A DNA stretch of 64,000 nucleotides from Deltaproteobacteria bacterium. Lineage in GTDB: Bacteria > Desulfobacterota > Dissulfuribacteria > Dissulfuribacterales > DYLC01. Position 1 is the first letter of the stretch, and every line of letters starts with the position of its first letter. Of this stretch, positions 1 to 64,000 are shown piece by piece. The translations under genes and the position numbers were made by a program. The notes beneath the pieces are model-generated. The model worked only from the letters and a program-made list of their open reading frames with translations. It searched no databases and was not told the origin of the DNA. The stretch lies in NCBI GenBank assembly GCA_028695735.1, contig JAQVIJ010000002.1:209852-273851 (forward strand), written 5' to 3'.

Positions 1-19
1 TATTTCTTCATATTGTTCA

Positions 20-433
20 TTCGAATCACTTGACCCGATTAGAGGGGATTAAGACCAGTGACATCCCAGTTTCCATTAACTGGTTTTTGCGATATTAGAA
101 TCACTTGACCCGATTAGAGGGGATTAAGACCATGTGCGCAGACGCCGGCCTGTGGATGCGGCCTCATAGCCACCGATTCGAATCACTTGACCCGATTAGA
201 GGGGATTAAGACACATTCCCAACATTCACAACAGGCACCCGATGTCCAACATTCGAATCACTTGACCCGATTAGAGGGGATTAAGACATGGTAAAACAGA
301 CTGCCCGATAAATTCAGACATTCGAATCACTTGACCCGATTAGAGGGGATTAAGACATCCACGATAGCAATAATGTATGGTATTGCTATCCCGATTGTTC
401 GAATCACTTGACCCGATTAGAGGGGATTAAGAC
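20..433 (+). CRISPR. CRISPR array, six repeats and five spacers, open at the left edge
   Basis: Six 36-bp repeats lie at 20-55, 95-130, 177-212, 252-287, 321-356 and 398-433. All share the core GAATCACTTGACCCGATTAG and end GGGGATTAAGAC. Only the second differs, with TTA for TTC at its start. Spacers are 39, 46, 39, 33 and 41 bp, a variable length typical of type III or some type I arrays. The ATTAAGAC end resembles the 8-nt crRNA 5' handle, so transcription is inferred to run on the plus strand. Bases 1-19 would then be the tail of another spacer and the leader lies outside the window. The degenerate repeat at 1782-1816 fits a leader-distal, decayed end. No cas1, cas2 or cas10 is in the window. 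Confidence 0.97.
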
Positions 434-512
434 GGCCTTTATACCACAAACACACCACATACACGAATGAGGCGGAAAATTCTTTAATCTATACTTATCA
501 CTATCAATAATG

Positions 513-1712
513 TTATTTATATAATAACTCCTCTAAATTAAATTGACTATCACGCAATACATCAGTAACATCTTTTTTGGCTTGTAAAATTTGATAAACT
601 TTATTATCTATAGCATTACCAAGTAAATGATATACAACTACTTTATTCTTTTGTCCAGCTCTATAAACCCTACTCAAAGACTGAACATAATCCCTATAAG
701 CCAAAGGTAACGACAAAAATACTACATTACGATACCTCTGTAAATTAAGACCCTCTTTGATACAATAAGTTGCTATCAAAGGTTTATCCTGTTTATTAAC
801 ACACTCTACTAATTGCTTCTTATCATCACCTGTTATAAAGTAACCATCAACATGTTTGGTTAACTCTTTAACAGGCGCAACAAAATTACTAAATACTACT
901 GTATCAGGATTATCTTTAAGAAACTCAATCACCCAAGCTAATTTTGTATGATTAAAAACTTTCCCATCACATACACCCTGGGCAATTTGATACTTGGCTA
1001 TAAACTGTGCTAAAATATTGATGCTACTGCTACTAGCTAATTCAATCGCGTTAGGTTTCCTAATAGGTTCTGTTTTAATCACAATATTTGATAACTCTGG
1101 TAACTCTATTACATCTTCTCGTTTAACAATGTTAAGAAAAGGCTTGAATAATGCAATGTAATTATCTTCACTTACCTTCAATCTTGTTGGATTAAAGAAA
1201 TTATCAAGGAAAAAATACCTATGCAAAAGCACACTATAGCCTGACATGAAAGGACGCTGATTAGGACATAAAATATTGAATGGAAACAAAAGCTCATGCC
1301 ACTTATCAGCTGGTGTTCCTGATAGCATTAAACAAGGAATATCAGGAAACTTCTGCCGTAATCGCAAGGCTAATTTAGATACCTTGGCTTTATTTGATTT
1401 TAATCTATGTGCTTCATCAAAAATGATGAAATCATAAAGTTTAAATTCTCTTTCAGTCATATGATTTCTAAATTTTTCATATGACATTATACTAAACCTA
1501 TGATTTCTTATCCCATAAAATTCCAATTCACTCTCCCAAGATATAAAGACATTTTTAGGACACACTATAAGTGTATAGTTACTCAATAGTGCGTCCATAC
1601 AGGCACAAGCAAACCTTGTCTTACCTGTGCCTGTGTCCCAATAAGCATACATTCTCTTTAATTTTGTAAACAATTCAACCCCATCTTTCTGATGGTTCCA
1701 TAATTTGAACAT
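513..1712 (-). CDS. SNF2-type SF2 helicase/translocase inside the CRISPR locus
   Basis: The 399-aa protein carries the SF2 set in order: an ATP-binding motif DTGTGKT near residue 27, IVCPKN (Ia), DEAH (II), LSGTP (III), then a C-terminal RecA lobe with EGLNLQ (V) and QSLSRVYRAGQ (VI). The last is characteristic of SNF2-family double-stranded DNA translocases. It is compact, with almost nothing beyond the two motor lobes, as in phage-encoded SNF2-like helicases. The start follows GAAGGGA at about 7 nt. It is strongly AT-rich and lies on the strand opposite the array, 79 bp after the last good repeat and 69 bp before an orphan repeat. Phage or plasmid origin is likely. A role in CRISPR function is not shown. 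It could equally be a captured gene. Confidence 0.88.
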   Translation of the reverse strand: MFKLWNHQKDGVELFTKLKRMYAYWDTGTGKTRFACACMDALLSNYTLIVCPKNVFISWESELEFYGIRNHRFSIMSYEKFRNHMTEREFKLYDFIIFDEAHRLKSNKAKVSKLALRLRQKFPDIPCLMLSGTPADKWHELLFPFNILCPNQRPFMSGYSVLLHRYFFLDNFFNPTRLKVSEDNYIALFKPFLNIVKREDVIELPELSNIVIKTEPIRKPNAIELASSSSINILAQFIAKYQIAQGVCDGKVFNHTKLAWVIEFLKDNPDTVVFSNFVAPVKELTKHVDGYFITGDDKKQLVECVNKQDKPLIATYCIKEGLNLQRYRNVVFLSLPLAYRDYVQSLSRVYRAGQKNKVVVYHLLGNAIDNKVYQILQAKKDVTDVLRDSQFNLEELLYK

Positions 1713-1781
1713 TTTTTAATCCCTTCTTTCAAAGAAATTTAAAATGGCAATTTATCCTCACTATCTTCACTATGTCAAGTA

Positions 1782-1816
1782 TTTGAATCACTTGACTCGA
1801 TTAGAGGGATTAAGAT
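1782..1816 (+). repeat. Orphan degenerate CRISPR repeat
   Basis: This 35-bp sequence matches the array repeat except for a few substitutions (TTT for TTC, GACTCG for GACCCG, final T for C) and one missing G in the G run. It lies 1.35 kb beyond the last array repeat with the helicase gene between. Decay of this kind is usual at the leader-distal end of an array. It indicates that the array once reached here or that DNA was inserted or lost between the two. Confidence 0.9.
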
Positions 1817-1901
1817 AATAAAATATGGGCAAAGCTTTCCTGTAATGCTACAGAGATCATTTGAGCATTCTACTTTAAATTTTAAAAAGGAGGAGATTAT
1901 C

Positions 1902-1973
1902 ATGACAACAGTTTTAATTTTAGCGGCATTTATTCCGCCTATTATTGGTCTCATTATAATATTATCTTGTTAA
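1902..1973 (+). CDS. 23-residue hydrophobic membrane peptide upstream of the CARF gene
   Basis: An ATG open frame of 23 codons plus stop follows an exceptionally strong ribosome site, AAAAAGGAGGAG, about 6-8 nt upstream. The peptide begins MTTVLILAAF, contains a PP kink and continues with an Ile/Leu-rich stretch ending in Ser-Cys. That is one membrane-spanning helix with no charged residue. It lies 76 bp upstream of, and in the same direction as, the CARF-HEPN gene, so co-transcription is plausible. I do not recognise the family. It could be a small membrane effector, a toxin-like peptide, a leader peptide or a chance frame. The ribosome site and the clean hydrophobic composition are the only evidence. 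Confidence 0.5.
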   Translation: MTTVLILAAFIPPIIGLIIILSC

Positions 1974-2049
1974 TTCTGTACAATGAGCTATCTTTTACTA
2001 TTATGTAATTACTAAATACTGATTTAAAATCAAAAAAAGGAGTAAAACA

Positions 2050-3354
2050 ATGCCAAATAGATCAGAAACTATCTTATTATGTACTGTTGGAGGCTCACAT
2101 CAGCCAATCATAACAACTATTAAAGAAATAAAACCTGATTATATCTGTTTTATATGTTCTGAGGATGATCCTGAAACAGAAAGCAAAGGATCACATATTC
2201 AAATTACAGATAAGGTCATAGTAATAAGTAAAAAACCAAATGAAAAACAAACACTACCAAACATTCCAACTCAATTAAATCTTCAATCAAATGAATTCGA
2301 AGTAAAATTAGTGCCAACTGATCATTTAGATAAGATAGTTATTGAAATTAATAAAATTATAAAGGAATTAAAGACACGTTTCCCCAATGCGCATATTATT
2401 GCTGATTATACAGGCGGTACTAAATCTATGACTGCCGGTCTTATTATATCATGCCTTGAAGATATAGATATAGAGTTGAGATTGGTTACTGGAGCTCGTG
2501 CTAATCTTATAAAGGTAAATGATAATACACAAAGAAGTATATCTGCATCGATAGATTTGATTAGATATCAGAGAAAAATATCACCATATCTATATGCCTG
2601 GAAGCGATATGCTTATGATGAAGCATTTAAAGGATTATCGCAGATAGAGGCGCCGAGGGATCAACAATTACGGGCAGAGTTTAATATAGCACAAAATCTA
2701 TCACATTGTTTTGATCTATGGGATAAATTTGATCATGAACAGGCCAAGACATTCTTAAAATTATATGCTCCTAAATTAAAAAATGAATATAACTTTCTTT
2801 TGCCGCAAGTAAATTCTCTTATTAGGAGGGAAAATGATAGTAATGAAAAAAAACAAACTATAGAGGCATGTAAGATATTAGATCTGTGGTTAAATGCACA
2901 ACGCAGAGCAATTCAAGGACGCTATGATGATGCAGTAGCTCGTATATATAGATTACTTGAATGGATTGCTCAATGGTTGATTTATAAATATTTCAATGAA
3001 AAAACAAGCAATATGCCATCAGAACTTTTACCATCAGAATTAAAATCAGAATTAAAACTTGAGCTGACTGGTGAAAAAGAGATTAAGCTCGGATTATTAA
3101 ATAGTTGGAAATTTATTTCACTAAAACTTCCCAAGGAAGATTGGGTTGATTTTTTCAAATCTCAAGAAAAAATTTTACTTAACTTTCTATCTATGCGCAA
3201 TAATAGTATATTAGGGCATGGGGTTACGCCAGTAAAAAAGGAGGACTGGCAACAATTTTCTGCGTGTATAGAAGAAAAACTTATAGCCCTATTCTTGAAA
3301 GAGGCCCATATAACAATGCCCAAACAACTACCCAATGAATTATGCTGGAAATAG
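2050..3354 (+). CDS. CARF-HEPN ribonuclease, Csm6/TIGR02710-like CRISPR effector
   Basis: The 434-aa protein has an N-terminal Rossmann-like CARF domain (about residues 5-165) with the ligand-loop motif DYTGGTKSM at 119-127, typical of the TIGR02710 group of CRISPR-associated proteins. A helical C-terminal region follows and ends in RNNSILGH (Arg383, His390), an R-x6-H motif expected of HEPN ribonucleases. By family knowledge such proteins are switched on by cyclic oligoadenylate made by Cas10 and then cut RNA non-specifically. AAAAAAAGGAG sits 7 nt before the ATG. The gene is AT-rich like the array, and no Cas10 gene is visible, so the type III complex should lie left of the window or elsewhere. 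The exact subfamily is uncertain. Confidence 0.88.
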   Translation: MPNRSETILLCTVGGSHQPIITTIKEIKPDYICFICSEDDPETESKGSHIQITDKVIVISKKPNEKQTLPNIPTQLNLQSNEFEVKLVPTDHLDKIVIEINKIIKELKTRFPNAHIIADYTGGTKSMTAGLIISCLEDIDIELRLVTGARANLIKVNDNTQRSISASIDLIRYQRKISPYLYAWKRYAYDEAFKGLSQIEAPRDQQLRAEFNIAQNLSHCFDLWDKFDHEQAKTFLKLYAPKLKNEYNFLLPQVNSLIRRENDSNEKKQTIEACKILDLWLNAQRRAIQGRYDDAVARIYRLLEWIAQWLIYKYFNEKTSNMPSELLPSELKSELKLELTGEKEIKLGLLNSWKFISLKLPKEDWVDFFKSQEKILLNFLSMRNNSILGHGVTPVKKEDWQQFSACIEEKLIALFLKEAHITMPKQLPNELCWK

Positions 3355-3477
3355 CATCGTTGGGCAGTTAAAATGTGCTGCCAATATAACTGGCAAATAC
3401 ACTGAGGTAGCCTTAACATGCTAAAAATAGTATTCCTTGGTGATAGGTAATTTTTCAAGGAACCCTGGAGTGATTTT

Positions 3478-4569
3478 ATGTTTAATGTCCACGGCGGTGA
3501 TGTCTTCGGCCTCAGCCGCAGGTTCGGCTGTTCATTAGAGGAAATCCTGGATTTCAGCAGCAATATCAGCCCCATCCCAGAAACCGGTCTTCAAGAGCTT
3601 CTTTGCAATGCATTGCCAGAGATTCGTCATCTGCCCGATATAGAGAATTTCGGGCTTAGAAGGGCCATGTCCATGCGTTATGAGCTTCCAGAGGGTTGTT
3701 TTTGGCCGGGCGGCGGCACCACCGAATTCATCTATACCATCCCGTGGCTCTTCCGCAGGGAACAGGCGGTCATCCTCAGCCCGACTTATGCCGACTATGA
3801 GACCGCCGCCAAAAGGGCGGGGCTTTCGGTGTGCTTTGTAAATGAGTTTCTGCATGAGGCCGAAGAGATGCCCTCGCAATTGATTCCATCCATCATGAAG
3901 GCCTTGGACAGGCCGAGCCTCATCTTTCTCTGTAACCCCAACAACCCGACCGGCTGTTTCCTGCCTCGCGAGCTGATTCTGGAGGCCATTTGCTCCGCTT
4001 CCAGAGAACACCTCTGGGTGGTGGATGAGTCCTATGTGCAGTTCGTGCAAGACGACAGTGAGGCGTCTTTACTTTTTGCCAGGCCTTTTCCCACCAATCT
4101 TTTTGTGCTGCGCTCCTTTTCCAAGATATATGCCGTTCCTGGTTTGCGTTTAGGGTATCTGGTGGGCGATGAGGCCTTGATCGCTGAAGTGGTTAAAGAG
4201 ACCGCTGTTCCTTGGAATGTAAATCGATTGGCGCAGGTTGCAGGTGAATACCTGCTTGGCCAAAAGGAATACGAGGCTCGGGTCAGGGCGTTTTGCCAGA
4301 GGGAGAAGGCCTTTTTGTTACAAGAGATCGGGCAAATGCCGTGGCTTAAATACCTGCCCGGGCAGACCCATTTTTTCATGCTCAGGCTTGAAAATGGGAT
4401 TAAGGCCGCTGAACTGGTGGGTTTTTTGGAAAATAATGGGGTGTTGGTAAGAAATTGTCAGAATTTTCATGGAGTTAACGGCAAAGAATATATCCGCATA
4501 AGTCCACGCAAAAGACCTGACAATGAGCGGCTGGTGGAGTTGATGAACAAAATTACTATTGGCGTTTGA
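3478..4569 (+). CDS. cobD: CobD-like threonine-phosphate decarboxylase / HisC-like PLP enzyme
   Basis: This is a 363-aa fold-type I PLP aminotransferase. The start HGGDVFGLSRRFG and LDFSSNISP match CobD proteins. CNPNNPTG (near 143), the VDESYVQF strand and SFSKIYAVPGLRLGY with the Schiff-base lysine near residue 212 are all present. CobD makes aminopropanol phosphate for the cobamide nucleotide loop. HisC, the close alternative, usually lacks the HGGD start. The GGAG of CTGGAGTG is the ribosome site. The gene is GC-rich between two AT-rich blocks, and its last 14 bp overlap the convergent HDOD gene. No other cobalamin gene is nearby, though a corrinoid-activator-like protein is encoded at 9873. 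Confidence 0.82.
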   Translation: MFNVHGGDVFGLSRRFGCSLEEILDFSSNISPIPETGLQELLCNALPEIRHLPDIENFGLRRAMSMRYELPEGCFWPGGGTTEFIYTIPWLFRREQAVILSPTYADYETAAKRAGLSVCFVNEFLHEAEEMPSQLIPSIMKALDRPSLIFLCNPNNPTGCFLPRELILEAICSASREHLWVVDESYVQFVQDDSEASLLFARPFPTNLFVLRSFSKIYAVPGLRLGYLVGDEALIAEVVKETAVPWNVNRLAQVAGEYLLGQKEYEARVRAFCQREKAFLLQEIGQMPWLKYLPGQTHFFMLRLENGIKAAELVGFLENNGVLVRNCQNFHGVNGKEYIRISPRKRPDNERLVELMNKITIGV

Positions 4570-6022
4570 TATTGGGGGCTGAGGTCTTCAGTTTTGTAGC
4601 TATTGCAGTAATTTGTTTGATGGTACTGATATATTTGATGTCTATATCAGAACATATTTTGTTTTCCGGCATATCAATCAAGAAGCAACCAATAGTTTTG
4701 TTATCTATGTATATAGGGCTGATACATATTGATTTGTTTTCAATACCTAATGCCCTTAATTTGACCGGCGTAAAAATATCAGACCAGTTGCATATTATTT
4801 CTTTTTTTGTTGCCATTGATTCATTGATATTTTGATTTTTGAATGGCAAAGATATCGTCAGATTCAATTTTATTGATTTTATGTCATGACCTATTCCATA
4901 TTTATACTTCAATTCTTTTTTATCATTTGATAAAAGAAAGAATATGATATTATCTGCACTTAAGAGATCATAGATGCTTTCTATGGCCAATAAATAAAAG
5001 TGTCCTATGCTTAATGTATCGTCTGATGCAACATCATTTAATTGTTTTAAAATTTCTATAAATTTTTCTTCTTTGGTTTGGGTTTTTACTTGTTCCTGTT
5101 CTTTATTTTTTTCAGGAATAGCCGATGTTGACGTTTCGATATATATGTTGCTTTTTATGACTTGCTGCACGATCTTCTGGAAATTTTTTGAACATTTTGC
5201 GGTATCGCCAAGCGCTACATTGATGTATCTTATTAGCTCTTCGTGTGATAATTTATATTCATTTTTGATAAGTTCTATCATGGCTGCTATTTTATCTTTT
5301 TCTAAATTCAGAAGCGCATTGCTTAAGTTATAGATTTTTTTTATTGTAGAGTTGATTTTTATATATTCTTCTGTATCTGGTATGATGCCTTCTAGATTCT
5401 GTTGTATGTTTGATGGCAATCTCCATTTTTGGGCGATTTGTGTCCCTACTTCTTTTATGATATTTTTTAATATGCCTTTTTCTTCAGGCGTTCCATTTTT
5501 TTCTATTTCTATCATATCTTCATACAATGGCTGACTATATATTACTATTATTATTCTTGATAGATGATTGAATAATGTTATGAGGAATAGCTCCTCCTGT
5601 TTTATATTATGTTTTTTTGATGCTATTGATTTTATTAAATGTGCCGTTAAAAATGCCTCTGACATAACAATAGCGGCCATATTTTTAGAATCTTTCGGTA
5701 ATAATTCCAGTATGCTCATACTCAATGTAATTTCTTGTATCGCTTTACATCCAAGTAATAAAACTGACTGTGTTATGCTTTTTATCTCCATACCCCATCG
5801 ATTATAATAGAAAGAATTGACCGTATATAAAATTTTGCTTATTAAGCCATAGTCTTCCAATATAATTTCTACCATTTTTTGTGATGAATATTCATCTTCA
5901 ATATCTAATAGCAATATTTTTTTATAAGTTTCTGAAAGGCATGGCAAGTCGCCGTTGTCCAATGCTTTTAATATCGCTTCTGGCAAAGTTTTTAGTATTT
6001 CGATTGTTTTATTACTTTTCAT
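4556..6022 (-). CDS. HDOD-GAF signalling protein
   Basis: The 488-aa protein has an N-terminal HDOD domain (about 10-280), seen in LPCLSETYKKILLL, the helical segment around VLLLGCKAIQEITLSMSILELL and the NHLSRIIIVIY region that replaces the HD-type metal site. A GAF-like domain follows at about 325-480. HDOD proteins are regulatory scaffolds without known catalysis; GAF domains bind small ligands. It lies 18 bp downstream of the NtrY-like kinase gene on the same strand and is likely its co-transcribed partner, in the place where an NtrX regulator would normally be. The gene is AT-rich. The output is unknown. Confidence 0.8.
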   Translation of the reverse strand: MKSNKTIEILKTLPEAILKALDNGDLPCLSETYKKILLLDIEDEYSSQKMVEIILEDYGLISKILYTVNSFYYNRWGMEIKSITQSVLLLGCKAIQEITLSMSILELLPKDSKNMAAIVMSEAFLTAHLIKSIASKKHNIKQEELFLITLFNHLSRIIIVIYSQPLYEDMIEIEKNGTPEEKGILKNIIKEVGTQIAQKWRLPSNIQQNLEGIIPDTEEYIKINSTIKKIYNLSNALLNLEKDKIAAMIELIKNEYKLSHEELIRYINVALGDTAKCSKNFQKIVQQVIKSNIYIETSTSAIPEKNKEQEQVKTQTKEEKFIEILKQLNDVASDDTLSIGHFYLLAIESIYDLLSADNIIFFLLSNDKKELKYKYGIGHDIKSIKLNLTISLPFKNQNINESMATKKEIICNWSDIFTPVKLRALGIENKSICISPIYIDNKTIGCFLIDMPENKICSDIDIKYISTIKQITAIATKLKTSAPNIKRQ

Positions 6023-6040
6023 TGTCGCCTTATGATTATT

Positions 6041-8299
6041 TTAATTGTTTGTCACAATACTTTCTTCTGTTAAAATCGGCAGTTTTATAATAAATTTTAT
6101 GCCATTTGGTTTGTTGTCATCTATTTCTATTGTGCCTTGATGTTCCATGATAATAGAGTTGACTATTGAAAGCCCTAATCCTGTTCCGCCTTTTTTCTTT
6201 GAAAAATAAGGTTCAAATATGTGTTTTTTATCTTCATTTGATATACCTGTGCCGTTATCCGATATCCATATAATTATTTTATCCTCTGCTATATCTGTAC
6301 CTATTTCAACTACGCTGTCTTTTGTTTCTGAAACTGCTGTTACTGAATTGTCTAATAAATTTATTATCGCCCTTTTTATTTGTTCAGGATCTACTAATGT
6401 CATTGGAATCTTATTTCTTATATATTCAAATCTTATTTCAGGATGAGCTTCAGGATACATTGGTAAAATTTCATCGATTAGATTCAATATGTTTGAATAA
6501 ATTAATTTTGGCGCAGGCATTTTAGCGAATGTCGAAAAATCTGTTACGAGTTTTTTAAGGCTTTCCACCTGATTGATAATCGTATTTGTGCATAACATTA
6601 GTATGTTATTTGTTTCTTCATCTAATTTGTCTTGACATCTCTTTTGTAATCTTTGCGCTGATAATTTGATTGGTGTAAGAGGATTTTTGATTTCATGTGC
6701 TATCATTCGTGCAACTTCTCGCCATGCAGCCTGTCTTTCAATACGTTCTATTTCTGTCAGATCATCAAAAACAATCACAACTCCCTGGCTTTTATTGTTT
6801 TTGTCTCTCAAAATATTGAAATTTATTAGTAACGATATCAGTTTTTCATCCACTATTATTTTTATTGTTTTGGTTATATGGCCATGCTCAGCCAATAGCA
6901 GTTCATTCCTGATATGTTCAAATTCTTCTTTCTGCTCAGCCGTTAGAATAGTTTGATAGTGTTTTCCTATCATGTCTTGGGCATTTTTCCCCAATATCAA
7001 TTCTGCCGCCTTATTCATGGTTGTTATTGTACCATATCGATCCAGGGAGATAACACCTGCTGTTATGTTTTGTAAAATAGTTTCGATATAGTTTCTTTTT
7101 TCAGCAGTTTCTATATAGTTTTGTTGTAATTGCATCGAGGCTGTTTCCGCCCTTTTTCTGGCTTCCTTTAGGTCTTGTGTCATTGTATTGAACGCAGCTA
7201 CTAGATAATGCAGTTCATCCCTACCATGAGTGGACAATGTGAAATCCAGATCCCCCTGTGCTATTCTCTGTGTGGCATCTGACAGCATCTTGACAGGTTC
7301 AGTAATGGTCTTGCTGATTCTCAGGGCAAACCATACGGCTATAAAAATTATCAAAATTGCTATGAGACCCAATGCAGTCAATGTTGATATCATCAGTGGT
7401 TTTTGAAAGCTCAGAAATTGATTATAACTTTCGTAACCTACTTTTATGACATCCAGCATGTGACCTGTCTCGGTTGACATCAAGGAACCTACTGCTAAAA
7501 ATCCTATTGTGTTGTTATCTTTTGTTATAGGGCTTATTATTCGTAATAGTGTGCCGATTTCTAATTGATCTGTATATATCCATATCTCTTGTTTTTTATT
7601 TAATGTTGCTATTTCTATTTCAGGAAGTTGAGTTAATGGTAACCATTGCTTTTTGAAAAAAACAGTATTTTCGGTAAATATTTCTATAGAATTTATATTC
7701 TGATTATTATTGATAAGTGTTGGAGTTAATGATTTTGATAATGTATTGTCTATTATTTGTTCAATACATTCTTTGTTGATACTGTTGTCTTGATTAATGC
7801 ATTTTATTGTTATTTGTAGCGATAATTCTTTATTGATGTCTTGTAATTTATTTATTTTTTCTTGATAGAATGTCTGTCCTATAGATAAAGCATTGTTTAA
7901 TGCATTTGCGATTCTTATGTCAAACCAACGCGTCAGACTTGTTTCTATGAATTGATAAGATGCCCAGAAAAGCAATGCAGTCGGCAATAATGACATGAAG
8001 ATAAAGGCTATAGCGAGTTTGGTTCTGAGTTTGCGTCCTATTATTTCCTGACGGTCTTCAAATAGAATTTTGCTTATATTTCTTACAAGAAGAAAACCTA
8101 TAAGAATGACCAGCAGGATATTGAAATTTATGATTCCGAATATTATTAGATTTCCGATGAAGGATAGCGTTGATCTTGCCGGGAAAAAAAAGAATTCTAT
8201 GATATAGAATCCAATCAGCAGTGCACCTGCTGACAGTATGATGACAAGTTCTTTTTTTCTTCTCTGTTGTTCGCTGTCAATACTGAAAATTGACTTCAT
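6041..8299 (-). CDS. ntrY: NtrY-like membrane sensor histidine kinase
   Basis: The 752-aa protein has hydrophobic helices at about 15-75 and 95-115, an extracytoplasmic sensor region, a further helix near 310-330, a HAMP domain (about 330-385), PAS (about 400-510), HisKA with AHEIKNPLTPIKLSAQRL (His near 534) and HATPase_c with DNGTG and KKGGTGLGLSIV. The architecture and the H-box are those of NtrY-type nitrogen and redox sensors. Its 5' end overlaps the DUF4390 gene by 23 bp, suggesting coupled translation. No NtrX regulator gene follows; the next gene is the HDOD-GAF protein. The partner is therefore unlinked or atypical. Most of the gene is AT-rich. Confidence 0.88.
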   Translation of the reverse strand: MKSIFSIDSEQQRRKKELVIILSAGALLIGFYIIEFFFFPARSTLSFIGNLIIFGIINFNILLVILIGFLLVRNISKILFEDRQEIIGRKLRTKLAIAFIFMSLLPTALLFWASYQFIETSLTRWFDIRIANALNNALSIGQTFYQEKINKLQDINKELSLQITIKCINQDNSINKECIEQIIDNTLSKSLTPTLINNNQNINSIEIFTENTVFFKKQWLPLTQLPEIEIATLNKKQEIWIYTDQLEIGTLLRIISPITKDNNTIGFLAVGSLMSTETGHMLDVIKVGYESYNQFLSFQKPLMISTLTALGLIAILIIFIAVWFALRISKTITEPVKMLSDATQRIAQGDLDFTLSTHGRDELHYLVAAFNTMTQDLKEARKRAETASMQLQQNYIETAEKRNYIETILQNITAGVISLDRYGTITTMNKAAELILGKNAQDMIGKHYQTILTAEQKEEFEHIRNELLLAEHGHITKTIKIIVDEKLISLLINFNILRDKNNKSQGVVIVFDDLTEIERIERQAAWREVARMIAHEIKNPLTPIKLSAQRLQKRCQDKLDEETNNILMLCTNTIINQVESLKKLVTDFSTFAKMPAPKLIYSNILNLIDEILPMYPEAHPEIRFEYIRNKIPMTLVDPEQIKRAIINLLDNSVTAVSETKDSVVEIGTDIAEDKIIIWISDNGTGISNEDKKHIFEPYFSKKKGGTGLGLSIVNSIIMEHQGTIEIDDNKPNGIKFIIKLPILTEESIVTNN

Positions 8300-8861
8300 A
8301 CCATTTTGTTTTGTAGCCGAAGTTAGAAAAAGTATTCAGAATGGTGTTTAACGGTAAATCTGTTACAATTTTATCCGTATATAATCTTGTTCTGATTTTA
8401 TAAACTTTATCTTTTTCCAGAAGTTTGATTGGGGCAAGTTCATATTGATTTATATTGAACAGTATGTCATTTGCATCATTTATATTTGTTGTGGTTATGA
8501 TGCGTGTATTATTCTGTGTCAGCATTATTCTGTATTCATTTTTTATGGAATCCAATTTGATGGCCTTGCGGATTGTTGTGCTCAGTATAGTTTGATCTTT
8601 TATAAACCCAGGAATCGTCAATTCCAGGTCATAATTGAATATCACCGTTATGCCGCTTTTCAGGGCGTTCATGATCTCGGAGGTCAGGCCGTTTTTGACA
8701 CTGCATGACACCACAAGATATTTGGCGTTTTTTTCTACGGCCAGACTGGTGATGTATGGGTAGTCGTCTCCGGCGGCATGGGATTTTCGGACATGCATGC
8801 AAAAAAACAGCAGAATGCACAGGGGAAAAATCCACCATGCCAACGGAGACGGTCTCTGCAT
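8277..8861 (-). CDS. DUF4390-family exported protein
   Basis: The 194-aa product starts with a signal-peptide-like stretch (WWIFPLCILLFFC, then SHAAG). A beta-rich domain follows, with VSCSVKNGLTSEIMNALKSGITVIFNYDLEL, typical of DUF4390 proteins encoded just before NtrY-like kinases. By position it may deliver or modulate the signal for the kinase, but no biochemical role is known. The start lies 13 bp after the stop of the preceding gene. No strong ribosome site is visible. The 5' half is GC-rich and the 3' half AT-rich, with the change falling inside the gene. Confidence 0.8.
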   Translation of the reverse strand: MQRPSPLAWWIFPLCILLFFCMHVRKSHAAGDDYPYITSLAVEKNAKYLVVSCSVKNGLTSEIMNALKSGITVIFNYDLELTIPGFIKDQTILSTTIRKAIKLDSIKNEYRIMLTQNNTRIITTTNINDANDILFNINQYELAPIKLLEKDKVYKIRTRLYTDKIVTDLPLNTILNTFSNFGYKTKWYEVNFQY

Positions 8862-8874
8862 TGGCGTATATCCG

Positions 8875-9708
8875 TCAATTGCTCTTCATCAGGTTCATGA
8901 AGGGATTGGCTGCGCCGCCCTGTGGGGCGCTGCCCTGATTGGCCCTTGCCCGCTCCAGCGCCTTCAGGAACGGATTATCGGCGGTTGGAGGCGGGGCTGC
9001 GCTGGCATGTGGCAGGTCACCGCCCTGCTGGGGTTGAATGGGCGCCGGGCCGAACTGTGACTGCGGTTGCGGTTGCGCAGCAGGTTGTGCGGCCTCTGTT
9101 TTGGGTGTATCGGTCTTGGGCTGCTGCCCAGGTGTCTGATTGGGCTGAGGGCCTTGATTCTGCGCCATCATGGGCACAGGGCCGCCTGATGCCTGGACCG
9201 GTGGCTGTGCAAGGCCTGGAATCTGCGGCGGACTGGCCTGGGGTGTGGCCTGGGCTATGGGGCTCTTGGAGCGTTCAGGTTTGTCGTCAGCCTCAAATAG
9301 TTGAAATTGAACGGTCTTGTCGCCTCTTTTAAAAACCACTGAACGTGATGTGATCTCCGCAAGAGTGAAGTCCTCAAGTTTTTCGCCCTTCTTGAGCACG
9401 AGATATGGTTTGTCCTTCAGGTCTGCCGGCAGGTCGCTGGTTTCTTTGGGATTGACCTTGAGCATTGCCGTTTGGCCGCCGGGCCCGGAGATGACTCCAT
9501 ACAGCAGAAAATGCCTTTGGAGTTTTTCTACGGATACAGCAGGCTGTTCATTTGCTACGGCCTTTTCCCGCTCCTGAAGAGGGACGAAGATATTTTTGAG
9601 CTGGCCGCTGGGTGTGTGAGGAAATGCGGCATTAGCGTTTTGATACAGAAACATGCTGAAGATGATGAGCAAAACCAGTTTGTTTGTGATTGATTGTGGT
9701 GATTTCAT
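8875..9708 (-). CDS. PilP/GspC-like periplasmic protein with Pro/Gln-rich tail
   Basis: The 277-aa start at 9708 is chosen because AGGAG lies 7 nt upstream. A longer frame from 9744 has no such site. A signal peptide (KLVLLIIFSMFLYQNANAA) is followed at about 55-140 by a small beta domain with the pattern LYGVISGPGGQTAMLKV...YLVLKKGEKL...EITSRSVVFKRGDKTVQFQL. This resembles the homology region of GspC and PilP proteins. The C-terminal half is low-complexity Pro/Gln/Ala sequence ending in NPF-containing segments. No other type II secretion or pilus gene is near, so its assembly partner is unknown. The family call is moderate. Confidence 0.6.
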   Translation of the reverse strand: MKSPQSITNKLVLLIIFSMFLYQNANAAFPHTPSGQLKNIFVPLQEREKAVANEQPAVSVEKLQRHFLLYGVISGPGGQTAMLKVNPKETSDLPADLKDKPYLVLKKGEKLEDFTLAEITSRSVVFKRGDKTVQFQLFEADDKPERSKSPIAQATPQASPPQIPGLAQPPVQASGGPVPMMAQNQGPQPNQTPGQQPKTDTPKTEAAQPAAQPQPQSQFGPAPIQPQQGGDLPHASAAPPPTADNPFLKALERARANQGSAPQGGAANPFMNLMKSN

Positions 9709-9730
9709 GATACGCTCCTGTTTGATAAGA

Positions 9731-9859
9731 TTATTTAGCCACACGCTGTATGGCTTCGCCGCCTTTTTCTATATCCTTTCCAACTCCTTTTATGGTATTG
9801 CATGCCGACATGCAATAGAATATAGCCAGTATTGTGAACAAAAGAATTATTTTTCTCAT
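9731..9859 (-). CDS. Entericidin-like small lipoprotein
   Basis: This is a 42-codon gene with AGGAGG 5-6 nt before the ATG. The product has a short hydrophobic leader, a lipobox-like CMSAC, and then CNTIKGVGKDIEKGGEAIQR, which matches the entericidin EcnA/EcnB family pattern (C-N-T-x-x-G-x-G-x-D-I-x-x-x-G). Entericidins are tiny outer- or inner-membrane lipoproteins linked to a toxin-antidote pair in enterobacteria. In other phyla their role is unclear. It is 22 bp upstream of the PilP-like gene and in the same orientation. Only one entericidin-like frame was seen here. Confidence 0.82.
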   Translation of the reverse strand: MRKIILLFTILAIFYCMSACNTIKGVGKDIEKGGEAIQRVAK

Positions 9860-9872
9860 TATAACCTCCTGA

Positions 9873-11777
9873 TCATGGTTTTGGTCGGTCTGATTCTTGA
9901 ATGGTTACGCTTGGGAACAGGCTTGCATCCGTATGCGGCAGGAACATGGATGAGACATAATGCTCCATGAATCTTGGATTTTCACTTAGATCAAAGTGAG
10001 TCATCATTTGCGCTACAGTTTTCATGTCCTTCATGACCTCCTTTGAAAGGGCAGCCGCCCGGGCACCCAGAAGGGAGGTGTTGCCTGCAAAGAAGAAGCG
10101 CTCCCTGGGGATATCCGGCAAAAAACCGATGGTGATGGCCTGTTCCAGGTCTAAGTAGCTTCCGAAGTTACCTGCCAGAACGATGCGCTCCAGGTCCTCT
10201 ATGGCCATGCCCACGGATTCAAGCAGTGTGACATAACCTGCGAACATGGCGCCCTTGGCTCGAATCAGGTTCTCCACATCCGCCTCTGTGAATACGATGT
10301 CCTGGTCTATGGCTGTGGCATCCTTGTGCACAACCACATATTCCCAGCCATCGCGGTCCTCGCGAATGCGGTCTGTGGGCAGGTTATGCCTGAACTTGCC
10401 CTGTTTGTCCAATGCCCCTGTCATAAAGAGCCCTGCCAGCAGGCTGATGATGCCGGAGCCGCAGATGCCCTTGGCCTTTTTGCCGCCGATGGTGAGGGCC
10501 ATGGGTTCATAGGTCTCTGAATGGATATGAACTATCTCTATGGCGCCTGTGGTGGCACGCATGCCGTGTTTGATGCCGCCTCCTTCAAAGGCAGGCCCGG
10601 CCGAGCAGGCGGCGCAGGCCATCCAGTCCTGATTGCCCAGTACGATCTCGCCATTGGTGCCTATGTCAATAAAGAGGGTGAGCTCAGGTTGTTTGTGCAG
10701 CCCTATTCCCACCACGCCTGCCACTATGTCTCCTCCAACATAGCTGGCCACACACGGGGCTGCAAAGATGCGCACGTGTTCTGGCAGTTGAAATCCCAAT
10801 TCAGAGGCACGCACAGGAGGAAATTGAGTGGCCACAGGAAGGTAGGGATGTGCCCTTAGAAATTGAGTCTCAAGCCCCAATAAAAAATGAGTCATGACCG
10901 TATTGGCCGCCACTGTTACAAGGCTTATACTGTCCTTTTGTGTGGAGGCGCGACGACAAAGCTCATCTACGATGCCGTCAAGGCATTTAACCACCTTTGT
11001 CTGAAGGGTTGTCAGCCCGTCTCCCTTTTTGGCAAATTCCATGCGGGAGATGACATCCTCTCCATAGCTCACCTGGGGATTGTAATCAGAGAATTCTGCC
11101 AGCACCGCATTGGAGTTGAGGTTCACCAATTGACCAGAGATGGTGGTGGTGCCTATATCAAAGGCCACTGCCAGGTGAGAGGATGAGTTCCTGTCCTTTT
11201 CCACTCTTACCAGTCGCTTGGTGTCAGGGTGTCTGCTGTCCATCAGGCTGACGGTTACTCGCCAATCGGCCTCTCTAAGTGTCTTGGGCAAGGTCTTTAA
11301 TATCTGACTGTCCACCTCGATGGTCTTGCCCTGCATCTGGCCTTGAGCCAGTTCCCTTTGCAGCCTTTCCAGGTCGCTGATACTGTCTGAAATGCTGGGT
11401 TGCGGCAATGCTATGACGGTCTTTGAGATGATGGGATTCGGTTTTATGACGGCCTGTTGCCCGAAGCTCTGCATCCATGAGGCTGCCTTGCGGGCCAGGG
11501 GACGGTTTAGGGCCTTGCGATCCATCTCGGACTCCACAGGCACTCGAATTTCCAGGTCGCTCAGCGCATAGGATGTGCAGGCCCTCCAGCCGCCATCCGG
11601 CAATTCATCCCCTTTAAGTTTACCTTTTTCAAGGAATATTCGGCACTTGTTACATACACCTGCCCCGCCGCAGGAGGCATTTATGTGAATGCCTGCGCGC
11701 ATGGCAGTGCGCAACAGGTTTTCGTCGGATGTGGTCTCCACGGTGGCGCCACTGGGTTGAAATGTTACTTTATACAT
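9873..11777 (-). CDS. RACo-like corrinoid activator: 2Fe-2S ferredoxin + ASKHA ATPase (DUF4445)
   Basis: The start is taken at ATG 11777 (634 aa), preceded by GAGAGGG. The frame stays open upstream to a TTG. An N-terminal plant-type 2Fe-2S ferredoxin domain (about 1-90) has CGGAGVCNKC plus a downstream Cys in WRACTSYA. A linker is followed by an ASKHA ATPase region (from about 200) with FDIGTTTISGQLV, FIDIGTNGEIVLG and VLAGNFGSYL. Family knowledge: proteins of this type use ATP hydrolysis to drive reductive reactivation of Co(II) corrinoid proteins, in the acetyl-CoA pathway or in methyltransferase systems. No corrinoid or methyltransferase gene is adjacent, so the client is unknown. Confidence 0.88.
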   Translation of the reverse strand: MYKVTFQPSGATVETTSDENLLRTAMRAGIHINASCGGAGVCNKCRIFLEKGKLKGDELPDGGWRACTSYALSDLEIRVPVESEMDRKALNRPLARKAASWMQSFGQQAVIKPNPIISKTVIALPQPSISDSISDLERLQRELAQGQMQGKTIEVDSQILKTLPKTLREADWRVTVSLMDSRHPDTKRLVRVEKDRNSSSHLAVAFDIGTTTISGQLVNLNSNAVLAEFSDYNPQVSYGEDVISRMEFAKKGDGLTTLQTKVVKCLDGIVDELCRRASTQKDSISLVTVAANTVMTHFLLGLETQFLRAHPYLPVATQFPPVRASELGFQLPEHVRIFAAPCVASYVGGDIVAGVVGIGLHKQPELTLFIDIGTNGEIVLGNQDWMACAACSAGPAFEGGGIKHGMRATTGAIEIVHIHSETYEPMALTIGGKKAKGICGSGIISLLAGLFMTGALDKQGKFRHNLPTDRIREDRDGWEYVVVHKDATAIDQDIVFTEADVENLIRAKGAMFAGYVTLLESVGMAIEDLERIVLAGNFGSYLDLEQAITIGFLPDIPRERFFFAGNTSLLGARAAALSKEVMKDMKTVAQMMTHFDLSENPRFMEHYVSSMFLPHTDASLFPSVTIQESDRPKP

Positions 11778-11979
11778 TGAACCCTCTCTTGTGCTGGTAT
11801 CTGCTTCGAGTAATGCCTTCAAAAATCGTCTTGTTAAAGGTTTCTTTCACATTTTAGGATTTTAACAAGAACAGTGGGGATTGTCTATAATCCCAAAATT
11901 TCGCAAGTGAATTTGCGATGTCTGACCTTAATTTTTGCTGCGTGATTCAGGTTACACTACCTTTTCCAGTGTCTTTTAT

Positions 11980-12609
11980 TCATTCTTTTGACACCGCCCG
12001 AATCCCTGCCAGCGAGAAACGCGCTATGTGTTCTGCCAGTCTGTGCACCAGTTCCTTGGAAAGTGGCTGCCGCAGCAGGTATTCCAGGTCCTCTCTTCGA
12101 ATGGTGAGCAGGCTGCGGCACTGGTTTATGATGCTGAGTTCGCAGAAGAGCACGGTCTCGTCCACCTCCCTTTTGCCCATGAGATTACAGAGAATAGCGA
12201 TGAGGCTGCGGCGTTTGGGCTCTATCAAGCCGTGCCAGATGTCCTGTATCAGGCCGGTGGGGTTTGCCAGTTCCATGAGGTAGAGCCGTGTGAACTGCCC
12301 CTGTTCACCCTCGTCTAAAAAGTGTTCCAGCATGGAAAGGACATAGGCATGCAGCTGTTCCTCAGGCGAAAGACCATTCATTTCCAGTGGGTTCTGGCCG
12401 CAGCACTTCTTTTCAAAGGCGTATCGCCAGGCCTCCACATATAGCCCAGCCTTGTCTCCGAAGTAATAGTTGACCAGGGCTACATTTACGCCGGCGCTTT
12501 TGCAGATGGCTGCAATGGTGGCGTCCCTGTAGCCCTTTGCCGCAAACACCTCGCATGCCGCATTTAGCAGCCGTTCTCGTGTCTCTTTGCCGTCGTCTCG
12601 TAATGTCAT
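11980..12609 (-). CDS. TetR-family repressor of the divergent efflux operon
   Basis: The 209-aa protein has an N-terminal TetR helix-turn-helix: RERLLNAACEVFAAKGYRDATIAAICKSAGVNVALVNYYFGDKAGLY (about 10-57). The C-terminal ligand domain resembles the CecR/DUF1956 group, as in GLIQDIWHGLIEPKRRSLIAIL. The gene is divergent from the RND efflux operon, with a 101-bp intergenic region containing a strong promoter and an inverted repeat. Local autoregulation and repression of the efflux genes are inferred. The ligand is unknown. Confidence 0.88.
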   Translation of the reverse strand: MTLRDDGKETRERLLNAACEVFAAKGYRDATIAAICKSAGVNVALVNYYFGDKAGLYVEAWRYAFEKKCCGQNPLEMNGLSPEEQLHAYVLSMLEHFLDEGEQGQFTRLYLMELANPTGLIQDIWHGLIEPKRRSLIAILCNLMGKREVDETVLFCELSIINQCRSLLTIRREDLEYLLRQPLSKELVHRLAEHIARFSLAGIRAVSKE

Positions 12610-12631
12610 GGAATGCCCCTAAAAATTATTC

Positions 12632-12659
12632 TTGACAGGTCTGTCACGGCCATTATACT
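12632..12659 (+). promoter_or_regulatory. Sigma-70 promoter of the efflux operon
   Basis: TTGACA (12632-12637) and TATACT (12654-12659) are separated by 16 bp. They stand about 50 bp upstream of the adaptor start. The opposite strand carries TATAAT in the same place, which could serve the repressor gene. Confidence 0.65.
12634..12645. promoter_or_regulatory. Candidate TetR operator overlapping the -35 element
   Basis: The half-sites GACAG and CTGTC form an inverted repeat with a 2-bp centre on top of the -35 hexamer. Binding here would block RNA polymerase. The assignment rests only on symmetry and position. Confidence 0.45.
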
Positions 12660-12710
12660 GGCTCATTAGTTTAAATGGTAATTTAAAATTTGAAATCTGT
12701 CGAGGTAATT

Positions 12711-13955
12711 ATGTGGAACAATGGCCGCACTTCGTTATTTTCCATGGTCGTGTGCATGATCTTTGCTTTTCTGGTGTGGGGCTGTGACGCTAAACCCAAA
12801 CAGCCGCCTTCAATGCCGCCTGCAGAGGTGGCCTATATCACAGTGGAAAGCCAACCCCTTACCCTTACCACAGAGCTGCCTGGCAGGACTGTGGCCTCTT
12901 TGGTGGCAGAGATTCGGCCTCAGGTGAGCGGTCTTCTGCAAAAAAGGCTCTTTGTGGAGGGTGCGGATGTAAAGACAGGCCAGGTGCTCTACCTCATAGA
13001 CCCTGCCCCCTTTGAGACGGCCCTGCGAAACGCAAAGGCCGCCCTGGCCAAGGCCGAGGCAGGTCTGCCCGCGATTCGTGCCCGTGTTCAGCGCTTTCAG
13101 GGCCTTGTGGCCTCCAGGGCCGTGAGCCAGCAGGACTACGACGACGCTGTTTCCGGCCTTCGGCAGGCTGAGGCAGAGGTGGAGTACTGGAGGGCACAGG
13201 TGGACACAGCCCGCATAAATTTGGGTTATACCAAGGTAATCGCCCCCATCTCAGGCCGCATCGGCAGGTCCAATGTGACGGAGGGCGCCCTGGTCGCTGC
13301 ATATCAGCCTCAAACACTGGCTGTGATTCAGCAGTTGAGCCCCATATATGTGGATGTGCCTCAGTCCACTGCAGAGCTTCTGCAACTGCGACAGCGGCTG
13401 GAAAAGGGCCGCATGAAACTGACAGAACAGACTCGAAACCTGGTAAAGCTGCGGCTGGAGGACGGTTCTTCCTACGATGAGACAGGTGTATTCAGGTTTC
13501 AGGATGTGACCGTGGACCAGAGCACGGGTTCCGTGATCCTGCGCATGGAGTTTGCCAACAAGAGGCATGTGTTGTTGCCAGGCATGTTTGTAAAGGCAAT
13601 CATAGAGGAAGGTGTAAAGGAGGATGCCATTTTGGTGCCTCAGCAGGCGGTGACCCGCACACCAAAGGGTGAGCCTATGGTCATGCTGGTCAATGAGCAA
13701 GGCGGTGTTGAGCCTCGCATCATTGCTGTGGAGAGGCCTGTGGGCGACAAATGGCATGTGGTGTCGGGCCTGAAACCAGGGGATCGCATCGTGTTGGAGG
13801 GGCTTCAGCGGATTCGGCCTGGTATGCCCATAAAGCCCGTTCCTTTCAATGCACAGGCACACGGAAATGCACAGGCCATGCCTCATGGCAATTCCCAGGC
13901 TGGCCCTCCACAGCAGGGCCAGGCAGGAGAGCAGCCGTCATCAAGGGCCCATTGA
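12711..13955 (+). CDS. RND efflux periplasmic adaptor (AcrA/MexA family)
   Basis: The 414-aa start at ATG 12711 follows CGAGG. An in-frame TTG at 12690 is less likely. An N-terminal lipoprotein signal ends in VWGC (Cys25). The order is that of a membrane-fusion protein: beta-barrel strand ELPGRTVASLVAEIRPQVSG, lipoyl half GADVKTGQVLYLIDP, a helical hairpin (about 85-155), the second lipoyl half VIAPISGRIGRS, a beta-barrel, and a membrane-proximal domain with PQQAVTRTPKGEP. The tail is His/Gln/Pro-rich. It links the inner-membrane pump at 13968 to the outer-membrane factor at 17131. Substrates cannot be deduced. Confidence 0.93.
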   Translation: MWNNGRTSLFSMVVCMIFAFLVWGCDAKPKQPPSMPPAEVAYITVESQPLTLTTELPGRTVASLVAEIRPQVSGLLQKRLFVEGADVKTGQVLYLIDPAPFETALRNAKAALAKAEAGLPAIRARVQRFQGLVASRAVSQQDYDDAVSGLRQAEAEVEYWRAQVDTARINLGYTKVIAPISGRIGRSNVTEGALVAAYQPQTLAVIQQLSPIYVDVPQSTAELLQLRQRLEKGRMKLTEQTRNLVKLRLEDGSSYDETGVFRFQDVTVDQSTGSVILRMEFANKRHVLLPGMFVKAIIEEGVKEDAILVPQQAVTRTPKGEPMVMLVNEQGGVEPRIIAVERPVGDKWHVVSGLKPGDRIVLEGLQRIRPGMPIKPVPFNAQAHGNAQAMPHGNSQAGPPQQGQAGEQPSSRAH

Positions 13956-13967
13956 GGTAATGCCGCC

Positions 13968-16900
13968 ATGTTATCCCGATTTTTCATAGACCGTCCTGTA
14001 TTTGCCTGGGTTTTGGCCATAGCAGTCGTGGTATTGGGGGGGCTGGCCATTTATAACCTTCCGGTGTCCCAGTACCCTCCCATAGCGCCGCCGTCTATCT
14101 ATATCACGGCCTTTTATCCAGGGGCCTCGGCTGAGACCGTTGAAAACAGTGTGACGCAGATCATCGAGCAGAAGATGACGGGTCTGGAGGACATGATATA
14201 TATGTCGGCCACCAGCGACTCCTCCGGCACAGCCCGTCTGGAGCTCACCTTCAAACCCGGCACAGACCCTGACATCGCCTGGACAAAGGTTCAAAACAAG
14301 CTGCAATTGGCCCTTTCAGGCCTGCCTGAGACCGTTCAAAAGCGCGGGGTAACCGTGGGCAAGGCCACCAAAAACTACCTGCTCATAGTGAGTCTCATCT
14401 CCGAAGACGGCAGCATGGACGGAAATGACCTGCGGGACTATGCCCAGTCCAATCTGGAGAAGGTGTTGGCGCGCATTGAGGGCGTGGGCGAGGTGGAGAA
14501 CTACGGCACGCAGTACGCCATGCGCATCTGGTTAAATCCCGACAAGCTCATCAGCTACGGCCTGACCATCGAGGATGTGATAGTCGCGCTCAAGGCATAT
14601 AATGTGGAGGTGTCCGCGGGTCAGTTCGGCGGCGCGCCTGCCACGCCTGGCCAGCGCCTAAATGCCTCCATCATAGTGCAGAGCCTTTTGAAGACCCCTG
14701 ATGAGTTTGCCGCCATACCCATTCGCATTCAGCAAGACGGCTCGATGGTGCGCATCAGGGATGTGGGCCGAGCCGAATTAGGGACCGAGTTTTATGATGT
14801 GGTAGCCCATTATAATGGCAAGCCCGCTGCCGCCATGGCCATTCGCCAGGCATCAGGCGCCAATGCCCTGGATACCGCCAAACGCATCAAGGCAAAGCTG
14901 GAGGAGATGAGCCGCTACTTTCCACCCGGCATGAAGGTCATCTATCCATACGACACCACGCCCTTTACTCAAGTGGCCATTTCTGAGGCGGTGAAGACCC
15001 TTTTTGAGGCGGTCTTTCTGGTGTTTGTCATCATCTATCTGTTCATGGGCAATTTTAGGGCCACCTTTATTCCCACCATAGCCATTCCAGTGGTGCTCAT
15101 GGGCACTGTCCTGGTCCTGTGGCTGGCCGGTTTCTCCATCAACATGCTGACCATGTTCGCCATGGTCCTGGTCATAGGTCTTTTGGTGGATGACGCCATA
15201 GTGGTGGTGGAGAATGTGGAGCGCATCATGGCAGAGGAGGGCATCAGTCCTCGCGAGGCCACTCTCAAGTCCATGAACCAGATCACCAGCGCCCTCATCG
15301 GCATAAGCCTGGTGCTTTCTGCGGTCTTTGGGCCCATGGCCTTTTTCCCAGGCTCTACCGGTGTGATCTACCGCCAATTCGCAGTAACCGTCATAGCCGC
15401 CATGCTTCTGTCCGTTCTGGTGGCCCTGATTCTCACGCCTGTGCTGTGCGCCAATCTGTTAAGGCCTGTGCCGCCGGGCCATGAACCTGCTGACAATGCC
15501 ATTTCCTTTCTCAGGCCGTTTTTCCGCAGGTTTGATGCCATGTTTTTCTGGCTGCGGGATGTCTATGTCAGGCTGGTCAGATTTTCCTTCAGGCACAAAC
15601 TGCCTTATATCCTGGTCTATTGCATTTTGGTGGCCGCCGTCAATTTTATGCTGCTTCGAATGCCCACCGCCTATCTTCCCGATGAAGACCAGGGCATCTT
15701 GTTTGTCATGGCCATGCTGCCTTCCAACGCCACTCTGGAGCAGACTCAGGACCTGCTGGAAAACAAGGTAAAGCCGTATTTTCTGGAGCAGGAACGCGAT
15801 GCAGTGGCCTCATGCCTCACCGTGGCAGGCATCAGTTTTGCGGGTAGGGGCCAGAACATGGGCCTGGTCTTTGTAAAGCTCAAGGACTGGCATTTGCGCA
15901 ATCAACCCGACCTCAAGGTCAAGGCAGTGGCCGCAAGGGCAAGCCGATACTTTGGGAGTATTCGAGAGGCCATGGTCTTTGCCTTTCCTCCGCCTTCGGT
16001 CATAGAGTTGGGAAATGCCACAGGTTTTGACTTTCAACTCCTGGATAGGGCAGGCCTGGGACATGCCGCCCTCATGCAGGCCCGCAATCAACTGTTGGGC
16101 ATGGCCATGCAGGACAAGAGACTGGCCCGTGTGAGGCCCAACGGCATGGAGGATGTGCCGGAATACCACATCGATGTGGACTGGGAGAGGGCAGGGGCCC
16201 TGAGTGTGCCCATCACCTCCATCAACAATGTCATAGCAGCCTCCTTTGGCTCGGCCTATGTAAACGACTTCATTCAGGCAGGCCGGGTAAAGCGGGTGTT
16301 CGTGCAGCTGGATGCGCCGTACCGCATGTCCCCCACAGACCTGGACAGCATCTATGTGCGCAATATGTTTAATAAAATGGTGCCGTTTTCTGCCTTTGCC
16401 TCAGGTCACTGGTCCATCGGCTCTCCGAAGTTGGAGCGTTTTAATGCCGTGCCATCCCTGAACATCTGGGGCGAGCCTGCCCCTGGCAGAAGTAGTGGTG
16501 AGGCCATGAAGGCCATGGAGGAGCTGGTCTCTCGCCTGCCTGCCGGCATTGGATACGACTGGACCGGGCTTTCCTATCAGGAGCGCATGGCCACCAATCA
16601 GGCGCCCATTCTTTACGCCTTTTCGCTTTTGGTGATCTTTTTGTGCGTGGCCGCCCTGTTTGAGAGTTGGACCATACCCCTGACCAATCTTTTGCTTCTG
16701 CCCCTGGGGCTTTTGGGTGCCACAACGGCCACATGGTCCAGGGGTCTGGCCAATGATGTGTATTTTCAGATAGGTTTTTTGACCACCTTAGGCCTGACCA
16801 CCAAAAACGCCATCCTCATAATTCAATTCGCCAAGGCGCGCATGGACAGCGGGCTTGAGGTGTTTCAGGCGGTTTGGGAGGCTGCACGCATTCGATTCAG

Positions 16901-17117
16901 GCCTGTTATCATGACATCCCTGGCATTTTTCTTCGGGGTCTTGCCTCTGGCCCTGGCAACAGGGGCAGGCGCAGGGGCCATGAACGCCATCGGCACGGCT
17001 GTGGCAGGAGGTATGCTTTCAGCCACCTTTATCGACCTCTTCTTTATTCCGCTCTTTTTTGCCGTGATCTACAACATGTTTCACAAAAAACAGACGACTC
17101 CAACACATGAATCCTGA
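13968..17117 (+). CDS. RND multidrug efflux pump (AcrB/MexB family, HAE1)
   Basis: The 1049-aa length is exact for HAE1 transporters. The start MLSRFFIDRPVFAWVLAIAVV is diagnostic. LLVDDAIVVVENVERIM in the fourth membrane segment (near 404-420) holds the two proton-relay aspartates, and TTKNAILIIQFAK occurs near 940. Two large periplasmic loops separate the 12 membrane helices. It starts 12 bp after the adaptor stop and its end runs into the outer-membrane factor region. Proton-driven export of hydrophobic compounds from the periplasm or outer leaflet is the family function. Confidence 0.96.
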   Translation: MLSRFFIDRPVFAWVLAIAVVVLGGLAIYNLPVSQYPPIAPPSIYITAFYPGASAETVENSVTQIIEQKMTGLEDMIYMSATSDSSGTARLELTFKPGTDPDIAWTKVQNKLQLALSGLPETVQKRGVTVGKATKNYLLIVSLISEDGSMDGNDLRDYAQSNLEKVLARIEGVGEVENYGTQYAMRIWLNPDKLISYGLTIEDVIVALKAYNVEVSAGQFGGAPATPGQRLNASIIVQSLLKTPDEFAAIPIRIQQDGSMVRIRDVGRAELGTEFYDVVAHYNGKPAAAMAIRQASGANALDTAKRIKAKLEEMSRYFPPGMKVIYPYDTTPFTQVAISEAVKTLFEAVFLVFVIIYLFMGNFRATFIPTIAIPVVLMGTVLVLWLAGFSINMLTMFAMVLVIGLLVDDAIVVVENVERIMAEEGISPREATLKSMNQITSALIGISLVLSAVFGPMAFFPGSTGVIYRQFAVTVIAAMLLSVLVALILTPVLCANLLRPVPPGHEPADNAISFLRPFFRRFDAMFFWLRDVYVRLVRFSFRHKLPYILVYCILVAAVNFMLLRMPTAYLPDEDQGILFVMAMLPSNATLEQTQDLLENKVKPYFLEQERDAVASCLTVAGISFAGRGQNMGLVFVKLKDWHLRNQPDLKVKAVAARASRYFGSIREAMVFAFPPPSVIELGNATGFDFQLLDRAGLGHAALMQARNQLLGMAMQDKRLARVRPNGMEDVPEYHIDVDWERAGALSVPITSINNVIAASFGSAYVNDFIQAGRVKRVFVQLDAPYRMSPTDLDSIYVRNMFNKMVPFSAFASGHWSIGSPKLERFNAVPSLNIWGEPAPGRSSGEAMKAMEELVSRLPAGIGYDWTGLSYQERMATNQAPILYAFSLLVIFLCVAALFESWTIPLTNLLLLPLGLLGATTATWSRGLANDVYFQIGFLTTLGLTTKNAILIIQFAKARMDSGLEVFQAVWEAARIRFRPVIMTSLAFFFGVLPLALATGAGAGAMNAIGTAVAGGMLSATFIDLFFIPLFFAVIYNMFHKKQTTPTHES

Positions 17118-17130
17118 TGGGAGACACTCC

Positions 17131-18549
17131 ATGAAACCATATGCCCTGATCATAAGTATGTCCCTTGTTTTAGGGGGCTGTGCAGCGGTTGGCCCTGATT
17201 ATACGCCTCCCTCCATGGCTGTGCCTGAGACCTGGACAAAGCGGCCTGATCTACCTGAAACCACTCACACCGCCGAGGATTTGAGCCAGTGGTGGGTCAC
17301 CCTTCATGACTCAAGGCTCACAGACCTCATCTCGCGCTCCTTACAGAAGAACCCCGGTGTGCGTGAGGCCATTGCCCGCATTCGAGAGGCACGGGCGCGA
17401 AGTGGCATTGCTGAGTCAAGGCTCTTTCCCCAGGTGAATGCCTCAGCCAATCTTCAGCACAGCCGTAACAGCTCCAATGCAGGCCTGGCCAGGGAGGGAG
17501 ACCTCTACATGGCTGGGCTGGACGCGGGCTGGGAGCTGGATATCTTCGGCGGCACCCGGCGTGCCATTGAGGCCGCCCAGGCCAATCTGGAGGCAAGCCA
17601 TGAGAACCTGCGCAATGTATATGTGACCCTGGCCTCAGAGGTGGCCTTGAATTATATAAATCTGCGAACGCAGCAAAACCGGCTGGGCATTGCCGAACAG
17701 AACTTAGCCGTGCAGCAGGAGACTCTAAATCTGGTCAAAAGCCGTTTCGATGCAGGGCTTGTCACAGAATTAGATGTGAATCAGGCCGTTTACAACCTGA
17801 AAAACACACAGGCCCAGATATTCCTTTTGAAAAACGGCATCACACAGGCCCAGCACAGCATCGCCATTTTGTTGGGTCTTCCGCCTGCCGCGCTTCAGGC
17901 GGAGTTGGAGGCGTCTGCCCCTGTTCCTGTGGCCTCCTTGGAAATCGCCATAGGTGTGCCTGCGGATGTCTTGCGAAACAGGCCTGATGTGCGCAGGGCG
18001 GAGCGCCAGTTAGCAGCCCAGACCGCCCAGATCGGTGTGGCCACAGCAGACCTGTACCCCAAATTCACTCTCACCGGTTCCATCGGGCTGGAGGCCTTCA
18101 AGCTGGACAAGCTGTTTCAGTATGACAGCCGCACCTTTGGCATAGGCCCTGGTGTCAAGTGGAATGTGTTTGATGCGGGCAGCATTCGAAGAAACATAGA
18201 GGTGCAGACCGCCCTTCAGGAACAGGCCCTTGCCCAGTATGAGACAGCGGTCTTAAATGCCTTAAGGGAGGTGGAAGACGCCCTTTCTGCCTTTGCCGAG
18301 GAGTATCAGAGGTTGAATGCCCTGAGAGAAGGCGAGCAGGCCGCTCAAAGGGCGGTGGACATAGCGACCGCCCAATACAAGGCAGGCATAGTGGACTTTC
18401 AGGCGGTTTTGGAGACCCAGCGCTCCCTTTTGGCCCTTCAGGACCAGGCCACGCAAAGTGAAGCCAATGTCACTACCAATCTGGTGCGTCTCTACAAGGC
18501 CTTGGGAGGCGGTTGGCAGACAGGAGTAAAGAATGACACAGGCACCTAA
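17131..18549 (+). CDS. Outer-membrane efflux lipoprotein (NodT/OprM family)
   Basis: The 472-aa start at ATG 17131 is preferred, with GGGAG 8 nt upstream. An ATG at 17107 would overlap the pump gene. The lipobox LGGC (Cys17) is followed by AAVGPDYTPP, typical of OprM-type factors. Two TolC repeats (about 60-250 and 270-460) include the paired SRFDAGLVTELDVNQA and AQYKAGIVDFQAVLETQ. It forms the trimeric exit duct and could serve both the RND pump upstream and the MacAB genes downstream. Its 3' end overlaps macA by 17 bp. Confidence 0.94.
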   Translation: MKPYALIISMSLVLGGCAAVGPDYTPPSMAVPETWTKRPDLPETTHTAEDLSQWWVTLHDSRLTDLISRSLQKNPGVREAIARIREARARSGIAESRLFPQVNASANLQHSRNSSNAGLAREGDLYMAGLDAGWELDIFGGTRRAIEAAQANLEASHENLRNVYVTLASEVALNYINLRTQQNRLGIAEQNLAVQQETLNLVKSRFDAGLVTELDVNQAVYNLKNTQAQIFLLKNGITQAQHSIAILLGLPPAALQAELEASAPVPVASLEIAIGVPADVLRNRPDVRRAERQLAAQTAQIGVATADLYPKFTLTGSIGLEAFKLDKLFQYDSRTFGIGPGVKWNVFDAGSIRRNIEVQTALQEQALAQYETAVLNALREVEDALSAFAEEYQRLNALREGEQAAQRAVDIATAQYKAGIVDFQAVLETQRSLLALQDQATQSEANVTTNLVRLYKALGGGWQTGVKNDTGT

Positions 18550-19807
18550 GGACATTCTTGAGACAGGTGTCGGTGCAGAAGGTGGCCGTTTTCTATGGCG
18601 TTATCTCATATGGGGTGCGGGCTTATTTATGGTCTTGATAGGCCTGTTCTTTCTTTGGAACAGCCGTGGCCCTTCGCAACAGGTAAAATACCGCACTCAA
18701 CAGGTGAAGCAGGGGGATTTGGTGGTGACCGTCTCTGCCACCGGCACCCTACAGCCCACCAATCAGGTGGATGTGGGAAGTGAGATATCAGGCACCATTC
18801 GCACCGTGGAGGTGGATTACAACGATCGTGTAAAAAAGGGCCAGATCCTGGCGCGCATAGACACCTCCAAGCTGGAGGCCCAGATTCAGCAGACAGAGGC
18901 CTCCTTGAAGGCCGCTCAAGCTCACCTTTTGCAGGCACAGGCCACGGTCTTTGAGGCCCGGGCCAGGCTGGAACGCCTGTTGGAGACTCAAAAGGCCACA
19001 GAAGGCCGAGCCCCTTCCAAGCTGGACATGGATGCGGCAAGGGCCTCCCTGGAACGGGCCCTGGCGGATGAGGCCAGCGCCAAGGCCTCCATAGCCCAGG
19101 CACAGGCCACTTTACTTGCCCAGAAGACCGATCTCTTTAAGTCCATGATCCGTTCTCCCATAGACGGCGTGGTGCTGAAGCGTTCTGCTGAACCAGGCCA
19201 GACAGTGGCCGCCACCTTTCAGACGCCCATCCTCTTTACATTGGCCGAGGACCTGACTCAAATGGAGCTGCATGTAGATGTGGACGAGGCGGATGTGGGC
19301 CGTGTGCATGAGGGCCAGCAGGCGGTGTTTACGGTGGATGCCTATTCCAACAAGACCTTTCCAGCCCTGGTCAAACAGGTGCGTTTGGGCTCCAAGACCG
19401 TATCCGGTGTGGTCACCTATGAGACCATTCTCACAGTGGACAATCGGGAGATGTCCCTTCGGCCCGGCATGACCGCCACGGCCAATATCACGGTAGCCAG
19501 GGTTCAAAATGCCCTTCTGGTGCCCAATGCGGCCTTGAGATTTAATCCCCCTGTAATGCAGGCTAAGACAGAGAAAAGGGGCCTGGTGGGCTATCTTTTG
19601 CCCAAACCTCCCACCTCACAAAAGGCGCAATCCATTGAACAGGACAAGAGACCCCATGTCTGGGTCCTGAAAGACAATATGCCGGTGCGAGTGAATGTGG
19701 AAGCCGGCTTCACCGATGGCATCTTTACAGAGGTTCGAGGCGGTGAAATCAGGCCTGGCACGGAGGTGATCGTGGACCTTTTGGAGACTCAAAACAGCCG
19801 TGTCTGA
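18533..19807 (+). CDS. macA: MacA-like efflux adaptor
   Basis: The 424-aa product has one N-terminal membrane helix (LIWGAGLFMVLIGLFFLW), lipoyl halves around GTLQPTNQVDVGSEISGTIRTVEVDYNDRVKKGQILARID and IRSPIDGVVLKRSAEPGQTV, a long coiled hairpin (about 115-205) and a beta-barrel. It matches MacA of the MacAB system more closely than AcrA. CAGGAG lies 7 nt before the start. The gene overlaps the outer-membrane factor and is followed at once by the ABC transporter pair, so all six genes look like one transcript. Confidence 0.92.
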   Translation: MTQAPKDILETGVGAEGGRFLWRYLIWGAGLFMVLIGLFFLWNSRGPSQQVKYRTQQVKQGDLVVTVSATGTLQPTNQVDVGSEISGTIRTVEVDYNDRVKKGQILARIDTSKLEAQIQQTEASLKAAQAHLLQAQATVFEARARLERLLETQKATEGRAPSKLDMDAARASLERALADEASAKASIAQAQATLLAQKTDLFKSMIRSPIDGVVLKRSAEPGQTVAATFQTPILFTLAEDLTQMELHVDVDEADVGRVHEGQQAVFTVDAYSNKTFPALVKQVRLGSKTVSGVVTYETILTVDNREMSLRPGMTATANITVARVQNALLVPNAALRFNPPVMQAKTEKRGLVGYLLPKPPTSQKAQSIEQDKRPHVWVLKDNMPVRVNVEAGFTDGIFTEVRGGEIRPGTEVIVDLLETQNSRV

Positions 19808-19811
19808 TGCC

Positions 19812-20507
19812 ATGAGCAAGCCGCCCTTGGTGGAGTTACGCAAAGTCACCAAGACCTTTGGTCAGGGTGCAGCCGCTGTGCAGGCCTTGCGTGGAATAGA
19901 CCTGGTGATAGAGCAGGGGGAGTTTGTGGCGGTGATGGGCGCAAGCGGTTCGGGAAAGAGCACCTGCATGAACATCCTGGGCTGTCTGGATACGCCCACC
20001 ACGGGCAGTTACCTGTTTCAGGGAGTGGCCGTCGAAGGCTTGAGCCGCAATCAGCGGGCACTTTTGAGGCGTCATTATCTGGGTTTTGTGTTTCAGGGCT
20101 TTAATCTGCTGCCTCGCACCACGGCCCTTGAAAATGTGGAGCTGCCCCTGATCTATCGAGGGGATGCGCCTGCCGTGCGCAGGAGATTTGCTCAAGCTGC
20201 CCTGGCCTCCGTGGGGCTTGCAGGCTGGGAGCACCACACCCCTTCCGAGCTTTCAGGCGGCCAGCAGCAACGAGTGGCCATAGCCAGGGCCATAGTCACC
20301 AAGCCGTTTTTGCTTCTGGCGGATGAACCCACCGGCAATCTGGACACGCAACGCAGCAAGGAGATCATGGATATTCTCACCACCTTAAACAGGGAGCAGG
20401 GCATCACCATCGTCATGGTGACTCATGAGCCTGACATGGCGTCCTATGCCGGCCGCATCGTGCGCTTTCGGGATGGCCTGGTGATTCTCGAAGAAGGGGC
20501 AGCCTGA
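19812..20507 (+). CDS. MacB-type ABC transporter ATPase
   Basis: This is a LolD/MacB-type ATPase of about 231 aa, with Walker [11 protein letters not shown]-loop FQGFNLL, signature LSGGQQQR, Walker [13 protein letters not shown] and the switch His in VMVTHEPD. The ATG at 19812 is used. A GTG at 19800, overlapping macA by 8 bp, is also possible. Neither has a good ribosome site, so coupling to macA translation is likely. Here MacB is split into separate ATPase and permease genes instead of one fused protein. Its stop overlaps the next ATG. Confidence 0.92.
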
Positions 20508-21712
20508 TGTTCTGGAATGCCTTTTTACTTGCCTTCAGGGCCTTGAGACGCAATCTGCTGCGGTCTTTTCTCACCATTCTGGGCATCTTTATCGGAGTGG
20601 CCGCGGTGATCATCATGGTGACCCTGGGCGAGGGCGCTACCCTGCAGGTGAGCCGTCAGATCGCCTCCCTGGGCACAAACATGCTCATCGTCAGCCCAGG
20701 AAAGCGCATCGGCCCAGGCCAGACCGTGGGTTCAGCGCCATTTACTATGGCTGATGCGGCGGCATTGGCTCGCGAGATTCCAACCCTGGCGGCAGTGGCC
20801 CCCACCTCTTCTCGCGCCATGATGGCGGTGTCTGGCAATGCCAACTGGTCCACTCAGCTCATCGGTACCACCAACGATTATTTCACGGCCAGGCAGTGGG
20901 AGGTGGCCTCTGGTCGCCTGTTTACTGAAAGCGAGCTCAGGGCAGGCGCCGCTGTTTGTGTGTTGGGCCAGACCGTGCGCACCAAGCTGTTTGGCGCCCA
21001 AAACCCCATTGGCGCCCGTATTCGGCTGGAAAAGGTGACATGCGAGGTGGTGGGGCTGTTGGAGTCCAAGGGACAGTCCACCATGGGTTCGGATCAGGAC
21101 GACCTGGTCATAATACCCCTTCGCACCTTTCATCGCCGCATTGCAGGCAATCAGGATGTCAACATCATTTTGGTGTCGGTGAAGGACGGCTTTGCCACCG
21201 AGAAGGCGCAGCAGGAGATAGAACATCTTCTTCGAGAGCGAAGGCATCTCAGCGAACAGGAAGAGAACAACTTCAATGTGATGGATATGAAGGAGATCAC
21301 AAAGATGCTCACCTCCACCACTCAGGTGCTGACCGCCCTTTTGAGCGCCGTGGCTGCGGTGAGCCTTCTGGTGGGAGGCATCGGCATCATGAACATCATG
21401 CTGGTCTCGGTCACGGAGCGTACCCGAGAGATTGGAATCCGTCTGGCCATTGGCGCCCTGGAGAGGGATGTCCTTTTACAGTTTTTGGTGGAGGCGGCGG
21501 TGCTCTCTTCCTTTGGAGGGATTTTGGGCATTTTCATCGCCTTGACTGCCTCGCTGTTTTTGTCCTCGGCCTTGCAGGTGCCCTTTGTGTTCAAGGGCGG
21601 CATCGTGGCCTTGGCCTTTGCATTTTCGGTTGCTGTGGGGCTTATCTTTGGTTATTTCCCTGCCAGAAAGGCGGCTCGAATGAACCCCATCGAGGCCTTG
21701 AGAAGCGAGTGA
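20507..21712 (+). CDS. MacB-type ABC transporter permease
   Basis: The 401-aa product has an N-terminal membrane helix in NLLRSFLTILGIFIGVAAVIIMVTLG, a MacB-PCD periplasmic domain (about 45-240) and a FtsX domain with three C-terminal helices (about 275-395), including LLVGGIGIMNIMLVSVTERTREIGIRLAIGA. It starts on the overlapping TGATG of the ATPase gene. With MacA and the outer-membrane factor it would make a mechanotransmission ABC exporter. Nothing usable as a terminator follows except a T-rich stretch near 21771-21779. Confidence 0.93.
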   Translation: MFWNAFLLAFRALRRNLLRSFLTILGIFIGVAAVIIMVTLGEGATLQVSRQIASLGTNMLIVSPGKRIGPGQTVGSAPFTMADAAALAREIPTLAAVAPTSSRAMMAVSGNANWSTQLIGTTNDYFTARQWEVASGRLFTESELRAGAAVCVLGQTVRTKLFGAQNPIGARIRLEKVTCEVVGLLESKGQSTMGSDQDDLVIIPLRTFHRRIAGNQDVNIILVSVKDGFATEKAQQEIEHLLRERRHLSEQEENNFNVMDMKEITKMLTSTTQVLTALLSAVAAVSLLVGGIGIMNIMLVSVTERTREIGIRLAIGALERDVLLQFLVEAAVLSSFGGILGIFIALTASLFLSSALQVPFVFKGGIVALAFAFSVAVGLIFGYFPARKAARMNPIEALRSE

Positions 21713-21812
21713 GGGTGTGCTGCTGATTCATTCACCTGCTTGGGAGATTTAACGGGGCAAATATCTTTTTGTTTTTTGGGGTCGATGGCGTGCCAACTCC
21801 CTTACAATAGGC

Positions 21813-21818
21813 TATAAT
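21813..21818 (+). promoter_or_regulatory. Possible -10 element for the tsaB-gyrA transcript
   Basis: A perfect TATAAT lies about 20 bp before the TTG start of tsaB. No good -35 hexamer is visible at the right distance. If it is used, the leader is very short. Confidence 0.3.
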
Positions 21819-21837
21819 AGGCCATTCCAAAGAATTC

Positions 21838-22656
21838 TTGCCAGATAATCCATTGAACAGATTTGAAGATACTCACATATTAGCCCTGGATACAGTGGGG
21901 GAGGCAGGCTCCATCGCTGTATTGAAGGGCATGAAATGCCTGCTGGAGCTTTCATGGCAAAATGGCACACCTCATTCAAGCAACCTCTTGCCTGTGATAA
22001 GATCAGGTCTTGGGGTTTTAAGGCTCGAATTGCAGGATATGGGCCTCATTGCGGTGAATCGGGGGCCTGGCAGGTGGACAGGTATCCGGCTGGGTATCGC
22101 CACCGCCATGGGCCTTTCCATGGCCTTGGGCATACCTGTAACAGGGGTTGCAGGATTGGATGCCCTGGCGCAGTGGGCAGCCCTTTCCGCTTGCAGACAC
22201 GGGGATGTGATTCTGGCCGTGTTGGATGCCAGACGTTCACAGGTATATACCGCCTGCTATGAAGTGGAGGCCTGCAATACAGCCGGATTTCGCAGAAGGG
22301 CCGTCAGATATTCGGATTATTCGGTGGTGCAGCCCCATGAGCTTTTGAATTCTCTGAAAACCTCGAAAGAACTGCTTCAAGCCAGTGCCAACTTGGGGCA
22401 AAGACGCATAGTCCTGTGTGGAGATGGGGCAGAGGCGGTCTTGCCGGTGTTGGAAGCCCGGTTTTCACCATCGAATGTCTTGGTGTGTGCACCTCCTGCC
22501 TTTCTGCCCGGGGCGGCGGCTGTTGGATATGCGGCGTTGCAGGAGTACGGCCCAGGCGGTATGATACCGAGGGATTGCACCCCCCTTTATATAAGACTGT
22601 CAGATGCAGAGGCCAATAAGTATCACAAAACAACAAAGGGATTTAATAAGGAGTGA
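21838..22656 (+). CDS. tsaB: tRNA t6A biosynthesis protein TsaB
   Basis: A 272-aa ASKHA-fold protein, read from a TTG with only a weak upstream AAAGAA. A TTG at 21853 is an alternative. It shows ILALDTVGEAGSIAVLKG (phosphate-1 region), HSSNLLPVI, GLIAVNRGPGRWTGIRLGIATAMGL and VLDARRSQVYTA, the standard TsaB landmarks. The usual GPGSFTG reads GPGRWTG here. TsaB is the scaffold partner of TsaD and TsaE in threonylcarbamoylation of A37 in ANN-decoding tRNAs. It is 5 bp upstream of gyrA on the same strand. Confidence 0.88.
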   Translation: MPDNPLNRFEDTHILALDTVGEAGSIAVLKGMKCLLELSWQNGTPHSSNLLPVIRSGLGVLRLELQDMGLIAVNRGPGRWTGIRLGIATAMGLSMALGIPVTGVAGLDALAQWAALSACRHGDVILAVLDARRSQVYTACYEVEACNTAGFRRRAVRYSDYSVVQPHELLNSLKTSKELLQASANLGQRRIVLCGDGAEAVLPVLEARFSPSNVLVCAPPAFLPGAAAVGYAALQEYGPGGMIPRDCTPLYIRLSDAEANKYHKTTKGFNKE

Positions 22657-22661
22657 ATTGA

Positions 22662-25115
22662 ATGCAGCAGCAAATGGATCTTTTTACTACCGCAGCAAAG
22701 ACCTGTGATATCGCAGAGGAACTGAAGCGTTGTTATCTGGACTACGCCATGAGCGTTATCGTAGGCCGGGCCTTGCCGGATGTGCGGGACGGCCTTAAGC
22801 CCGTGCATCGCCGCATCCTGTATGCGATGTATGAGTTGAACAACGATTTCAATAAACCCTATAAAAAATCAGCCCGTGTGGTGGGCGATGTCATAGGTAA
22901 ATATCATCCCCATGGCGATACGGCCGTCTATGACACCATCGTGCGCATGGCCCAGGACTTTGCCATGAGATATCCCTTGGTGGATGGCCAGGGAAACTTT
23001 GGGTCATTGGACGGTGATGCACCTGCAGCCATGCGCTATACCGAGGTCAGGCTTGCCAAAATAGCCCATGAGATATTGGCGGATATTGACAAGGAAACAG
23101 TGGATTTTCAGGTGAACTACGACAATTCCCTGCAGGAACCCATGCTCTTGCCCTCCAGACTGCCCAATCTGCTGGTGAACGGCTCCTCCGGCATAGCGGT
23201 GGGCATGGCCACAAACATCCCCCCTCACAATCTGGGCGAGGTGGTTGATGCAGCGGTGGCCTTGATGCGTAATCCTGCCGTTTCCCTTGAAGAGCTCATG
23301 AAAATGCTGCCGGGTCCTGACTTTCCAACGGCCGGGTTCATATGCGGCAGGGAAGGCATTCGCTCGGCATACGAGACCGGCAGAGGAATCATAAAGATTC
23401 GGGCCAGGAGCCATATCGAAGAGAGCAAAAAGGGCGACAGAGAGCGGATTGTGGTGACCGAGATACCTTATCAGGTCAACAAGGCCAGACTGGTGGAAAA
23501 GATCGCCCTGCTCATAAAAGAGAAAAAAATGGACGGGGTTCAGGAGGTGCGTGACGAATCCAGCAGAGAGGGCATCCGCATCGTACTGGAACTCAAAAAG
23601 GATGGTGTGAGTCAGGTCATTCTGAATCATCTCTACAAGCATACGCCCATGGAGGTCACTTTCGGCATCATCTTTCTGGCCATAGTCAACGGCAAGCCGG
23701 AGGTGTTGGGTATCCGAGCGCTGTTACAGCATTTTATTCAGCATCGCAGGGTCATTGTGGTCAGAAGAACGGTTTATGAGCTGAAAAAGGCGGAGGAAAG
23801 GGCGCATATATTGGAAGGGCTCAAGATAGCCCTGGAGAATCTGGACGAGGTGGTGGCCCTGATCCGGCGGTCCGGCAACCCTCAGGAGGCCAAAACAGGG
23901 CTTGTGGAGCGGTTCGGGCTCTCCGTCATTCAGGCGCAGGCCATTCTGGACATGAGGCTTCAGCGCCTCACCGCGATGGAGCGCTCCAAGATACTGGAGG
24001 AGTATGCCCAACTCTTGAAGGATATTGAACGATACAAGGCCATTCTCTCCAGTGACGCCCTGGTGTTGGATATCATAGAAGAGGAGCTTCTGTCCCTGAA
24101 GAGGGATTATGCCGACGCAAGGCGCACGGAGATAGTAGATGCCCCTGATGAGATAAATGTCGAGGACCTGATAGCAGAGGAGGATATGGTAGTGACCATC
24201 TCTCATTCGGGTTACATCAAACGCAGCCCGCTTTCCCTTTATAGAAGTCAAAAACGGGGAGGCCGTGGGGTTTCAGGGCATCAGGCCAAGGAGGATGACT
24301 TTATCTCCGACCTGTTCGTGGCATCCACGCATGATTATTTTCTGTTCCTCACCAATAAAGGCCATCTGTTCTGGCTGAAGGTCTATGAATTGCCCGAAGG
24401 GTCAAGGGCGACAAAGGGCAAGGCCCTGGTCAATCTGCTGCCCATAGATACAGCGGGCGGTGAGAGAATCGCCTCTGTAACGCCTGTCAGGACCTTTGAC
24501 GCGAAGCATTTTCTGGTCATGGCCACTCGTTCAGGTGTGGTAAAAAAGACCTCCCTTGAGGCGTTTTCACGGCCGCGGCCAGCCGGGATATGGGCCGCCA
24601 CCATCAACGAAGGCGATGAACTCATTGCAGCGGCTGTCACCGACGGTGCATCCGACATCTTCCTTGCTACGCGAAAGGGCATCAGCATCCGTTTTCATGA
24701 GGATGACATTCGCTCCATGGGCAGAACCGCTGCTGGTGTGCGGGGTATTCACTTGGAAGAAGGTGACTCTGTAGTGGCTATGGTGGTGATTCCAAGAGAT
24801 GAAGGCAGCCTGCTCACCGTTACCGAGCATGGTTTCGGCAAACGCACGGCCCTTGAGGAGTATCGGGTGCAGTCCAGGGCCGGCAAGGGCATCATCAACA
24901 TCAAGGTAAATGAAAAGATAGGCGAGGTAGTGGGAGTCATTCATGTGGTGGAAAAGGACGAGATCATGCTTATAGGGGCCGGCGGCAATGTAATTCGCAT
25001 GAAGGTCTCTGATGTGCGTGAGATCGGCCGTTCCACACAGGGTGTCAAGCTCATCAACCTGGAGCCAGGTGACCGTCTCACATCAGTGGCCCGTCTGGCG
25101 GAACAGGATGATTAG
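22662..25115 (+). CDS. gyrA: DNA gyrase subunit A
   Basis: The 817-aa product begins with the conserved [36 protein letters not shown]. The quinolone-determining stretch is [19 protein letters not shown], with Thr where E. coli has Ser83 and with Asp87 retained. The catalytic tyrosine is in [10 protein letters not shown]. The GyrA box [11 protein letters not shown] and a six-bladed C-terminal domain identify gyrase, not ParC. AAGGAG is the ribosome site. Cleaves and rejoins DNA with GyrB to introduce negative supercoils; gyrB is not in the window. Confidence 0.97.
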
Positions 25116-25138
25116 CAGCCCGTGCCTGGAGGATTAGA

Positions 25139-26179
25139 ATGCAGGTGGTGTCTGTCATAGGTGCAGGCAGTTGGGGCACGGCACTTGCCATTTTGCTGGC
25201 CCGCAAAGGGGTGAAATGCCTGCTGTGGGCCAGGGATTCGGATTTTGCTCAACAATTGCAGGAAAAAAGGGAAAATACGCGATATCTTGCCGGTTTTCCC
25301 CTGCCAGATTCCCTCTGCATCACCTCTTCATTAAAAGACGCTGTCTGTGAAGCGAATGTGCTCTTGATGGTGGTCCCCTCACATGGCATGAGGGATGTGT
25401 TGAATGCGGTTTCAGGCATTTTGCGAAGCTCAGGCAGGGAAAAGGCCATTGATGCAGTGGTTTCGGCCTCCAAGGGCATAGAGAATACCACGCTCCTCAC
25501 CATGACACAGGTCATGGAGCAGACCCTGCCTGTGAGTCTCCATGGCAGCCTGGCAGCCCTTTCCGGGCCGAGTTTTGCAAAAGAGGTGGCCCAGGGGTTG
25601 CCCACAGCCGTTACCATAGCAGCCGCAAATCTCGAATTGGCGGGGGAGTTGCAGCGACTGTTTTCAGCTGAGAATATGCGCTGTTATGCAAGCGCTGACC
25701 TCATGGGTGTACAGTTGGCCGGTGCCCTCAAAAACGTGATCGCCATAGCCGCAGGGATCTGTGACGGCATGGAACTGGGAGACAATGCAAGGGCCGCATT
25801 GATCACTCGCGGCCTGGCGGAGATAGCCCGTCTGGGTGTCAGGCTTGGGGCCAATCCCATGACCTTTGCAGGCCTTGCCGGGCTTGGAGACCTGGTGCTC
25901 ACATGCACCGGCGCCCTAAGCCGAAATCGTCATGTGGGTGTGAAGCTGGGAAGGGGTATCCGGCTGAAAGATATCATTGCGGGCATGAGCATGGTTGCTG
26001 AAGGTGTGAAGACCTGCGCATCCGCCTGGGACCTGGCCCGCCTTCATCAGGTTTCCATGCCCATTACCGAACAGGTCTATCGGGTGCTCTATGAAGACCG
26101 GGATTCACGCACTGTGGTGCGGGAATTGCTCACAAGGCCGCTTGCACAGGAATTCGATGTGCATCTGTCTGAACAATAG
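25139..26179 (+). CDS. gpsA: NAD(P)-dependent glycerol-3-phosphate dehydrogenase
   Basis: The 346-aa product has the N-terminal dinucleotide motif GAGSWGTALA, VSASKGIE, LSGPSFAKEVAQGLPTAV, the catalytic Lys in GALKNVIAIAAGICDG, and AGLAGLGDLVLTCT. All are GpsA signatures. It makes sn-glycerol 3-phosphate for phospholipids in the cytoplasm. A clean GGAGGATTAGAATG start lies 23 bp after gyrA, so the gene is probably in the same transcript. Confidence 0.96.
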   Translation: MQVVSVIGAGSWGTALAILLARKGVKCLLWARDSDFAQQLQEKRENTRYLAGFPLPDSLCITSSLKDAVCEANVLLMVVPSHGMRDVLNAVSGILRSSGREKAIDAVVSASKGIENTTLLTMTQVMEQTLPVSLHGSLAALSGPSFAKEVAQGLPTAVTIAAANLELAGELQRLFSAENMRCYASADLMGVQLAGALKNVIAIAAGICDGMELGDNARAALITRGLAEIARLGVRLGANPMTFAGLAGLGDLVLTCTGALSRNRHVGVKLGRGIRLKDIIAGMSMVAEGVKTCASAWDLARLHQVSMPITEQVYRVLYEDRDSRTVVRELLTRPLAQEFDVHLSEQ

Positions 26180-26182
26180 ATC

Positions 26183-26920
26183 ATGGCAGCGCCGGTCGAT
26201 TATCGTCAGAGGACCTACCGGAATGTCATGCACCGCAACGGTCTGGCCGCATTTGAGGTCAGACACAAGGAAACCGACCTCCATGTCCAGGCGGATAGGG
26301 ACATGAGCCAGCAGGTTTCCCTCTGGGTGATCGAGATCAGATCCCAGCTCGAGGAATACATTCGCAGGCATCCCCAGTTTTTGACCAGTTATACTCCGCT
26401 CCCATACGATGAATTTGCACCCCCTGTGGCTCGGGCCATGCTCAATGCGGCCTTGACCGCTGCTGTGGGGCCTATGGCGGCGGTGGCCGGGGCCATAGCC
26501 GAAGAGATAGGCAAGAGGTGTCTGGCAGCCGGTTCTTCCGAGGTGATCGTGGAAAATGGGGGGGACAACTTCGTATCCGTCAAGGATGGGCTTGAGATGG
26601 CCATATTTGCAGGGGATTCGCCCTTCAGTATGCGCATAGGCATCAGGATTCCCGGTGCAACGGCCTTGGGGGTCTGCACATCTTCGGGCACCATCGGACA
26701 TTCCAGAAGCCTTGGGACTGCCGATGCAGTGACCATTCTGGCCGGGTCAGCCGCCCTGGCCGACGCAGCCGCCACTGCCGTAGGCAATCTGGTCAGACAT
26801 GAAAGGGATATGAGTGTGGCCGTAGAGCATATAAAGAAGATTGACGGCGTCTCTGGCGGGGTTATTATAAAGGGCCGTCGTATGGGAGTGGCAGGGGATG
26901 TGGAGTTGATAAAAATATAA
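26183..26920 (+). CDS. UPF0280 family protein (ApbE-like fold)
   Basis: The 245-aa product starts YRQRTYRNVMHRNGLAAFEVRHKETDLHVQA and contains GPMAAVAGAIAEEIG, VENGGDNFV and TSSGTIGHSRSLGTADAVTILA. These are characteristic of UPF0280 proteins, which share features with the flavin transferase ApbE (the SSG and TADA motifs). Function is not established. It lies 3 bp after gpsA without an obvious ribosome site, so coupled translation is likely. Confidence 0.85.
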   Translation: MAAPVDYRQRTYRNVMHRNGLAAFEVRHKETDLHVQADRDMSQQVSLWVIEIRSQLEEYIRRHPQFLTSYTPLPYDEFAPPVARAMLNAALTAAVGPMAAVAGAIAEEIGKRCLAAGSSEVIVENGGDNFVSVKDGLEMAIFAGDSPFSMRIGIRIPGATALGVCTSSGTIGHSRSLGTADAVTILAGSAALADAAATAVGNLVRHERDMSVAVEHIKKIDGVSGGVIIKGRRMGVAGDVELIKI

Positions 26921-26936
26921 CAAGAGGAGGGAATGA

Positions 26937-28838
26937 ATGCAGAAGGATTTCACTTCACAGATTGAGGCATTGACGCGCATAAAGGAGCGGTTTGCGCCTC
27001 CGCAACGGGTTAAGGACAATGCCTATATCAAGGATTACGATGCCGTCTATGCCTATTCCATTCGGGATCCAGAGGGGTTTTGGGGCCAGATAGCCAATGA
27101 ATTGGAGTGGTTTGCCCCTTGGGAACGCGTGCGGGAGTTCAATCTGCCCGAGCACAAGTGGTTCGTGAACGGCAAGACCAATATCACCCTAAATGCCCTG
27201 GACCGCCATGCCAATTCCTGGAGGCGCAACAAGGTGGCCATCATCTGGCTTTCCGAGGACGGCAGGGAGGAGGTGGCCACCTACGGCCAGCTGCGCGACC
27301 GGGTGAATCAGTTCGCAAACGGCCTCAAGTCCAAGGGCATCAAAAAGGGTGATCGTGTCATCATCTACATGCCGTTGGTCATCGAAGGTGTGATCGCCAT
27401 GCTGGCCTGCGCCCGCATCGGCGCCATTCATTCCGTGGTGTATGCAGGCATGGGCGCCGGCTCCCTGCGCTCCCGTGTGGAGGACTCTAAGGCAAAGGCG
27501 GTGATCTGTGCGGACATAGGCTATAGAAGGGGCAAGGTGGTAAGGCTCAAGGAGACGGTGGATGAGGCCATCAAGGACCTGGACATGGTGGAAACCGTCA
27601 TCGTGTTCAGACGTCAGACCCCGCAGATAGAGTTGAGCGAGTGGGAAGAGGACTTCTGGGAGCTTTTGAGGGCCAATAGCCATAAGTGTGAACCTGAGGT
27701 CATGGACAGCGAGGACCCCCTCTTCATCCTCTATACCTCTGGCACCACCGGCAGGCCCAAGGGTGTGGTGCATGTGCACGGAGGCTTTATGGTGGGCACC
27801 TATTACCTCACCAAGGCCTTTTTTGATGTGAAGGATGCGGATGTCTATTGGTCCACCTCTGATATAGGCTGGATAGTGGGGCATTCCTACATCGTCTATG
27901 GCCCGCTCTGTGCAGGCGCTACCGTGCTCATTCGCGAGGGTTCGCCTGACTATCCTCACCCTGGTATAGTGTGGGAAAAGGTGCAGAAATACGGCGTATC
28001 CGTGATGTTTACTGCACCCACCGCCATTCGTATGTTTATGCGTTTTGGCAAGGAACACATCGAGAAGTTCGACCGTTCCACGCTGCGTATTCTGGCCTGT
28101 GCAGGCGAGCCGCTGAATCCAGAGGCATGGCGTTTTGCCCAGGAGGTGATTCTGGAAAACAACGGCCACTGTGTGGACAATTTCTGGCAGACCGAGGTTG
28201 CATCCCCTATTCTCGGCACCCTGCCTTCCATGTTCAACAAGCCTGGAAGGGCCGGAAAACCCATGCCAGGCGTGGTGGCTGATGTGGTGGATGAGAATGG
28301 CAATTCGGTGCCGGCAGGGCAGGGTGGCTATCTGGTTTTAAGACAGCCCCTTCCCTACATGATGCGCACCATTTACGGCAATCCTGAGCGTTATAAAGAG
28401 GTTTGGAGCAAGTTTCCAGGTTGCTATCAGACCGGTGATATAGCTGTCTGCGACGAGGATGGTTATTTTTCGGTATTAGGGAGGTCAGATGATGTCCTCA
28501 ATGTGGCTGGTCATAGAATCGGCACCGCCGATGTGGAAAACGCCCTGGTCGGGCATCCTGCGGTGGCGGAGGCCGCTGCCATAGGTATTCCTGACGAGAT
28601 CAAGGGCGAGGTAATCAAGGTGTTCGTGGTGCTGCGGGCTGGCAAGGAGGCATCGGAAGGGCTCAGAAAGTCCATTATTCAGCATGTGCGTATGGAATTG
28701 GGCCCCATTGCCACGCCGCAGGAGGTGGAATTTGTGGCCAAGCTGCCCAAGACCAGATCCGGCAAGATCATGCGCAGGCTGCTCAAGGCAGAGGAGCTTG
28801 GCCTGGAAAAAGGGGATACATCCACCCTGGAGGATTGA
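26937..28838 (+). CDS. acsA: Acetyl-CoA synthetase (AMP-forming)
   Basis: The 633-aa product has the ACS N-terminal region (NTYPLD-like part YSIRDPEGFWGQIANELEWFAPWERV), the nucleotide motif YTSGTTGRPKGVVHVHGG, STSDIGWIVGHSYIVYGPL, FWQTE, and the C-terminal lysine motif TRSGKIMRR that is a usual acetylation target. Converts acetate, ATP and CoA to acetyl-CoA. AGGAGG precedes the ATG. An upstream ATG at 26933 is out of frame. The length and motifs fit acetate- or propionate-CoA ligases; acetate is the likelier substrate. Confidence 0.93.
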   Translation: MQKDFTSQIEALTRIKERFAPPQRVKDNAYIKDYDAVYAYSIRDPEGFWGQIANELEWFAPWERVREFNLPEHKWFVNGKTNITLNALDRHANSWRRNKVAIIWLSEDGREEVATYGQLRDRVNQFANGLKSKGIKKGDRVIIYMPLVIEGVIAMLACARIGAIHSVVYAGMGAGSLRSRVEDSKAKAVICADIGYRRGKVVRLKETVDEAIKDLDMVETVIVFRRQTPQIELSEWEEDFWELLRANSHKCEPEVMDSEDPLFILYTSGTTGRPKGVVHVHGGFMVGTYYLTKAFFDVKDADVYWSTSDIGWIVGHSYIVYGPLCAGATVLIREGSPDYPHPGIVWEKVQKYGVSVMFTAPTAIRMFMRFGKEHIEKFDRSTLRILACAGEPLNPEAWRFAQEVILENNGHCVDNFWQTEVASPILGTLPSMFNKPGRAGKPMPGVVADVVDENGNSVPAGQGGYLVLRQPLPYMMRTIYGNPERYKEVWSKFPGCYQTGDIAVCDEDGYFSVLGRSDDVLNVAGHRIGTADVENALVGHPAVAEAAAIGIPDEIKGEVIKVFVVLRAGKEASEGLRKSIIQHVRMELGPIATPQEVEFVAKLPKTRSGKIMRRLLKAEELGLEKGDTSTLED

Positions 28839-28864
28839 ACAGGGTGCATTCTTAGGAGGCTTAT

Positions 28865-29224
28865 ATGAAAAGGATGGTCTTTTCTCTGGCAGTTGTCCTG
28901 TGTTGGGCGGTTTTGGAACTTTCCTTACCCACGGTCAGCCATGGATTTTTGGCCTATGGTGAAAGAAGACCTCCAAGGCCGGCGCCTCATTGTGTATGGA
29001 TAGATGGTTTCTATACCCGTGAAGGTTATTTCATTCCAGGGCATTGGAGCTGTAATGGACCGCCGAGACACGGCAGGACCTGGGTGCCTGGTTATTATGA
29101 GGATGAACACCGCTGGCGGAATGGATACTGGGATACGGTGCCGCCCCGGCCCCATAGAAAGGCCATCTGGGTGCCAGGTCACTTTGATCTGCGCGGGAGA
29201 TGGGTGCCAGGGCACTGGGAGTAG
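28865..29224 (+). CDS. Small exported WXXGXW-repeat protein
   Basis: The 119-aa product begins with a signal peptide (MVFSLAVVLCWAVLELSLPTVSHG). Repeated aromatic motifs follow: FIPGHWSCNG, TWVPGYYED, WRNGYWD, IWVPGHFD and WVPGHWE, the WXXGXW (YXWGXW-type) repeat seen in many exported proteobacterial proteins of unknown role. GGAGG lies 7 nt upstream. It is followed after 3 bp by the creatininase-like gene. Confidence 0.8.
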   Translation: MKRMVFSLAVVLCWAVLELSLPTVSHGFLAYGERRPPRPAPHCVWIDGFYTREGYFIPGHWSCNGPPRHGRTWVPGYYEDEHRWRNGYWDTVPPRPHRKAIWVPGHFDLRGRWVPGHWE

Positions 29225-29227
29225 CAA

Positions 29228-29947
29228 ATGATAGTTGAAGAGATTACCATGCCTGCCTTTGAGGCTGGCCTCAAGCAGACCAGAAGCGCCATTTTGCCTG
29301 TGGGCTCTGTGGAGGAACACGGGGCCCACCTGCCTTTGGGCACTGACACCATTCATGTCTATGAATTGGCCAAAAAGACCGCTTCCTTGCGGCCCGTGTT
29401 CGTACTTCCTCCCCTGTGGTATGGCCTGTGCCGCAGTACCAGCCAACATGCAGGCACAGTGGGAGTAACTGGCCTGAATCTCAGGGCCTTTGTGCTGGAC
29501 ATCATCTCCTCACTCTACGGCCAGGGTATTCGCAACTTAGTGCTGATTTCAGGTCATGCGGGCGGCACTCACATGGCCTTTTTGGTGGATGCAGGAGAAG
29601 AGGCCATCTCGCGCTTTTTAGATATGAAAATCGCCGTGTTGTCGGTCCTGGACCTGTTAAAGGATGTCCCTTCCGGTCTTCTCGAAACTCCAGGGGACAG
29701 CCACGCGGGAGAGGTGGAGACGGCCTTGATGCTGCACCTGCGGCCCGACCATGTTCAGGGCACAAGCCCTCGAGAGTTTCCATCGTTTCCACCCTTCATA
29801 TTGAGCCGCAACAAGCGCAGGTTTTGGCCAAACGGTGTATGGGGCGATCCAGCCAAGGCCACGGTGCAAAAGGGTGAGGCCTTATTGGAACATGAGGTAA
29901 AGGGCCTGATGAATTTGTTGAACACATTGGAAGGATTTAACGATTGA
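29228..29947 (+). CDS. Creatininase-family amidohydrolase
   Basis: The 239-aa product has ILPVGSVEEHGAHLPLGTDT (metal ligands Glu, His, Asp), ISGHAGGTHMAF (His), and DSHAGEVETALML (His and Glu), which are the creatininase-fold metal-site motifs. Members open amides in creatinine, formamidopyrimidines or mycofactocin precursors. Nothing here points to one substrate. Translation starts at an ATG preceded by GGGAG inside the end of the upstream gene. Confidence 0.85.
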   Translation: MIVEEITMPAFEAGLKQTRSAILPVGSVEEHGAHLPLGTDTIHVYELAKKTASLRPVFVLPPLWYGLCRSTSQHAGTVGVTGLNLRAFVLDIISSLYGQGIRNLVLISGHAGGTHMAFLVDAGEEAISRFLDMKIAVLSVLDLLKDVPSGLLETPGDSHAGEVETALMLHLRPDHVQGTSPREFPSFPPFILSRNKRRFWPNGVWGDPAKATVQKGEALLEHEVKGLMNLLNTLEGFND

Positions 29948-29974
29948 AGGATCTATGAAAGAAAGGTGGTAATC

Positions 29975-30475
29975 GTGAAGAAAAATTTAACCAAGCTGCA
30001 ATTAGTCGTCATCTTGTTGTTTTCGTTGTTTTTTTCAGCCTGTCAGGGTAATGCCGGCTCAACCAGGGCCCCTGACTTCACCCTGCTGGATGTCAATTCC
30101 AAAATGGTGAACCTCTCCGACTTCAAGGGCAAGATGGTGTTGATCAACTTTTTTGCCACATATTGTCCGCCTTGCAGGGCCGAGATTCCGGATTTTATCA
30201 AGCTTCAGGATAAATACAGGGATAAGGGTTTCGTTGTGGTGGGCATCTCCACGGATGAGGACTGGAAGGAGGTTCTGCCGGATTTCATCAAGAGAAAGGG
30301 CATGAACTATCCGGTTCTTATCGCCACATCCAAGGTGGTGAAGGATTATGGCAATGTGTATGCCCTGCCGACATCCTTCCTTTTGGATAAGGAGCACAAT
30401 ATCATCAAGAAATTTACAGGAATGATCTCCGAGAGTGAACTGGAGCCGTTGATAATCGGGTCTCTGGCGAAATGA
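29975..30475 (+). CDS. TlpA/ResA-like thioredoxin lipoprotein
   Basis: The 166-aa start at GTG 29975, after AGGTGG, gives a clean lipoprotein signal ending FSAC (Cys23). A GTG at 29966 is also in frame. A thioredoxin fold follows with the active site TYCPPCRAEIP and the cis-proline loop YALPTSFLLD. It is likely anchored in the membrane and reduces disulfides in the periplasm, as in cytochrome c maturation. No cytochrome gene is adjacent. Confidence 0.88.
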   Translation: MKKNLTKLQLVVILLFSLFFSACQGNAGSTRAPDFTLLDVNSKMVNLSDFKGKMVLINFFATYCPPCRAEIPDFIKLQDKYRDKGFVVVGISTDEDWKEVLPDFIKRKGMNYPVLIATSKVVKDYGNVYALPTSFLLDKEHNIIKKFTGMISESELEPLIIGSLAK

Positions 30476-30479
30476 AAGT

Positions 30480-30560
30480 AAAGGGAACCTCCAAAAGTGG
30501 CATTTTCGTTCAAGGGCAAGGCATGATGAAGGCGGAAAGGCAATTTCAGGAGGTTTCTTG
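30480..30560. repeat. Imperfect palindromic interspersed element
   Basis: The left arm AAGGGAACCTCCAAAAGTGG and the right arm, which reads CAAGAAACCTCCTGAAATTG on the other strand, are inverted copies. They fill the gap before argJ. Related arms occur at about 3446-3465, 36979-37000 and 43780-43799. Confidence 0.5.
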
Positions 30561-30577
30561 AATCGAAAGGGGTGATT

Positions 30578-31777
30578 ATGGAAGTCAAGGGTTTTTTGGC
30601 CGGTGCCGTAAAGGCAGGCATCAAATATGAAAACAGATTGGACCTGGCCATGATCTTTGCCCAGAGTCCTGCGGTCATAGCAGGGGTCTTTACAAAAAAT
30701 GAGATCAAGGCAGCCCCTGTGATCATGGGCATGAAGCGCCTGGCCTTTGGAAGACCTGTGGCCAGGGCCCTGGTGGTGAACAGCGGCAATGCCAATGCCT
30801 GCACAGGCACTCAGGGCCTGAAGGATGTGGTGCAGACCATGCAGTTGGCGGCCGATGCCTTAAAGATAGACAGCCGTGAGGTCTTTGTGTGTTCCACAGG
30901 GGTGATCGGTGCGCCCATGCCCATGGAGCGCATCGAAAGGGCCATGCCTGAGTTGGTAAACAGCCTGAGGCCAGATGGGTTTGATGCCTTTTCTCAGGCC
31001 ATTTTGACCACGGATTCCCATGCCAAGGTCAGTGAGCGCATGGTGCAACTAACTGAGAAGACAGGCAAAATACTGGGGATTGCCAAGGGTGCGGGCATGA
31101 TAGGGCCTGTGTTGGGGCCTCCTCATGCCACCATGCTGGTCTTTTTGCTCACAGACCTGGCCTTGGAGCCTGATTTTGCCCAAAAGGCATTGAATCAGGC
31201 TGCCGATGCCTCTTTTAATCGCATATTGGTGGATGGCGATACCAGCACCAATGATACGGTCTATCTCCTGGCAAGTGGCGCCCTGGAAAACACACCCATC
31301 TCGGAAACCCTTGCCGAGGCTGCGGCATTTCAGGAGGCATTGAGCCAGGTCTGTGAGGAACTGGCCTTGATGATCGTAAAGGACGGCGAGGGTGCTGGCA
31401 TGGCAGTGACCATTCAAGTAGAGGGCTGCCGCACTCAAGAGGAGGCTCAAATCATCAGCCGCACCATTGCCCAGTCGCCTCTGGTCAAGACCGCCTTTTT
31501 CGGCAGGGATCCCAACTGGGGCAGAGTCCTGGCTGCGGCCGGAAGGGCTGGTGTGGCCTTGAATCCGGATACCATTCAGCTCTTCATAGACGACATTCAG
31601 ATAGTGAAAGACGGTTGTGGCGTTGGAAGTGAGGCAGAGCTTCAGGCCAAAGGGCGTATGAGGCTTTCGGAGTGGACTCTGCGTCTGAACTTAGGGCTTG
31701 GAGAGGCCGCCCATAGCGTCATCACATGTGATCTTTCCGTAGATTATGTCAAAATCAACGCAGATTATCGCACATAG
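30578..31777 (+). CDS. argJ: Glutamate N-acetyltransferase / amino-acid acetyltransferase ArgJ
   Basis: The 399-aa ATG at 30578 follows AAAGGGG. A GTG two codons earlier is possible. [12 protein letters not shown] and [25 protein letters not shown] are the ArgJ landmarks. The Thr of ATML is the self-cleavage site and nucleophile that yields alpha and beta chains. [18 protein letters not shown] lies in the beta chain. Recycles the acetyl group from N-acetylornithine to glutamate in arginine synthesis. The usual MAP-type segment before ATML reads GPPH here. Its 3' end overlaps the next gene by 32 bp. Confidence 0.94.
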
Positions 31778-33353
31778 TTCAAAAACTGCTCAAAATCAAA
31801 GCCTTCAGGCATTAGAGCTTCAGGCCTTGTATGAGATCTCCATGCTCATCGGCAAGGCAGTGGACCTGGAGGTCACGCTTTATGAGATTCTAAAGACCCT
31901 GCATGACACCCTGCAGATGGAGCGCGCTACCCTGGTTCTGCTGGATAAAACCAGTGAAAAGTTGAAGATCAAGGCCTCCTATGGCCTTACAAAAGAGGAG
32001 GAGGCCAGGGGTGTCTATGAGCTGGGCGAAGGAATTACTGGTCAGGTCTTCAAGAATGTCTGTCCCTTTGTGGTGCCTGATATTCGAAATGAGCCCATGT
32101 TTTTAAACAGGACGCGCTCTCGGGACCACCTCCTCACCAAAGAAAAGCTCTCGTTTATAGGTGTGCCGGTGGTATTGAACAATGCGCCCATAGGCGTGCT
32201 CTCCGTGGACAGGCTCTTTGGCCCTGAGGTGTCCTTTGAAGAGGATATTCGTTTTTTGACCGTAGTGGCCACGCTCATCGCCCAGTTTTTCCGCCTGAAT
32301 CAGGCCATTCATCTGAAAGAAGAGCTGCTCATAGAGGAAAATCGTAGTCTCAAGGCCGAGATACAGGCGCGCTACGGCACACACAACATCATCGGCGTCA
32401 GCAAGGCCATCAGGGATGTGTTGTTGTCAGTGGAGCGGGTGGCACAGAGCAGGGCGACGGTGCTCATCTCAGGGGAGTCAGGGACCGGCAAGGAGCTGGT
32501 GGCCAGGGCTGTGCACAATGCCAGTCCGCGAAAGGCCGGGCCATTCATCAAGGTCAACTGTGCGGCCTTGCCTGCTGAACTGCTGGAAAGCGAGCTTTTC
32601 GGCCATGAAAGGGGTGCCTTTACAGGTGCCGTGGGCCTGAAAAAGGGCAGGTTTGAGTTGGCGGACGGCGGCACCATCTTTCTGGATGAGATCGGCGAAC
32701 TGCCCCTTTCCCTTCAGCCCAAACTCTTAAGGGTGCTTCAGGAATATGAATTTGAAAGGGTAGGCGGAACCAACACCATTCATGTGGATGTACGGGTCAT
32801 CGCTGCCACCAACCGCACCTTGGAGGACGCCATTCAACAGGGGATGTTTCGAGCCGATCTCTACTACCGTCTAAATGTCGTGCCCATTCTCTTGCCACCC
32901 CTTCGAAACAGGCCTGAGGACATTTTGCCCTTGACCGACTTTTTTCTCAAAAAATATTGCCAGATGCACGGTCGCTCCATCACCCTTTCGCCGGCTGTCT
33001 TGCAGGCATTCATGGCCTATTCCTGGCCTGGAAACGTGCGGGAGCTCCAGAATTTTGTGGAGCGGCTGGTGATCATGAGTGAAAGCGATGTGGTGGAACT
33101 GCATGCCCTGCCGCCGTTTTTACAGAATGCATGCAAATGCGGTTACGAGATAGCACAGGAGGTTTCAGGCGCTGGCCAAGGCCGCTCCATGCCGGAGTCC
33201 ATTCAGATGCTGGAACGCCGAAAGATATTGGATGCCCTGCACAGAAACCGCTGGGTGCAGTCAAGGGCCGCCAAGGAGTTGGGGCTCACTCTGCGCCAAA
33301 TCGGGTATAAGATCAAAAAATATGACATCAAGCCTGAGGATGTGGGGAGATAG
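31746..33353 (+). CDS. NifA-like GAF / sigma-54 activator
   Basis: The 535-aa product has a GAF domain (about 25-185, with [10 protein letters not shown] and [10 protein letters not shown]), a sigma-54 AAA+ domain (about 213-440) with GESGTGKE, the contact loop GAFTGA and [21 protein letters not shown], and a Fis-type helix-turn-helix at the C-terminus ([21 protein letters not shown]). The order is that of NifA-type activators, though no nitrogen-fixation gene is visible. Its start lies inside argJ. The target promoter is unknown. Confidence 0.9.
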
Positions 33354-33366
33354 GTGCTCTAAACGT

Positions 33367-33382
33367 GATCTGTCCCCCATTT
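33367..33382. repeat. 16-bp direct repeat, left flank of the RM cassette
   Basis: GATCTGTCCCCCATTT here matches GATCTGTCCCCTATTT at 35431-35446 in 15 of 16 positions and in the same orientation. The two copies bracket the restriction-modification genes. Confidence 0.6.
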
Positions 33383-33396
33383 CATATACTGGAGTA

Positions 33397-34710
33397 ATGC
33401 TATTGAAAACCTTGCATAAAATTATAAATGGTGATAGCAGACAGATGAATCTTTTACCTGACAGATCTGTTCACCTCGTCATCACTTCACCCCCTTATTG
33501 GCAACTCAAAGATTATGGATCAGACGAACAAATTGGCTTTAATGAAAGTTACGAGAACTATATAAATAATCTAAATCTTGTGTGGAAAGAGTGCCATAGG
33601 GTGTTGTATCCTGGTTGCCGACTCTGTATTAATATTGGCGATCAATTTGCTCGTTCTGTTTATTATGGGCGATATAAAGTCATTCCCATCAGAACAGAAA
33701 TAATAAAATTTTGTGAGACCATCGGTTTTGACTATATGGGTGCAATTATCTGGCAGAAAGTTACAACAACCAATACAACAGGCGGCGCTACGATAATGGG
33801 AAGCTTTCCCTATCCACGCAATGGTATTTTAAAACTTGATTATGAATTCATTTTGATCTTTAAAAAATTAGGTAATCCGCCTAAACCAACCACTGAGCAG
33901 AAGAAATTATCTGCAATGACCAAAGATGAATGGAATATATATTTTTCTGGTCACTGGAATTTTGCAGGTGTAAAACAAAACGGCCATCTTGCCATGTTCC
34001 CAGAAGAATTGCCAGCAAGATTAATAAAAATGTTTTCTTTCGTAGGCGATACCATATTAGACCCGTTTCTTGGTAGTGGAACTACTTCCCTTGCGGCACG
34101 AAATTTAGATAGAAACTCAGTAGGATATGAAATTAATACTGCATTTATGTCTAATATAAAAGAAAAACTGAAGGTAAAACAATCTGATCTTGCAGGGACT
34201 GAATATATATTTTTAACGGATAGCGTAAAGACTGACCTTAATAGAGAAATAGCAGAATTACCCTATATTTTTAAAGACCCACATAAACTTGATAAAAAGA
34301 TAGACCCAAAGAAATTACAGTTTGGTTCTCGGATTGACCAAAATAGCAGTGCAGAACGGCAAGAATATTATACTGTAAAAGAAATTCTTAGTCCTGTTCT
34401 ACTCAAACTAAATAACAATTTAGTTATTCGATTGCTTGGCATAAAAGAGAAGAAAATTGTCAATGGCGAAGCGATGAAATTTCTTAAAGAAAAGATTAAT
34501 GGTCAGAAAGTTTTTTTTAAATTTGACAATAAAAAATACGACGAACAAAACACATTGCTCTGTTATTTGTATTTAAAAAACAAAACATTTATAAATGCCC
34601 ATTTACTAAAAGAAGGACTGGCAGAAGTTGATACGACCATTGATTTTAAATACAAAAATAAATTTTTAAGCATAGGAGAAAAAATGAGGTGGCTAAAGAG
34701 TGGATATTAA
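33397..34710 (+). CDS. Beta-class DNA methyltransferase (probable m4C) with SNase-like tail
   Basis: From ATG 33397 the product is 437 aa. TTG 33403 has better spacing from GGAG and may be the true start. TSPPYW (30-35) precedes DPFLGSGTT (222-230), the motif IV to motif I order of beta-class methyltransferases. SPPY is typical of N4-cytosine enzymes. Residues about 340-437 resemble a staphylococcal-nuclease-like domain (VIRLLGIKE, GEAMKFLKEKINGQKVFFKF, INAHLLKEGLAEV), but the DxPE and GR catalytic residues appear as IKEKK and NT, so it is probably inactive. The gene overlaps the MjaI-like endonuclease. It is AT-rich compared with both neighbours. Confidence 0.9.
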   Translation: MLLKTLHKIINGDSRQMNLLPDRSVHLVITSPPYWQLKDYGSDEQIGFNESYENYINNLNLVWKECHRVLYPGCRLCINIGDQFARSVYYGRYKVIPIRTEIIKFCETIGFDYMGAIIWQKVTTTNTTGGATIMGSFPYPRNGILKLDYEFILIFKKLGNPPKPTTEQKKLSAMTKDEWNIYFSGHWNFAGVKQNGHLAMFPEELPARLIKMFSFVGDTILDPFLGSGTTSLAARNLDRNSVGYEINTAFMSNIKEKLKVKQSDLAGTEYIFLTDSVKTDLNREIAELPYIFKDPHKLDKKIDPKKLQFGSRIDQNSSAERQEYYTVKEILSPVLLKLNNNLVIRLLGIKEKKIVNGEAMKFLKEKINGQKVFFKFDNKKYDEQNTLLCYLYLKNKTFINAHLLKEGLAEVDTTIDFKYKNKFLSIGEKMRWLKSGY

Positions 34711-35321
34711 ATAGCGCAATGAACAGGTTTCAACTGAATTTCAAACGAAATGTCGGTCCAACTTCTGAGAGTATTCGACAGTGCGCTCCTAAAACAATTG
34801 AAGAATGGCGTGAATATTACTTTAAAAATGTAAAATCAAAAGAACATATTGAAAGCCTTGGTAAGAAACTCTATATAAAAATCACGGAAGTCATACAAGC
34901 TGAAGTAGAAGAAATAACAGAGCAAGATTGTATTGATTATATGATTCAACTCGTTATTGATCGAACTTTTGATGGTTATCGAACTGAAATCAAAACAATT
35001 TATGGACAACTTGAGAAAGAGATTGGAATAAAAATAGAACCAGCACCGGATGAATGGGACAGACTTTACAATGTTGACTTCTTTATAAAAATTAAAGACA
35101 AATTTATTGGAATACAGATAAAACCAGTTAATCAGGGTATTCAGCTTTCTCAGATATTTAAAGAAAAAAGTCTGCAACAAGAAACCCACAAAAAATTCTC
35201 TGCAAAATTTGGGGGAAAAGTGTTTTATATTTATTCTTCAAAGTCTGGTGATAAAAAGGTGATAGTCAATAGGGAAGTAATTGGAGAGATACAACAGGCA
35301 ATTGAAGAGTTAAAAAAATAA
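34689..35321 (+). CDS. MjaI-family type II restriction endonuclease
   Basis: The 210-aa GTG start at 34689 lies inside the methyltransferase end, after AGGAG. MAKEWILN followed by NRFQLNFKRNVGPTSESIR, then KITEVIQAEVEEITEQDCIDYM and IKIEPAPDEWDRLYNVDFFIKI, is the pattern of the MjaI family. The D in YNVDFF and the QIK of IGIQIKPVN are plausible parts of a PD-(D/E)XK site. MjaI itself cuts CTAG and its partner makes m4C; the same specificity is inferred here, not shown. The gene is very AT-rich. Confidence 0.85.
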   Translation: MAKEWILNSAMNRFQLNFKRNVGPTSESIRQCAPKTIEEWREYYFKNVKSKEHIESLGKKLYIKITEVIQAEVEEITEQDCIDYMIQLVIDRTFDGYRTEIKTIYGQLEKEIGIKIEPAPDEWDRLYNVDFFIKIKDKFIGIQIKPVNQGIQLSQIFKEKSLQQETHKKFSAKFGGKVFYIYSSKSGDKKVIVNREVIGEIQQAIEELKK

Positions 35322-35430
35322 GTAGGGAAATAGCGAAAACCAAAAAGGACAGACTCACTATTGAAATGCTCATCGCCCCCAGATATTGGCCAAGGGCAGA
35401 ACGTGGTCATCTTTCGCCCATTTTTTACAA

Positions 35431-35446
35431 GATCTGTCCCCTATTT
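35431..35446. repeat. 16-bp direct repeat, right flank of the RM cassette
   Basis: Copy of the 33367-33382 repeat with one mismatch. It reaches 6 bp into the end of the pseudouridine synthase gene. Confidence 0.6.
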
Positions 35447-36373
35447 ACCGAATAAGATACTGATCAGCTCTCTCATGTCTTCAGGCGGTTCCACGGTCCA
35501 TTCCATGGGTTGTTGCGAGACTGGGTGCAGGATGCGCAGCCGGTATGAGTGAAGTGCATGCCGAACGACCTTTATTTCCTCTCCATTTATATGGATGGTC
35601 ATGGGACCGCCGTAAAGGCTGTCTCCCAGAAGCGGATGCCCGATATGGGCCATGTGCACGCGAATCTGATGGGTCCTGCCGGTATGCAGCCGAACGGATA
35701 CAAGGCTTGCCGTCTGATGGTGCCTTAAGCGTTTCCATTCCGTTACCGCCTGCCTGCCGTTTGTCACCACCGCCATCTTTTTGCGATGCACCGGATGCCT
35801 GCCCAACTGCGTCTGAATGATGCCTGACAGGTCCATCATCTCCCCTTTGACCAGGGCGAGATAGGTTTTTTGTACCAGACGTCCCTTGAACTGGGCCATG
35901 AGTTCGTTGTGGCTATGGTCGTTTTTGGCTATCACCATCAGGCCTGAGGTGTCTTTGTCTAACCGGTGCACGATGCCGGGGCGGACAGTGCCTCCTATGC
36001 CGGACAGATCAGTGCAGTGGTGCAACAGGCCGTGTACCAGTGTATCCGCTTCTTGACCTGCACCTGGATGGACTACGAGTCCGGCTGGTTTGTTGATGAC
36101 GGCTATGTGCTCGTCTTCATGAATGATTTCGAGCTCCATGGAGACTGGTTGAAGTTTTAGTGGGACAGGTGGCGGAATTGCAAGGGATATGGAATCGCCT
36201 GCCTTTACCTTGTGGCTGCGTGTTGACACAGGGAATCCGTTGAGCATGACTTGACCTGTTTCCATGAGTTGCTGAATACGGGAGCGGGAGATATGGGGGC
36301 AGACAATGGTCAGATATCTGTCGAGACGCTCACCCTGATGGAGCGGGGAAACACGGAATGTATGTGTTTCCAT
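35441..36373 (-). CDS. rluD: RluA/RluD-family 23S rRNA pseudouridine synthase
   Basis: The 310-aa product has an N-terminal S4 domain (GERLDRYLTIVCPHISRSRIQQLMETGQVMLNG). The catalytic domain contains GIVHRLDKDTSGLMVIAKN (catalytic Asp), LVKG and the RTHQIRVHMAHIGHPLLGDSLYGG motif. S4 plus these motifs fits RluD or RluC; RluD is the usual single-copy form in this group, so the symbol is provisional. Modifies uridines in helix 69 of 23S rRNA if RluD. Its start is 8 bp after the carD stop on the same strand. Confidence 0.88.
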   Translation of the reverse strand: METHTFRVSPLHQGERLDRYLTIVCPHISRSRIQQLMETGQVMLNGFPVSTRSHKVKAGDSISLAIPPPVPLKLQPVSMELEIIHEDEHIAVINKPAGLVVHPGAGQEADTLVHGLLHHCTDLSGIGGTVRPGIVHRLDKDTSGLMVIAKNDHSHNELMAQFKGRLVQKTYLALVKGEMMDLSGIIQTQLGRHPVHRKKMAVVTNGRQAVTEWKRLRHHQTASLVSVRLHTGRTHQIRVHMAHIGHPLLGDSLYGGPMTIHINGEEIKVVRHALHSYRLRILHPVSQQPMEWTVEPPEDMRELISILFGK

Positions 36374-36380
36374 GGGGTGT

Positions 36381-36923
36381 TCAGACTGCGTGTAGTATGG
36401 CCTTTCCCAACGGCTTGGCCGCCTGGTCCGTCAGTAATTCCGCACCGGCGAAGATGGACTGGAGTTGCGCCATGATGTCTTTTTCTGTCAGTTGTTGCGC
36501 CAGGGCGAGCTCTTTGATGAGAAGGTTTCTGGAGGTTTCAAACATCTTTTTTTCGCCGAAAGAAAGGGATTTTATGCCCTGAATCAGATACAGGTCCCTC
36601 AACACTACGGCCAATTCAAATATGGAGCCTGTCTTGATCTTGTCCATGTATTCACGGTATCTGCGGTTCCATGTCTGAGTGGTGAATTCGATGTTTTTTT
36701 CGTTTAAAATGGCGTATACGCGTTCGATGTCGTCTTTGGAGATGAGGTTTCTGAGCCCGACCTGTGCTGCATTTTTACGGGGGATCATGATCTTCATGTC
36801 GTTTTCAAGCAACCGCATGATATAAAAGACATGTTCGTTGCCGGAGATGTTTTTTGTTTCTATGGCCTCGATGACTCCGACGCCGTGGGCAGGATAAACA
36901 GCCATATCACCAACATTGAACAT
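36381..36923 (-). CDS. carD: CarD-family RNA polymerase-binding regulator
   Basis: The 180-aa start at 36923 is chosen because GGGGAGG lies 8 nt upstream and the product then begins MFNVGDMAVYPAHGVGVIEAIE, the CarD/CdnL Tudor-like N-terminus that binds the polymerase beta subunit. A helical C-terminal domain follows (about 75-165) that contacts promoter DNA. CdnL-type CarD proteins stabilise open complexes at rRNA and growth promoters. The gene is followed closely by the pseudouridine synthase. Confidence 0.93.
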   Translation of the reverse strand: MFNVGDMAVYPAHGVGVIEAIETKNISGNEHVFYIMRLLENDMKIMIPRKNAAQVGLRNLISKDDIERVYAILNEKNIEFTTQTWNRRYREYMDKIKTGSIFELAVVLRDLYLIQGIKSLSFGEKKMFETSRNLLIKELALAQQLTEKDIMAQLQSIFAGAELLTDQAAKPLGKAILHAV

Positions 36924-37283
36924 CGGTTTTACCTCCCCGTATTTTTTTATATAACATACCACCAATGTCTTAAAAAATAAAGGGAATCTCGAAAAAATTG
37001 CCTTTCCGCCCAATAACTGCGTTGCTCGTCCCTGCCTGTGCGTTGCAGGCAGGGAGTAGGGGCGTAAGGAAATCTAAAGTGCGAGATTTCAAAAACGATA
37101 AAAATTGGCTTGTTTCGGTCTTGGCACGGGTGAAATGATTGTTTATGTTTATCGGTTATCTTGACGCCGGAGATGCAACTTTCTTGAACTCCGGTTTCAG
37201 GCCCTGACAAAAGTTACAAAACTATAACGGGATGTCCCAGAACCCAGGGGTTTTTGGGGCTCCCAATAATCAAAAGGTGAAAT
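36924..37283. other. Gene-free 360 bp between divergent carD and gltB
   Basis: This gap holds the carD upstream region, a palindromic interspersed element (about 36979-37110), a 9-bp hairpin inside it (37030-37054), and the upstream region of gltB with AGGTGA before its ATG. No tRNA or small gene was recognised. Confidence 0.6.
36979..37110. repeat. Palindromic interspersed element with internal hairpin
   Basis: The left arm AGGGAATCTCG...CCTTTCCGCCC and the right arm, which on the other strand reads GAAATCTCG...TTCCTTACGCCCC, are imperfect inverted copies. Between them CCCTGCCTG and CAGGCAGGG form a 9-bp stem with a 7-nt loop (37030-37054). It is related to the element at 30480. Confidence 0.45.
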
Positions 37284-40200
37284 ATGTATCGAACACAACC
37301 ACTTATTGAAGAAAAGGATGCCTGTGCAATCATAGCGTTTGTAGATAAAAGGGGTAATCAAAGCCACGCCAATATAGTGAAGACCATCGAGGCCCTCTGC
37401 AAGATGGCTCATCGTTCCGGAGATATAAACGGCGAGGGTGACGGCTGCGGCATCCTCATCGATATCCCAAGGGATATCTGGGCCTCCAAATTAGAGGGGA
37501 GCGGCCTGAGTTTTCACCTGGCGGAGGCCAGGGGTTTCTTTGTGGGGCATTTTTATATCCTGGCACAAGCGGCATCGGATTCGGCGTCTGTCATGAACCG
37601 GGTGCGGGAACTCTTCAAAAAATACGGCGCTGACCTCCTGACTGAATTGACTCAAAACATGAGATCTGAGGAATTGGGGCCGAGGGCCAGGCAGGATATG
37701 CCCATCTTCTGGCAGATTGCGGGTGTCATGCCCGGACATGACAGGCACAAGGCACAGCGTGAACTCTTTAAACTGCACATGGAGATCGCCACACACATGC
37801 CGGAGGTGCATGTCATTTCCCTCAGCAACGACTCCGTAAACTACACCCTTCGAGGCCTCCCTGAACTGCTTTTGCGAGTGTATCCGGATCTCATTGATGC
37901 GGGTTCTCGTTCCGCTGTCTCTCTCGGCCACAGCAGGTATTCCACCAACACCCTGCCCACGGTGGAACGCGCTCAACCCTTCACTGTGCTCGGTCATAAC
38001 GGTGAAATCAACACCATCGAACGTCTGAGGAGTGCCAGCAGGCATCTCGGCATAGAACCGGTGCCGGCAGGCAGCGATTCCCAGGACCTCAACAGATTGC
38101 TGGAAGGCCTGATCAGTCTCTATGGCTTTGATCCGATGGAGGCCCTGGAGCTTGTATTCCCGCCGGTTCACACCATTGTCGGGGATTATTCCAGGGATTT
38201 TCAAGTGATGTATGCCTTTTATCGCTGGTTCTTGGGGGTGTCTGCCCAGGGGCCGGCTGCCGTAGTGGCGCGTTACGGCGATACTGTGCTGGGCAGTGTG
38301 GACGCCTTGGGTCTTCGTCCCCTGTGGTTTGGAGAGAGTGATTACGATTATTTCCTGTCTTCCGAGAAGGGTGTCATAGACCTGGAATATACCATAAACG
38401 ACCCCCGGCCTCTTGGGCCTGGAGAAAAGATAGCGATTCTGGCTTCGAGGGGCAAGAGGGCCGATGTCCTGGGCTATGATCACTATCAGGAGAGGCTGCT
38501 GCACCTTATGCAACAACGCAAGGGCGTGCTGGATTGCATTAAATTTCTGCGCGGGAGCCCTGTTTCCACTGTCTCACAGGAGGATATCACATCACGGGCG
38601 GTGCGGCCATATTCGGTTCCTGTGACCCATCGTGTAAATCTCCTTGCCTCTTTCGGCTGGCATGATTACGACATGAATATCCTGACCAGATCGGCGCTGG
38701 AGGGCAAGGATGTCATCGGTTCCATGGGGCATCAGGGCCCACTCGCTGCGCTCATGCCCGAAGATGCCCTGCCTAACGTGTCTGACTACTTCAAAGAAGA
38801 GGTGGCTGTGGTCACCAATCCAGCCATAGATAGGGAACGTGAGGCTGAACACTTCGATACCTCCGTGATTCTCGGCAACAAGCCGGAGTTGGGCAGCAAG
38901 GGCCTGTCAGTGGTGCATCCCATAGGCTTTGTGCTCCAGAAGCCGCTTCTCGTGGATGCAGGCTGTCTCACCGGTTTTCTCGATCAAGAAGATATTTGCG
39001 GGCTTTCAAGGGAGATGGGCGTGGCTGTCCTGGAGGATGTCCTGGATTTCTTCAGTGCAAAAGGCCGGAATCCGGCAGGACTTGTGGCCATAGATGCGAC
39101 TCACGCCCTGGAAGAGGGACTGAAGCAGCGTGTGGACGCCATCTGCGAAGAGGTCAGGACGGCTGTCTCCAATGGGGCCGCCCTGGTGCTGCTGGACGAC
39201 ACCAATTCATTTAATGACCGCCGGGTTTTCATAGACCCAGGCCTTTTGACGGTGCGTGTGGTGAAGACATTGGAAGAGGCTGGTCTGCGCAGGAATTGCA
39301 GTATTGTGGTGAGATCGGGAGCTGTCCGCAATCTGCACGACATCATGTTCCTGCTCGGTATGGGTGCGGATGCCTTGTCTCCATATCTTATGTGGCAGGA
39401 GACCTGTAACAGCATCGAAAAGGCCGGAAAATCTGAAATGACCTGCCGCAAGGCCATGTCCAATATGCTGGATGTGCTGCAAAAAGGCATAGAAAAGGTC
39501 ATGTCCACCATGGGCATACATGAGCTGTGCGGATATGGCCGTATATTCGCATCCATAGGTCTGCAAGAGGAGTTTGCCGGGCTTTTCGGCACACGGTCGT
39601 TTTGCGTCAGCACGAATGTGGGGCTTGGTTATGACAGGCTGGAGAAACAGGCAGGGATGAGATATGAGCTGGCTGTATCGGAAAATGCCGCCAGTTTCTA
39701 TGTGGACTCCAACAAAAATCCGAAATACGGCCGTATCCTGCGCAGTGTGGCCCAGGGCAAGAAGGGTTATGAAGAGATGGCCGTAGAGCTGGCGGAACTC
39801 CAGCGCCAGGACCCCACCGCCATTCGACATCTGCTGGATTTCAAACCGGATACGGCTATGCCGGTGTCCTCTATAACCTCGGTGGATATCGGTATAGGCA
39901 TTCATTCCATGCCGATTCTCATTTCAGCCATGTCTTTTGGTTCTCAGGGTGAAAATTCCTTCAGGACATACGCAGAGGCGGCAAAACGGGTGAATATCAT
40001 CTGTATCAACGGAGAGGGCGGTGAGATCCCTGATATGCTGGGGCATTATCGCCGCAACAGGGGGCAGCAGATCGCCTCCGGCCGTTTCGGTGTGTTCATG
40101 GGCCTTCTGAATTCCGCTGATTATCTGGAGATAAAGATAGGGCAGGGCGCAAAGCCGGGCGAAGGCGGGCATCTGCCAGGGGCCAAGGTCTCGGAGATGG

Positions 40201-41867
40201 TGGCCAAGGCCAGACACTGCAAGCCGGGCATAGCCCTTATTTCCCCGTCCAATCAGCACGATATCTATTCCATTGAGGACCTGGCTCAGATTGTGACCGA
40301 GCTCAAGACCGCAAATCCATTCGCCAGGGTCTCTGTCAAGATACCTGTGACCGGCAATGTGGGCACCATAGCCGTGGGCATCGCCAAGGCCGGTGCCGAT
40401 ATCGTAAATCTGAGTGGATTTGAAGGCGGCACAGGAGCTGCGCGTGAACATGCCAAGAAGTATGTGGGTATGTGCGTGGAAGTTGGTGTGAGCGAGGCCC
40501 ACAGGGCGCTGGTGGCGTCCGGTTTGCGCGACAAGGTGGAAATCTGGTGTGACGGCGGTGTCAGAAGCGGTGCGGATGTGGTTAAGCTCATACTGCTTGG
40601 CGCAAATCGAGTGGGCATGGGCACCGTGGCGCTGATGGGCATCGGCTGTATCAGCTGCCAGCGCTGTCATCTGGATCGCTGTCCCAAAGGCATCTCGACT
40701 CAACTGCGCACAAAGGCCGATGCAGAGGCGAGAGGGGTCAAGGGTTTTCAGCCGCGTGTAACTGAAAGTGAGGTGGAGAATCTTTCCAGACTGCTTTTGG
40801 CCATCGGCGATGAGATTCGTATGTGGTGTGCCAAACTCGGGATTTACAGATTGCAGGAGGCTGTGGGCCGGACGGATCTCCTGACCCAGTGCGACCGCAG
40901 GGACAGGCTGTGTGTGGACAGCCTGCTTGCCTCTGTTGAGGTGAATCCTGTAACCGAAGAGAGGAGCGCTACATTGATTCGCCGTCCCCTGAATTATCTG
41001 ACCAAGCTCATTTCAAATCTGGCAATGGATTCCATTCACCAGGGTGTGAAGGACATATATTTTGTGGATGATCACATTCGAAGCACCGATCGGGCGGTGG
41101 TGACATATCTGGCCGGGGATATGGTAAGGCATTTCAAGTCTGACGGCCAGCAGGAGACAAACAGGCATGTGAAGCTGCATCTGCGCTCATCAGTGCCTGG
41201 AAACGGGCTGTGCGCCTTCAATATAGCAGGGCTTTATACCCTTGTGGAAGGCGGGGCCCAGGATGGTGTGGCCAAGGGATCCATAGGCGGAGGCGTCTCT
41301 GTCTTGAAGGGTATGAATTGTCTTGGTCGGAGGATAGACGGTTCCGCGGGCAAAAGCTTTGGATACGGGGCGATAAAAGGGCTTTTTATTGTGCAGAACT
41401 ATGCTGATTCCAGGGCATGTGTGCGCATGTCCGGCGCAGATGTGGTGTTCGGGGCCCGTATCACCTCCGCTGTGCGGGATGATGGCGGAAACCTGTTCGC
41501 CCGTTCCCACCTGAAGGGTTTTGCCTTTGAGTATATGACAGGAGGCAGGGCTGTGGTGCTCGGGGACCCAGGCCCTTGGCTGTGCGCTGGTATGACGGGC
41601 GGAGTGGTTTATCAGTGTCTATACCCGGAATTCGAATTCAACAGGGCCTCCCTGAAGCGGCGTCTTGCACGGGGAGCGGAGGTGTCCATTCATTCCATAA
41701 ACTATACAGGGCTTCAGGATGTGACCGAACTGCTGGAACAGTATATTCAACGTCTGAACATGAGTCTGCAAACAGAAGAGGCCCAGGCGGTGAGACAGCT
41801 TTTGAAGGAGGCTGAAGAGCGATTTGTGATGATTCTCCCCAATTCAGTCAAGCTGCCTGCGCAATAA
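37284..41867 (+). CDS. gltB: Glutamate synthase, large (alpha) subunit
   Basis: The 1527-aa product has a short propeptide before Cys14 (EKDACAIIAFV), the Ntn glutaminase nucleophile. The class II amidotransferase domain follows, then the central domain, the FMN-binding synthase barrel (MSFGSQGENS, INGEGGE, GAKPGEGGHLPG, SGFEGGTGAA), the 3Fe-4S cysteines in CISCQRCHLDRCPKGISTQ, and a C-terminal beta-helix domain. Makes two glutamates from glutamine and 2-oxoglutarate. No gltD gene follows, so the electron-donating small subunit must be elsewhere or replaced by ferredoxin. AGGTGA precedes the ATG. Confidence 0.95.
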   Translation: MYRTQPLIEEKDACAIIAFVDKRGNQSHANIVKTIEALCKMAHRSGDINGEGDGCGILIDIPRDIWASKLEGSGLSFHLAEARGFFVGHFYILAQAASDSASVMNRVRELFKKYGADLLTELTQNMRSEELGPRARQDMPIFWQIAGVMPGHDRHKAQRELFKLHMEIATHMPEVHVISLSNDSVNYTLRGLPELLLRVYPDLIDAGSRSAVSLGHSRYSTNTLPTVERAQPFTVLGHNGEINTIERLRSASRHLGIEPVPAGSDSQDLNRLLEGLISLYGFDPMEALELVFPPVHTIVGDYSRDFQVMYAFYRWFLGVSAQGPAAVVARYGDTVLGSVDALGLRPLWFGESDYDYFLSSEKGVIDLEYTINDPRPLGPGEKIAILASRGKRADVLGYDHYQERLLHLMQQRKGVLDCIKFLRGSPVSTVSQEDITSRAVRPYSVPVTHRVNLLASFGWHDYDMNILTRSALEGKDVIGSMGHQGPLAALMPEDALPNVSDYFKEEVAVVTNPAIDREREAEHFDTSVILGNKPELGSKGLSVVHPIGFVLQKPLLVDAGCLTGFLDQEDICGLSREMGVAVLEDVLDFFSAKGRNPAGLVAIDATHALEEGLKQRVDAICEEVRTAVSNGAALVLLDDTNSFNDRRVFIDPGLLTVRVVKTLEEAGLRRNCSIVVRSGAVRNLHDIMFLLGMGADALSPYLMWQETCNSIEKAGKSEMTCRKAMSNMLDVLQKGIEKVMSTMGIHELCGYGRIFASIGLQEEFAGLFGTRSFCVSTNVGLGYDRLEKQAGMRYELAVSENAASFYVDSNKNPKYGRILRSVAQGKKGYEEMAVELAELQRQDPTAIRHLLDFKPDTAMPVSSITSVDIGIGIHSMPILISAMSFGSQGENSFRTYAEAAKRVNIICINGEGGEIPDMLGHYRRNRGQQIASGRFGVFMGLLNSADYLEIKIGQGAKPGEGGHLPGAKVSEMVAKARHCKPGIALISPSNQHDIYSIEDLAQIVTELKTANPFARVSVKIPVTGNVGTIAVGIAKAGADIVNLSGFEGGTGAAREHAKKYVGMCVEVGVSEAHRALVASGLRDKVEIWCDGGVRSGADVVKLILLGANRVGMGTVALMGIGCISCQRCHLDRCPKGISTQLRTKADAEARGVKGFQPRVTESEVENLSRLLLAIGDEIRMWCAKLGIYRLQEAVGRTDLLTQCDRRDRLCVDSLLASVEVNPVTEERSATLIRRPLNYLTKLISNLAMDSIHQGVKDIYFVDDHIRSTDRAVVTYLAGDMVRHFKSDGQQETNRHVKLHLRSSVPGNGLCAFNIAGLYTLVEGGAQDGVAKGSIGGGVSVLKGMNCLGRRIDGSAGKSFGYGAIKGLFIVQNYADSRACVRMSGADVVFGARITSAVRDDGGNLFARSHLKGFAFEYMTGGRAVVLGDPGPWLCAGMTGGVVYQCLYPEFEFNRASLKRRLARGAEVSIHSINYTGLQDVTELLEQYIQRLNMSLQTEEAQAVRQLLKEAEERFVMILPNSVKLPAQ

Positions 41868-41880
41868 CGGTGATCAGGCA

Positions 41881-42714
41881 TTGGAGCCGTCAAGAAAAAA
41901 GAAATATCTGGTGACCTTCGCCATTTTGTTTATGGCGCTTTCATTGGTGGCTTTCATCTCGAAAGTGGGGCTGTGGGGCGCCCTTTTGCCCCTTGCAAAC
42001 CTTTCCGGCGACCTCTCCGGCCGGTTGCAGTCCACGGTCTCCACCCCTCTTTTTTCCATGCGTCATATGGGCGATGTGTGGACGGAGTGGTTGGAACTGA
42101 AGGAAGAAAACCGCCGGCTGCGTGAGGAAACAGTCAGACTGAAACAGGAGCTCACCGCATATCGTGAGGCAACCATAGCCAATGAGCGCTATAAAAAGCT
42201 GCTGGCCATAAAAGAAGGTTCTCCGGCTCAGCTTGTGGTGGCCAATGTGGTGGGAGCTGACCTCACCGCCTGGGTCTGGAGTATCAGCATCGACAAAGGT
42301 GTGCAGGACGGTATCGCACCGGATATGCCCGTCATGGCAGGCGAGGGCATTATAGGACGTGTCATAGAGCCTTCAATGGGTTACAGCAAGGTGCTGTTGC
42401 TGACAGACACCAAGAGTGCAATAGCGGCGCTGGTGCAGCGTACACGTGTTCAGGGGATTCTGAAGGGATTGGGTGACGGCACCTGTAGGCTTGCATACGT
42501 GGAAAAATCCGCTGATGTGGCAGAGGGGGATGAAATCATCACATCAGGCATGGACAAGCTGTTTCCCAAGGGTTTTTTGCTGGGAAGAGTGCGTTCCGTG
42601 AATAAAGGGCAGGAAACGGAGCTCTTTCAGGAGATAATCGTAACACCTGTGGCCGACCTGAAGCGTATGGAGGAAGTGGCTATTCAGGTGCAGCAGCGAT
42701 CTATTTTGAAGTAG
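41881..42714 (+). CDS. mreC: Rod-shape protein MreC
   Basis: The 277-aa product is read from a TTG at 41881. It has one N-terminal membrane helix (VTFAILFMALSLVAFIS), a coiled coil (ELKEENRRLREETVRLKQELTAYRE, about 75-105) and the double beta-barrel with VANVVGADLTAWVWSISIDKG, GIIGRVIEP and SKVLLLTDTKSAIAALVQRT. MreC links the MreB cytoskeleton to cell-wall synthases in the periplasm. It is 13 bp from gltB and not next to mreB or mreD, which is unusual for this gene. Confidence 0.9.
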   Translation: MEPSRKKKYLVTFAILFMALSLVAFISKVGLWGALLPLANLSGDLSGRLQSTVSTPLFSMRHMGDVWTEWLELKEENRRLREETVRLKQELTAYREATIANERYKKLLAIKEGSPAQLVVANVVGADLTAWVWSISIDKGVQDGIAPDMPVMAGEGIIGRVIEPSMGYSKVLLLTDTKSAIAALVQRTRVQGILKGLGDGTCRLAYVEKSADVAEGDEIITSGMDKLFPKGFLLGRVRSVNKGQETELFQEIIVTPVADLKRMEEVAIQVQQRSILK

Positions 42715-42731
42715 AAGACAGGAGGAAAAAT

Positions 42732-43073
42732 ATGACCATTTTTTACAAGAATGAGCAGATCGCATTTGGACCCCATCCACGGTTTGAAGGCGTCAGGATC
42801 GCAAAATTAGTGACGAAAGACCAGGGGCAAGCCATAGGCGTATCCATGCTGGAGATAGGTGCAGGAGTGGAGATACCTGTTCACACCCACGAGCAGGAAC
42901 TGGATTCCATTCTTGTCATGAGCGGAAGGGGCCAGGCATTCATAGACGGCGTATGGCGGGAGATAAACGAGGGGGATTACCTCCTGATTCCGGCCACCAT
43001 TGAGCACGGGGTCAGAAATACATCTCAGCAGGTACTGAAGCTCTTTATAGTACACAGCCCAGCCATCTTTTGA
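42732..43073 (+). CDS. Small cupin-domain protein
   Basis: A 113-aa single cupin. Cupin motif 1 is GAGVEIPVHTHEQELDSILVMSGRG, with two His and a Glu as probable metal ligands. Motif 2 is EGDYLLIPATIEHGVRNTS, with His. It starts 17 bp after mreC with GGAGG upstream. The substrate is unknown; such proteins include sugar-binding sensors and small dioxygenases. Confidence 0.85.
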   Translation: MTIFYKNEQIAFGPHPRFEGVRIAKLVTKDQGQAIGVSMLEIGAGVEIPVHTHEQELDSILVMSGRGQAFIDGVWREINEGDYLLIPATIEHGVRNTSQQVLKLFIVHSPAIF

Positions 43074-43081
43074 GGCCTTGA

Positions 43082-43813
43082 ATGATTCCACGCTGGTGGG
43101 CAAGGGAAGTGCTCTTGCTTTTCACGGTCTCCCTGGTGAGCCTGTTCATCTTCTGGCTGACGGACCTGGACATGCGGGTAGCTTATTTTTTTTACAGCCT
43201 GCACCCGAAAGAACCGTGGGCCGTAAACAGCGTTTTCTGGCAGGGTGTTTATGCCTCCGCTCAGTGGATCAGCATAGCTGTCGTCACGACAGGCTGTTTT
43301 CTTACAGTCCTGGGATTTATTCGAAAAGATATAAGGATATGGCGTAGATACGGCATATTCATGGTGCTGGGTATCGCCATCGGACCTGGTCTGCTCGTCA
43401 ATGTTGTCTTCAAGGACCACTGGGGCAGGCCCAGACCCAAGGCCATGGTGGAGTTCGGCGGCGGCGAACACTATGTGCCCCCTCTCAAATTCAATGAGGC
43501 CGGTGACGGCAGGTCATTCCCGTGTGGTCACGCCTCGGCGGGTTTCAGCCTCATTTCCCTTTGGTTTATTCGAAGGGACCTGAAATCCGGCCACGAGGCA
43601 TCCGGTTTTTTATTCCAGCGCCTGTTGTTGCGGCTGCCGGTGCACGCACCGCTGCTGCTTGCATTGGTCTGGGGGGGACTGCTGGGGTGGGTGCGTATGG
43701 AGCAGGGAGGGCATTTCCTTTCGGATGTCCTGTGGTCCGCCTATATCACCTTTGGTGTGCATTATGTCCTATGGCCTTTGGGAACCTTGAAAAATTGCCC
43801 TTTCGCCAGATGA
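43082..43813 (+). CDS. PAP2-family membrane phosphatase (lipid A or prenyl phosphate type)
   Basis: The 243-aa product has several membrane helices and the three acid-phosphatase motifs: KDHWGRPRP (near 118), PCGHAS (near 149) and RMEQGGHFLSDV (near 204). The layout resembles LpxE-type lipid A 1-phosphatases or undecaprenyl-pyrophosphate phosphatases; these cannot be separated by eye. Its last 34 bp coincide with a copy of the interspersed motif GGAACCTTGAAAAATTGCC, so the C-terminal residues may derive from a repeat. Confidence 0.87.
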   Translation: MIPRWWAREVLLLFTVSLVSLFIFWLTDLDMRVAYFFYSLHPKEPWAVNSVFWQGVYASAQWISIAVVTTGCFLTVLGFIRKDIRIWRRYGIFMVLGIAIGPGLLVNVVFKDHWGRPRPKAMVEFGGGEHYVPPLKFNEAGDGRSFPCGHASAGFSLISLWFIRRDLKSGHEASGFLFQRLLLRLPVHAPLLLALVWGGLLGWVRMEQGGHFLSDVLWSAYITFGVHYVLWPLGTLKNCPFAR

Positions 43814-43861
43814 CTGCGGTGCCAGCCGGCGAAAATGCTCACATATCAGAATCGAAACCAA

Positions 43862-43987
43862 CCCCCCTCAATCCCCCCTTATCAGGGGGGAGGTTGATTT
43901 TGCGCCCCCTCAATCCCCCCTTATCAGGGGGGAGGTTGATTTTGTGCCCCCTCGATTCCCCCTTATAAGGGGGAAGTTGATTGCGTG
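43862..43987. repeat. Three tandem 42-bp palindromic repeats
   Basis: Units begin at 43863, 43905 and 43947. Each holds the inverted pair CCCCCCTTATC / AGGGGGGAGG flanked by CAAT and GTTG. The first two are nearly identical; the third has drifted. They lie between convergent genes and could act as a bidirectional stop for transcription. Confidence 0.85.
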
Positions 43988-43999
43988 CCACGGAATCAG

Positions 44000-44111
44000 G
44001 GGGAAGTTTGTCTTGTACACAGAATTAGATGCCCCAAAAAGCAGGCTTAATTGCAAGCTTGGTGCAGTTCGGGGAGGTTTGTCTTGTGTGTGCTACGGGA
44101 TTAGATGCCCC
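44000..44111. repeat. Two imperfect direct repeats next to the typA stop
   Basis: GGGAAGTTTGTCTTGT...ATTAGATGCCCCA (from 44000) recurs as GGGAGGTTTGTCTTGT...GATTAGATGCCCCA (from 44072). No gene is seen in 43814-44115. Confidence 0.6.
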
Positions 44112-44115
44112 ATGC

Positions 44116-45921
44116 TCATGTTGTCTGTCTTCTGGGCCGTTCCGACGCCTTCAAGACCCTCTTGCGTAGCCTGATGCTCTTGGGCGTGACCTCCACCAGC
44201 TCGTCTGTGGCGATCCATTCCAGCGCCCTTTCCAGGGTCATGATGACCGGTGGAATGAGTCTTAATGCCTCATCCGAGCCGGCGGCCCGAATGTTTGTGA
44301 GCTTTTTCTCCTTTGTGACATTTACATCCAGGTCCGTGCCCTTGCTGTTTTCACCGATGATCATGCCCTCATAGACCTCTGCGCCTGGTTCTATGAAGGT
44401 GGCACCCCTGGGTTGCAGGTGAAAGAGTGCGTATGTGGTGGCCTTTCCCATTCGGTCTGACACCATGGCGCCAGTGCCTCTTTCAGTGATCTGGCCTTGC
44501 CAGGGTTTATAGCCGTTGAACAGGCTGTTTAAAAGCCCTGTGCCCTTGGTATCCGTCAGAAACTGGGAACGATAGCCTATGAGCCCACGGGAGGGTATTT
44601 CAAACTCGAGCCTGGCCCTTCCGTGGCCGTGATTGGTCATTTTTATGAGTTTTCCCCGCCTGGAACCCAGGCCCTGTGTCACTACGCCGATGAATTCTTC
44701 AGGGCAATCCACCACGATGAGCTCCATGGGTTCATTCACTACGCCGTCTATCTCTTTGGTGAGAATCTCTGGCTTGGCTACACTCAATTCATAGCCTTCC
44801 CTGCGCATGGTCTCGATGAGTATGGCCAATTGCAGTTCCCCTCTGCCCATGACCTTGAAGGAATCGGTGGAGACCTTTTCCATTTTAAGGCTGACATTGT
44901 GTAACAGCTCCTTCTCCAATCTCTCCAGCAGGTGTCGAGAGGTGACGAATTTGCCCTCTCTGCCTGCAAATGGTGAGTTGTTCACAGAGAAGACCATGGC
45001 AATGGTGGGTTCGTCCACACATATCCGTTTCATGGGTTTGGGACGTTCCAGTTCCACGATGGTATCGCCGATGGTGACCTCTTCCAGACCGGAAATGGCC
45101 ACAATATCGCCTGCTCCCACCTCGTCCACCTCTATGCGTTTGAGGCCGTCGTGTGTATAGAGCACGCTTACCCGTGCCGGTATTATGCCGTTTTCCTTGG
45201 CAATACCGATGGAGGTCTTGGATTTCAGCACTCCATTGAAGACTCGACCTATGGCAAGACGGCCTACAAAATCACTGTAATCCAGGCTGGTGATGAGTAA
45301 TTGAAGGGGGGCATTCCGGTCGCCTGAAGGAGGCGGTATGGTGCGCAATATCTCTTCGAACAGGGGTTTCATGTCCTTTGGCTCATCGGTGAGCTCGCGA
45401 ATGGCAAACCCCTTTTTGGCGTTGGTATAGAGTACGGGAAATTCCAGTTGCTCGTCTGTGGCATCCAGGTCTATGAAGAGGTCATAGACCTCGTTTAAGA
45501 CCTCTTGTGGCCTGGCATCCTGACGGTCTATCTTGTTGATGACCAGAATGGGGGGAAGCCCCAATTCCAGGGCCTTTTTCAGCACATAGCGAGTCTGAGG
45601 CAGGGGGCCTTCCGCTGCATCCACCAGCAGCACCACGCCATCTACGATCTGAAGGGTGCGTTCCACCTCGCCGCCGAAGTCTGCATGGCCTGGGGTATCC
45701 ACTATGTTTATCTTTACATCCCCGTAGTGAATGGCGGTGTTCTTGGCCAGAATGGTGATGCCCCGTTCCCGCTCCAGGGCATTTGAGTCCATGACGCGCT
45801 CCTCAACACGCTGGTTCTCTCTAAAGACGCCGCTTTGCCAGAGCATGGCATCCACCAGAGTGGTTTTGCCGTGGTCCACATGGGCAATTATGGCGACATT
45901 TCTGTATTGAAGGGCGTTCAT
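44116..45921 (-). CDS. typA: Translational GTPase TypA/BipA
   Basis: The 601-aa product has G1 [15 protein letters not shown]2 with [13 protein letters not shown]3 [17 protein letters not shown]4 NKIDR, and the TypA-specific C-terminal domain with [23 protein letters not shown] ribosome-binding GTPase related to EF-G and needed for stress and low-temperature growth. GGAGAA precedes the ATG. The DsrE-like gene ends 22 bp upstream on the same strand. Confidence 0.96.
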
Positions 45922-45943
45922 GAATAAGAGTTCTCCTTGTTTT

Positions 45944-46291
45944 TTATGGTCTTACATATATCCAGCCGTTTTGCTGGAGTTCCACCAGTTTTCGAATGCC
46001 CGATGGAGTGGTCTTGAAGACCTCTGCGATGCGTGTGCTGGGGATCTCAAACTTCTGAAGGGCGTTTTCACACAAAAAGATCTCGCCGCCATCCAGCACG
46101 ATCTGTTTGAGTTTGTCAAACACGGGCCTGTTGCACTGCCCACAGATGGTGACGGCATCTGCATTGGCCACCATGCAGACCTGCAGGTTGTCTCCTTCCT
46201 GCCTGCTTCTGAAAAAATTGATGGCGTTTGTGGCCGCCACTTCCCAACGCTCCACCTGTGCTACATGCAGCAGCAATTTCAGTTCAGACAT
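45944..46291 (-). CDS. DsrE-family small protein
   Basis: The 115-aa product has the DsrE/YchN-type fold pattern: [25 protein letters not shown], then [19 protein letters not shown], and [14 protein letters not shown] with a conserved-position Cys. DsrE proteins carry sulfur or act as small hexameric proteins in sulfur metabolism; others have no known role. It has a strong AAGGAGG start and lies upstream of typA. Confidence 0.75.
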
Positions 46292-46377
46292 GACATCCTC
46301 CTTTTGATTAAATTTGAAACTTTATAATATACAGTATGCAATGGGGATTTGAAAGATAAAATGCGTTTTGAAAAAAG

Positions 46378-46405
46378 GTAGGGGCGACCGGCCGGTCGCC
46401 CCTAC
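46378..46405. repeat. REP palindrome, copy 1, upstream of the RAYT gene
   Basis: A perfect 28-bp palindrome with half GTAGGGGCGACCGG. The same sequence is found at 46744-46771 and 47748-47775. It is the likely recognition substrate of the neighbouring REP-associated transposase. Confidence 0.85.
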
Positions 46406-46443
46406 AGAACAAAATTGGTCGCAACAACAAATGAGGCTAAAAT

Positions 46444-47046
46444 ATGACATATAATCCTGATACCCACCACCGTCGTTCAATCCGTTTAAAACATTACGAT
46501 TATTCCCAACCTGGTGCATATTTTGTGACCATTTGCACGCATGATATGGAATGTCTATTTGGAGAAATTGTAAACAATGAAATGATATTGAATGAATATG
46601 GCAAAATTGTTTACGAAGAATGGTTCCTATCCACAAAAGTCAGAAACGAAATTGAATTATATGAAAACGAATTCGTTGTAATGCCCAATCACATTCATGG
46701 CATTATTTGGATTAATCCAAATGTTATGGATGTTATCCATAATGTAGGGGCGACCGGCCGGTCGCCCCTACAGAACCGCAATCGGTCAAACATACAAAAC
46801 GGTTATTTGGCCAATTATGACAATTTACACGGACCAAAAAATAAATCATTATCATCGTTTATCGCAGGTTATAAATCATCGCTTACCAAAAGAATAAACC
46901 AAATTCGCCAGACACCAGGCATACCTGTTTGGCAACGCAATTATTACGAACACATTGCCCGTAATGAAATTGAATTAAATAAAATTAGAGAATATATTCT
47001 GAACAACCCATTGAATTGGGAAACAGATGAAAATTATAAAATTTGA
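46444..47046 (+). mobile_element. REP-associated tyrosine transposase (RAYT), 200-aa CDS
   Basis: The 200-aa Y1-type HUH transposase has YFVTICTHD near the start, MPNHIHG with the two metal-binding His (83 and 85), and a candidate catalytic Tyr143 in FIAGYKSS. The end VWQRNYYEHIARNEIELNKIREYILNNP is typical of RAYT proteins. A REP palindrome lies inside the frame and encodes VGATGRSPLQ (about 101-110). RAYTs cut and join single-stranded REP hairpins and are usually domesticated. The gene is AT-rich beside the GC-rich palindromes. Confidence 0.9.
46744..46771. repeat. REP palindrome, copy 2, inside the RAYT reading frame
   Basis: Identical 28-bp palindrome within the transposase gene. The frame is kept and translates as VGATGRSPLQ. 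It lies between the HUH motif and the catalytic-tyrosine region. Confidence 0.85.
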
Positions 47047-47172
47047 CCAAATCCTTGATGCCAGGGAAAAGACCCTGCTGCCGACACCTCTGCCCTTGAA
47101 CGGAAAATAACAAAAAAACAAAAAAGGACAGGCACATTCTTGAATTACATTTTTAATTAAATTTTTTAGGTT

Positions 47173-47286
47173 GGGCGGCAGCGGTGGAGCATTTGTTCCA
47201 TGCGTCGCATAACTGCCCTCCCTGGCAGTATGCGCCGCCGGCGCCCTCGTGGCGCCTATTTCACAAACACTCCACCACTGCCGCCC
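47173..47286 (-). repeat. Structured inverted-repeat element, copy 1
   Basis: Read on the minus strand, the 114-bp element starts GGGCGGCAGTGGTGGAG and ends CTCCACCGCTGCCGCCC. With the adjacent TGTTTGT / ACAAATG these make a 24-bp terminal stem with only three G-T type wobbles. Inside are two hairpins: GGCGCC/GGCGCC, and GCATACTGCC/GGCAGTTATGC. The shape is a three-way junction. See copy 2 for the compensatory changes. Confidence 0.75.
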
Positions 47287-47604
47287 TTCTCGTCCCTGCG
47301 AAACCCCATGTCCATAACGGGTGCCCTATCCATTCCCACTGCAATCTCACTGACAACGGATTGACCTGTTGGAATAATGAACTTGCCCTTCTGATAATAA
47401 AAATCGCTGGCTGAACCGGCACTTCTGCCAATAAAAAAGTGGAATTGGTCTTTACCATCATGTTCACTCAAGTGCAAAGAGTATGTGCTGCGTTAAAGCG
47501 TAGTTTACTGTTGGGCGTGGGGTTTCAGAAAGGGTGTTAATCGAATTCCAAAGTGTCTATGTCTTTTTTAAGCGGCTTCTGAGGTAGGATGTGGAGGTGG
47601 GGAA

Positions 47605-47720
47605 GGGCGATGAGCAGGCGGTGTTTGTGGAATAGGCGCCATGGAGGGCGCCGGCCCCACATTACCGCCAAGGAGGGCGGTTATGTGGGGCATGGAACAA
47701 ATGCCGGCTGCTCATCGCCC
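47605..47720 (+). repeat. Structured inverted-repeat element, copy 2
   Basis: This 116-bp copy is in the opposite orientation. Its terminal stem is GGGCGATGAGCAG / CTGCTCATCGCCC, different in sequence from copy 1 but fully paired. The second inner hairpin is CCCCACATTACCGCC / GGCGGTTATGTGGGG. The loop and junction sequences TGTTTGTGRAATAGGCGCC and GCATGGAACAAATG are conserved between copies. The type (RNA gene or DNA hairpin element) is not settled. Confidence 0.75.
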
Positions 47721-47747
47721 CAAAAACAAAAAAACATGTTATTAGAA

Positions 47748-47775
47748 GTAGGGGCGACCGGCCGGTCGCCCCTAC
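47748..47775. repeat. REP palindrome, copy 3
   Basis: Identical to the palindromes at 46378 and 46744, and 28 bp after the end of structured copy 2. Confidence 0.85.
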
Positions 47776-47908
47776 ATTCTTTTGTGCAGGGGATTGCTTC
47801 GCTTCGCTCGCCTCGGCGCGAGCGCCATTCGGGCAGAGTCCTCTGGCGAAGCCTTCGGCGCGTGGCGCAATGACAACTCCCTGGACAGAAAAAGGACAGT
47901 CACATTCT

Positions 47909-47963
47909 CCGCCAAGGAGGGCGGTTATGTGGGGCATGAAACAAATGTCGGCTGCCCCCGCCC
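47909..47963 (+). repeat. Structured element, 3' half only
   Basis: CCGCCAAGGAGGGCGGTTAT continuing to GCATGAAACAAATGTCGGC matches the right half of copy 2. The left half is missing. The break falls immediately after the AAAAAGGACAG-type motif. Confidence 0.65.
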
Positions 47964-48093
47964 ATACATTGAATTATCACTTTTTTTTTATTGGATAATC
48001 AAATCTACAAGGGAAAGCTCTTTTTTCTATCTTATGCCTGCTTCAAGCTCTATGCCCCTCCAAATTTCACACAATTCAGGGTATATTATCAAC

Positions 48094-48789
48094 ATGCTAT
48101 ATGAACAACCATTGATTTCAGGCATTCTCATGCGCAGATACAAGAGGTTTCTGGCAGAGGTGCAGTTGATGGACAAAACAGTGGTGCTGGCCCATTGCCC
48201 TAATTCCGGCAGCATGGCCACCTGCTGTGAGCCAGGCCATTCGGTTTTTCTCTCCAAAAGCCTAAAAAAGGGCCGTAAATGCCTCTATACCTGGGAGCTT
48301 TATGCCGCTGAGGCCGGCCTGGTCTGTGTGAATACACAGATTCCCAATCGCGTGGTGTATGAAGCCATTGTCGCAAGTCAAGTGCCTGAACTCATGGGAT
48401 ACGAAGATGTGAGCCGGGAGGTGCGCTTTGAGGACGCCAGGTTTGACCTGTGTCTGCAGGCAGCTGACAGGCCTCCATGTTTTGTGGAGGTCAAAAACTG
48501 CACGCTGTTACACGGGGATTTGGTCATATTTCCGGATGCCGTTACAAAGCGGGGGGTGAAACACTTGGAGGCGCTTATGGCGGCCAAGGCCATGGGATAC
48601 AGGGCGGTGATGTTTTATTTCGTGGCAAGGCCAGAGGGCAAGGGGTTTGGCATAGCCGGGCATATAGACCCGCTCTATTGTGCCACGCTTTTCAGGGCAT
48701 TGAAAAGCGGAGTGGAGGCACTGGCGTATAGGGCTGAAATTACAACGCAATCCGTGAAGCTGAGTGAGCCAGTGCCTCTGATCTTATAA
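48094..48789 (+). CDS. sfsA: Sugar fermentation stimulation protein SfsA
   Basis: The ATG at 48094 gives 231 aa, the usual SfsA length. The frame is open much further upstream through repeats and is not counted. RRYKRFLAEVQL, VLAHCPNSGSM, YTWELYAAE, RFDLCL, VEVKNCTLL and the FPDAVTKRGVKHLEAL segment are SfsA landmarks. The fold contains a nuclease-like core (D, E-V-K) and an OB-type N-terminus; the role is poorly understood. The ribosome site is weak. Confidence 0.9.
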   Translation: MLYEQPLISGILMRRYKRFLAEVQLMDKTVVLAHCPNSGSMATCCEPGHSVFLSKSLKKGRKCLYTWELYAAEAGLVCVNTQIPNRVVYEAIVASQVPELMGYEDVSREVRFEDARFDLCLQAADRPPCFVEVKNCTLLHGDLVIFPDAVTKRGVKHLEALMAAKAMGYRAVMFYFVARPEGKGFGIAGHIDPLYCATLFRALKSGVEALAYRAEITTQSVKLSEPVPLIL

Positions 48790-48801
48790 GTATGGTAGTT
48801 G

Positions 48802-49509
48802 TTATCTGCCTCGGCGTGCCTTGCCATTGAAGCTGGTCAGAATCTGATTGTATTCATCTAATGTTATGTATTGCGGCGTATAAGTTGCACCGAGGGCGGT
48901 TAGCTGAAATACAAATGCCCTTAAATGGTTTTCCGATCCATTTTTGAGGTTTGAATAAACTGCTGTAATGTCATCGTTATCCGTAGCCGCTAATTTTTCG
49001 TTTAAGTCATAGATATCCATATCTTCTATGGTTGCACCCACCTTCAATGCCTCAACAATAGATATATTGCCTTGAGCAGTAAGATCATTATACAGTTTCT
49101 GTACAGCAGGATTTTGAAATACACCAGGAGTGTCATCGGTTACAGGGTCTGCTATGCCATATTTATCCAGTAGGGCATTGACTGCCTCTGTATGTCTGTT
49201 CTCGCTCTGGCTTATGTTATCAAAAACAGCAAGTCCCCACTTTTCAAATAGCGCTAAATAGACATCTCTAGCAAGCTTTTCTTCCTCTCTCATTTTTATT
49301 AATCCTTCCTGTTCAACTGCATCCACCTCTTGATATGGCATAGAAAGGGCTATTGATTGAGAGTATGTGGAGTTTATTATTTGATTTGTGGATGAAAAAC
49401 CAGCCATTTTAGGAGTTGCCATCGCAGGCCCTCTTGCTGAACTGATGGTTGGAATTGCTAATCCCATTATGATTGCCGTTGTTAGAATAATTTTTTTATT
49501 GTTTTTCAT
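48802..49509 (-). CDS. Exported DUF2202 ferritin-like protein
   Basis: The 235-aa product has a signal peptide (KIILTTAIIMGLAIPTISSA). An all-helical domain follows, with EEGLIKMREEEKLARDVYLALFEKWGLAVFDNISQSENRHTEAV, the DUF2202 (ferritin-like) pattern holding the E-x-x-x-A-R-D and E-x-x-H residues that could bind metal. AAAGGAG lies before the ATG. It is in tandem with another small exported protein 34 bp upstream. Function unknown. Confidence 0.85.
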   Translation of the reverse strand: MKNNKKIILTTAIIMGLAIPTISSARGPAMATPKMAGFSSTNQIINSTYSQSIALSMPYQEVDAVEQEGLIKMREEEKLARDVYLALFEKWGLAVFDNISQSENRHTEAVNALLDKYGIADPVTDDTPGVFQNPAVQKLYNDLTAQGNISIVEALKVGATIEDMDIYDLNEKLAATDNDDITAVYSNLKNGSENHLRAFVFQLTALGATYTPQYITLDEYNQILTSFNGKARRGR

Positions 49510-49543
49510 AGTAGTCTCCTTTTTGTCATTTAATTTTCACAAA

Positions 49544-49840
49544 TTATCTATTTGTTCTACCCTTACCTGAACCCTTACCTGTTCCATCGCAGGTTCCTGT
49601 TCCCTTGTTAACATTTTTTTGATTCTGTGAGGCATACATCTGTTTTTCTTCTGCTGTCTTACTTTGCCATGCACTTCTAAATGCATCCTTTTCTTCCTGA
49701 GATGCATTTTGTAATGTTCCTCTGAATTGTGCTAATTCCTGAGTGGAATATGCGCTGTAATCAGTTGCCATGACTTGGTTTGCAGTTACTATGGCAAACA
49801 TACCTATACACAAAGCCAATGCCTTCTTGTTGTTAAACAT
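49544..49840 (-). CDS. Small exported helical protein
   Basis: The 98-aa product has a signal peptide (LALCIGMFAIVTANQVMA) and then DYSAYSTQELAQFRGTLQNASQEEKDAFRSAWQSKTAEEK. This resembles DUF1104-like or other short helical periplasmic proteins. The tail is Gly/Lys/Asn-rich with a single Cys. AAAGGAG precedes the ATG. It is probably co-transcribed with the DUF2202 gene. I cannot assign a function. Confidence 0.7.
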   Translation of the reverse strand: MFNNKKALALCIGMFAIVTANQVMATDYSAYSTQELAQFRGTLQNASQEEKDAFRSAWQSKTAEEKQMYASQNQKNVNKGTGTCDGTGKGSGKGRTNR

Positions 49841-50165
49841 CTTGTTATTCTCCTTTGTCGTTTGATATTCAGCAGCGCCGCTGTTCGTTTTATTTAAAAA
49901 GCAATGTGTATGCCAATTAATTAATAAATAAATTCAGATGGTTATATGCACTATTTTGGAGAGTTATTCGACAAATGATTAGATCTTTCGACGAAATTGT
50001 CGAGCTGACTGAAGAAAATAAAAGTGATTGGCCGCCCCCTTCGAAGTCAGTACGTTGGGGTTGCTCGAATTATTTGAGTCTGGAGAGGGCCTTCTGTGGG
50101 ACTTGATGGAATAAGGATTTTTGAGAGAGGATAAGGCACGGCATGTGTCGTGCCTCTAAGGGATT
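49841..50165. other. Gene-free 325 bp between the small exported genes and fdhE
   Basis: Contains the upstream region of the 98-aa gene, AT-rich around 49890-49960, a TCGAC/GTCGA hairpin (49988-50003) and a hairpin close to the fdhE stop. No gene is recognised. Confidence 0.5.
50134..50155 (-). terminator. Possible hairpin terminator of the fdh operon
   Basis: AGGCACG and CGTGCCT form a 7-bp stem with an 8-nt loop just after the fdhE stop. No T run follows, so intrinsic termination would be weak. Confidence 0.35.
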
Positions 50166-51053
50166 TCAGGCTGATTTTAAAGCGCCTCTGAAGTCGTTCC
50201 AGAGACAAAAGTTCATGGGCAAGAGGCCCTGCTGCTGCATGAGGATGTCGAGGTGTATGAGGCTCATGGCCAACAGGTCCAGATTCAGGTTGCCTTCGTC
50301 TTCGTAGCGCCTCACGGAGAGGAGGTAACGATTGCAGTTGCGGCATACAAAGGCCTTTTCGTCCTTTTCGCCTTCAATAAAGAAATATGGCGCCTCGCTA
50401 TGCTGTTCCTGGCCGCAGGCAGGGCATTTCGCCCAAGGAAATTGCCATTCCTGGCCGCAGGTTCCGCAATACAGCCAGGGCCTGCCTTTGCCACGGGATA
50501 CGGACAGAACGGGCAGATTCCCGCAGACAGGGCAAGTGCCCCTTGACCAGTTAAGGGCAGTAGGTGTTGCAAAGACCTCAGCCCGCCATTGAGTCAGAAT
50601 GAGGTTTTGCAGCATGGCCGTAAATAATTGCAGGACTTGAATGCCTATTGCGTTTTTGACGGCCGGATTAGACACTGCATTTGATTGAAGGCTCAAGAGG
50701 TCGCCCATTTTCATGCGGCCGGCCGTGAGTTCATTTGCCAGTGAATCTAATTCGTTACTTATGCTGGGAAAACCCTCTTTCATAGCGGTCAAGAGCAGTC
50801 TTGCCAGTTCGTTAAACACCTCCTCTGAAATTTGAGGTGGATTTTCTTGTATAAGTGGAGTGCCCTGATTTAAGGATGCCGTATGAATTTTGATCTGCGA
50901 GGCCGTTTGAAACAGCTTTTCTTTCAATAGCCGGTGTTTCAGGTACAGAAACGGTGCAAAGGCATGAAGAATCGGCTGCAGGTGAGGCCATTTTTGCATG
51001 AGCTGGGTTATGGTGTCGTTCAATTGAGTCATATACTGTTGTGATATTTCCAT
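50166..51053 (-). CDS. fdhE: Formate dehydrogenase maturation protein FdhE
   Basis: The 295-aa start at 51053 has TAGGA upstream. The frame extends further but without support. The C-terminal half holds paired zinc-binding motifs: CPVCGNLP, YCGTCGQEW, CPACGQEQ and CRNCNRYL, as in FdhE. The N-terminal half is helical. FdhE is needed for assembly of membrane-bound formate dehydrogenases. It follows the three structural genes, which supports the call. Confidence 0.9.
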   Translation of the reverse strand: MEISQQYMTQLNDTITQLMQKWPHLQPILHAFAPFLYLKHRLLKEKLFQTASQIKIHTASLNQGTPLIQENPPQISEEVFNELARLLLTAMKEGFPSISNELDSLANELTAGRMKMGDLLSLQSNAVSNPAVKNAIGIQVLQLFTAMLQNLILTQWRAEVFATPTALNWSRGTCPVCGNLPVLSVSRGKGRPWLYCGTCGQEWQFPWAKCPACGQEQHSEAPYFFIEGEKDEKAFVCRNCNRYLLSVRRYEDEGNLNLDLLAMSLIHLDILMQQQGLLPMNFCLWNDFRGALKSA

Positions 51054-51133
51054 GGCATGTCCTAAATAAGGTGCAGGGGGCATTGAAGTCAAGGCCCCCT
51101 GCGGTTTGGAGGAGAGGAGGGAGAGAGAGATTG

Positions 51134-51784
51134 TTATTTTTTCGTATTGGTCTTGATCAGGCCTGTCTTTTCCAGCTCCTTGAGCCACTTGCCGTGGTTT
51201 GTCTTGAGCCAGGCGTATGTGGTCTTGCCTGTGAGCATGGCTGAGGCAGACCCTGGCACGCCTATGGTTGCCAGATAGAGATGCACGAAGAAGAAGGCGA
51301 AGATTACCGTAAAGCCCAGTGCATGCAGGGCATACATCCAGCGCACGAGGGACAGGTCGAACTTGGCCTGTAACCACATGACAGTGCCTGACACCACCAT
51401 GCACAGGCCAAAGACCACCACTGCCAGAAAGAAGAGCTTTTGGCCTGCATTGTATTTGCCTGCCTCTGGAACATGTTTTGAGTGCCCGATGTAGCCTCCC
51501 AAGGCACTAATCCATTGGCGATCGCCCTCTTCAAACCTGCCGGCCTCGGCCCACCACATGGGAATGGCGATAAAGAGGCTCACAGCAAATACGATGCCGC
51601 TGTAGTTGTGAATCTGTTTGAGGTTATACATGCCGCCTGTCAGCATGCTTAAGGCATTTAGTGTGTGAAACATCATGGCAAGCCCTGTGAGAAAGAGGAC
51701 TATGCAGGACAGGGCAAGACTCCAATGCACCAATCGCTCAAAGCCGTTGGTGACTGTGACTATTTGAGCGCCTTGAGTTTTCAT
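51134..51784 (-). CDS. fdhI: Formate dehydrogenase cytochrome b subunit
   Basis: The 216-aa product has four membrane helices. FERLVHWSLALSCIVLFLTGLAMM contains a His at the first heme site. KQIHNYSGIVFAVSLF and the fourth-helix YALHALGFTVIFAFFFVHLYLA provide more histidines. Member of the FdnI/FdoI di-heme b-type family that passes electrons to menaquinone. Its ATG overlaps the stop of fdhB by 4 bp. Confidence 0.92.
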   Translation of the reverse strand: MKTQGAQIVTVTNGFERLVHWSLALSCIVLFLTGLAMMFHTLNALSMLTGGMYNLKQIHNYSGIVFAVSLFIAIPMWWAEAGRFEEGDRQWISALGGYIGHSKHVPEAGKYNAGQKLFFLAVVVFGLCMVVSGTVMWLQAKFDLSLVRWMYALHALGFTVIFAFFFVHLYLATIGVPGSASAMLTGKTTYAWLKTNHGKWLKELEKTGLIKTNTKK

Positions 51785-52578
51785 ATCTCGCTACCTCCTT
51801 CTTGAGTGTCTTCAACGGGTCTTTTGGGGCCGTGAAGGATGTAATGTAGAAATGCGGCTGCAAGCACACCTCCGCCTGCAATGACGGAGGCCGGTTTCAA
51901 GACATCCTTCCATAAAATAATGGGAAGCGGAACGCTGGGGTTTTCAGGCAGGCCAGGATAGGCACTGACTGGTTCAGGCAGCACATAGATCACATGGGTG
52001 CCGCCTACGAATTTATCGCCATACACAGAGGCCCCTTCTCCCAGTGCCTTTGCCCGTTTATAGGCCTTTTCTATCATTTCGGCCTTGGGACCTATGCTCA
52101 GGGCGCCGGTGGGGCAGGAGAGCACACATGCAGGCGGCTTGTTTGCCCGCAGACGGGACAGGCAGAGGTCGCATTTGCCTATCTTTTTGGTCTGTTCATT
52201 AAACCTGGGGATGTTGAAAGGGCAGGCAGGGATACAGTCCTTGCACCCGATACAGCGTTCAGGGTCAAATGCAACGGTGCCAAATTCCGTATGGTAAAGC
52301 GCCTGAGTCGGACAGACCTTTACGCAGGCCGCATCCGTACAGTGCATGCAGCCGTCCTTTCTGAAGAGCCACTTAAATCTGCCCTTTGCATCCACATATT
52401 CCTGAAAACGAATGAGTGTCCAGGTATTCCACTCCAGATCCGCTGGATTCTGATAAGAACCCCAGTTTTTGGTCTTGGAGGCAGGGAGTTCATTCCATTG
52501 TTTGCATGCCACCTGACAGCCTCGACAGGCGGTGCATCGCGAGAGGTCTATCATCTTCACCAGTTCCATATTACTCAT
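51781..52578 (-). CDS. fdhB: Formate dehydrogenase iron-sulfur subunit
   Basis: The 265-aa product has four 4Fe-4S cysteine groups: CTACRGCQVACKQ, CMHCTDAACVKVCP, CIGCKDCIPACP and CDLCLSRLRANKPPACVLSCP. A C-terminal membrane helix (VIAGGGVLAAAFLHYIL) anchors it, as in FdnH. It carries electrons from FdhA to the cytochrome b subunit. It lies 11 bp after fdhA. Confidence 0.95.
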   Translation of the reverse strand: MSNMELVKMIDLSRCTACRGCQVACKQWNELPASKTKNWGSYQNPADLEWNTWTLIRFQEYVDAKGRFKWLFRKDGCMHCTDAACVKVCPTQALYHTEFGTVAFDPERCIGCKDCIPACPFNIPRFNEQTKKIGKCDLCLSRLRANKPPACVLSCPTGALSIGPKAEMIEKAYKRAKALGEGASVYGDKFVGGTHVIYVLPEPVSAYPGLPENPSVPLPIILWKDVLKPASVIAGGGVLAAAFLHYILHGPKRPVEDTQEGGSEI

Positions 52579-52589
52579 GGCTCATCTCC

Positions 52590-55500
52590 TTAAAGTTTGC
52601 TCACATTTACCATGAAGGCCTTGTATTCAGGGCAGAAGGTGTTGGGGCAACCCACTGCAGCGGTGAGGAAGTTGGCGCTGTCGCCGCTGTCCTTTGGAAA
52701 CAGCCAGCCGTAATTGAAGGGCAGCCCAACCTGATGAATCACCTTGCCGTTTATGGTAAATGGCTGAAAACGCTTGGTTACCATGGCCACACACTTGACC
52801 GCACCGCGCACCGAATCCACTCTGACCTTTTCACCGTTCTTGATGCCCAATTCAGCAGCCAGCTTTTCGCCTATCTCGATATAGGCCTCAGGCTGCATCT
52901 CGGTGAGCCAGGACTGCCAGCGTGTCAATGCACCGCTGCACCAGTGTTCCGTGCAGGAGTAGGAGGTGCAGACATATGGGAACTTGGTGTCTGCGTTTGC
53001 AAACTTGTCGAGTTCTGTCTTGAAGACGGAGACCATTGGATTGGTAAGCTGCCCTGAGAGCAGATTCTTGTTCAATGGCCCTTCCATGGGCTCGTAGTGT
53101 TCAGGGAACGGGCCTTCAGCCATGCCTGGGCCGAAGATGGAGGCCACTCCGTCCGGTTTCATTATAAATGGGTATTTTCCGGCCTTCTTGTCGCTTACAG
53201 GCGGCCATGGGCCGTCAGGCACATCTCCCACCCATTTTTCGCCTGTCCATTCCAGTAGCTTCATCTTGGGATTGAAGGGTTTGCCGTTTAGGTCGCAGGA
53301 GGCCCTGTTGTAAATGATGCGGCGGTTCAGGGGCCATGCGTATGACCAGTTTGGATAGAGCCCAAGACCTGTTGGGTCGTCCAGGCCCCTGGCGGCCATT
53401 TTGTTTTCACCTTTTTGCGTGAAACTGCCTGCCATGAGCCAGTTTCCGCAGGCTGTGCTGCCATCAGCGGCCAAGAGGGCAAAGGAAGGCACCAAATCGC
53501 CCTTTTTGGCGGTTTCATTGTCCTTGAGATAATAGCCGTTGATCTGCTTTGCGGTCTTTAGAAAATCAAAGTTGCCTTTGGCATCCCGATAGTCCCATTT
53601 GAGATTGAGAATGGGTTCAGGGCATACACCGCCCTCGGCTGCATACAGGGCCCTCACCTCATCCATAATGCGCATGACGATGTCGCCGTCAGAAAGGGCA
53701 TCTCCAGGTGGATTGGCGATCTTGTTCTTCCACTGCACCCATCGGCCGCTGTTGCTCTGGCTGCCTGCCTTCTCCAGGCTGGAGGCCGCAGGCAACAAAA
53801 AGACCTCGGTTTCCACCTGTTTGGAGTCCACACCAGGGCCTTTCCAGAAGGAGGCGGTCTCGTTGTCGAAGATGTTGACATTCACCATCCATTTGAGCCT
53901 TTGCAGGGCGGCTCGCACCTTTGTGCTGTTGGGTGCGCTGCATGCAGGGTTGCTGCCGTAGCAGAACATCCCCTTGATATTGCCTTTGTACATCTCATCA
54001 AAGAGGTGCATGAGGGAGTATGCCTTGCCGTCCTCTATCTTGGGCAGCCATGAGTAGCCGAAGTCGTTTTCAGGCTGGGCTGCCTCGCCGAACAGGGCCT
54101 TTAGAAAGCTCACGGAGTATTTTGGATAGTTCTGATACCAGTTGGCTGACTGGGGGTCGTTGGTCTTGGTGGTGTATTTTTCGTTGTATTCCGCCAGGGT
54201 CTGAATGGGGGCCGTGGGCATCTTCAGATAGCCTGGCAAAATGTTGTAGAGGATGGCGTGGTCAGTGGAGCCCTGCACATTCGGCTCGCCTCGCAGGGCG
54301 TTTACGCCGCCTCCGCATACGCCGATATTGCCCAAAAGCAGTTGTATAATGGACATTGCGCGTATGTTTTGGCTGCCTACGGTGTGGTGTGTCCAGCCCA
54401 GTGCGTAGCAGATGGTGCCTGCCCTGTCCTTTGTGCCCGTGGAGGCATAGTCCTTATAGACCCGTTCGATGAGGTCTGCCGGCACCCCTGTGATGGCCGA
54501 GACCTTTTCGATGGTGTAGCGGGCATAGTGTTGTTTGAGAAGCTGATAGACGCAATTGGGGTGTTGTAGAGTGAGGTCGCGCTTGGGAATGCCTGTTTCG
54601 TCCTTTTCAAAGGTCCATGTGGACTTGTCATATTTCTTCTTTTCCGCATCAAATCCGGAGAAGAGTCCGTCTTCGGATTTGAAATTGGCGTTCACTATAA
54701 AAGTGGCATTTGTATAGTGTTTCACATACTCTTCCTGAATGAGATTATTGTCCAGGATGTATTTGATCATGCCGCCGAGCAATGCGATATCGGTACCAGA
54801 ACGCAGTGGGACATGATAATCACAGCGGGCGGTGGTGCGTGTGTAGCGGGGATCTACATGAATGAGAGTGGCCTTTCGTTCATCCCTTGCACGAAGTATC
54901 CACTTGAAGGCTATTGGATGGTGTTCTGCGGCATTGCTTCCCATTATGAGGATGCAATCGCTGTTTTTGAGGTCAATGTAGTGATTTGTCATGGAGCCAC
55001 GACCAAACGACTCTCCCAGAGCCGCTACGGAGGGGCTGTGTCAGACGCGCGCCTGATGGTCGATATAGACCAGACTCATGGCACGACATGCTATGCTTAT
55101 GAGCCATGCCTCCTCATTGGCCACATTGGATGTGCCTAAATGACCTATGGTCTCCACACGGTTTACCAACTGGTTTTTGGCGTTGTGCGTGATGAAATCC
55201 TTGTCCCGGGTGTCTTTGACAAGCCGTGCAATGCGTTTCAGCGCCCATGACCAGTCCTTTTCCTCCCAGTGGTCGCTTTTGGGCGCCCGATACAGGACCT
55301 TTTTCAAACGGTGTTCGTTGGCGCCTGAAAGCCCGAAGAGCCCCGCGCCCTTGGCACAGAGGGAGCCTTCGTTTATGGGGTGTTCAGGGTCTCCCTCGAT
55401 GTTGATGATTTTGCCTGTCAGGTTGTCCACACTGCCCAGAATGCCACAGCCCACAGAACAATAGCAGCATGTGGAGCCGATCTGCTTGGCGCTTTTGACC

Positions 55501-55625
55501 CGGTCCATCTTGGTAAGGCCTGCTGCATAGGCAGTGGCCGGTGCCAGATTCACTCCCAAGGCAGAGAGGGCGACTCCGGTGGTGCCGGACATGACCAGAA
55601 AATCCCTTCGCGTGATTTTCTCCAT
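52590..55625 (-). CDS. fdhA: Selenocysteine formate dehydrogenase, catalytic subunit (in-frame UGA)
   Basis: One 1011-residue protein spans an in-frame TGA at 55041-55043 (codon 195). Before it is a twin-arginine signal RRDFLVMSG, a 4Fe-4S motif CCYCSVGCG and CAKGAG; the context is DHQARV-U-HSPSVAALGESFGRGSMTNHYIDLKNSDCILIMGSNAAEHHP. In E. coli FdnG the same site is selenocysteine 196. After it comes the molybdenum/tungsten bis-MGD fold. Exported and anchored on the periplasmic side, it oxidises formate. It should not be read as two broken genes. selABC are not in the window. Confidence 0.95.
55013..55032 (-). promoter_or_regulatory. Possible bacterial SECIS hairpin after the UGA
   Basis: The mRNA from 8 nt past the UGA can pair CUCC with GGAG across a 12-nt loop. 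Position agrees with known fdh SECIS elements. The fold was judged by eye only. Confidence 0.35.
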
Positions 55626-55820
55626 CTTCTTCCTCCTTTTTCAAGTAGCGATGCGCTGAAGGCATCTTGAGCTAAACTGAATAGTCAAGGCCCATCGCTG
55701 ATATCTACGGATGTTGAGTATCAGCATAGAGAGAAAAAATGGAAAGAAAAGCCGTAATATGCTGTTTTTATTGTAGGTGCTAAAGGAATGGAGTTTGTGG
55801 GGAAATTACTTACAAGCGTT

Positions 55821-56486
55821 TTATTGAGTATTATTATCGAGAAGCTGTTCCTTTTCAGCCCATAATACCGCCTTTCGAGTGAGTTCCATGGCGTTTTTGA
55901 TACACAGCTTCTGTTTGATGCGATCCCGATATGTGCCCACGGTCTTGATGCTCAGATGCAGTCTTTCCGAGATATCCCGCGTGGAAAGGCCTATGCCTAT
56001 GAGGCGGAAGACCTCCAGTTCCCTGTCCGTAAGCAGTTCCATGGCATTTATGGCCTCACAACCTGCGTTGTTGCAGAAACGCTCCAGCATGTGAGACATG
56101 ACCTGCTCGCTCATGAATATCTTGCCTGCCCTTATCTGTTGTACCGCCTTTACAATGAGTTCTGATGCCTCTTTTTTCATGACATAGCCGCGAGCGCCTG
56201 CATGAAGCGCCCTTTCGGCCCAGACCATCTCGTCATGCATGGAAAGCACCAGCACCAAAATGGATTGCTCTCCTTCTGAGATCTCTCTTACCAGGTCCAG
56301 ACCATTTTCCTGGCCCAGGGAGATGTCCACTATGGCCATATCAGGGCTGTGTTTCTGAATGGCCTTGCGGGCCTCGGTCATATTGCCGGCCAGGGCGCAT
56401 ACCTCCAGGTCATTTTCCTGCATCAGTAGCTCCTTCAGGCCGAGGCAGAAAATGGGGTGGTCGTCAACTATAACGATTCGAAACAT
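55821..56486 (-). CDS. NarL-family response regulator
   Basis: The 221-aa start at 56486 has CAGGAG 8 nt upstream. A GTG three codons earlier is less likely. The receiver domain shows VDDHP, the phosphoacceptor Asp in DMAIVDISLG, and MKKEA. The LuxR-type helix-turn-helix is LTDRELEVFRLIGIGLSTRDISERLHLSIKTVGTYRDRIKQKL. It follows the sensor kinase by 5 bp and is very likely its partner. Located between the kinase and the formate dehydrogenase operon. Confidence 0.93.
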   Translation of the reverse strand: MFRIVIVDDHPIFCLGLKELLMQENDLEVCALAGNMTEARKAIQKHSPDMAIVDISLGQENGLDLVREISEGEQSILVLVLSMHDEMVWAERALHAGARGYVMKKEASELIVKAVQQIRAGKIFMSEQVMSHMLERFCNNAGCEAINAMELLTDRELEVFRLIGIGLSTRDISERLHLSIKTVGTYRDRIKQKLCIKNAMELTRKAVLWAEKEQLLDNNTQ

Positions 56487-56491
56487 AAGTC

Positions 56492-58921
56492 TCACTCCTG
56501 TGGGTTGTTGCGTAAGTTTGATGACAACATTTCAGTCAAAATGCTTACCTGAGTGCCCTTGCCGGCCTCGGAGGTGATCTTCAATACAGCACCTATGGCC
56601 TTTGCCCGGTAGCGCATGGTATGCAGCCCCAGGCCCTTGTAGCGAAGGGATGTGTCGAACCCCTTTCCGTCATCCCTGACCATTAATTCCAAAAGACCGG
56701 CCTTTGAACGGCATTCGATGTGAATGTTTTGGGCCTCGGCGTGTTTTGCGGCATTGAAGACGGCCTCACGCACGATGCAATATATCTGAGTCGGCATGTT
56801 GTTGTCAGCCCATTTTATGTGTCCGTGAAAGGTGTATGTGCAGTTTATGTGAAAGAGCTGCTGAATCTCCAGGGTCAGGGCCTTGATGGCCGCCTCAATG
56901 CCTTCCTCTGCGATGTGCACAGGATAGAGGCCGTGTGCAAGCTGTCTGGCCTTTTCCACGGCCTCCTTGATAAACCGCCGTATGGTTTCGAGCTGTTCGG
57001 CCAGGGTTGAGCATTCCTGGCCTGCCTTTTGAGCCAGGGCCTTGGTCAGGAGTTCCACGCCGCTTAAATGGGAGCAGAGGTTGTCGTGCAGGTCCTTGCC
57101 TATGTTGCTGCGCTCCTGTTCCGAGACTGCGATGATCTGGCGCTCCAGTGCAAGCATCTCCGTCTCAGCGCGCATGCGCAGCATCTGCAGCCAGAGGCCG
57201 TTTAGAATCAGGGAGATCTGCCGGACATCAGAGGTTTCATAATCTTGAGTCCCGTTGCATACGCCTGCAAGAAGGACGATTTTGCCTTCATGATAAAAAG
57301 GTATATCCAGGTGTCTATGTGTATGTTGACGGTATGGCGAGAGATTGTGTGTGCAATGCTCAGAATCATTACAAATGATAGTTTCATTTGACTTGATAAC
57401 AGTTGACGGCAGATTGTCTTCATCTATGTGGCAGGTATATTCATATGATTGATCATATGCCAATAGAATGATACTTAATGTTTGTAAATCGTCATTTGGT
57501 ATTGCCAGATAACCTGCCTCGCTATTGGTCAACTGTATTATTTTATTTACTGTAAATTTATAATAATCTTGTGGTGAATGCATATGTGTATTGGCAAGTT
57601 CCAGTAATGTGCTGAGCCTTATTTCGTCTTGTTTTTTATGCCATTCATATAAAGCCAGGTCATCCACCATATCATTGGCAAGATGACTCAATTCCACGAA
57701 TTCATTAAATATCATATCAGATTCCTGAATTTTTATCTTTTCATTTACTGCCTTTTTGAAAAACATGGTAAATTGGTCGATATTGTTTCTGATTTTGAAT
57801 GAATAAAAATAAGAAGCGAATAAAAGGATAATAACTGCTATTCCAAGCAGCAAAAGAAATAAAATTATATTTTTAGTGAGAATCATGCGATAAACAACTG
57901 TCTGAGAGCTGATAGCCTTGTTTAATTCATTCATAGATATATTTGCACATATAATCCAGCCCCATGAAGAATATGGTTTTACAAAAAACAGCCTATTTTG
58001 TTGTTGATTATCTGCAATATTAGTTAATTCTATGTATTCGCCATTTGTTGTGCTTAAACCAGCTTCCAGCAATTTTTTGCCGTATTGATTTCCTGATTCA
58101 TCTGAAATATCTGTTAAAGACCTGCCGATAAAATTTGTATTTGAATGGGTAATAATAGTGCCATCTTTTCTAAATATGAAAAAATTGCCGTCTATTCCGA
58201 AGTGCATCATGCGAATACGATTCAGCAATTCTGCCTGAAGCATCTCCTCTATGCCTTTTTTATAGACCTCTGCACCGATGATCCAATCAAATGGCGCAAA
58301 ATATCTGGCAAATACCGCCTTTATAAGCATGGTCTGCGGAAATCCTGGTTTTTGTGTGGCATATTCGAAGAAATCAGTACCTTTTTCGTAAAGACTGGAT
58401 AGCAGTTCCTCGGCCTGTTTGCCTGATTGCTCATTAAAAATTGTCGATAGATTATGGCCTTCAATCGCTGGATTATTGGCAAATAATTCAAATCTATTGG
58501 TTTTTATGTTGGCGATAAAATAAAATCCATTGTCATCACTCCAGCGTATTGGTCTGAGTAGTTCAAGAATCATCTGCTGAAGTTTTTCATTATTCAGCTC
58601 TGTAGCATATATATCATGCACATGTGAAGTAATAGTATATGCTGATTGGACTTTTTGTCTCAGTTCTTTTTCTATTTGAAGATTAGATTGTTGATTGTGT
58701 TCAACAATATAATTGATTACCTTGTCAACTTCTTCTTTTAGTCTTTCCTTATATTGTTCCTGGAATTGTGTCTTGATGTTTTGAATATGTTGATTAAATG
58801 CATTGTATTCATTGATGGCGAAAACGGTTGTCATCATAATACCGAGCATAATAACAACTGCTGATGCAGCATAAAAAGGCGTTGAGGATAGGGATATCTT
58901 GCGCATCTTATCAATCTTCAT
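56492..58921 (-). CDS. Double-Cache sensor histidine kinase (HisKA_3 type)
   Basis: The 809-aa product has a membrane helix (about 15-36), a sensor region (about 37-330) with two Cache-like repeats (DDNGFYFIANIKTNRFELFANNP and GIDGNFFIFRKDGTIITHSN), a second helix (about 345-370), a HAMP-like linker, GAF (about 440-590), and a NarX-type kinase core (SNIGKDLHDNLCSHLSGVELL with His near 611, then REAVFNAAKHAEA and DDGKGFD). Residues to about 570 are encoded by AT-rich DNA and the kinase by GC-rich DNA. Its start overlaps the binding-protein gene by 11 bp. Confidence 0.9.
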   Translation of the reverse strand: MKIDKMRKISLSSTPFYAASAVVIMLGIMMTTVFAINEYNAFNQHIQNIKTQFQEQYKERLKEEVDKVINYIVEHNQQSNLQIEKELRQKVQSAYTITSHVHDIYATELNNEKLQQMILELLRPIRWSDDNGFYFIANIKTNRFELFANNPAIEGHNLSTIFNEQSGKQAEELLSSLYEKGTDFFEYATQKPGFPQTMLIKAVFARYFAPFDWIIGAEVYKKGIEEMLQAELLNRIRMMHFGIDGNFFIFRKDGTIITHSNTNFIGRSLTDISDESGNQYGKKLLEAGLSTTNGEYIELTNIADNQQQNRLFFVKPYSSWGWIICANISMNELNKAISSQTVVYRMILTKNIILFLLLLGIAVIILLFASYFYSFKIRNNIDQFTMFFKKAVNEKIKIQESDMIFNEFVELSHLANDMVDDLALYEWHKKQDEIRLSTLLELANTHMHSPQDYYKFTVNKIIQLTNSEAGYLAIPNDDLQTLSIILLAYDQSYEYTCHIDEDNLPSTVIKSNETIICNDSEHCTHNLSPYRQHTHRHLDIPFYHEGKIVLLAGVCNGTQDYETSDVRQISLILNGLWLQMLRMRAETEMLALERQIIAVSEQERSNIGKDLHDNLCSHLSGVELLTKALAQKAGQECSTLAEQLETIRRFIKEAVEKARQLAHGLYPVHIAEEGIEAAIKALTLEIQQLFHINCTYTFHGHIKWADNNMPTQIYCIVREAVFNAAKHAEAQNIHIECRSKAGLLELMVRDDGKGFDTSLRYKGLGLHTMRYRAKAIGAVLKITSEAGKGTQVSILTEMLSSNLRNNPQE

Positions 58922-60056
58922 TCAGTAAATGAATGCTCGGATAAATAGTGGTCAGATAGATCTCATCCAACCCCTGATGGTCATTTTCTCCGAATCGCAG
59001 CACCAGGCCGCCTAAATCAAATACGCCTGTCTTTTCAAGGGTCGCAAGGAAATTTTCCCTGGTGAGTTCGCCTGAAACCATTTCAGCCACTCTTGCAAAC
59101 AATCTGCCCGCCAGATAGCCCTCAAGGGTTGTGAAGCTGATGGGGGCATCGTGCTGGTATTTGTGCATGGCGGCCCTGTATTCCGAAAGAATGGGCAATG
59201 CATTTGACATGGGGTAGGGCACCACCTGCGAGACTATGACATTTTCACCATAGGTCCCCAATTCATTATAAAGGCTCTCGGTTCCCACAAAACTTATGTT
59301 GCAGAAGAGGGTATTGTCTTGCACCTTTGCCTTGTAGAGTTTAATGAATTCAGCACATGCGCTGTAGGCCCCCACCATTACGACGGCCTCCGGCCTTTCG
59401 GCTGCGATTTTTTTGAGTGCGCCCATCACGGCCACGGTGTTTCTTTCATAGCTGCCATGGGCTACAAGCGACATATTGCGGCGTTTTAAGGCCAGTTTCA
59501 GGCCGTTAAGCCCTGCAAGGCCGTAGGTGTCGTTCTGATATAGGCAGGCGATGCGTGTGAGATGCCTTTTGTCCACCAGGTAGCGCACAATGGCCTCCAT
59601 CTCCTGATAGTAGCTGGCCCTCACATTGACAATGAGCGAATTGAAGGGCGTGCGCAGCAGCTCATCGCCTGTAAAGGGCGCAAAGAAGGGCACATTATAT
59701 CTTTGAATCAAGGGGAGGACAGCGCGAGAGGTGGGGGTGCCCACCTCACCGATCAAAAGAAAGACATTGAATTCATTTATCAGGCGAATGGTATTGGCCA
59801 CGGCCCTGTCAGGCTCATAGCTGTCATCCAGGCTGATCAGTTGAATCTGCCTGCCCTTGACCCCGCCAGCCTCGTTGACCTGGGCAAAGGCCGCCAACAG
59901 ACCTGCCCTCATCTCTATGCCCAGGTTTCTGGCCGGTCCTGTGAGGGCGCAGGACTGCCCCAACACGATGGGTTCTTGGCCGCAACTGGGCATGGGAGGC
60001 ATGAAAGACATGGCGATCGCCAATAAAATGATTACAAAGGTGTTTAATGGGTGCAT
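58911..60056 (-). CDS. Periplasmic ligand-binding protein (Peripla_BP_6 type)
   Basis: The 381-aa product has a signal sequence ending near SCGQ. The rest is a two-lobed type I binding fold: VLGQSCALTGPARNLGIEMRAGLLAAFAQVNEAGGVKGRQIQLISLDDSYEPDRAV, ACLYQNDTYGLAGLNGLK and VVMVGAYSACAEFIKLYK, as in LivJ/UrtA-like receptors. No permease or ATPase gene is present. It overlaps the kinase gene, so it probably serves as a ligand receptor for the kinase and not as part of a transporter. Divergent from the P-type ATPase. Confidence 0.88.
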   Translation of the reverse strand: MHPLNTFVIILLAIAMSFMPPMPSCGQEPIVLGQSCALTGPARNLGIEMRAGLLAAFAQVNEAGGVKGRQIQLISLDDSYEPDRAVANTIRLINEFNVFLLIGEVGTPTSRAVLPLIQRYNVPFFAPFTGDELLRTPFNSLIVNVRASYYQEMEAIVRYLVDKRHLTRIACLYQNDTYGLAGLNGLKLALKRRNMSLVAHGSYERNTVAVMGALKKIAAERPEAVVMVGAYSACAEFIKLYKAKVQDNTLFCNISFVGTESLYNELGTYGENVIVSQVVPYPMSNALPILSEYRAAMHKYQHDAPISFTTLEGYLAGRLFARVAEMVSGELTRENFLATLEKTGVFDLGGLVLRFGENDHQGLDEIYLTTIYPSIHLLNED

Positions 60057-60117
60057 AATACAGAATATAACCGCTTTGAAAGAATTTTACAGCGGGCAGT
60101 TTAATGGAGGCTTGCGC

Positions 60118-62874
60118 ATGCAATCAGTCAAAGACAGGTCAGAGAATATCTTAAAGCAAGCTGACTGGCACAGTCTTTCCCATCAGGGACTCTTGAGCCT
60201 TCTGGAGGTGAATGCGCAAAAGGGGTTAAGTGCACAGGAGGTTTTAGAGCGCAGAAAGGTATATGGATTTAATCGCATCTCGCAAAAGGGTGGAAAGGGC
60301 CCTTTCTTGCGCTTTTTGCTGCAATTTCATCAACCGCTCATATATATACTTCTTCTTTCAGGCTGCATCACCGCTGGGCTGGGCGAGTGGGTGGATAGCT
60401 CTGTCATATTTGGGGTGGTGCTGCTCAATGCTGTCATCGGCTTTGTGCAGGAATCCAAGGCCGTAAGCGCCCTTTCCGCCCTTTCTCGCATTCTGGTCTC
60501 AGAGGCCACTGTGATCAGGGATGGGGAAAGGCGCCGCATCTCCTTTGAAGAGCTGGTGCCAGGGGACATTGTTTTGCTTCAAAGCGGAGACAAGGTGCCT
60601 GCTGACCTGCGGCTCATAGAGACAAGGGACCTGCAAGTAAACGAATCCGCCCTCACAGGTGAATCCTTGCCGGTAGCCAAACAGAGCCAGCCGATTCCAG
60701 CCGATGTGGGCATTGCAGACCGCACCAATATGGCCTTTGCCTCATCCTTGGTGACCTTTGGCCAGGCTACTGGTGTGGTGGTGGCCACAGGAGACCATAC
60801 TGAAGTAGGCCGCATAGCCAGGCTGGCGGCAGGCGCTGAGGAGATAGCCACGCCCCTTACTCGAAAGCTCGCCTCTTTCAGCACCTTTTTGCTCTATATC
60901 ATTTTGGGGCTGGCTGGGTGCGTCATCGCCTTGGGTCTGTGGCGTAACCAGCCATTTGAGGAGGTCTTTATGGCGGCAGTGGCCCTGGCCGTAGGGGCCA
61001 TTCCAGAGGGTCTTCCTGCCGCTGTCACCATTACCCTGGCCATCGGTGTATCGAGAATGGCCAAACGTCAGGCCATTATCAGAAGACTTCCCGCTGTGGA
61101 GACCCTGGGTTCCACCACTGTGATCTGCTCGGACAAGACAGGCACCCTCACTGAAAATCAGATGACTGTGCAAGAAATTTATGCCGGAGAGGCCAGTTAT
61201 GCAGTGACAGGCATCGGCTATATTCCAGAAGGCGAGGTGGTGCCAAAGGATGCCTTGGAAAATATGGCATTTGTGGAATGCGTTCGAGCCGGCGTTTTAT
61301 GTAATGACAGCAGGTTGTTGCAAGAAAAAGGGCTTGAGTGGAGAGTAGAAGGGGACCCCACTGAAGGGGCGCTTTTGGTTGCTGGCATGAAGCTCGGTCT
61401 TTTTCCCAAGGAGCAGAATCTGGCCTATATGCGGCTGGACAGCCTGCCTTTTGAATCAGAATATCAATACATGGCCACACTTCATAAGGCCACAAGCGGT
61501 GAAAAGGTGGTGTATCTCAAGGGCGCACCAGAGGTGGTTTTAGACAGGTGCGAGCAACGGTTGAATGAAAAGGGTGAAACACTGCCCATAGACCGGCATG
61601 AATTGCTTAAGCTTGTGCAGGGAATGGCGGGTCAGGGGTTTCGAGTCCTGGCCTTTGCAGCCATTTACAATTATCCTTTTGAGGAATTGAATCACCAGGC
61701 GGTGAGAGAAGGCCTGGTGTTTTTGGGGCTTCAGGCCATGATAGATCCACCGAGGCCAGAGGTGATCAGGGCAGTGGCGGCCTGTCATCAGGCAGGTATT
61801 GATGTCAAGATGATTACAGGAGACCATGTGATAACCGCCAGGGCCATTGCTGAGGCCATCGGTCTGAAACCCTTATTGACCTTCGAAGGAAGTGAAATTC
61901 AGGCGGTGACCGGCAGCCTCTTGCAATCCATGTCTGATGATGAACTGAAGGAGTCCATCGAGAAAGTGACTGTCTTTGCCCGTGTGAGTCCTGAGCAGAA
62001 GTTGCGTTTGGTGCAGGCCCTTCAGTCTCGTGGACACATAGTGGCCATGACAGGGGATGGTGTGAACGATGCCCCTGCCCTCAAGGCAGCCGATATAGGA
62101 GTGGCCATGGGCAGGACCGGCACCGAGGTGGCCAGGGAGGCGGCGGACATGGTCTTGGCCGACGACAACTTCAGCTCCATAGAGGCCGCTGTGGAAGAAG
62201 GCCGTTGTGTCTTTGACAACCTGATCAAGTTCATAGTCTGGACATTGCCCACCAATCTGGGCGAAGGCCTCGTGATTTTAGCGGCCATGCTTCTAAACGT
62301 GGCCCTGCCCATTTTGCCCGTACAGATTTTGTGGATCAACATGACCACAGCGGTATTTTTGGGCCTTATGCTGGTCTTTGAGCCAAAGGAAGAGGATATC
62401 ATGCAACGACCGCCAAGGGATGTAAGGGCGCCGATTCTTACGCCCTGGCTCATATTTCGCATAGTCTTTGTGGGTGCTCTGCTTCTGACTGTCTGTTTTG
62501 GACTGTTTAATTGGGCGCTTGCCCATAATTATACCCTGTCAGAGGCGCGCACCCTGGCTGTAAATGCCTTTGTGGTGATGGAGTTGTTTTATCTCTTTAA
62601 CTGCCGCCACCTGATGTTTCCTTTGTTTAAGGGTGATTTTCTTTCAAATCCCTGGGTCTTTTGGGGAGCAGGGCTTACACTGCTGTTGCAGGTGACATAC
62701 ACCTATGCGCCTTTGATGCAGCGGCTGTTTCACAGCGCATCCATGGACTGGTTTGCCTGGCTTTTGGTATGTGCCGCGAGCGCCGTAGTGTTGGTATTGG
62801 TAGAGCTTGAGAAATGGATTCTGCGCAGAGTAAAAGAAGGGCATCAGAAGTCCAATGCCTCCTTTACACTGTAA
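60118..62874 (+). CDS. P-type cation-transporting ATPase (P2 type)
   Basis: The 918-aa start at 60118 has GGAGG 8 nt upstream. The open frame further left lies over the binding-protein gene and is not used. Actuator motif NESALTGESLP, membrane motif GAIPEGLPAAVT, phosphorylation site CSDKTGTLTENQM, nucleotide-binding KGAPEVVL and hinge MTGDGVNDAPALKAADIGVAMG are all present, plus the C-terminal cation-ATPase helices. It groups with PacL-like Ca2+ or related P2 ATPases; the ion cannot be read from the sequence. Convergent with the MBL hydrolase and overlapping it by 31 bp. Confidence 0.93.
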   Translation: MQSVKDRSENILKQADWHSLSHQGLLSLLEVNAQKGLSAQEVLERRKVYGFNRISQKGGKGPFLRFLLQFHQPLIYILLLSGCITAGLGEWVDSSVIFGVVLLNAVIGFVQESKAVSALSALSRILVSEATVIRDGERRRISFEELVPGDIVLLQSGDKVPADLRLIETRDLQVNESALTGESLPVAKQSQPIPADVGIADRTNMAFASSLVTFGQATGVVVATGDHTEVGRIARLAAGAEEIATPLTRKLASFSTFLLYIILGLAGCVIALGLWRNQPFEEVFMAAVALAVGAIPEGLPAAVTITLAIGVSRMAKRQAIIRRLPAVETLGSTTVICSDKTGTLTENQMTVQEIYAGEASYAVTGIGYIPEGEVVPKDALENMAFVECVRAGVLCNDSRLLQEKGLEWRVEGDPTEGALLVAGMKLGLFPKEQNLAYMRLDSLPFESEYQYMATLHKATSGEKVVYLKGAPEVVLDRCEQRLNEKGETLPIDRHELLKLVQGMAGQGFRVLAFAAIYNYPFEELNHQAVREGLVFLGLQAMIDPPRPEVIRAVAACHQAGIDVKMITGDHVITARAIAEAIGLKPLLTFEGSEIQAVTGSLLQSMSDDELKESIEKVTVFARVSPEQKLRLVQALQSRGHIVAMTGDGVNDAPALKAADIGVAMGRTGTEVAREAADMVLADDNFSSIEAAVEEGRCVFDNLIKFIVWTLPTNLGEGLVILAAMLLNVALPILPVQILWINMTTAVFLGLMLVFEPKEEDIMQRPPRDVRAPILTPWLIFRIVFVGALLLTVCFGLFNWALAHNYTLSEARTLAVNAFVVMELFYLFNCRHLMFPLFKGDFLSNPWVFWGAGLTLLLQVTYTYAPLMQRLFHSASMDWFAWLLVCAASAVVLVLVELEKWILRRVKEGHQKSNASFTL

Positions 62875-63704
62875 CGCCTGCCATCAAACATCACGGCCGC
62901 ACCTGCCATTTTCATGTCGTGAGGAAATGCGAGGCGCATTCCTGTCTCAAGACAGCGTTTGAGCACCTCTTTGCGCTCTGAAAGTATGGTGAGGGGAAAG
63001 AGGTCATAGGACATGGACCAGGCAGGATTCAGTTGATTGGCATTGGGAATGAGATCCCCTGCGAACATGAGGTCAAAGGTCTCGCCCTTAAAGATGGGAA
63101 GTAGCATGTACGGAGTGTGGCCGTTGGACACAAACCACTCTACGCCTTTCAGGGTGGGCTCTGGGTTGTCTCCTGTGACGAATCGCAGGAGGTTTGAGGT
63201 GTGCAGAAAGGCCAGGTCCCGTTTGAGAAAGGATGCCCTGTCGCGTTCCGTGGGTGCATTGGCGTGCCTCCAGTGGCCTTCGTGTATCCAGTGCCTGGCG
63301 CAAGGGAAGGTGGGCAAGGTTTCACCCCTTTCATTGGAATACGAAAACCCGCCCACATGGTCGAAGTGCAGGTGCGTGAGTATCACATCCGTCACGCTTT
63401 CTTTGGAAACAGAGAGGCGTTTTAGGGTATCGGAAATGGCATGGGGACGATTTTCTATGGCATAGCGGTCCAATTCATTTTGAGGCCACTTGTCGCCGGC
63501 CCCGCCGTCTATCACCATGACACAGCCGGTTTTTTTGTTTATGGCCAACAGTGTGCGCATGGCGATCCTGACACGGTTTAGCTCATCCACCTCCTCCACC
63601 TTGGACCACAATACCTTGGGCACCACGCCGTACATGGCGCCTCCATCCAGGGCGATGGTGCCCGTCACTATGGAATAGAGTTCGAAGTCACTGATCTTCA
63701 GCAT
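62844..63704 (-). CDS. MBL-fold metallo-hydrolase
   Basis: The 286-aa product has the metallo-beta-lactamase motif THLHFDHVGG (near 110-119), VIDGGAGDK, a later FAGDLIP and the last His in FPHDMKM. The long N-terminal and central parts resemble quorum-quenching-lactonase-like or general MBL hydrolases. Its start overlaps the waaA stop by 17 bp, so the two may be co-expressed. Substrate unknown. Confidence 0.88.
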   Translation of the reverse strand: MLKISDFELYSIVTGTIALDGGAMYGVVPKVLWSKVEEVDELNRVRIAMRTLLAINKKTGCVMVIDGGAGDKWPQNELDRYAIENRPHAISDTLKRLSVSKESVTDVILTHLHFDHVGGFSYSNERGETLPTFPCARHWIHEGHWRHANAPTERDRASFLKRDLAFLHTSNLLRFVTGDNPEPTLKGVEWFVSNGHTPYMLLPIFKGETFDLMFAGDLIPNANQLNPAWSMSYDLFPLTILSERKEVLKRCLETGMRLAFPHDMKMAGAAVMFDGRRYSVKEALDF

Positions 63705-64000
63705 GGCCGTAGATTCCTTCTTTTTCCAAACACATCAAGATATATTCAGCCTGGTGAGTGGCTGCGTCAATTGCGATTTTTTGAAGGCCTTTCAAGGCAT
63801 TCCGGCCTATTTTGTTGCGATATTGGGCATCTGACAGGAGTTTTATGGCATTGTCAGCCAATTCCCGGGCATCTTTAATCTCAAATGCGCCTTCTGTCCG
63901 CAGCAGCGCCTCCTTTGCCTCTTCAAAGTTTTCCATGTGAGGTCCGAAGAGTACTGGGCAGGCCCATGCCGCTGGTTCCATGGGGTTTTGCCCGCCCTTG
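63688..64000 (-). CDS. waaA: 3-deoxy-D-manno-octulosonic acid transferase (3' part, cut by window edge)
   Basis: Only the C-terminal end is in the window, about 104 codons to the stop at 63688. GGQNPMEPAAWACPVLFGPHMENFEEAKEALL is the WaaA/KdtA glycosyltransferase-B signature at the sugar-nucleotide site. It attaches Kdo to lipid A precursors at the inner membrane. The rest lies right of the window. It shows that the cell makes lipopolysaccharide. Confidence 0.88.
   Translation of the reverse strand, partial: KGGQNPMEPAAWACPVLFGPHMENFEEAKEALLRTEGAFEIKDARELADNAIKLLSDAQYRNKIGRNALKGLQKIAIDAATHQAEYILMCLEKEGIYGHAEDQ

Follow-up and report, generated by a model that had tools for sequence, protein, structure and literature searches.

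A 1,348-bp insert between the last intact repeat and a decayed terminal repeat of a type III-B CRISPR array is almost certainly captured phage DNA. It is located at positions 434 to 1781 of the window, i.e. the 64,000-nucleotide stretch of Deltaproteobacteria bacterium contig JAQVIJ010000002.1 that was analysed. It is phage-derived from at least 519/528 to 1775, lies antisense to array transcription and carries an intact helicase gene from a phage group among the targets of this array. Since at least 28 ordinary spacers are directed against the group from which the insert stems, we regard it as a rare capture resembling a giant spacer and not as an accessory gene. Phage DNA is thought to be stored in CRISPR arrays only as short, measured pieces, with which this gene-sized piece contrasts. 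This raises the question of whether arrays are occasional landing sites for large phage fragments, possibly through mis-sized acquisition or through spacers that offer phage DNA homology for recombination. The present case is bacterial and phage-derived, the sole precedent found being archaeal and originating from a plasmid. It is also a warning that a gene adjoining a type III effector need not be an accessory gene.

The insert and its phage origin

The array contains approximately 105 repeats, and the window covers its leader-distal end only, with the leader and the cas genes lying outside to the left. This end (20–433, plus strand) consists of six intact repeats starting at 20, 95, 177, 252, 321 and 398, together with their spacers. 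The last intact repeat, a perfect copy at 398–433 (plus strand), forms the left border of the insert. The right border is a decayed terminal repeat at 1782–1816 (plus strand) in which three C residues have changed to T and one G has been lost; the two flanking repeats are not identical and differ at four positions (three substitutions and one deletion). A pattern scan allowing up to 3 mismatches retrieved the repeat core 106 times genome-wide, all on one strand, and the reversed pattern used as a control gave 0 matches genome-wide. Regular repeats ending at window position 433 account for 105 of the 106 copies. The copy at 1782 is the sole extra one in the genome, which, given the empty control, rules out a chance match. 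Between the two repeats lie 1,348 bp, compared to 32–45 nt for ordinary spacers, making the insert about 37 times as long as an ordinary spacer and placing it outside the spacer range of this array. These results recover what an earlier note on this DNA had described, i.e. a true repeat ending at 433, a 399-codon SNF2-like helicase gene on the opposite strand and a decayed repeat at 1782–1816, with about 1.35 kb between two repeats of one array.

A 100-N assembly gap is present within the array about 20 bp to the left of the first repeat of the window, outside the window itself; despite this nearby gap, both junctions and the insert are continuous sequence. Just left of the window (G000:C5:209476-209870), the spacer AAAAGTTTCCATTTCGATTTCCCCTTTCTTTGT is present twice, each time followed by the beginning of the same next spacer. 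The second copy of this stretch is interrupted by the 100-N gap, and it is either a true array duplication or an assembly artefact. An insert-free version of this array was not found in any of the genomes compared. One relative of the same order (G008) has only four copies of a related repeat, in a decayed array (L058:1418-1670) which sits downstream of cas1 and cas2-like ORFs.

The helicase ORF (513–1712, minus strand) is open over 399 codons and displays the motifs GTGKT, DEAH, SGTP and QSLSRVYRAGQ. Pfam assigns it to the SNF2/DEAD type, and its best match is the phage family phrog_62 (E 4e-56), spanning both helicase domains (residues 2–392). Like the phage helicases of this family, it is matched in full length with intact motifs; unlike them, it lacks its phage neighbours and lies within a CRISPR array of a bacterial chromosome. 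On the nucleotide level, three IMG/VR phage contigs (L024, L025 and L026) match the insert with 80–81% identity from 519/528 to 1775. The homology crosses a phage gene boundary, since the insert also contains the last codons and stop of the phage gene upstream of the helicase (1739–1774, minus strand), reading HSEDSEDKLPF compared to HTEDDDELPF in the phages. The match thus continues via the intergenic stretch into the end of this upstream gene, indicating a fragment of a phage genome and not a lone gene. On the IMG/VR contigs, the helicase is part of a replication block with genes for a processivity factor, a dCMP deaminase and an exonuclease, with terminase and head genes additionally present on the contig of L024.

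The phage homology ends on the right 6 nt short of the decayed repeat, and the left 85 bp (434–518) gave no firm match by blastn, exact pattern scan, tblastx or peptide comparison. This left end probably comprises, as far as about 460, the beginning of the next phage gene, and perhaps a remnant of the original terminal spacer. The Shine-Dalgarno sequence of that next gene is kept as GAGGAG, seven bases before the expected start codon, which now reads ATA, and there is weak similarity to the N-terminus of its product (LKNFPPH / IENLPPH, shuffle p 0.002–0.05). Based on these two features, phage DNA may extend to about 460, which would leave approximately 26 bp unexplained.

Among 59 relatives, the closest of which belongs to the same family as the host and the others of which are more distant, the helicase is absent and only weak matches to other SNF2 proteins were retrieved. 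The sole match in the genome collection is archaeal and 25% identical. The 2.2 Mb host genome was searched with three stretches of two phage contigs, themselves fragments, and yielded no other sizeable piece of the phage group, only the insert, the spacers and three matches of 74–345 bp. On this basis, a prophage remnant was rejected. Entry by way of phage-borne repeats was rejected as well, the exact repeat core being absent from the phage loci examined.

Array spacers against the phage group

At E<=1e-3, 28 of the 104 spacers (at least 27% of the array) match the phage group of the insert, and reversed spacers gave 0 matches to it. The vast majority of these 28 spacers (25) are antisense to an ORF, none is sense and three fall outside long ORFs, a bias to be expected of a type III system that targets RNA. 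In orientation, the insert agrees with the ordinary spacers, being antisense as well. A single spacer is directed against the phage version of the helicase gene, and no spacer matches the captured helicase copy at E<=1e-3. The protospacers showed no clear PAM motif, their flanks being merely A+T-rich.

On the phage contigs L076, L077, L078 and L079, all spacer matches are located in replication and other early-type genes, and the terminase/head region of L076 (1–14000) has none. This distribution would be in line with a preference for spacers directed against early transcripts.

Route of entry and alternative explanations

The best overall explanation, held with modest confidence, is that a phage fragment was captured into the oldest spacer interval by recombination or repair and serves as a pseudo-spacer at most. 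The fragment, roughly 1.3 kb from a phage replication region, comprises the tail of one gene, the whole helicase gene and probably also the start of the next gene; it would have landed in the last and oldest spacer interval of a type III-B array with which the host targets the phage group. Entry most likely occurred at the terminal spacer, e.g. with one end anchored via homology between spacer and protospacer. Given that at least 27% of the spacers match the phage group, such a match may have existed in the old terminal spacer too and provided the anchor. With unequal flanking repeats and an intact gene, recombination or repair at this spacer is the best fit; as the route of entry in place of ordinary spacer acquisition, we give it about an even chance. 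Cas1-Cas2 acquisition should leave two identical repeats. The unequal repeats, together with a length of about 37 spacers, therefore argue against a recent Cas1-Cas2 insertion.

Neutral decay was also simulated. At the point rate of the repeat, the ORF was destroyed in 3,000 of 3,000 simulations, and at the lower 95% rate, 16% of the ORFs survived. The intact ORF thus suggests either that the capture is younger than the decay of the repeat or that the ORF is under selection, and we favour the former, which would mean entry by recombination or repair into a terminal spacer already present. With 16% survival at the lower 95% rate, an old capture preceding the decay may still be compatible with the data. 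In its present state, the insert would at most be an over-long pseudo-spacer; array transcripts reading through it would be antisense to the phage helicase mRNA. The last crRNA would then consist of the last repeat and the first 35–40 nt of the insert. The helicase protein itself is most likely incidental cargo.

The closest known case is SiL-E1 of Sulfolobus islandicus LAL14/1, located in CRISPR_2. This plasmid-derived fragment of about 2 kb was called a pseudo-spacer by its authors and has two identical flanking repeats, no unaccounted bases and 82% identity to plasmids (PMC3718332). No other large insert in an array was found in the literature searched. In both cases, a mobile-element fragment of kilobase size that bears genes lies between two repeats and is absent from relatives, and the identity to the source is similar (82% to plasmids versus 80–81% to phages here). 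However, SiL-E1 lies in an archaeon, stems from a plasmid and is followed by further spacers, whereas the present insert lies in a bacterium, stems from a phage and occupies the leader-distal interval. Further differences from SiL-E1 are the decay of one flanking repeat, the 85 bp that lack a source and the many ordinary spacers directed at the source phage group. Grouping the two together is a statement about mobile-element inserts between repeats, not proof of the same mechanism. Degenerate leader-distal ends of arrays have been described as well (PMC4869251) and share the decayed last repeat and the insertion at the trailer end; unlike there, the inserted DNA is identifiable here as a fragment of a phage group targeted by the array.

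The flush ends and identical repeats of the Sulfolobus precedent (PMC3718332) also speak for a true giant spacer, in which a phage fragment of about 1.35 kb would have been inserted at a repeat by Cas1-Cas2 early on, without processing, and the distal repeat decayed later. The phage homology reaching within 6 nt of the repeat, the antisense orientation shared with ordinary spacers and the presence of cas1 and two cas2-like ORFs in the locus agree with this. Against it stand the length, the non-identical repeats and the age of such a spacer, which, as the first acquired, would be older than the other 104 and yet has an intact ORF; overall, we consider it unlikely. The narrower version, in which the type III-B adaptation machinery of this bacterium integrated the giant spacer and the helicase was kept as an antisense source or an interfering protein, appears quite unlikely. 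Retention of the helicase by host selection after its capture, e.g. as a protein acting against phage replication or as a source of long antisense RNA, is likewise quite unlikely. The intact ORF and motifs are consistent with it, as are a dN/dS of 0.14–0.17 compared to the phage copies, although this low value may come wholly from life in the phage and cannot separate phage from host, and a promoter-like site upstream of the ORF (TTGACA-18-TAAATT, 1778–1749, minus strand), although such sites in the region barely exceed shuffles (23 versus 17.8 +/- 4.2). Moreover, the gene is known from no other host.

Another possibility might be that phage DNA was inserted illegitimately and hit the array by chance, which needs no special machinery and would suit a left end that is non-homologous as far as visible. 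We consider it improbable, as the sole sizeable fragment of the phage group in 2.2 Mb sits in an inter-repeat interval of normally about 40 bp, an argument from location that is partly ascertained because the finding was chosen for lying beside the array. The earlier note had left open whether a phage-type gene was captured into the array or repeats were lost around an older gene. The former is supported by near relatives on phage contigs only, by homology across a gene boundary and by the targeting of the group, and the latter lacks support, given the 59 relatives without the gene and the lone, distant archaeal match. The note also considered SNF2 helicases near type III accessory genes worth a survey; the idea that the two go together finds no backing here. 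Proximity to csx1 is all that speaks for such a role or for membership of a conserved chromosomal block, while the helicase points away from csx1, has its near relatives in phages only, comes with the tail of a phage gene and is missing from all 59 relatives, six of which carry a csx1 relative, so that the pairing recurs in none of them. The locus comparison likewise gave no sign that the 1782 repeat is a chance match or that the gene belongs to a conserved CRISPR-free block. An accessory or chromosomal-block origin was therefore rejected and has next to no probability.

The type III-B locus and its neighbours

The array's own system is a complete type III-B locus with Cas10/Cmr2, Cmr1 and Cmr3-6 encoded near the array. 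Upstream of the array are cas6, a Csm6-type CARF gene, a CARF-adenosine deaminase gene, cmr1, cas10/cmr2, cmr3 to cmr6, cas1 and two cas2-like ORFs; the Cmr3 and Cas6 profile matches are under the curated cut-off. The two successive cas2-like ORFs (92 and 97 aa) follow cas1 (L028:3749-4321) and were assigned by eye, and G008 has two small ORFs at the matching place. Beside the Csm6-type CARF gene, the adenosine deaminase-domain gene (L027:5885-7942) encodes a product resembling the Cad1 effector (CARF and adenosine deaminase), its CARF part being putative.

Downstream of the array, outside the insert, a neighbouring Csx1-type CARF-HEPN gene (TIGR02710) was identified at 2050–3354 (plus strand). 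With this csx1, the type III-B locus would hold three cyclic-oligoadenylate effectors, including the putative Cad1-like one. Directly upstream of csx1, a 23-codon ORF (1902–1973, plus strand) is preceded by the strong Shine-Dalgarno sequence AGGAGGAG. Its product is a very hydrophobic peptide, MTTVLILAAFIPPIIGLIIILSC, without a Pfam match, and may be a small membrane peptide belonging to the locus.
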